A stretch of DNA of 20,802 nt from a virus, in the IMG/VR virus record IMGVR_UViG_3300009008_000297, positions 1 to 20,802 of that record, one strand, 5' to 3'. The position numbers and the translations under genes were made by a program. Under the pieces are notes generated by a model, which searched no databases, had not been told where the DNA came from, and saw only the letters and a list, made by a program, of their open reading frames with translations. Below, in pieces: positions 1 through 20,802 of this stretch (the stretch's first letter is position 1; each line of letters opens with the position of its first letter).

Positions 1-1074
1 GAATTTTTTATTCCAGGTGGTCAAATAAGCAAACTGAAGAAAGGAGCTGGGTTATTAAAGAGAGGTGCAATAGAAGGTGCGGCATTTGCTGGCCAATCAG
101 CTTTACAAGAAGGTGAAATTAATGAAACAGTAAAAAATGCTGGTATTATTGGTTTGGCATCTCCGTTAGTAGGAAAAGTATTTGGTGCCATAAAAGAACA
201 AATAAAATTTTTACCGGATAGATTTATAAGAAGTGCTTTAGGTAGAAGTAAGAAAGAAATATTAAAAGATTTAACTAAGAATCCTAAAAAAACATTATCT
301 CAATTTGTCCTTAAGACTAAAAAACCAAAAACTGCAAACTCTTTAATACTTGAATCTAAAAACACCATTAATAAATTAAATTCTCAAATTGAAAGTAATC
401 TAAAAAAAGTTAATATTACACAAAATAAAGTAAGTACAAAAAAAATATTAGATAAAGTTACTCAAGATATTAATAAAGCTGGTGGATCAATTAACTTAAA
501 TGAAGCGCGTGATATTATAAATAAATTAGCTCCACAGGCCAAGGGATTATTTAATAAGCCTACTATGTCTTTAAGTAATGCCAATAATCTTAGAAAATCA
601 ATAGACAAAACACTTGGTGATAGAGGATTTTTAACATCACAAGTACCATTTAATAAAGATGTGTTAAGAAGATTTACTAATATTTTAAGAGAAGACTTAA
701 AACAAAAAGTTCCTAAAAATAGAAAACTATTTGAGGAATTTGCTAATGAGATTCAATTTAGAGATGCCCTACTTGATAAAGTTTCAAAAAAGTTAGGCAA
801 TCAGGTTTTATCTTTTGGTGATTTTATAGGTGGTGGACTTGGTGGAATTTTTGGAGGTGGGCTTCCAGGCGCTGTTGCCGGAGTTACTGCAAGAAGAGTT
901 ATAGAGTCAGTTCCATTTAAAATTGGAAGTGCTAAAATGATTTCACAATTTAATGAGATATTAAATATATTAAGTAAAGTGCCAGAAGCACAAAGAGGTT
1001 CGATTGTTCAAATTTTACGTCAGAGATCATCTTCTACTGAACCAACCGATACACAAGAAGAGACTTTGCAATAA
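1..1074 (+). CDS. Putative virion/DNA-ejection protein, C-terminal part (5' partial)
   Basis: The frame is open from base 1 of the window, so the gene starts upstream; about 357 residues are visible and the stop is TAA. An ATG or TTG inside it (for example TTG at 154) would be an artificial start. The visible protein is rich in Lys, Asn and Ile. It begins with an Ala/Gly-rich stretch, continues with long charged helical segments (visible residues about 95-250), and contains a Gly-rich hydrophobic patch around residues 275-297 (motif GGGLGGIFGGG) that resembles a membrane-active segment. Such a pattern is common in podovirus internal or ejection proteins and in large virion-associated proteins. 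No enzymatic motif is visible. It is followed by a strong hairpin at 1139-1169, consistent with the end of a late operon. The role is inferred from composition and position only. Confidence 0.55.
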   Translation, partial: EFFIPGGQISKLKKGAGLLKRGAIEGAAFAGQSALQEGEINETVKNAGIIGLASPLVGKVFGAIKEQIKFLPDRFIRSALGRSKKEILKDLTKNPKKTLSQFVLKTKKPKTANSLILESKNTINKLNSQIESNLKKVNITQNKVSTKKILDKVTQDINKAGGSINLNEARDIINKLAPQAKGLFNKPTMSLSNANNLRKSIDKTLGDRGFLTSQVPFNKDVLRRFTNILREDLKQKVPKNRKLFEEFANEIQFRDALLDKVSKKLGNQVLSFGDFIGGGLGGIFGGGLPGAVAGVTARRVIESVPFKIGSAKMISQFNEILNILSKVPEAQRGSIVQILRQRSSSTEPTDTQEETLQ

Positions 1075-1138
1075 AACTATTAATAAAATAATAATCCAAA
1101 ACATATTTGTTCATTTAATTTATAAAAAGCTGATTCAT

Positions 1139-1169
1139 CCAATTACCGTCCGAAAGGGCGGTTTATTGG
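1139..1169 (+). terminator. Hairpin terminator after the late operon
   Basis: A 7-bp stem ACCGTCC/GGGCGGT (1145-1151 with 1156-1162) is closed by a GAAA tetraloop. It is extended outward by CCAAT/ATTGG across a small internal loop. The stem is strong for this A+T-rich sequence, but the following bases are not a clean T-run, so termination may be partial or the hairpin may act in mRNA stability. It sits 64 bases after the stop of the partial late gene and before the early promoter. Confidence 0.6.
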
Positions 1170-1239
1170 TCTCATGTTACTTATAATACCCCTAAAATCT
1201 TAAAAATTTGGGGGGTAGGTGGTGTTTTAAGAGCTTATA

Positions 1240-1254
1240 TGGTAATAATTACCA
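1240..1254. promoter_or_regulatory. Candidate operator: perfect 15-bp palindrome
   Basis: TGGTAATAATTACCA is a perfect palindrome with 7-bp arms around a central A. It lies in the gene-free stretch between the late terminator and the early promoter, about 70 bp upstream of the -35 box. Position and symmetry suggest a binding site for a dimeric repressor, perhaps the regulator encoded at 1359. Further upstream, 1191-1215 holds a C-run and a G-run that can pair weakly. The rest of 1170-1320 shows no gene. Confidence 0.5.
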
Positions 1255-1321
1255 AACCAGATAAAAATTGTCAATATGGGGCAAATTTAAAAATGGGTCT
1301 AAACTGTGGATAAATACCCAC

Positions 1322-1349
1322 TTGACAATATGCGTATGTGTGTTAAGCT
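1322..1349 (+). promoter_or_regulatory. Early promoter of the regulator gene
   Basis: A consensus -35 TTGACA (1322-1327) is followed after 16 bp by TAAGCT (1344-1349), a weaker -10. The predicted start of transcription is near 1356, only about 3 nt before the ATG at 1359, so the message would be almost leaderless. A near-copy of the -35 region (TTGTCAATATG at 1268 against TTGACAATATG at 1322) forms a spaced direct repeat that may be a second operator. Arms TGGGT (1294) and ACCCA (1316) also flank the promoter. Confidence 0.6.
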
Positions 1350-1358
1350 AAGATTAAT

Positions 1359-1544
1359 ATGATAGATAAAAATGAAAGCCAAGATGGCAAAATAAGGGTT
1401 AGTGTATTTCTAACCAAACCTCAATATGAGGGTTTCAGAAAATTTGCTTTTTACAAGTATAAAGGATATAGTTCTGTTTCCGCTCATTTAAGACAAAGTG
1501 CCAAGGATTATCTTCAAAAAAATATTAAGCATTTAAAAAAATGA
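1359..1544 (+). CDS. Small ribbon-helix-helix DNA-binding protein (putative early regulator)
   Basis: The 61-residue protein has the outline of a CopG/Arc-type ribbon-helix-helix domain: a short beta strand (KIRVSVFLT, residues 11-19), a first helix (about 20-35), a turn (GYSS) and a second helix (about 39-56), ending in a Lys-rich tail. Dimers of this fold insert the beta ribbon into the major groove and often repress their own promoter. It is the first gene after the early promoter and the palindrome at 1240, which fits autoregulation. The ATG has essentially no leader. Its stop overlaps the next start (ATGA), so the two are translationally coupled. The fold is recognised by pattern; the regulatory role is inferred. 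Confidence 0.6.
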   Translation: MIDKNESQDGKIRVSVFLTKPQYEGFRKFAFYKYKGYSSVSAHLRQSAKDYLQKNIKHLKK

Positions 1545-1735
1545 AAAACCAAGGTATAAAATTAAGCTCGCATATTAGTGATTCTGTCGAGGCAAATAAG
1601 GAGAAGTATAGATGTCGATGTTGTTCACTTTGTGGCCGGGCTTTTTTTGATGACGAAAATTGTGATTATATAAATGATATAGGTCATTGCTTAGGGTGTG
1701 ATCACGTCATTGGTGAAACACCGCCAGTCGACTAA
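1541..1735 (+). CDS. Small zinc-finger-like protein
   Basis: The 64-residue protein contains Cys-rich motifs CRCCSLCGRAF (residues 25-35) and CLGCDH (about 50-55). Two CxxC-type pairs suggest one zinc-binding site, perhaps with the neighbouring His. The start overlaps the stop of the regulator gene (ATGA), so both are read from one early message. No specific family is recognised. A role as a small DNA- or protein-binding early factor is possible but not shown. Confidence 0.6.
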   Translation: MKNQGIKLSSHISDSVEANKEKYRCRCCSLCGRAFFDDENCDYINDIGHCLGCDHVIGETPPVD

Positions 1736-1761
1736 GTAAAATTATAAAGGAGGGATTACGT

Positions 1762-2040
1762 ATGAAAATTTTAAAAGAGATACGTAATCGAAATTGGTTA
1801 AAAAAAATGATTAAAGAAGTCAGTATGCCAAAACAAAAATGTAAAATTTGTGATTACCCTTTAGACTTTCCGGTTCACGGAGATGTTTGTAATAGGCACA
1901 CAGAATTTAGAAATGTTACTAAACACCAGTCAATCTTAATTAAAAAGAAAGCAAACCAGATATTTTGCGAACCAGGATTAAATGATTTTATGGTTATAGC
2001 CTTGGCTAATCACATACTTAAAAAACTAAAAGAAAAATAA
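1762..2040 (+). CDS. Hypothetical early protein with CxxC zinc knuckle
   Basis: The 92-residue protein is preceded by one of the best ribosome binding sites in the window: AAGGAGGG at 1747-1754, 7 nt before the ATG. It has a basic N-terminal helix, a CKICDYP motif (about residues 27-33), a further Cys-x-x-His (CNRH, about 43-46) that could complete a zinc site, and a helical C-terminus. The function is unknown. The strong site suggests higher expression than its neighbours. Confidence 0.65.
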   Translation: MKILKEIRNRNWLKKMIKEVSMPKQKCKICDYPLDFPVHGDVCNRHTEFRNVTKHQSILIKKKANQIFCEPGLNDFMVIALANHILKKLKEK

Positions 2041-2041
2041 A

Positions 2042-2137
2042 ATGACAAAATTAAGAGCAAATCAATTTATGATTGTAATGCTATTTGCATTTGCAGTCTG
2101 TATAATAACTTTAATTAAATACCCTTATGGACTCTAA
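2042..2137 (+). CDS. 31-residue single-pass membrane peptide
   Basis: An ATG lies one base after the preceding TAA. The peptide starts MTKLRANQ, followed by a hydrophobic stretch FMIVMLFAFAVCIITLI long enough to cross a membrane, then KYPYGL. A basic N-terminus before the hydrophobic segment suggests N-in topology. The end overlaps the ERF gene start by 11 nt, which argues for a packed, coupled gene. It is too short for family assignment; small phage membrane peptides can be superinfection-exclusion or holin-like factors, but nothing here shows which. Confidence 0.5.
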   Translation: MTKLRANQFMIVMLFAFAVCIITLIKYPYGL

Positions 2138-2789
2138 ACCAGAGACAATTAAACCCAGCGACATAAAACCCGGAAAAGTAATTTTAGGAAATCCTCCTGT
2201 TGTGAAAATTTTAAAAAAACTTCACAACATCCAAAAGAAAGTTGAAGCCATGAAAAAAGATGGTTATAACGAGTTTAATAAATATAAGTATTTATCAGAA
2301 ACCCAAGTAACTCTTAAATTAAAACCGTTACTAGATGAGGAGCAAGTATTACTTACTTATAGTTCCCAAGTAATAGAAATTCAGGATTTAGGAAAACAAA
2401 AATTAGTTACAGTTAGAGTGGCTTATAGCTTTTGGGATATTGAATCAGGCGAAAGAATCAATGGAATAATTGAAACACTGGGTGCTGATGTCGGCGACAA
2501 AGGTGTTTATAAAGCCATTACTGGGGCTATTAAATATCTTTATGTTAAGACATTCCAAATTCCAACTGATGATGATCCAGAAAAAAATAAAAAGGGAAAT
2601 ACTAAACCGGCACCAAAAAAGCATAGTTATTTAGTACAGGTAAAAGCTAAACTAAAAGATCTTGGAGCCAAAGATGAAACACAAGCACTTAAGTTATTAA
2701 AAGAAAAAACAGGTTTAGTTTGGAAATCTTTTACCGGCAAGTCAGATGTTCAATGTCAGAGAGCATTAGCAGAATTAATTGGTAAATAA
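2127..2789 (+). CDS. erf: ERF family single-strand annealing recombinase
   Basis: The 220-residue protein matches the ERF superfamily pattern. An N-terminal helix is followed by GYNEFNKYKYLSETQ (about residues 45-59) and LKPLLDEEQVLLTYS (about 65-79). A beta-rich segment comes next, then the characteristic GADVGDKGVYKAITGA run (about 115-130) and KYLYVKTFQIPTDDDPE (about 132-148). ERF proteins bind single-stranded DNA and anneal complementary strands in phage recombination and genome circularisation. The C-terminal third, after a Lys-rich linker, is less conserved. It lies directly upstream of a PD-(D/E)XK nuclease and a protein with an SSB-like tail, the usual company of a phage recombination module. 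The ATG at 2127 is the only good start. Confidence 0.85.
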   Translation: MDSKPETIKPSDIKPGKVILGNPPVVKILKKLHNIQKKVEAMKKDGYNEFNKYKYLSETQVTLKLKPLLDEEQVLLTYSSQVIEIQDLGKQKLVTVRVAYSFWDIESGERINGIIETLGADVGDKGVYKAITGAIKYLYVKTFQIPTDDDPEKNKKGNTKPAPKKHSYLVQVKAKLKDLGAKDETQALKLLKEKTGLVWKSFTGKSDVQCQRALAELIGK

Positions 2790-2790
2790 T

Positions 2791-3075
2791 ATGAGAAAAT
2801 TAAACATTAATATCACAAAGGCACAAATAGTTAGTTTTTCTGTTCAACTCAAGGAAGATAAACCAGTCGTGAATGCTTCAATAGGTTTATTTACTGATGG
2901 TGGCAAGCAAATAACTGATTATTCTATTTCAACTGAGTCTTGGAATGAAGAAAATAAATTTGAATTACCACAATCTGTAATTTCACCAATTATTGATATT
3001 ATGAAAGATTTAGAAAAGGTCGTAGTAAAACACTGTAAAGAAAGTCAATTAGCACTAATTGCTCCTAAAAAATAA
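2791..3075 (+). CDS. Hypothetical protein in the recombination operon
   Basis: The ATG at 2791 follows the ERF stop by one base (TAA-T-ATG), so it is preferred over the upstream TTG that overlaps ERF. The 94-residue product is predicted to be beta-rich in its first half (alternating hydrophobic residues, ITKAQIVSFSVQL) and helical near the C-terminus (ISPIIDIMKDLEKVVVKH). No motif is recognised. Its position suggests an accessory of recombination. Confidence 0.7.
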   Translation: MRKLNINITKAQIVSFSVQLKEDKPVVNASIGLFTDGGKQITDYSISTESWNEENKFELPQSVISPIIDIMKDLEKVVVKHCKESQLALIAPKK

Positions 3076-3076
3076 T

Positions 3077-3283
3077 ATGCCTAAATTTTATTTTACATTT
3101 GGCTTTGGTCAACTTCACGAAAACGGATTTCATATTATTGAAGCTAAAGATTATGGAACTGCTAGAGAAAAAATGGTTGAAAGATTTGGTCTTAAGTGGG
3201 CTTTCCAATATACAGAAGAACAATGGACAATATCAAATGGCAAAACACAACAAGAAGAATATAATTTAAAAGAAATTAAATAA
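3077..3283 (+). CDS. Conserved small phage protein of unknown function
   Basis: The 68-residue protein starts at the ATG one base after the previous stop. It reads MPKFYFTFGFGQLHENGFH, then an EAKDYGTAREKMVERFG helix, then WAFQYTEEQW and a YNLKEIK end. From memory, proteins with this FTFGFGQ...ARxKM..FG..W.FQYTEEEW layout are widespread in phages and prophages without known function. It has no catalytic signature and sits in the recombination/replication operon. Confidence 0.75.
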   Translation: MPKFYFTFGFGQLHENGFHIIEAKDYGTAREKMVERFGLKWAFQYTEEQWTISNGKTQQEEYNLKEIK

Positions 3284-3284
3284 T

Positions 3285-4106
3285 ATGACTAAATCAAAAA
3301 AAATTTATAATGACTCTATTACAGTTGAATTAATTACTTGGGGCCAAGGTCATCGTTATAAAGTAAACGATAAATGGCTTAAAAATTCATCTACCGGGGT
3401 TACAGGATTACTTGATAAACCAGCATTAAAGTTTTGGGCTTGTAATATGATGGAATTGGAACTTTTAGATTTTTTACAGCAAAATCCAACTCCATCAAGA
3501 GAAGAATTTATTGAAGCTATTGAAAAATCTAAATCGGCCCATAGAAAAGCAAGCACTAAAGCTAAAGATATTGGCTCAATGGTTCATGAATGGGCAGAAC
3601 TATATGCTAAATTCAAACTGGGCATGAATGAAGAGCCAGCTATTCCAAAAGGTAAAACTGAAGTTGATGAAAAATTACGAAATGGAATTATTGCATTTAA
3701 GACTTGGATTGAGGAATATGATATTACTTTTGTTGATGCCGAAAGGTTAGTCTATTCTAAGAAACATAAATATGGTGGATTAATGGACTGTAAATTCCGG
3801 TTTGGTAAAGAAAAAATTGTCCATTGTGGTGATTATAAGGCCGGTAGCTTTGAAGTGGTTAAAGATAGGGCTGGAAATGTAATCAAAGAACAGCCATACA
3901 AAGAACATCGTATGCAAGTAGCAAGTTACTCTAGTGCTGATATTGAAGAATGTGATGATAAATATGGTAATGATTGGATTATGTATTTTGGTAAAGAGGA
4001 TGGTGAATTTCGTGCCTTTGAACTTACTAACAGGAAAGATGATTACCAGGCATTCCTAGGTTTATTAAAAGTAAAAAAGTGGATAGATAAAATTAAAAAA
4101 CAATAA
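3285..4106 (+). CDS. PD-(D/E)XK (RecB/Cas4-like) nuclease
   Basis: The 273-residue protein has the ordered motifs of a RecB-type nuclease: GSMVHEWAE with H101, an Glu at E153 in VDAERLVYS, GGLMD with D168, the core GDYKAG with D183 and K185, and the QVASYS helix with Q211 and Y215. Such phage enzymes act as 5'-3' DNA exonucleases supplying single strands to the annealing protein, here ERF encoded 500 bases upstream. The start is one base after the preceding stop. All expected catalytic residues are present, so it is probably active. Exonuclease rather than endonuclease activity is inferred from context. Confidence 0.82.
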   Translation: MTKSKKIYNDSITVELITWGQGHRYKVNDKWLKNSSTGVTGLLDKPALKFWACNMMELELLDFLQQNPTPSREEFIEAIEKSKSAHRKASTKAKDIGSMVHEWAELYAKFKLGMNEEPAIPKGKTEVDEKLRNGIIAFKTWIEEYDITFVDAERLVYSKKHKYGGLMDCKFRFGKEKIVHCGDYKAGSFEVVKDRAGNVIKEQPYKEHRMQVASYSSADIEECDDKYGNDWIMYFGKEDGEFRAFELTNRKDDYQAFLGLLKVKKWIDKIKKQ

Positions 4107-4108
4107 TT

Positions 4109-4378
4109 ATGGCAAAATTAATAGCAAAACATAATCTTTGTGTTGTAGTAAGAGAATACGAAGATGCCCAGGGCCAAACTAAAAAAGTTTGGAGAACTAT
4201 TGGTGAATTAGTAACCATGGAAACAGAGCATGGTCAGTCAACCTTTTGTGATCTTTATCATATGCCAGGTGCCAGAATAAGTGTATTTAAGCCCAGAAAG
4301 AAAGAACAAAAACCACAAGAAAATCAAGAACTAGAAAAGAAAGAAGAGGAAATTAATGTTGAGGACATACCGTTTTAG
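4109..4378 (+). CDS. Small protein with SSB-like acidic C-terminal tail
   Basis: The 89-residue protein has a beta-rich N-terminal domain of about 60 residues (IGELVTMETEHGQSTFCDL, then GARISVFKPRK). A Lys/Glu/Gln-rich linker follows, and the C-terminus is EEEINVEDIPF. The acidic tail ending in DIPF is the hallmark of bacterial single-stranded DNA-binding proteins, where it recruits replication and repair partners. The N-terminal part is shorter than a canonical OB fold of SSB and lacks its obvious aromatic pattern. It lies between the nuclease and the replication initiator. A functional SSB analogue is the best inference. Confidence 0.6.
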   Translation: MAKLIAKHNLCVVVREYEDAQGQTKKVWRTIGELVTMETEHGQSTFCDLYHMPGARISVFKPRKKEQKPQENQELEKKEEEINVEDIPF

Positions 4379-4439
4379 GATTAACGGGCGGTGATGATCC
4401 CAGTATCTCCTAGCTGGAGTATCTAATCCGCCCTTAATC
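4379..4439 (+). promoter_or_regulatory. Structured intergenic RNA hairpin
   Basis: GATTAA-C-GGGCGG (4379-4391) pairs with CCGCCC-TTAATC (4428-4439), a 12-bp stem with one bulged C, unusually GC-rich for the region. The enclosed 36 nt contain a small CTCC-TAGCT-GGAG hairpin flanked by two copies of AGTATCT. The element fills the gap between the SSB-like gene and the initiator gene and ends just before AGGAAAG, the probable ribosome site of the next gene. There is no T-run, so a processing site, attenuator or translational control element is more likely than a terminator. Confidence 0.55.
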
Positions 4440-4453
4440 AGGAAAGTAAAATT

Positions 4454-5128
4454 ATGCAAAGAGGATATATAAAGCTATGGCGTAAAATAGAAGATAATCC
4501 CCTAAGTCATGATCCGGATTTTATGGCTACCTGGGCTTGGATTTTACTTTTAGCCAATCATAAAAAGAAATTTTGGAAAGTTGGTTATCAAAATGTTCCA
4601 ATTAAAAGAGGTGAATTTATTACAAGTCGGGCCAATCTGTCTAAAATTACTGGTGTCCAAGAGAGTAAACTAGAGCGTATTTTGAACTATCTAAAAAGTG
4701 AACAGCAAATTGAACAACAAACAACAACACATTATCGTTTAATTATAGTCAAAAACTACGAAATCTATCAAGGAAGTGAACAGCTAAAAAACAGCAAACG
4801 AACAGCAAGTGAACAGCAAGTGAACACAACTAAAGAATGTAAGAATGTAAGAAGTATATTATATATAGGAGAGGAATTTTTAAAAAAATATTCTCCTAAT
4901 ATGATAAAAGAGTTTAGACTTTACTGGGAAGAAACAGATTCTAAAGGAATACCTCTCTGGAAAAAGCAAAAAACATGGGATACAGCTAAAAGACTTATTA
5001 GGTGGAAAATGAATGATGATAAATGGGCCCACCAAAAAGATGTTAGGAAAATACCGGATCCACAACCAAAAACCAGAGAACACACTAGTGGACTTAAACC
5101 TTTAAGCGAAATACTAAAGAAAAAATAA
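4454..5128 (+). CDS. Phage replication initiator (DnaD/O-like, winged helix)
   Basis: The 224-residue protein begins GYIKLWRKIEDNPLSHDPDFMATWAWILLLANHK, followed by a winged-helix-like segment (about residues 50-105, with RGEFITSRANLSKITGV). This is the N-terminal layout of phage replisome organisers. A low-complexity Gln/Ser/Lys linker (107-128) is encoded by the iterons. A C-terminal domain (about 137-200: EEFLKKYSPNM, LWKKQKTWDTAKRLIRW) is typical of helicase-loader-interacting parts. Location downstream of ERF, nuclease and SSB-like genes supports a replication role. The ribosome site is AGGAAAG about 10 nt upstream. Exact family (DnaD or lambda O-like) cannot be settled by eye. Confidence 0.68.
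   Translation: MQRGYIKLWRKIEDNPLSHDPDFMATWAWILLLANHKKKFWKVGYQNVPIKRGEFITSRANLSKITGVQESKLERILNYLKSEQQIEQQTTTHYRLIIVKNYEIYQGSEQLKNSKRTASEQQVNTTKECKNVRSILYIGEEFLKKYSPNMIKEFRLYWEETDSKGIPLWKKQKTWDTAKRLIRWKMNDDKWAHQKDVRKIPDPQPKTREHTSGLKPLSEILKKK
4774..4900. repeat. Candidate replication origin: five tandem 11-bp iterons plus AT-rich region
   Basis: Five 11-bp units lie head to tail: AAGTGAACAGC (4774), TAAAAAACAGC (4785), AAACGAACAGC (4796), AAGTGAACAGC (4807) and AAGTGAACACA (4818). Another exact copy is at 4696-4706. They are followed by two tandem GAATGTAA units (4835-4850) and an almost pure A/T segment with a 7-bp inverted repeat TAGGAGA/TCTCCTA (4866-4872, 4892-4898). Iterons about one helical turn apart next to an easily melted region, inside the initiator gene, match the organisation of lambdoid origins. 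Because 11 is not a multiple of 3, the repeats are not a by-product of a peptide repeat. Confidence 0.65.
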
Positions 5129-5130
5129 TT

Positions 5131-5289
5131 ATGAAACCAAAATATAAACCAAAGGAAGGCCATAAAATTAGCTTTAGGTCAAGATGTGCGAAATGTAGAA
5201 AAAAAAGAAGAGTATTTGAAATTAAAGGTCATGGAAAAGTTTGCGGTAATTGTTTCTTAAAGATAAAAAAATGTCTAAATTCAAAATAG
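5131..5289 (+). CDS. Small basic zinc-ribbon protein
   Basis: The 52-residue ORF starts two bases after the initiator stop (TAA-TT-ATG). It has CAKC (residues 19-22) and CGNC (about 42-45) spaced as in a zinc ribbon, with a basic run between them (KKRRV). The 3' end overlaps the start of the NinB-like gene by 19 nt. A nucleic-acid-binding role is plausible; no family is recognised. Confidence 0.6.
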   Translation: MKPKYKPKEGHKISFRSRCAKCRKKRRVFEIKGHGKVCGNCFLKIKKCLNSK

Positions 5290-5675
5290 CCTTTAAGGGA
5301 AAAATTAAAGATGGTAAATTTACATTCATTGATGAGGATTCTTATAAAACTTTTATTAAACGGCAAAAGGATGGACCAGTATATGTAGTTATAGAGCGAC
5401 CAAGGTTAAAACGAAGCACTGAACAAAATAATCTTTATTGGATGTATTTGAGACTTATTGAAGATGAAACTGGTAATGATAGTAAAAAACTTCACTTAAT
5501 TTTTAAAGAAAAATTTTTGCCAAAAAAATATTACGAAGCTCTTGGGCTTACAGTTCAAAAATCTAAAAGTACCACGGAACTATCTAAAGAAGAATTTTCA
5601 GATTATTTAGATAAGATTGAGCGTTTAACAGATATTCCAGTACCGGATACTGAGGGTTATAAAATAGGTTATTAA
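5271..5675 (+). CDS. ninB: NinB-like recombination protein
   Basis: The 134-residue protein shows the NinB (Orf-family) pattern: LKRSTEQNNLYWMYLRLIEDETG (residues about 47-69), then LHLIFKEKFLP (about 74-84), KSKSTTELSKEEFSDYLDKI (about 97-116) and a final IPVPD. NinB/Orf proteins bind single-stranded DNA and help load recombinases in phage recombination. The ATG at 5271 inside the preceding zinc-ribbon gene is preferred to a TTG further upstream because the family starts near this point. It completes a recombination set with ERF, the nuclease and the SSB-like protein. Confidence 0.72.
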   Translation: MSKFKIAFKGKIKDGKFTFIDEDSYKTFIKRQKDGPVYVVIERPRLKRSTEQNNLYWMYLRLIEDETGNDSKKLHLIFKEKFLPKKYYEALGLTVQKSKSTTELSKEEFSDYLDKIERLTDIPVPDTEGYKIGY

Positions 5676-5684
5676 TTTAAAATA

Positions 5685-5981
5685 ATGAAACAACACATAA
5701 CAAAAAAACAATGGGAAGAGTTACCAACAATAAATGAGATAGGAGATTGGATGGTTAAAAGTGGTTACTGGCTACAATATGGAAAAGGTATTGATATGGA
5801 AACAGGTGGACCATCCATCGGCCAAATGATTGAGTTTTTAGGGGATGATTTAATTAAAATCAGCATTGAAAAAGATGAGATTGTAATAAAAGATGATAAA
5901 AAACCAAACGGAGTATGGGTTTTAAGAGGTGGCGGAGTTTGTAATAATTTATGGGAAGCAGTTAAATATAAATTGAAATGA
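5685..5981 (+). CDS. Conserved phage protein of unknown function
   Basis: The 98-residue protein reads TKKQWEELPTINEIGDWM at the N-terminus, PSIGQMIEFLGDDLIKI in the middle and ends in CNNLWEAVKYKLK. From memory, the PSIGQMIEFLG motif and final DALWEAVKxKL pattern occur in many small phage and prophage proteins without assigned function. Its stop overlaps the start of the HNH gene (ATGA), which looks like insertion of the endonuclease gene into an operon junction. Confidence 0.7.
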   Translation: MKQHITKKQWEELPTINEIGDWMVKSGYWLQYGKGIDMETGGPSIGQMIEFLGDDLIKISIEKDEIVIKDDKKPNGVWVLRGGGVCNNLWEAVKYKLK

Positions 5982-6613
5982 AAACATCACAAAAAAAAGA
6001 GTTGGACAAATTATGTAAAAAGTGTAAAGAAAAAGTTTATAAAAGAAGTTATTGTTTTAATCATTTTAAAGAATATAAAAGTGAAATTGATAAAAAATAT
6101 AGAGAAAAAAATATAGACAGAATTAACAAACAAATGTCAGAAAAATATTATAATGGTGGTAAAAAATTTGTTTGTAAACAATGTAAAAAAGTATTTAAAA
6201 GATATAGAACAACAGCACCTAAATATTGTTCTAGAAAATGCTTTGAAATAGAATCAAAAACGAGTAGAAAAGGTAAAAAAAATCCAGCATATAGAAATGG
6301 ATTAAGGGTAAATGGTAAAAGAGGAGAGAGAACAGTTAAACACTCAAATGCTTGTAAAGAATATAAAATAAAGTTCTTAGAAAAAAATGATTATATATTC
6401 TGTGAATTTTGTAAGATAAATCAATCATTAAGATTTGAAACCCACCATATAGTATTTGCTTCTGAAGCTCCTTCTCATAAAAATTTACATAATGAAAGAA
6501 ACTTAATATTAGTATGTATTCAATGTCATAATAATTTCCATAAAGACAAATCAATAAGAAAAGAACTTGTAAAACAACGAAAACTAAAAGAGTTATTTAA
6601 TCATCTAAAATAA
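5978..6613 (+). CDS. Free-standing HNH homing endonuclease
   Basis: The 211-residue protein has two small zinc-binding N-terminal modules (CKKC at 13-16, CKQCKKVF at 66-73 with YCSRKC at 83-88). A KKNPAYRNG segment (100-108) resembles the DNA-binding NPxxxxG motif of homing enzymes. The HNH domain has CEFC (142-145), HH (156-157), N174/N175, and CIQCHNNFH (180-188). The catalytic His-Asn-His set looks intact. HNH enzymes nick or cut DNA using a metal-bound His. The gene is even richer in A and T than its neighbours and overlaps the previous stop by ATGA, as expected for a mobile, recently acquired gene. No intron core is visible around it. Confidence 0.85.
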   Translation: MKTSQKKELDKLCKKCKEKVYKRSYCFNHFKEYKSEIDKKYREKNIDRINKQMSEKYYNGGKKFVCKQCKKVFKRYRTTAPKYCSRKCFEIESKTSRKGKKNPAYRNGLRVNGKRGERTVKHSNACKEYKIKFLEKNDYIFCEFCKINQSLRFETHHIVFASEAPSHKNLHNERNLILVCIQCHNNFHKDKSIRKELVKQRKLKELFNHLK

Positions 6614-6619
6614 AAAAAT

Positions 6620-6832
6620 ATGGTAACTTTTAAGCAACAAATAAATAAACAAAAATCAGACCATAGTGGTAAAAATTCTAAATTAAAAGGGGGTTATAAT
6701 ATTGTCATTGATAAAATTAGAACTTTCATACCATTCCATATGGACCCTAAAAATTTTAACAGAATTTTCACAGCAGATTCAATAAAAGCAAAGCGTAAAT
6801 TATTAAAAGAAAAAAAGAATTTAAGCCTATGA
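6620..6832 (+). CDS. Small hypothetical basic protein
   Basis: The 70-residue, Lys-rich protein begins MVTFKQQINKQKSDHSGKNS and ends KAKRKLLKEKKNLSL. It has a central IRTFIPFHMDPKNFNRIF segment. No family is recognised. It starts 7 nt after the HNH gene, and its stop overlaps the next start (ATGA), so it belongs to the same message. Confidence 0.55.
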   Translation: MVTFKQQINKQKSDHSGKNSKLKGGYNIVIDKIRTFIPFHMDPKNFNRIFTADSIKAKRKLLKEKKNLSL

Positions 6833-7149
6833 AGAGACAGAAAAGTATCCTAGAAAATATAAAGTTAATAAAAAAAATAGCAGACAAATATCAATGGCAA
6901 CATCTTTGTACCCAGGAAAATATTTCAATGATAAGTTTTAAAAAACAGGGTTGGCGAGTTAATATTTATTATTCCAAAGGTACAGTAGGAACATCAATTA
7001 ATCATCCACAACATGGTCGTACTCAGTTATTTAGAAGAGGAATTTATACCGCCGGCCAACTAAAAGATATTTTCCAAAATCCAAGAGTCCATACCGGTAA
7101 AGGTTACTATATGAAAAATGGCCAAATGCTAAGTCAATTAAAAAAATAA
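6829..7149 (+). CDS. Conserved hypothetical phage protein
   Basis: The 106-residue protein has an N-terminal helix (ENIKLIKKIADKYQW), followed by alternating strands: MISFKKQGWRVNIYYSKGTVGTSINHPQHGRTQLFRRG. A short helix, AGQLKDIFQNPRVHTGKGY, closes it. The RVNxYYxxGTVGTxLxHPKxGxTQLFRR pattern is, from memory, found in several phage and eukaryotic small proteins of unknown function. Translation is coupled to the preceding gene through ATGA. No catalytic residues can be assigned. Confidence 0.7.
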   Translation: MKRQKSILENIKLIKKIADKYQWQHLCTQENISMISFKKQGWRVNIYYSKGTVGTSINHPQHGRTQLFRRGIYTAGQLKDIFQNPRVHTGKGYYMKNGQMLSQLKK

Positions 7150-7150
7150 T

Positions 7151-7624
7151 ATGAACCAACCACCATTATTTGATCAATATTTAGATCCTGTAAGATTAAA
7201 AGAAGGCAAAGACAAATGCCCGTGTTGTGGTAAACTCATGAGGGCATATTGTAAAACTCTTGATAAAAGATTTGCTGGCTATTTAGAAGATATGTTTATT
7301 TTTTTAAGGAATAGACCAAGTATGATTTTCCGGCCAGAAGAAATTTTTGGAGATGATCATCGTAAATTAAATGATTTCCAAAAGTTAGGATATTGGGGTT
7401 TAATAAACAAAGAAGGTGGGGGTCGGTGGAAAATGAGTCCAAAGGTAGTTCGTTTCTTATTTAATAAAATTTCACTCCCTAAAAGGCTTTGGGTATTTAA
7501 TAATAAAGTTATTTTAACTGAAGATGAAACTGTCACGATTGATAAATTAGATCCACGGTGGCAAGAATGCCGGGCTGATTATGCTCAGGACTATGTACCA
7601 CAAAATTATAAATTAGAATTTTAA
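7151..7624 (+). CDS. Phage protein with zinc knuckle and winged-helix-like fold
   Basis: The 157-residue protein has a CPCCGKLMRAYC cluster (residues 23-34) that could bind zinc. A helical region follows (FAGYLEDMFIFLRNR), then segments that look like a winged helix: EEIFGDDHRKLNDFQKLGYWGLINKEGG and WKMSPKVVRFLFNKI. The start is one base after the previous TAA. A DNA-binding or regulatory role is suggested by the fold pattern; no named family can be assigned. Confidence 0.7.
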   Translation: MNQPPLFDQYLDPVRLKEGKDKCPCCGKLMRAYCKTLDKRFAGYLEDMFIFLRNRPSMIFRPEEIFGDDHRKLNDFQKLGYWGLINKEGGGRWKMSPKVVRFLFNKISLPKRLWVFNNKVILTEDETVTIDKLDPRWQECRADYAQDYVPQNYKLEF

Positions 7625-7700
7625 TTAAAATGAAAGAAATAAAAACATCACAAACAACAGAAGAAAAGACCAAAAATGTTTAACTGATGATTGTTACTCT

Positions 7701-7925
7701 ATGTTTAATTCTACTTGTGCTTCACGTGATTATCCAAAAGGAGACATCTTAAAAGTTACTTACAAGAACAAAACAATCGAATGTAGAATTAGTGATTATG
7801 GACCAGAAGCCTGGACAGGTAGAGATATAGATTTATCTAGTTATGCTTTCAAACAATTAGCACCTTTGAAACAAGGTTTATTAAAAGAAAATATAAGTTA
7901 TGCCACATCCAAAACAAAAAACTGA
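7701..7925 (+). CDS. RlpA-like double-psi beta-barrel fragment (probably frameshifted)
   Basis: The 74-residue ORF matches the C-terminal two thirds of the RlpA/DPBB domain: CASRDYPKGDILKVTY, CRISDYGPE, TGRDIDLSSYAFKQLAPLKQG. The Asp in SDYGP corresponds to the conserved Asp of RlpA-type barrels, which act on peptidoglycan. Without upstream sequence it would lack the first strand. The same frame is open back to 7629 and encodes CLTDDCYSMFNSTCASRD, but without a start. A short ORF from ATG 7630 (MKEIKTSQTTEEKTK) runs into it at the A-run 7672-7676, where one extra A or a -1 slip would join them into a 98-residue protein. There is no signal peptide. A cell-wall role in lysis or entry is inferred. 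Confidence 0.6.
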   Translation: MFNSTCASRDYPKGDILKVTYKNKTIECRISDYGPEAWTGRDIDLSSYAFKQLAPLKQGLLKENISYATSKTKN

Positions 7926-8019
7926 AACAGCCTTTAAGGGAATTTGTAAAGTTGATAATTGCCGGGAAAAAGTAGTGGAAAGAGGTTTTTGCTGGTGGCA
8001 TAATAAAACTAAAAAATAA
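7900..8019 (+). CDS. 39-residue zinc-knuckle protein
   Basis: ATG 7900 overlaps the RlpA-like gene by 26 nt. The peptide MPHPKQKTETAFKG is followed by CKVDNC and CWWH, giving a C-x5-C...C-x2-H arrangement suited to one zinc ion. Small phage CxxxxxC...CxxH peptides of this kind are common and uncharacterised. It ends in a Lys-rich tail, and an AAAGGA ribosome site for the next gene follows. Confidence 0.55.
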   Translation: MPHPKQKTETAFKGICKVDNCREKVVERGFCWWHNKTKK

Positions 8020-8038
8020 TTAAAGAAAGGAATATAGT

Positions 8039-8206
8039 ATGGAAGATGAAATAAAAAGAATAGGTAAAATTAAAGATAAAGAAAAACAGAAAAAGGAATT
8101 AGCAGTATTATTAGGAGCTTTAGCGATGGCTGAATTTGGTATGGAAGCAGGATTTGAAATGTTTAAAACTATAAATAATTTTGAAAATGTAGATAATTCT
8201 AACTAA
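8039..8206 (+). CDS. Small hypothetical helical protein
   Basis: The 55-residue protein is preceded by GAAAGGA about 10 nt upstream. It has a strongly charged N-terminal half (EDEIKRIGKIKDKEKQKKE) followed by a hydrophobic, small-residue helix (LAVLLGALAMAEFGMEAGF). The second half might associate with membranes or dimerise. No family is recognised. The 28 nt after it contain a 4-bp GCCC/GGGC mini-hairpin and nothing else. Confidence 0.5.
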   Translation: MEDEIKRIGKIKDKEKQKKELAVLLGALAMAEFGMEAGFEMFKTINNFENVDNSN

Positions 8207-8234
8207 CTAACGCCCCTCGGGCAAATAAAAAATT

Positions 8235-8540
8235 ATGAATTATATAAATAAAATAAAAAAATTATTGGACAATGAATTAAAGATGTCTGGTACTGAATAC
8301 AAAGGATTATTAGACTATTACGGATTATTAGTGCTAACTGTAGGAAAAGATTGTACTCAAGAAGATATTCACGATGCTTGGTCATTTTGGCAAAATCATA
8401 CACAACCAAATCATAAATCGCTTAAACCATTCTCTGAATTAACAAAAAAAGTTCAAGAATTAGATGAGCCATATAGACAAGCGGTTGTAAAAGTGGCTAA
8501 TCAATTAACTAACCCAACCCCTAACCATAAGGATAAATAA
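8235..8540 (+). CDS. Conserved phage protein (actinophage-type helical family)
   Basis: The 101-residue all-helical protein contains YGLLVLTVGKDCTQEDIHDAW, then SFWQNHTQPNHKSLKPFSEL and VQELDEPYRQAV. From memory this HDAWxxW.....P.H.SL.PFxxLxxxVQxLDxPY pattern defines a small family seen in many actinobacteriophages and other phages, with unknown function. All key positions appear intact. It is the longest of a run of small accessory genes here. Confidence 0.7.
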   Translation: MNYINKIKKLLDNELKMSGTEYKGLLDYYGLLVLTVGKDCTQEDIHDAWSFWQNHTQPNHKSLKPFSELTKKVQELDEPYRQAVVKVANQLTNPTPNHKDK

Positions 8541-8543
8541 AGT

Positions 8544-8756
8544 ATGAAAAAATATTTAATTTGCCCTGAAAAAGTTATTAGTAAAAATGATGGAGATTTA
8601 CATTTTATAAATGCGAATAGTTTGATGCAACTTTATAATGTAAAGCCAGAAGAATGTATCATTATAAATAATAAAGAAGATTTACAAGGTTTAGATATTA
8701 CCAAATATACTATACTTAGACCAAGATATGATGGAAATTATAACCTTAACAAATAA
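8544..8756 (+). CDS. Conserved small phage protein
   Basis: The 70-residue protein reads MKKYLICPEKVISKNDGDLHFINANSL, LYNVKPEECIII and LRPRYDGNYNL at the C-terminus. This layout (CPxxxxSKNDGxxHxIxAxxLMxLY.V.P.EC...L.PRYDGNY) recurs in phage proteins of unknown function, again from memory. It starts 4 nt after the previous stop. Confidence 0.7.
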   Translation: MKKYLICPEKVISKNDGDLHFINANSLMQLYNVKPEECIIINNKEDLQGLDITKYTILRPRYDGNYNLNK

Positions 8757-8760
8757 AAGT

Positions 8761-8871
8761 ATGAAATTAAAAGACCAAAAAAATAAATGTTGGCATTCAG
8801 AAGATTATAAATACGAAGATGATGATGGTGATGAAAACTGTGAAAAATGTGAAAAAGAATTAAAATCTTAA
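8761..8871 (+). CDS. 36-residue acidic zinc-ribbon peptide
   Basis: ATG 8761 lies 4 nt after the previous stop. The peptide has CWH (residues 10-12), an acidic centre (KYEDDDGDEN) and CEKC (27-30), which could form one zinc site. Many phages carry such CxH...CxxC mini-proteins. It is too short for any further assignment. Confidence 0.5.
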   Translation: MKLKDQKNKCWHSEDYKYEDDDGDENCEKCEKELKS

Positions 8872-8893
8872 CAAATAAAAGGAGAAAAGAGGT

Positions 8894-9115
8894 ATGAAAA
8901 GATTTAGATATTTAATAATTATAATGTTAGATAAAAACCCTAAATATTGTTGGGCAAATCTTGTAATGTGGGCGGAAGGTTATAGAAGTTTTTGGAGTTT
9001 ATTTTTTAAGAACCATCAGCAAAATGATTATAAAGAACAAATTTGTAGGAAAAAATATGATACCCCTTGTGCTTACTGTGGTAAATGTGAAATAACAGGA
9101 AGATTTTATCTTTAA
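8894..9115 (+). CDS. Cys-rich hypothetical protein
   Basis: The 73-residue protein has a clear ribosome site (AAAGGAGAAAAGAGG just upstream). Hydrophobic and aromatic residues dominate the first half (YLIIIML, WANLVMWAEGYRSFWSLFF). The C-terminus carries CRKKYDTPCAYCGKC, a four-Cys cluster that could bind zinc. It might be peripheral to the membrane. No family is recognised. Confidence 0.6.
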   Translation: MKRFRYLIIIMLDKNPKYCWANLVMWAEGYRSFWSLFFKNHQQNDYKEQICRKKYDTPCAYCGKCEITGRFYL

Positions 9116-9139
9116 CCCCAAAAATAAATTAAAGTAAAT

Positions 9140-9292
9140 ATGAGAAAGATAATTAAAAAAATAAAATTCTGGTTATGGTGGCATTTTAAAGCAACGGAAA
9201 AAGAAAAATGTCGTTGGGATACAATAACCTTAGGTATAAGTATTATGAAAAACAATAAAAGAATAAATCCTAGAAAAATTTATAGATATTAA
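9140..9292 (+). CDS. 50-residue basic peptide, Trp-rich
   Basis: ATG 9140 begins MRKIIKKIKFWLWWHFKATEKEK, a cationic amphipathic start with three Trp residues, and ends RINPRKIYRY. It is very basic overall. The character suits a membrane-interface or nucleic-acid-binding peptide. The ORF is short and lacks a clear ribosome site, so confidence is moderate. Confidence 0.4.
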   Translation: MRKIIKKIKFWLWWHFKATEKEKCRWDTITLGISIMKNNKRINPRKIYRY

Positions 9293-9311
9293 CTTTTAAC
9301 CAAACAAACCT

Positions 9312-9599
9312 ATGAAAGATAAAGAGATATTAGAGGAATTAAAGAAAGCTGAAAAAGCCTTAGAAGAAGAAAGAAATCTTGAGCAAGTAACTTTCTATGA
9401 AGGCTATATTAAAGGTTTAAAATACGGTAACCAAGCATTAAAAAAACAAAGAGAGGAGATAGTTAGTGAGATTGAAGAAAGAATGGAAACACATACTCAC
9501 GACTCTATTCCAAGTTATACCGCAGGTTTAGATGAAGGATGTGTTATTTGTATTAAAAACAAAACCCTAACTGACTTAAAAGATAAATTATTAAAATAA
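9312..9599 (+). CDS. Helical/coiled-coil hypothetical protein
   Basis: The 95-residue protein is highly charged. Its N-terminal heptad-like helix (EILEELKKAEKALEEERNLEQ) is followed by FYEGYIKGLKYGNQALKKQREEI, a second helix. Then comes a segment with THTHD, a CVIC pair and a Lys-rich end. The two helices suggest a small coiled-coil protein. A related layout occurs in phage proteins of unknown role. Confidence 0.6.
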   Translation: MKDKEILEELKKAEKALEEERNLEQVTFYEGYIKGLKYGNQALKKQREEIVSEIEERMETHTHDSIPSYTAGLDEGCVICIKNKTLTDLKDKLLK

Positions 9600-9605
9600 A
9601 CTATT

Positions 9606-10343
9606 ATGAGAGAAATAAAATTTAGAGAAGATATAGAATATACGATTACTCATTCTCCTAGCAATGGTAAAATGATTGATGGTTATGTTTATTGTATTAA
9701 AACTAAAAAACCAAAACATAAGGATGCAAAAGGTTGGTATAAAAGACAAGGTTATATTATGAGATTAGTTGAGGGACATCCTAATGCTGATAAAAGAGGA
9801 TATGTTCCAGAACATAGACTTATAATGGAAAAACATCTTGGTAGATTTCTAAAATCAGAAGAAAAAATACATCATAGAAATCAAAATAGAGAAGACAATA
9901 GCTTTGACAATTTAGAATTATTTGGTAATCAAGCTAAACACGCTGAAAGTCATTTAGTTGGGAAAAGAAATCCTCACGGACAATTTATAGCAGATGAACC
10001 AATTTTTAGTGAATTAAAGTTTAGATTATATAACAAAAACACTAAAACAACTTATATTTATACTTTAGCTACTTTAATCGGCACTACTTTTAGAAGAGGA
10101 CAATTTGAATTTAGGGGAAGATGGACAGGCTTAAAAGATAAAAACGGAAAAGAGATTTACGAGGGGGATATTTTAAAACAACATAAAAATAAAGGCAGGA
10201 TGTTTAAGGTATTTTGGAATAAAGATGGTTCTTGGTTAGTTGAAGAAATAAACGAACCATCAATTTGGAATAGAGTATGGGCTTGGGCTAAAGTTACTGA
10301 AATCATCGGCAACATCTACGAAAACCCAGAATTATTAAAATAA
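9606..10343 (+). CDS. HNH endonuclease domain fused into a YopX protein
   Basis: The 245-residue protein combines two families. Residues 1-7 (MREIKFR) are the standard YopX start. Residues about 40-118 are an HNH_3-type domain: GYVPEHRLIMEKHLGR with H70, IHHRNQNREDNSFDNLEL with H89/H90 and N102. From about 135 the protein returns to YopX sequence: ELKFRLYNKNTKTT, GRWTGLKDKNGKEIYEGDIL, and EIIGNIYENPELL. The YopX start is thus present twice (REIKFR and SELKFR), as if the endonuclease entered in frame near the N-terminus and the edge was duplicated. YopX function is unknown. Both domains appear complete, so the fusion may be an active nuclease. Confidence 0.8.
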   Translation: MREIKFREDIEYTITHSPSNGKMIDGYVYCIKTKKPKHKDAKGWYKRQGYIMRLVEGHPNADKRGYVPEHRLIMEKHLGRFLKSEEKIHHRNQNREDNSFDNLELFGNQAKHAESHLVGKRNPHGQFIADEPIFSELKFRLYNKNTKTTYIYTLATLIGTTFRRGQFEFRGRWTGLKDKNGKEIYEGDILKQHKNKGRMFKVFWNKDGSWLVEEINEPSIWNRVWAWAKVTEIIGNIYENPELLK

Positions 10344-10363
10344 CCATTAACATAAAAAGTATT

Positions 10364-10660
10364 ATGGAATATGAAATAAAATTTACTATTAAATTAAGAG
10401 GTTTTATTAAACCAATAGCAGAATTTGAAGATAGAATTAACGAATTTATGTCTCAAATGGGACATAAAGAGAAAATAACAACTTCAACAGATATTTTTTC
10501 TATGATATTAAAGGTTGATAGAGAATTATCTAAAGAAGAACAAGATAAAGTAAGTGCTATATTAAAGGCACAAATAAAAAAGAATATGCCACAATATGAC
10601 ATTATACTTAAATCATTTAGTTGTAAGTCAAAGCAAGAAGTCTTGCAGTCAGCCGAATAA
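10364..10660 (+). CDS. Hypothetical protein, two-domain alpha/beta
   Basis: The 98-residue protein starts MEYEIKFTIKLRGFIKPIAEFEDRI, with a beta strand followed by a helix. A second alpha/beta unit reads DIFSMILKVDRELSKEEQDKVSAILK. The strand-helix-strand-helix order resembles small phage proteins of unknown function. It is the last gene before the structured noncoding block at 10664. Confidence 0.6.
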   Translation: MEYEIKFTIKLRGFIKPIAEFEDRINEFMSQMGHKEKITTSTDIFSMILKVDRELSKEEQDKVSAILKAQIKKNMPQYDIILKSFSCKSKQEVLQSAE

Positions 10661-10663
10661 ATC

Positions 10664-10829
10664 CTTGCCAATGAAATGAGGGTCGCGCCTTCGGGAATGC
10701 AAACCTCGCCATAAGGTTTCGCAGTTAGTCAAGCTATAAGTCTTTGCAATAATTCTAAATTATTTAAGAATAACCATCTTCTCCAGTTCCTAAGATTTGG
10801 GGGCTGGGATAAGAATTGTTATTTAAGAT
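10664..10829 (+). ncRNA. Structured noncoding leader upstream of the tRNA-like RNA
   Basis: This gene-free stretch has clear foldback structure and more G and C than its neighbours. A stem GCAAACCT (10699-10706) pairs with AGGTTTCGC (10714-10722), with one bulged C and loop CGCCATA. A C(UUCG)G turn lies just before it. A second hairpin around 10780-10815 pairs CCAG with CTGG and TTCT with AGAA. ACCTCGCCAT (10703-10712) is exactly complementary to ATGGCGAGGT (10828-10837), the start of the tRNA-like element, so an alternative fold is possible. No ORF is supported. Whether this is one RNA with the next element is unknown. Confidence 0.4.
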
Positions 10830-10963
10830 GGCGAGGTGGCGGAATAGGTAGACGCTAGGCTTCAAGTAATTAGTTATAAGAGATTGTCTAAAGCTAATTA
10901 TCGCCAAGACAATTATGTAGGGTGATGACTGGGTTATAACTGCTCCAAATCCCTACCCTCGCC
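10830..10963 (+). ncRNA. tRNA-Leu-like RNA with internal pseudoknot
   Basis: A 7-bp acceptor-like stem GGCGAGG (10830-10836) pairs with CCTCGCC (10957-10963). After it, TGGCGGAATAGGTAGACGC matches the 8-25 region of bacterial tRNA-Leu (GCG/CGC D-stem, GG in the loop), and TTCAAG follows where an anticodon loop (CAA) would be. The rest departs from a tRNA. GTAATTAGTT (10866-10875) pairs with AGCTAATTAT (10892-10901). Its loop contains ATTGTCT (10883-10889), complementary to AGACAAT (10907-10913), which makes an H-type pseudoknot. A 6-bp stem GTAGGG/CCCTAC (10917-10922, 10951-10956) stands where the T arm should be, but its loop is 28 nt. No CCA is encoded. It is not a normal tRNA; it may be a derived or mimic RNA. 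Confidence 0.45.
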
Positions 10964-10989
10964 TTCTTAGCTAATAATTTTAGGAGGAT

Positions 10990-11013
10990 ATGAAATGGAT
11001 TAAAATTTTATGA
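10990..11013 (+). CDS. 7-codon leader ORF coupled to the nuclease gene
   Basis: A near-perfect ribosome site TAGGAGG (10981-10987) precedes ATG 10990, which encodes only MKWIKIL before TGA. That stop overlaps the ATG of the next gene (ATGA at 11010-11013), whose own start is too far (about 22 nt) from the ribosome site. The mini-ORF therefore probably delivers ribosomes to the nuclease start by coupling. Confidence 0.45.
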   Translation: MKWIKIL

Positions 11014-11666
11014 AAAAGTATGTTAGTTTTAGTGAGCTTTATCTTTGGTACCGGGATAAAGAAGAATATATTGATCGATATATAAAGGGTATTGAGTATA
11101 AAGCCACTCCCGAACAATTTTTAGGCAAAACAGTTCATCAAGTAATTGAAGATCCTCGTTATGATTGGTTAAAAATTTTGAAGCAGGAAGGTTATGGCCA
11201 TAAAGAAATAATGCCAATTAGGAAAGCCATAAGCAAACTTCACGCCAAAACAAAGTATGTTCCTGAAAGAGAAAGGGCTTATATCGCAGAAACGCCCTCT
11301 GGGATTAAACTTTTTTGTTTTTGGGATGGATGGGATGGCTTAAAAAAAGAACTTTACGAATACAAAACATCAAAATATCCAGAACGCTGGAATCAAAAAA
11401 TAGTGGATTATCATAAGCAATTATCATTTTATGCCTATGCTTATTGGCTAAATACCCATGGTTTTTTTAGAAATATCCATCTTTATTTTGCTGATTTGGC
11501 CAAGGGGAATGTTAAACATTATCAAACTGCTAGAGGGCGCCGGGATATTGAATGGATAGCAAATTGGATAGAAGAAGGTGTGGTGGAGATTAAAAAATCT
11601 GGTTTGTGGGAAAAGCGATTGGCCAGGAATGAGCAATATAAAAGATTTACTGAAAAATTAGTATGA
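11010..11666 (+). CDS. Second PD-(D/E)XK (RecB/Cas4-like) nuclease
   Basis: The 218-residue protein starts SFSELYLWYRDKEEYIDRYIKG, the typical first helix of RecB/Cas4-type domains. It then has GKTVHQVIED with H43, FWDGWDG with D106/D109, the core ELYEYKTSK with E117 and K119, and QLSFYAYAYW with Q137 and Y141. The set matches a PD-(D/E)XK active site. It lacks the Cys cluster of Cas4. It differs from the nuclease at 3285 in length and motif spacing. The stop overlaps the methyltransferase start (ATGA). A link with DNA modification or host DNA degradation is possible; the substrate is unknown. Confidence 0.72.
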   Translation: MKKYVSFSELYLWYRDKEEYIDRYIKGIEYKATPEQFLGKTVHQVIEDPRYDWLKILKQEGYGHKEIMPIRKAISKLHAKTKYVPERERAYIAETPSGIKLFCFWDGWDGLKKELYEYKTSKYPERWNQKIVDYHKQLSFYAYAYWLNTHGFFRNIHLYFADLAKGNVKHYQTARGRRDIEWIANWIEEGVVEIKKSGLWEKRLARNEQYKRFTEKLV

Positions 11667-12367
11667 AATATAAAAACAAAATAATCTGCGGTGATGCTTT
11701 AATAGAACTTAAAAAAATGAGGGATGAGTTTGTTGATATGTCTATAACTTCACCGCCTTATTGGGCTTTAAGAGATTATGGTGTTAAAGGACAGTTAGGT
11801 CTTGAGTCAACTTTTCAGGAATTTATAACAAAGCTCTGCGATATTTATGATGAAGTCAAAAGAGTTTTAAAACCAGAGGGGACTTGCTGGGTTAATTTGG
11901 GGGATACTTATGCTAGTAGTCCAGATGGTAGAAAAGATAAATCAGTTGGTTGGGATGGAAAACCTAGAAATAATTTAAAAGAAAGCCATAAGGCAATGTC
12001 AGTGGTAAGACGCGATAAAATAAAAGGAATACCGCAAAAATGTCTCTGTCAAATCCCCCAACGCTTTTCAATAGAAATGTGTAATAGAGGTTGGATTTTA
12101 AGAAATGTGATTATCTGGCATAGTGTATGGTCAATTAGTCCAAAACCTTATCCCGAAGCTCATTTTGCTGTTTATCCAACTGAATTACTTTACACCCCAA
12201 TAAAAGCCGGTTGTCCTAAAGGAGGATTGGTTTTAGATCCTTTTATGGGTTCAGGAACAACAGCTTGGGTGGCCCGGAAATTTGGTAGAGATTATTTAGG
12301 TATTGAATTAAGTCCGGAATATATAAAGTTAGCTGAAAAGAGGTTGGCTCAACAAATATTATTATAA
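11663..12367 (+). CDS. DNA methyltransferase (N4/N6, SPPY type), target-recognition region missing
   Basis: The 234-residue protein has the class-beta amino-methyltransferase order: motif IV TSPPYW (29-34), then GQLGLE and LKPEGTCWVNLGDTY. Motif I, LDPFMGSGTT (191-200), is near the C-terminus and binds S-adenosylmethionine. Related enzymes have roughly 100 residues between RNVIIWHKPN and xVWSIxPKPYPEAHF, holding target-recognition elements. Here IIWH (150-153) runs directly into SVWSISPKPYPEAHF, an in-frame loss. Catalytic and cofactor motifs remain, but base or site specificity may be gone. The SPPY form suggests N4-cytosine methylation, though N6-adenine cannot be excluded. Phages use such enzymes against restriction. 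Confidence 0.78.
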   Translation: MKYKNKIICGDALIELKKMRDEFVDMSITSPPYWALRDYGVKGQLGLESTFQEFITKLCDIYDEVKRVLKPEGTCWVNLGDTYASSPDGRKDKSVGWDGKPRNNLKESHKAMSVVRRDKIKGIPQKCLCQIPQRFSIEMCNRGWILRNVIIWHSVWSISPKPYPEAHFAVYPTELLYTPIKAGCPKGGLVLDPFMGSGTTAWVARKFGRDYLGIELSPEYIKLAEKRLAQQILL

Positions 12368-12400
12368 ATTAACTTTACCACGAGGCTAAGTGTTAACTAT

Positions 12401-13018
12401 ATGAAAAATTGGAAAAACTTAATAAACAAAGTAAATTGCATGGACGCCATGGAATTATTGAAGCAAATACCTGATAATTCAGTGGATTTGGTTTTGACTG
12501 ACCCACCTTACGGAATAAATGCTGATAAAATGCAAATGGGTTCTGGTATTCATCATTGGGAAAAAGATACTAAAGATTGGGACGAATATATACCTGATAA
12601 AACATTATTTAATGAAATATTTAGAATTAGTAAAAATCAAATAATTTGGGGCGGTAATTATTTTACTAAATATTTACCACCGACTAAAAACTGGTTGATA
12701 TGGGATAAATTAAATCCTAATATGTCTTTTTCAGAAGCAGAATTAGCATGGGTTGGAAATGGAAAAAGAATAAGAATATTTAAAAATTATTCTGCAAATA
12801 AACTAAAATTACATCCAACAGAAAAACCGTTAGCATTAATGGATTGGTGTTTAGTTAATTATTCCAAAGAAAATGATATAATTTGCGATCCATTTATGGG
12901 TAGTTGGACGACAGCCGTTGCCTGCCAAAAATTACATAGGCAATTTATTGGTTGCGATTTAGAACAAAAATATTGTAAAATCGGGGAAGAAAGATTAAGA
13001 CAAGAAGTTTTATTATGA
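12401..13018 (+). CDS. DNA adenine-type methyltransferase (DPPY), altered motif I
   Basis: The 205-residue protein has motif IV TDPPYGI (33-39) near the N-terminus. After a short central part with IIWGGNYFTKYLPPTKNWLIWDK come HPTEKPLALMDW and motif I CDPFMGSWTTAVAC. The order is class beta, usually N6-adenine or N4-cytosine methylation. Motif I normally reads DPFxGSGTT; here the third Gly is Trp (W169, TGG at 12905-12907). That change sits in the cofactor-binding loop and may weaken or abolish activity. The rest looks intact. It follows another methyltransferase by 33 nt and closes the early block before the switch region. Confidence 0.8.
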   Translation: MKNWKNLINKVNCMDAMELLKQIPDNSVDLVLTDPPYGINADKMQMGSGIHHWEKDTKDWDEYIPDKTLFNEIFRISKNQIIWGGNYFTKYLPPTKNWLIWDKLNPNMSFSEAELAWVGNGKRIRIFKNYSANKLKLHPTEKPLALMDWCLVNYSKENDIICDPFMGSWTTAVACQKLHRQFIGCDLEQKYCKIGEERLRQEVLL

Positions 13019-13044
13019 TAAAAGCTATTTGTGATAAATTATTT

Positions 13045-13076
13045 TAATTGTTGATTTTAGCTAGTTATGGTATAAT
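13045..13076 (+). promoter_or_regulatory. Late promoter 1 (extended -10), leaderless
   Basis: TGGTATAAT (13068-13076) is a consensus extended -10. A weak -35, TTGTTG, lies about 17 bp upstream. The predicted +1 is 13083, exactly the A of an ATG that opens a 14-codon ORF, so that message would be leaderless. It lies just after the last early gene and before the late block. Confidence 0.6.
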
Positions 13077-13082
13077 AAAGAC

Positions 13083-13127
13083 ATGGCCAGACAGATAAAA
13101 TTGAATAAATCCAAAACCATGGTATAA
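13083..13127 (+). CDS. 14-codon leaderless ORF ending inside a terminator
   Basis: ATG 13083 encodes MARQIKLNKSKTMV and stops at TAA 13125-13127. The start coincides with the predicted transcription start of promoter 1. The last codons form the 5' arm of the terminator hairpin, so a ribosome finishing here would cover the arm. It may be a leader peptide for attenuation, or it may be fortuitous. Confidence 0.3.
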   Translation: MARQIKLNKSKTMV

Positions 13128-13128
13128 T
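13101..13128 (+). promoter_or_regulatory. Late promoter 2 (TTGAAT, extended -10)
   Basis: TTGAAT (13101-13106), a 16-bp spacer and TATAAT (13123-13128) preceded by TGG give a strong promoter with +1 near 13135. Its -10 lies in the loop and arm of the terminator hairpin, so promoter and terminator overlap physically. Its transcript would carry the 21-residue basic peptide, the two hairpin RNAs and the late genes. Confidence 0.6.
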
Positions 13129-13147
13129 TTTACTGTGGTTTTTTTAT
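13113..13147 (+). terminator. Intrinsic terminator between early and late modules
   Basis: AAAACCATGGTA (13113-13124) pairs with TACTGTGGTTTT (13131-13142) in a 12-bp stem including two G-T pairs, with loop TAATTT. It is followed by further T residues, for a run of about 7. This is a textbook intrinsic terminator. It ends early transcription, and also any transcript from promoter 1 unless antiterminated. Confidence 0.75.
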
Positions 13148-13163
13148 ATTTAACGACACTTAT

Positions 13164-13229
13164 ATGCCAAAAGGACTTAAGTATCCAAAAAAGAAAAACC
13201 TTAATAAAAAGGGTAAAAAGAAAAAATAA
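13164..13229 (+). CDS. 21-residue Lys-rich peptide
   Basis: The ORF encodes MPKGLKYPKKKNLNKKGKKKK, more than half Lys/Arg-type residues. It is about 30 nt downstream of the predicted start of promoter 2. Its TAA is the first three bases of the long inverted repeat at 13227. No ribosome site is visible. Such a basic peptide could bind RNA or DNA, perhaps the adjacent hairpin, but may be incidental. Confidence 0.35.
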   Translation: MPKGLKYPKKKNLNKKGKKKK

Positions 13230-13326
13230 TTAACTTAACCGCCGGCCCCGAGATCAATGTGGGGCCCAGGGGCAGACAAAAAAATCAGCATTTACCGGTA
13301 AACCAGGCCGGCGGTTAAGTTAATTA
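13227..13326 (+). ncRNA. Large hairpin RNA with perfect 21-bp stem
   Basis: Bases 13227-13247 are the exact reverse complement of 13306-13326, giving a 21-bp stem starting TAATTAACTTAACCGCC and ending GGCGGTTAAGTTAATTA. The 58-nt inside is far more G+C-rich than the surroundings. It holds a GGGGCC (13261-13266) that could instead pair with GGCCCC (13244-13249), and the 12-bp palindrome TTTACCGGTAAA (13291-13302). There is no T-run after it. Candidate functions include a late regulatory RNA, an RNase III processing site, or a packaging or replication signal. Only the structure is certain. Confidence 0.6.
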
Positions 13327-13403
13327 TTTATACAAAAATATGAGTAATTTTTAGATAACCATATTACTGAACTTAGTAAAATGGTTGAAATTCGTTCAAA
13401 AAT

Positions 13404-13460
13404 GAGGGGTTGCTCGGATTGATCTACACTGAATGCCATACTGTGGTTGAGTGGCCCCTC
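13404..13460 (+). promoter_or_regulatory. Second structured hairpin in the switch region
   Basis: GAGGGG (13404-13409) pairs with CCCCTC (13455-13460), and CTC with GAG just inside, across a small internal loop. The 40-nt apical part contains CCA-TACTG-TGG and mixed sequence. The element ends 30 nt before the start of the next gene. A T-rich stretch (TTTATTTTATT) follows after a few bases, so weak termination or 5' leader stabilisation is possible. Between this and the previous hairpin, 13327-13403 shows nothing. Confidence 0.5.
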
Positions 13461-13489
13461 GACGATTTATTTTATTAACCAAAAAAACC

Positions 13490-13756
13490 ATGAGAACCAT
13501 AGAACAAAAAACAATTTTTACTTGTGAATGTGGGGAAAAAGTAGAGTTACCAGGCAGTATTACTGAATTACCAGAAAGCTGGAAAGTTTATGTCTCCAAA
13601 AAACCAGTTGAGGGTGATAACAATAATTTTATAGAAACTGAGCATCATTTTCATACCAAAGAATGCTGGGATACATTTTGGAACACCGAAAAAGATGAGA
13701 TTGAAAAAGAGCTAAATCCTTTCAAGAAAGCTAAAAAAAAGGATGAGAATTTATAA
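13490..13756 (+). CDS. Hypothetical zinc-binding-like protein, first late gene
   Basis: The ATG at 13490 is preferred over an in-frame GTG at 13451 that lies within the hairpin. The 88-residue protein has FTCECGEKVELPGS (about residues 10-23), then ETEHHFHTKECWDTFW, so Cys and His pairs could bind zinc, and a Lys/Glu-rich C-terminus. No family is recognised. Being first after the switch region it may be a late regulator or just a small late gene. Confidence 0.6.
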   Translation: MRTIEQKTIFTCECGEKVELPGSITELPESWKVYVSKKPVEGDNNNFIETEHHFHTKECWDTFWNTEKDEIEKELNPFKKAKKKDENL

Positions 13757-13772
13757 TTAAAATTATATATTT

Positions 13773-13979
13773 ATGGCATCACCATATTCACCTTATCAAT
13801 TTTTAGTAAGTTGGTGGAAACGAAGAGTTAAAATTTGGTATCCATTTTATAGCTATAAAGCTACTGGGAAGATTTATAAAGTAAGAATGAATATACCTTT
13901 TATTTGTTATTTTGAAAAAAGTAATTTTATAAAAAAAGAGGATAGGATACTTTATTTTTTAGGGGATAGTAATTACTAA
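13773..13979 (+). CDS. Small aromatic hypothetical protein
   Basis: The 68-residue protein is rich in Tyr, Phe, Trp and Lys (MASPYSPYQFLVSWWKRRVKIWYPFYSYK). It has no clear membrane segment or motif. No ribosome site is obvious. The 93 nt after it contain only a short direct repeat (TACGATAAAA twice, 14039-14060). Confidence 0.45.
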   Translation: MASPYSPYQFLVSWWKRRVKIWYPFYSYKATGKIYKVRMNIPFICYFEKSNFIKKEDRILYFLGDSNY

Positions 13980-14072
13980 CGTCAGACCACCACTCAATCG
14001 CTTCAAGAAAACCTTTAACTGGGAAGGCAAAAGAAAACTACGATAAAAATTACGATAAAATATTTAAAAAAC

Positions 14073-14519
14073 ATGGTAGAAACAACTCAAAAACCAAAGA
14101 AGAAAAGTAATGCGGGAAGAAAACAATTTGATGGTCAAGAAGAAAAGGATGTAATTCGTAAATTAGAAGAGGTTTTTATTATTGGCGGAACTGATATAGA
14201 AGCCTGTGTTAATGCGGATATTTGTTTAACTTCATTATATGAATACCAAAAAAGAAATCCTAAATTTACGGAGCGAAAACGAATGCTTAAGGAAAAGCCC
14301 ATTTTAAAGGCTAGAAAGATTGTTGTAGAGAAAATGGGTGATAGTTATGCTAATGCCATGGATTATTTAAAAAGAAAACGTAAAAAAGAGTTTTCTGAAA
14401 GGCAAGAATTAACTGGTGCTGATGGTCAACCTTTAGAAACTAGCGATAAAAAATATGAACGAATCGTTAAGCGAGAGGGAAATCGTCTTGAAAACGGCGA
14501 GTCAACATCAGCTAATTAA
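14073..14519 (+). CDS. terS: Terminase small subunit
   Basis: The 148-residue protein has a basic N-terminus (KPKKKSNAGRKQFDGQ), then a helix-turn-helix region (GGTDIEACVNADICLTSLYEYQKRNPKF, about residues 38-65), central helices (ILKARKIVVEKM, YANAMDYLKRKRKKEF) and SERQELTGADG, a phrase common in small terminase subunits. It would bind the packaging site and guide the large subunit. It overlaps the large subunit gene by 65 nt. The match is by layout and gene order. Confidence 0.78.
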   Translation: MVETTQKPKKKSNAGRKQFDGQEEKDVIRKLEEVFIIGGTDIEACVNADICLTSLYEYQKRNPKFTERKRMLKEKPILKARKIVVEKMGDSYANAMDYLKRKRKKEFSERQELTGADGQPLETSDKKYERIVKREGNRLENGESTSAN

Positions 14520-15900
14520 TTTTTGTGAAGTTGTTGATAAAGATTATGAAGCTAATTGGCATCATGAAACTATTGCGGCTCAACTTGAAACTGCTTTAGA
14601 AAATATTTTAGCTGGCAAAACAACTCGTTTAATCTTAGAGCTTCCTCCTCGACATGGAAAATCAGAACTTGCTACTATAAAATTTCCAGCTTGGGTTTTA
14701 GGAAAGTATCCTAACTTAAAGTTTATTGTGTCTTCTTATTCGGCTGATTTGGCCACAGAGTTTGGAGCAAACACAAGAGATGTAATGAATAGTGAAGAAT
14801 ACCAAGCTATTTTTAATACACGCTTAAAAGAAGATACTAAAGCTAAGGGTAATTGGAAGACTGACAAAAAGGGTGGTTACACGGCCACAGGAGTTGGAGG
14901 TTCGATTACCGGTAAAGGTTTTAATATTGGAATAGTTGATGATCCTTTTAAAAATCGTGATGAAGCAGATAGCCAAGTTATTCGTGATAAGGTTTGGAAA
15001 TGGTGGCTATCAACATTTTATACTAGGCAGGAAGGAGCCGGCGCCATAATTATTATTTGTACTCGTTGGCACTTAGATGATTTAGTTGGTCGTTTAGAAA
15101 AACAGCAAAAAGAAAATGAAGAAGCTGGTAAAGAATATTTTGATAAATGGGAAAAGATAACCTTTCCGGCCTTAGCTGAAACTGATGAGGGCTTTAGAAA
15201 GACAGGCGAACCTTTATGGCCAGAGAAGTTTGATATGCCCCAGCTTTTGAATATTAAGAATAATCTGGGGCCTTATGAATGGTCAGCACTTTATCAACAG
15301 AAACCAATTAGTGCAGAAAGCCAAGAATTTAATCAAGGATGGTTTAGATACCGGACTATGGAAGAAGTTGAGAAGCTCCAAACCCGTAAATTCTTAACGA
15401 TTGATACTGCCTTGCTCAAAACTGAAGAGGCATGCTCAACTGGAATTTGTATGAACTGGGTTGATAAAGAAAACAAATGGAATTTAAAAGCATATCGTGT
15501 TAAACTTAATTCAAAGGAGCTGATAGATTTTCTCTTTTCTACTTATCTAAAATATGGATGGGAAAAAATAGGTATTGAAAAGACTACGCACACCTTGGCC
15601 ATTCAGCCATTTTTAGAAGATGAAATGCGTAAGCGTAAGAAATTCTTACCTATCGAAGAACTCAAGCATGGTGGGATTAATAAGAACACCAGAATACGAA
15701 GTTTAATTCCCAGGTATAGTTCAATCTCTGTTTATCATATTAAAGACGCTTGCAAAGATTTAGAGGAAGAGGCATTAACTTTTCCAAAAGGAATCTCAAA
15801 TGATGTTTTAGATGCCACGGCCTACCAATCACAATTAGCTGAGTCAGGTATAGATGAAGAGGATGACGAATTTGGACTTTATAATCAACAATATACATAA
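14455..15900 (+). CDS. terL: Terminase large subunit
   Basis: The 481-residue protein has the ATPase motifs of a DNA-packaging motor: Walker A LPPRHGKSE (63-71), Walker B NIGIVDDPF (157-164) and the coupling motif ICTRWH (201-206). The RNase H-like nuclease half has candidate acidic residues D317 (FLTIDTA), E375 (IGIEK) and D450/D453 (NDVLDATAY). The length suits TerL. It drives DNA into the prohead and cuts it. ATG 14455 is used; there is no clear ribosome site, so coupling with the overlapping small subunit gene is likely. Start residues before about 15 are not conserved, so a slightly later start is possible. Confidence 0.92.
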   Translation: MNESLSEREIVLKTASQHQLINFCEVVDKDYEANWHHETIAAQLETALENILAGKTTRLILELPPRHGKSELATIKFPAWVLGKYPNLKFIVSSYSADLATEFGANTRDVMNSEEYQAIFNTRLKEDTKAKGNWKTDKKGGYTATGVGGSITGKGFNIGIVDDPFKNRDEADSQVIRDKVWKWWLSTFYTRQEGAGAIIIICTRWHLDDLVGRLEKQQKENEEAGKEYFDKWEKITFPALAETDEGFRKTGEPLWPEKFDMPQLLNIKNNLGPYEWSALYQQKPISAESQEFNQGWFRYRTMEEVEKLQTRKFLTIDTALLKTEEACSTGICMNWVDKENKWNLKAYRVKLNSKELIDFLFSTYLKYGWEKIGIEKTTHTLAIQPFLEDEMRKRKKFLPIEELKHGGINKNTRIRSLIPRYSSISVYHIKDACKDLEEEALTFPKGISNDVLDATAYQSQLAESGIDEEDDEFGLYNQQYT

Positions 15901-15902
15901 AT

Positions 15903-17777
15903 ATGTCAGTAAATACAGCCGGCAAACTGTCGGAGGAACTACAAAATCAGGCCATTAATTTGGTCCAAAAAGAACGTGATACTCATAAAGACGCCACAGT
16001 CTTTGTAACTGATAAGGTTGCGTTCCAAATGCGTAACTTACTTAAATCACTCCGTAAGAACTATTGGGGTATTTTTGATAATCCTAAAGATCCAGTTACT
16101 GGCCAGGATAGGATTTGGGTGCCTTTAACTCAATCAGTTTGTAATGCTGTAATTAAAAGCATTGATTTAGATACTAAGGATGTAAATATGAGGGCTAAGA
16201 ATAGTGAGGCTGTTGGTAAGGCAGTTATAGTCCGGGGAATCACTAAAAACACTCTTGATAATATGTTCTTTGGCGAAGATTTAGACGATCTGGCCCAGAC
16301 TTTATCTATTGATGGCACTGTTGTTTGGAAGACTTGGAAAGGCGAGAAAGAAGATATTGACGGCAATAACATAAGGCTTAAACAAGTAGATTTCTTAAAT
16401 ATCTTTATGGATATGACTTCTGATAGTATTCAAAAGGCTTACAGGTTTACTGAAAGAGGCTTACTTACCCCTGAAGAGGGTGAGGGTATGGATGGCTGGG
16501 TGAATAATAAAGACTTAGAGGGTACTATTTCCTTAAGTCCAACTGATCTTGACCTTAACTCGACTACTAGCGAAACCACTACAAAGCTAAGAGATTTTTG
16601 GGAAACCTGGGGACAGATACCTAAGAGTTTTATAACCGGCGATGCTAAGGATAAAGAGATGGTTGAGGGTCATATAGTTGTTTCAGGTATTGATACCAAT
16701 GACGGAAAACTCCATTTAGTTGAAGAGAATGAAAGTGGATTAAAGCCTTATGAGGAAGTCAGATATATGAAAGTGGAAGGCAGATGGGCTGGCCTTGGTC
16801 CGGCTGAAATGGTCTTTTGGATGCAGTTGTGGATAAATATTATAGTCAATATTCGTATTACCAGGTCAAAAATCGCTCAACTTGGACTGTTTAAAATCAA
16901 GAAAGGGACTGGAATCACCCCTCAAATGCTATCCAGGCTACCAGTTAATGGGGCAATTAAGGTCTCAAATATGGATGATATTCAGCAATTTATCATGAAA
17001 GAAGCCTCTGAGGCCTCTTATAATGATGAAAAAGTGGCTGATAATTGGGCGCAGAGGATAACTTCTGCCTTTGATGTAGTCACTGGAGAGCAATTACCAT
17101 CATCTACACCGGCCACAAATGCTTTAATCCAGAACAGAAATGCTTTTAGCGCCTTTGATAAGGTTAAGGAAAATATCGGTTTATTCCTCCAGAGATGGCT
17201 AAAAAGGCATGCTATGCCCATCATTAAATCCAGTTTTAATAAGGATGAGTTGATAACTATTTTGGGTGACGGCGATGAATTAAGGCAATATGCTAAATGG
17301 ATTGCCAATAAAATGGTTGCCGGCCAACTTAAAGATAGGCTTGATGAGGAAAAACCAGTACCTAATCCAGAGCAGATTACTAATGAAGTCCAAAGATTGA
17401 CTGAAAAAATGCTATCTCAAGGCGATATGTTCGTTAAACTGATTAAGGATTATGTATTTGACGACACTAAAATGGATGTTATGGTAGATGTAACCAATGA
17501 GAGTTTTGATAAGGCAGTCTTGGCCAATAATCTAGTTAGTGCTTTACAGGTGGCTCCGGAATATAGGGATTTAATAGTCAGGCAGATATTTGATTTAATG
17601 GGACTTAGCGTACCTATTGAGTCAGAAAAGAGGGCCGAAGAAACACAGGCTCAAGATAGACAAGTTAATGGACCAGGAACCCCGGGCGGTCCGGCAGGTC
17701 CTGGTATTCCCGGTGGTCCAGGCCAAAGATTTACTACTACTCCCACGCAACCCGTGACTAACGCAAATCAATTATGA
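15903..17777 (+). CDS. Portal protein
   Basis: The 624-residue protein follows TerL by two bases, the expected place for the portal. It has an N-terminal helical part, QDRIWVPLTQSVCNAVIKSI, a core with DLDDLAQTLSIDGTVVWKTWK and VDFLNIFMDM, and RYMKVEGRWAGLGPAEMVFWMQLWIN. A long helix typical of the portal stem/wing region follows (residues about 300-420, IRITRSKIAQLGLFKI). The C-terminus is Pro/Gly-rich (PGTPGGPAGPGIPGGPG), a flexible tail. The portal forms the dodecameric DNA gate of the head. The assignment rests on size, order and these phrases. Confidence 0.82.
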   Translation: MSVNTAGKLSEELQNQAINLVQKERDTHKDATVFVTDKVAFQMRNLLKSLRKNYWGIFDNPKDPVTGQDRIWVPLTQSVCNAVIKSIDLDTKDVNMRAKNSEAVGKAVIVRGITKNTLDNMFFGEDLDDLAQTLSIDGTVVWKTWKGEKEDIDGNNIRLKQVDFLNIFMDMTSDSIQKAYRFTERGLLTPEEGEGMDGWVNNKDLEGTISLSPTDLDLNSTTSETTTKLRDFWETWGQIPKSFITGDAKDKEMVEGHIVVSGIDTNDGKLHLVEENESGLKPYEEVRYMKVEGRWAGLGPAEMVFWMQLWINIIVNIRITRSKIAQLGLFKIKKGTGITPQMLSRLPVNGAIKVSNMDDIQQFIMKEASEASYNDEKVADNWAQRITSAFDVVTGEQLPSSTPATNALIQNRNAFSAFDKVKENIGLFLQRWLKRHAMPIIKSSFNKDELITILGDGDELRQYAKWIANKMVAGQLKDRLDEEKPVPNPEQITNEVQRLTEKMLSQGDMFVKLIKDYVFDDTKMDVMVDVTNESFDKAVLANNLVSALQVAPEYRDLIVRQIFDLMGLSVPIESEKRAEETQAQDRQVNGPGTPGGPAGPGIPGGPGQRFTTTPTQPVTNANQL

Positions 17778-18091
17778 CGGAACAAATAGATAAAGACTCC
17801 CAAGAAGAAATAAATGAGGGAGAAACAATAAGGCATGGCGTAAAAGGTGACTTTTGGAGTATAATAAGAGCTAGACTTTGGAGTGAGATTGTAAAGATGA
17901 CTAATGTCTTGAATATTGATGAGCCAAATCCAGATAAAAGATTTTTGGAAGTTGAGGTTAGAAAAGAGACTGCTGATACCTTAATTAACCTTATAAAAGA
18001 AATTGAAGGTGATGCTGAAAAGACTGAAGACAATAGTGAACTTGTAGATAAACAACTTAATAAAGGCCATATTATGCATATTAAAGATTAA
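17774..18091 (+). CDS. Hypothetical protein between portal and scaffold
   Basis: The 105-residue acidic protein overlaps the portal stop (ATGA). It has a helical middle (GDFWSIIRARLWSEIVKMTNVLNI) and a second helix (ETADTLINLIKEIEGDAEKTED). No family is recognised. Its place in the head gene cluster suggests a head-assembly accessory. Confidence 0.65.
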   Translation: MTEQIDKDSQEEINEGETIRHGVKGDFWSIIRARLWSEIVKMTNVLNIDEPNPDKRFLEVEVRKETADTLINLIKEIEGDAEKTEDNSELVDKQLNKGHIMHIKD

Positions 18092-18093
18092 TT

Positions 18094-18261
18094 ATGATTG
18101 AAGATACCGAAAACAAAGCCCCTGAGAATGCTGAGGTGCCGGCTGAAGAGCCTGCAACTGATGCTCCTGCTGAGGAAACTCCAGCCGAGGAAACTCCGGC
18201 TGAAGAGCCTAAGGCAGATGGTGGCGAAGAAGCCCCTACTGATGGTAAGGGCGATGAATAA
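18094..18261 (+). CDS. 55-residue acidic Pro/Glu/Ala-repeat protein
   Basis: ATG 18094 follows the previous stop by two bases. The peptide consists of repeated PAEE(T/P) and DAPAEE units and is strongly acidic with almost no hydrophobic core, so it is probably disordered. It lies between the portal block and the scaffold gene, whose N-terminus is also acidic and disordered. It may be a small virion or scaffold accessory. Confidence 0.55.
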   Translation: MIEDTENKAPENAEVPAEEPATDAPAEETPAEETPAEEPKADGGEEAPTDGKGDE

Positions 18262-18263
18262 AA

Positions 18264-18315
18264 ATTAGATTTTCATCTCGGCTGTCTTATTTGGACAGCT
18301 CGACGAGGATCTAAT
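18264..18315 (+). promoter_or_regulatory. Three-part hairpin upstream of the scaffold gene
   Basis: ATTAGAT (18264-18270) pairs with ATCTAAT (18309-18315). Inside, CTCG pairs with CGAG (18304-18307) and GCTGTC (18281-18286) with GACAGC (18294-18299) around loop TTATTTG. A second ATTAGAT (18330-18336) can compete for the same partner, allowing two folds. AAAGGA follows before the scaffold ATG. The element might tune expression or stability of the scaffold/capsid message. It lacks an immediate T-run. Confidence 0.55.
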
Positions 18316-18363
18316 ATTAAAAAAGGTCGATTAGATTTTTAACAATAAAAGGATTTAACTTTT

Positions 18364-19200
18364 ATGGAAACTAATAACAATACCCCAGCTACCGACCCTG
18401 ATGGACAGGGCGCTGATCCAGCAGAAGGTGATGGGAATGTTAACGATGGGCAGGGCGTAGATCCAAATGCAAACCCTGATAACCAACCCGGTGACGGCGA
18501 CCCAACTGGCGGTCAACCAACCGAAGGTAATCAAGGTGGCGACCCAAATGACGCCCCAAAAGCTCTTAAGGATGTACTTGGAGAAACTTTGAAACGAACA
18601 TTCTCATCTGACGAAGAAGCCCTTAACGCAGTTAAGGAGACGCAGGATTTCGTCGGTAAATCTGGTCAATATAATGACCATATGAAAACTCTTAAGGAGC
18701 ATTTCAATACCGATGAGGCTGGGGTTCTAAAAATTATGACAACTATCACACCAAATGATGGCGGTCAAACAGATCCGCCAGCAGATAATCAGCCTACTGC
18801 TGAACCTAAGCCTGCTGATTCCAAGCCTGATGATAAGGGTGGAAAGAAAGATGATGGATTCATTTCAAAGGATCAATACGAGAGTGACCAGTTTTACGCA
18901 AAAAATGGTCAATACGAGCCTTATAAGGCTACTATTGAAGCTCTCCGAGCAACATCTGGACAGACGCACCAACAGGTGGTAGAAAGTAATGATTTCAAAC
19001 CTATGTTTGAAGCCGCCGAAGCCCAAAATAAAACCACAAAGCAGAAATCTATTTTAGATGGTAACTCGAGAGTAGGCGGAGTCAAGGACAAAATGGGCGA
19101 AGCTAAGAAAGCCGCTCAGGAAGGCAACCACGCTAAGGCCGCTGATAAAGCAGTTGAAGGTGTGATAGATGCCTTTGCTATGACCGATGAAAACGTCTAG
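18364..19200 (+). CDS. Scaffolding protein
   Basis: The 278-residue protein sits immediately upstream of the capsid gene, the standard place for the scaffold. Its N-terminal 65 residues are a disordered Asp/Gly/Pro/Asn-rich tract. A helical domain follows (KALKDVLGETLKRTF, SSDEEALNAVKETQDFVGKSGQ). A second Pro/Lys/Asp-rich linker comes at about 135-160. The helical C-terminal part contains MGEAKKAAQEGNHAKAADKAVEGVIDAF, like the capsid-binding ends of other scaffolds. A ribosome site AAAGGA is about 11 nt upstream. The scaffold guides prohead assembly and then leaves. Sequence identity with known scaffolds is not visible; the call is by position and composition. Confidence 0.72.
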   Translation: METNNNTPATDPDGQGADPAEGDGNVNDGQGVDPNANPDNQPGDGDPTGGQPTEGNQGGDPNDAPKALKDVLGETLKRTFSSDEEALNAVKETQDFVGKSGQYNDHMKTLKEHFNTDEAGVLKIMTTITPNDGGQTDPPADNQPTAEPKPADSKPDDKGGKKDDGFISKDQYESDQFYAKNGQYEPYKATIEALRATSGQTHQQVVESNDFKPMFEAAEAQNKTTKQKSILDGNSRVGGVKDKMGEAKKAAQEGNHAKAADKAVEGVIDAFAMTDENV

Positions 19201-19238
19201 TCTCTTGGAGAAGATGCACTATCGCTACTGATAATATT

Positions 19239-19655
19239 TTGAGAAGTTATGGCGATGTATCGATTAAAGAAGATGTAGTCTTGAATGCTGTTGAAATTTT
19301 AACAGCCAGAGAAACTAGAATCTTCAATATGATTGGTGTTAGCAAAGCTATTGCTACTGTTCATTCATATTTAACCGATACGTTAAAAACCGCCGCTTCC
19401 AACGCCCAGACTGAGGCTGGTGATTACACCAACTTAGCCAGGACCACTCCTTCTAGGTTAACCAACCTTATCCAAAATATTGCTATTCCTTTTAGAGTGT
19501 CTAGGACACAGCAAAAGGTACAGCATTATCACGGTGAGGATGAGTTAAATAGACAAACCCGAAAGGCTTTGATGGAATGGGCCAACGATGCTGAGTTCGT
19601 TCTCGTAAGAGAAACCCTTACATCTGGCGTATCCGGTACCGCTCCTAAGATGAGT
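19239..19655 (+). CDS. Major capsid protein, exon 1
   Basis: Exon 1 encodes RSYGDVSIKEDVVLNAVEILTARETRIFN, then SYLTDTLKTAA, AIPFRVSRTQQKV and ALMEWANDAEFVLVRETLTSG to GTAPKMS. This is the SU10-like (DUF5309-type) capsid pattern. The frame continues upstream as TIATDNIL, the expected N-terminus, but with no start codon. ATG 19214, with ribosome site TTGGAG just before it, is out of frame by one base; removing C19217 would give MTIATDNILRSYGD. TTG 19239 is thus only the first in-frame start codon. Splicing is predicted after the T at 19655 (GTAPKM-S). The frame runs on into the intron to 19778, which would give a truncated, altered end if unspliced. Confidence 0.8.
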
Positions 19656-20237
19656 AAACTTGTGGTGATGTTCCGCTTGGTATATAATTGGATATATGCC
19701 AAAAAAACATCAATGTGTAGATTGCAAAAAGATTATTTTAAAATACAATGCTGTCCGATGCCGACAGTGTTATATTAAGCACATTAAAAGTAATCTACCA
19801 AAAACTGCTTTTAAAAAAGGCCAAAGATGTGATGAAAAACATCCTAATTGGAAAGGTGGCAAATGGATATGGGCTAGAAGAAAAGCTATTAAGAGAGATA
19901 AAGGAATTTGCCAAAATTGTAAATTGAATGAATCTGACATTATGGATGTAGCACATATTATTCCAGTAAAGGGGAATTATAAAAGACGATATACACCGCA
20001 AGATATAAAAAATTTAATCACTCTTTGCCCGAATTGTCATAGACGATATGATAAAGGCAAGATAAAACTTCGATAAAATACTGCTCATCTAAAACTCCGC
20101 TAAAACGGCGAAAGCACCCAAGCCAACGCCGTGCTAGCAATAGCAATGACCTACGGGAAACTATGGTCGCTATGGGCAAGTGTAGAGACTTTACACGGAG
20201 CTTTCCGAAAGGAAATGAAGACAAAGTCCACTAAATG
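19656..20237 (+). mobile_element. Group I intron in the capsid gene (582 nt)
   Basis: The catalytic core is visible in order. P3 is CTCCG (20095-20099) with CGGAG (20196-20200). P4 is ACGGC (20105) with GCCGT (20128). P6-like TGCTA-GCAA-TAGCA is at 20132-20145. P7 is GACTTT (20187-20192) with AAAGTC (20223-20228), within the conserved GTAGAGACT and AAGACAAAGTCC. P8 is TTTCC-GAAA-GGAAA (20202-20215). P2 is GGTATAT (19679) with ATATGCC (19694). The 5' exon ends ...GATGAGT and its TGAGT can pair with GCTTG (19675-19679) with a terminal T-G pair. The intron ends in G (20237). Exon 2 begins GG, able to pair with CC (19673-19674). The length is 194 x 3, so both exons stay in frame. Confidence 0.88.
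19696..20076 (+). CDS. Intron-encoded HNH homing endonuclease
   Basis: The 126-residue protein has two CxxC pairs at the N-terminus (C7/C10, C22/C25), then HPNWKGG (49-55), a motif common in phage HNH homing enzymes. The HNH domain has CQNC (72-75), AHIIP with H87, N106 and CPNCHRRY (111-118). The His-Asn-His set looks intact. It lies between P2 and P3 of the group I intron and is read in a different frame from the capsid exon. Its ATG (19696-19698) lies within the 3' arm of P2 and has no ribosome site, so folding of the intron would limit its translation. It would cut intron-less capsid genes and drive intron spread. Confidence 0.88.
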   Translation: MPKKHQCVDCKKIILKYNAVRCRQCYIKHIKSNLPKTAFKKGQRCDEKHPNWKGGKWIWARRKAIKRDKGICQNCKLNESDIMDVAHIIPVKGNYKRRYTPQDIKNLITLCPNCHRRYDKGKIKLR

Positions 20238-20729
20238 GGTATTATCGAAGCAACTTCTAAGTCAACCAACCATACCTCGCATAATTCCGGTACCGTTTGG
20301 TCCGCAACTATCTTGGATGGTTTGATGATGGATAACTGGGACAATAGCAACGGCGACGTTTCTACTGATCTGTTCATGGGTTCATTCTTGAAGAAAACCA
20401 CGGACACCTTTACCCAGAAAAATAACATCGTAGTCAATAACCCAGGTGGCCAGACCACCATTGTCAGGACTGTTACTACTTATGAATCATCCTTTGGTAC
20501 CCTCAGGATTCATAAGCACAGATATGTCCAGCAATCCGGTGATGCTACCGGTAGGGTGCTAGCTATCAATCCTATGAAGCTGGCTAAGGCTTTCCTTGAT
20601 AAGCCTTATATCGACACTGGTTTGGCTAGAAGTGGCCCTTATACTCCTAGGGCTGTGGCTGGTTCTTGGACCCTTGAGGTTCATAACCAAGACTCAAACT
20701 TCTATGCTGATGGTTTTGACATAGACTAG
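20238..20729 (+). CDS. Major capsid protein, exon 2
   Basis: Exon 2 starts GIIEATSKSTNHTSHNSGTV (163 residues), followed by ILDGLMMDNWDNSNGDVSTDLFMG, FGTLRIHKHRY, VLAINPMKLAKAFLDKPYIDTGLARSG and a C-terminal GSWTLEVHNQDSNFYADGFDID. The family junction is typically GT.xRxMxGII.., so GTAPKMS joined to GIIEA restores the expected order. The joined protein is about 302 residues from TTG 19239, or about 310 with the upstream TIATDNIL, normal for SU10-like shells. An apparent ATG at 20235 belongs to the intron end and is not a real start. The exon is richer in G and C than the intron, as expected for a highly expressed gene next to a mobile insert. Confidence 0.85.
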   Translation, partial: GIIEATSKSTNHTSHNSGTVWSATILDGLMMDNWDNSNGDVSTDLFMGSFLKKTTDTFTQKNNIVVNNPGGQTTIVRTVTTYESSFGTLRIHKHRYVQQSGDATGRVLAINPMKLAKAFLDKPYIDTGLARSGPYTPRAVAGSWTLEVHNQDSNFYADGFDID

Positions 20730-20760
20730 CTCTTTGTCTTTACACTCAGCTTGATATTGT

Positions 20761-20793
20761 TTCGCCCTTATTATCCAGTTTGGTAAGGGCGAA
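20761..20793 (+). terminator. Perfect 10-bp hairpin after the capsid gene
   Basis: TTCGCCCTTA (20761-20770) pairs perfectly with TAAGGGCGAA (20784-20793) around a 13-nt loop, 32 bases after the capsid stop. It probably stabilises the abundant capsid message or causes partial termination. No T-run is visible before the window ends. Confidence 0.6.
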
Positions 20794-20802
20794 CGAACTG
20801 GA

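Follow-up and report, generated by a model that had tools for sequence, protein, structure and literature searches.

The window, by which we mean the whole analysed sequence, is a virus record of 20,802 bases from an uncultured phage, and the capsid region is its last gene region. The SU10-type major capsid gene lies there in two pieces on the plus strand. Exon 1 (19239–19655) encodes the N-terminal half of the major capsid protein and aligns with positions 16–140 of the Pfam SU10_MCP profile (PF17236; 2e-21), and exon 2 (20238–20729) aligns with positions 142–285 out of 292 (2e-19). Between them is a 582-nt insert (19656–20237, plus strand) that carries, also on the plus strand, a gene for a 126-amino-acid HNH endonuclease (19696–20076). 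The endonuclease matches PF01844 (HNH; 36.1 bits, 7e-9) and PF13391 (HNH_2; 37.7 bits, 2e-9) above the cut-offs, as well as HNH families of PHROG, and has homologues in sister introns. Its ORF is intact and its HNH residues align with those of the relatives; a C-terminal extension present in five relatives is absent from the window protein. A preliminary description of this DNA had read the arrangement as a group I intron with an HNH gene in an SU10-like major capsid gene, a reading that is upheld by occupied and empty homologues and by covariation. Two more HNH proteins, apparently free-standing, are encoded at 5978–6613 and 9606–10343, the second also matching the YopX domain, and two adjacent DNA-methylase-like ORFs (11663–13018) were recognised by eye from motifs such as DPPYG and DPFMGSG.

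The proposed join, 19655/20238, is the right one because uninterrupted homologues cross it residue by residue. In L003, whose uninterrupted capsid protein is 70% identical to the joined protein over 305 residues, the sequence runs through the junction as ...SGTAPQMSGLIQATSK..., with GTAPQMSGLIQ opposite GTAPKMS/GIIEA of the window. The joined protein, for which an alignment to SU10-like capsids had been suggested, is spanned across both exons by the SU10_MCP profile and shares 56–78% identity with its nearer relatives; among annotated phages it matches only distant relatives at 24–27% identity, and exon 2 alone has no match there. Splicing would yield a continuous major capsid protein, roughly 300–310 residues long. 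Homology of exon 1 begins at about 19215, yet there is no in-frame ATG in the region of 19205–19241, and an ATG at 19214 sits behind a ribosome-site-like GGAG but is out of frame. A sequencing error, an unusual start, or use of TTG 19239 as the start would each be an explanation.

Intron anatomy and fold

The window intron has the group I core P3–P4–P6–P7–P8 with the P3/P7 pseudoknot. Of the helices read in the preliminary description (P2, P3, P4, P6, P7 and P8), all but P2 are paired and compensated in relatives; P2 is unsupported, and neither P2 nor P9 was seen in the window intron. The final eight exon 1 bases (AGAUGAGU, 19648–19655, plus strand), whose final U marks the 5′ splice site, pair with the internal guide sequence GCUCAUCU (20083–20090, plus strand) to form P1, which is composed of a U·G pair between U19655 and G20083 at the splice site and seven further pairs. 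Across seven introns 96.4% of P1 cells are paired and three positions are compensated in relatives; these changes include exon C with guide G in L006, exon A with guide U in L242, and, at another position, a change from G-C to A-U in L018. Directly before the guide, AAUACU (20077–20082) pairs with GGUAUU of exon 2 (20238–20243) as P10, which has two compensated positions and is broken in L006 alone, at three positions. The T before the insert and the G at its end, both pointed out at the outset, correspond to the U of the U·G pair and to the terminal (omega) G20237, which is a G in every same-site intron.

Because the guide that pairs with exon 1 comes after the ORF, the HNH gene is placed in the P1 loop. 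In L006, L012, L017, L018 and L120 the guide doubles as coding sequence for T-A-H-L-K at the end of the HNH gene. A guide ahead of the ORF was considered and rejected: by eye, exon 1 and the bases just inside the intron form short, unconserved helices, whereas the guide behind the ORF fits fully.

The helices of the core, all on the plus strand, follow in order. P3 joins CUCCG (20095–20099) to CGGAG (20196–20200), and each of its five pairs is compensated somewhere among seven introns; P4 (20105–20132, with 20105–20110 opposite 20127–20132), which encloses P5, is 100% paired with a compensated A-U/U-A; P6 (20133–20177) consists of 20133–20135/20175–20177 and the extensions 20140–20144/20169–20173 and 20148–20151/20165–20168, the first extension being compensated at 5 of 5 pairs in six introns; P7, GACUUU (20187–20192) with AAAGUC (20223–20228), is 100% paired, has one compensated pair, in L242, and would by homology be the guanosine-binding helix; and P8 is the hairpin UUUCC-GAAA-GGAAA (20202–20215), with 4 of 5 pairs compensated. 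The letters of P4 and P7 presumably resemble those of the Azoarcus tRNA intron, and group IC3 would be a candidate subgroup.

When nine helices are scored in six introns, 97.5% of cells are paired and 14 pairs show two-sided compensation, against 0–2 in slid controls. With a seventh, divergent intron included and the P6 helices left out, 98.0% of cells are paired and 16 pairs are compensated (0–1 in slid controls), a count reached by 0 of 500 shuffles. In 14 cores, including non-capsid ones, P3, P4, P6 and P7 are 100% paired; P8 is off register in this 14-row alignment and was excluded from that count. The window core also folds better than its shuffles (z −2.8). The 23-base pattern that gathered several relatives comes from the window and includes the 5′ strand of P7 and part of P3, so the letters of these stretches are conserved by choice of sample; L242 and L243 entered through their HNH protein instead, and the other helices likewise lie outside the pattern. 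A broad 3′-junction pattern applied to genome contigs gave apparent chance matches, with none of the tested loci matching capsid by tblastn, and was not used.

The covariance model search that had been proposed as a check gave a divided result. Rfam reported no Intron_gpI match, and chance matches only, in the window and in 19500–20400. Model R1, built from eight non-capsid introns that also came from the 23-base pattern and including no capsid intron, found 20093–20230 at 92.6 bits (E 1.5e-18) together with eight other capsid loci, same-site introns among them. Like Rfam RF00028 (Intron_gpI), the window intron has P3–P4–P6–P7–P8; unlike it, the intron goes unreported by that model, has an ORF in the P1 loop and shows no P2 or P9. 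Two relatives that share the window's core do exceed the cut-off of 50 (L019, 63.0 bits; L015, 52.3 bits), and L009 and L010, with the same core, fall just under it. Since relatives with this core are recognised, the miss, which agrees in form only with a refuting outcome named at the outset, is read as a blind spot of the model; a standard Rfam scan can miss the ORF-in-P1 layout, and phage intron counts may therefore be too low. The intron core searched as DNA against annotated phages had no match.

Occupied and empty capsid sites

An insert at the identical codon boundary is present in L006, L011, L012, L017, L018, L040, L120, L242 and L243 (L006 is the same contig as L020, and L012 the same as L122), which with the window makes ten contigs with an intron at this capsid site. 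The junction is uninterrupted in 80 capsid loci, or 76 when repeats of one contig and L121, whose intron lies elsewhere, are left out; ten occupied against eighty empty loci is no frequency, because intron letters served to find several of the occupied loci. Mapped on a quick tree built from 87 capsid proteins, the presence of an intron at the site requires eight changes, at least seven of them by well supported branches, and the window's nearest capsid relative, L044 (77%), is without the intron. Such patchy presence is what a homing element would leave behind, although the tree does not separate gain from loss, and the occupation of one capsid site in ten contigs suggests a repeated homing target. 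L123 breaks off precisely at the final exon 1 base, as could happen when mixed alleles are assembled.

Introns were also seen in other settings. Those of L009, L010, L013, L014, L019 and L021 share the window's core and appear by eye to sit in the anticodon region of tRNA genes; the six interrupted tRNAs are absent from the ARAGORN output. These small group I introns (L010, L013, L021 and others) share core letters and helices with the window intron and differ from it in host gene and guide, and most have no ORF within the portion read. L040 has a second group I intron (919–1104, minus strand; RF00028, 88.6 bits) directly behind its capsid stop, with an HNH-like ORF downstream.

Explanations for the split gene

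The site comparison, the fold and the compensating changes together make it very probable that a mobile group I intron with an HNH gene splits the capsid gene at 19655/20238; splicing and cleavage are here predicted from the sequence features. In the capsid transcript, the guide at 20083–20090 would loop back past the endonuclease gene and pair with the eight bases that end exon 1. As the anatomy suggests, free guanosine would attack after U19655, and the freed U would attack after G20237, with P10 aligning exon 2. During mixed infection, the intron-encoded HNH protein would presumably cleave intron-free capsid genes at this position, and repair after the cut would copy the intron into them.

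That the intron still splices while its endonuclease has degenerated, so that this copy is inherited passively, seems rather unlikely: the window HNH protein, without the C-terminal extension of five relatives, would fit such decay, but its intact ORF and aligned HNH residues argue against it, as does the patchy presence with its minimum of seven changes, which speaks for the family and not for the window copy. We consider it highly improbable that the locus is a broken capsid pseudogene into which a free-standing HNH gene was inserted, with splicing absent. Phages commonly have free-standing HNH genes, the window has two more HNH proteins, and the start of exon 1 lacks an in-frame ATG; against this stand the full homology in both exons, the exact junction, and compensating changes that keep P1, P10, P3, P7 and P8.

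The length of 582 is a multiple of three, which had been offered as an argument for the intron and would also suit an in-frame protein insert, namely an intein or a hidden insertion domain excised post-translationally. The frame-keeping length is a coincidence: same-site relatives measure 528, 568, 601, 626, 636, 665 and 737 bases, and five of the seven (568, 601, 626, 665 and 737) break the frame, which is thus not under selection. Read onward, the frame of exon 1 hits a stop at 19776, and the HNH gene lies in another frame. Because of this stop and the off-frame relatives, removal would have to be at the RNA level, and with no splicing-domain match in the window, a protein insert has virtually no plausibility next to the preferred reading of a mobile group I intron.

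A major capsid gene had been called a rarer site for an intron; this is fair, but the site is not new (PMC3706429, PMC7886860). In mycobacteriophage LittleE, splicing of a major capsid gene intron, most likely group I, was demonstrated by RT-PCR and N-terminal sequencing, and the authors also cite lactococcal Tuc2009 (PMC3706429). Set beside the window by description, the LittleE intron likewise splits the major capsid gene, with U before and G at the end, an endonuclease gene and intronless relatives, but it is 819 bp long, its LAGLIDADG-related gene is on the opposite strand, the capsid is related to HK97 gp5, and the host is Mycobacterium (PMC3706429). Delta and Zeta crAss-like phages, also compared by description, are likewise uncultured and have group I introns with endonucleases in their MCP genes, but they form another phage group, with up to several introns per gene (PMC7886860). 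Since capsid introns have already been published in LittleE and crAss-like phages, the window intron is of an established kind, and what is new is its family. Among the open-access papers searched, group I introns and SU10 were named together in just two passing mentions, and a Bastillevirinae survey leaves capsid genes unmentioned. Phages make few proteins in larger amounts than capsid protein, and an intron in its gene must therefore splice very efficiently.

Possible exchange of core and endonuclease

L120 (about 1884–2500) has an intron at the same site with the same guide, and its HNH protein branches within the window-type HNH proteins (99/93 support), but the core after the guide is unrelated to that of the window. 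This core is not recognised by Rfam and resembles most closely, among the relatives found, that of the L121 intron (77% mean column identity in a two-row alignment). The L121 intron (about 1718–2503) occupies another capsid site, about 13 residues upstream, where it joins ...LV/RSTLTSG, and has a different ORF from that of the window, near its 3′ end. In our reading the L120 core is a putative group I core, based on P3, P7, P8 and P9 read in the two sequences and a weak model match (24 bits). L011 presents the reverse combination: its core is that of the window intron, but its HNH protein clusters with free-standing HNH proteins.

Endonuclease-plus-guide and ribozyme thus appear to have been exchanged, with one contig for each case, and this intron family and its swapped parts look new. 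The homing unit could be a cassette of endonuclease gene and guide that moves separately from the ribozyme, with a single stretch carrying the DNA target together with the RNA splice target, a proposal that we regard as tentative and somewhat short of an even chance. Whether endonuclease-plus-guide and ribozyme are mobile as separate modules is a question for which the swapped cores provide a natural test.
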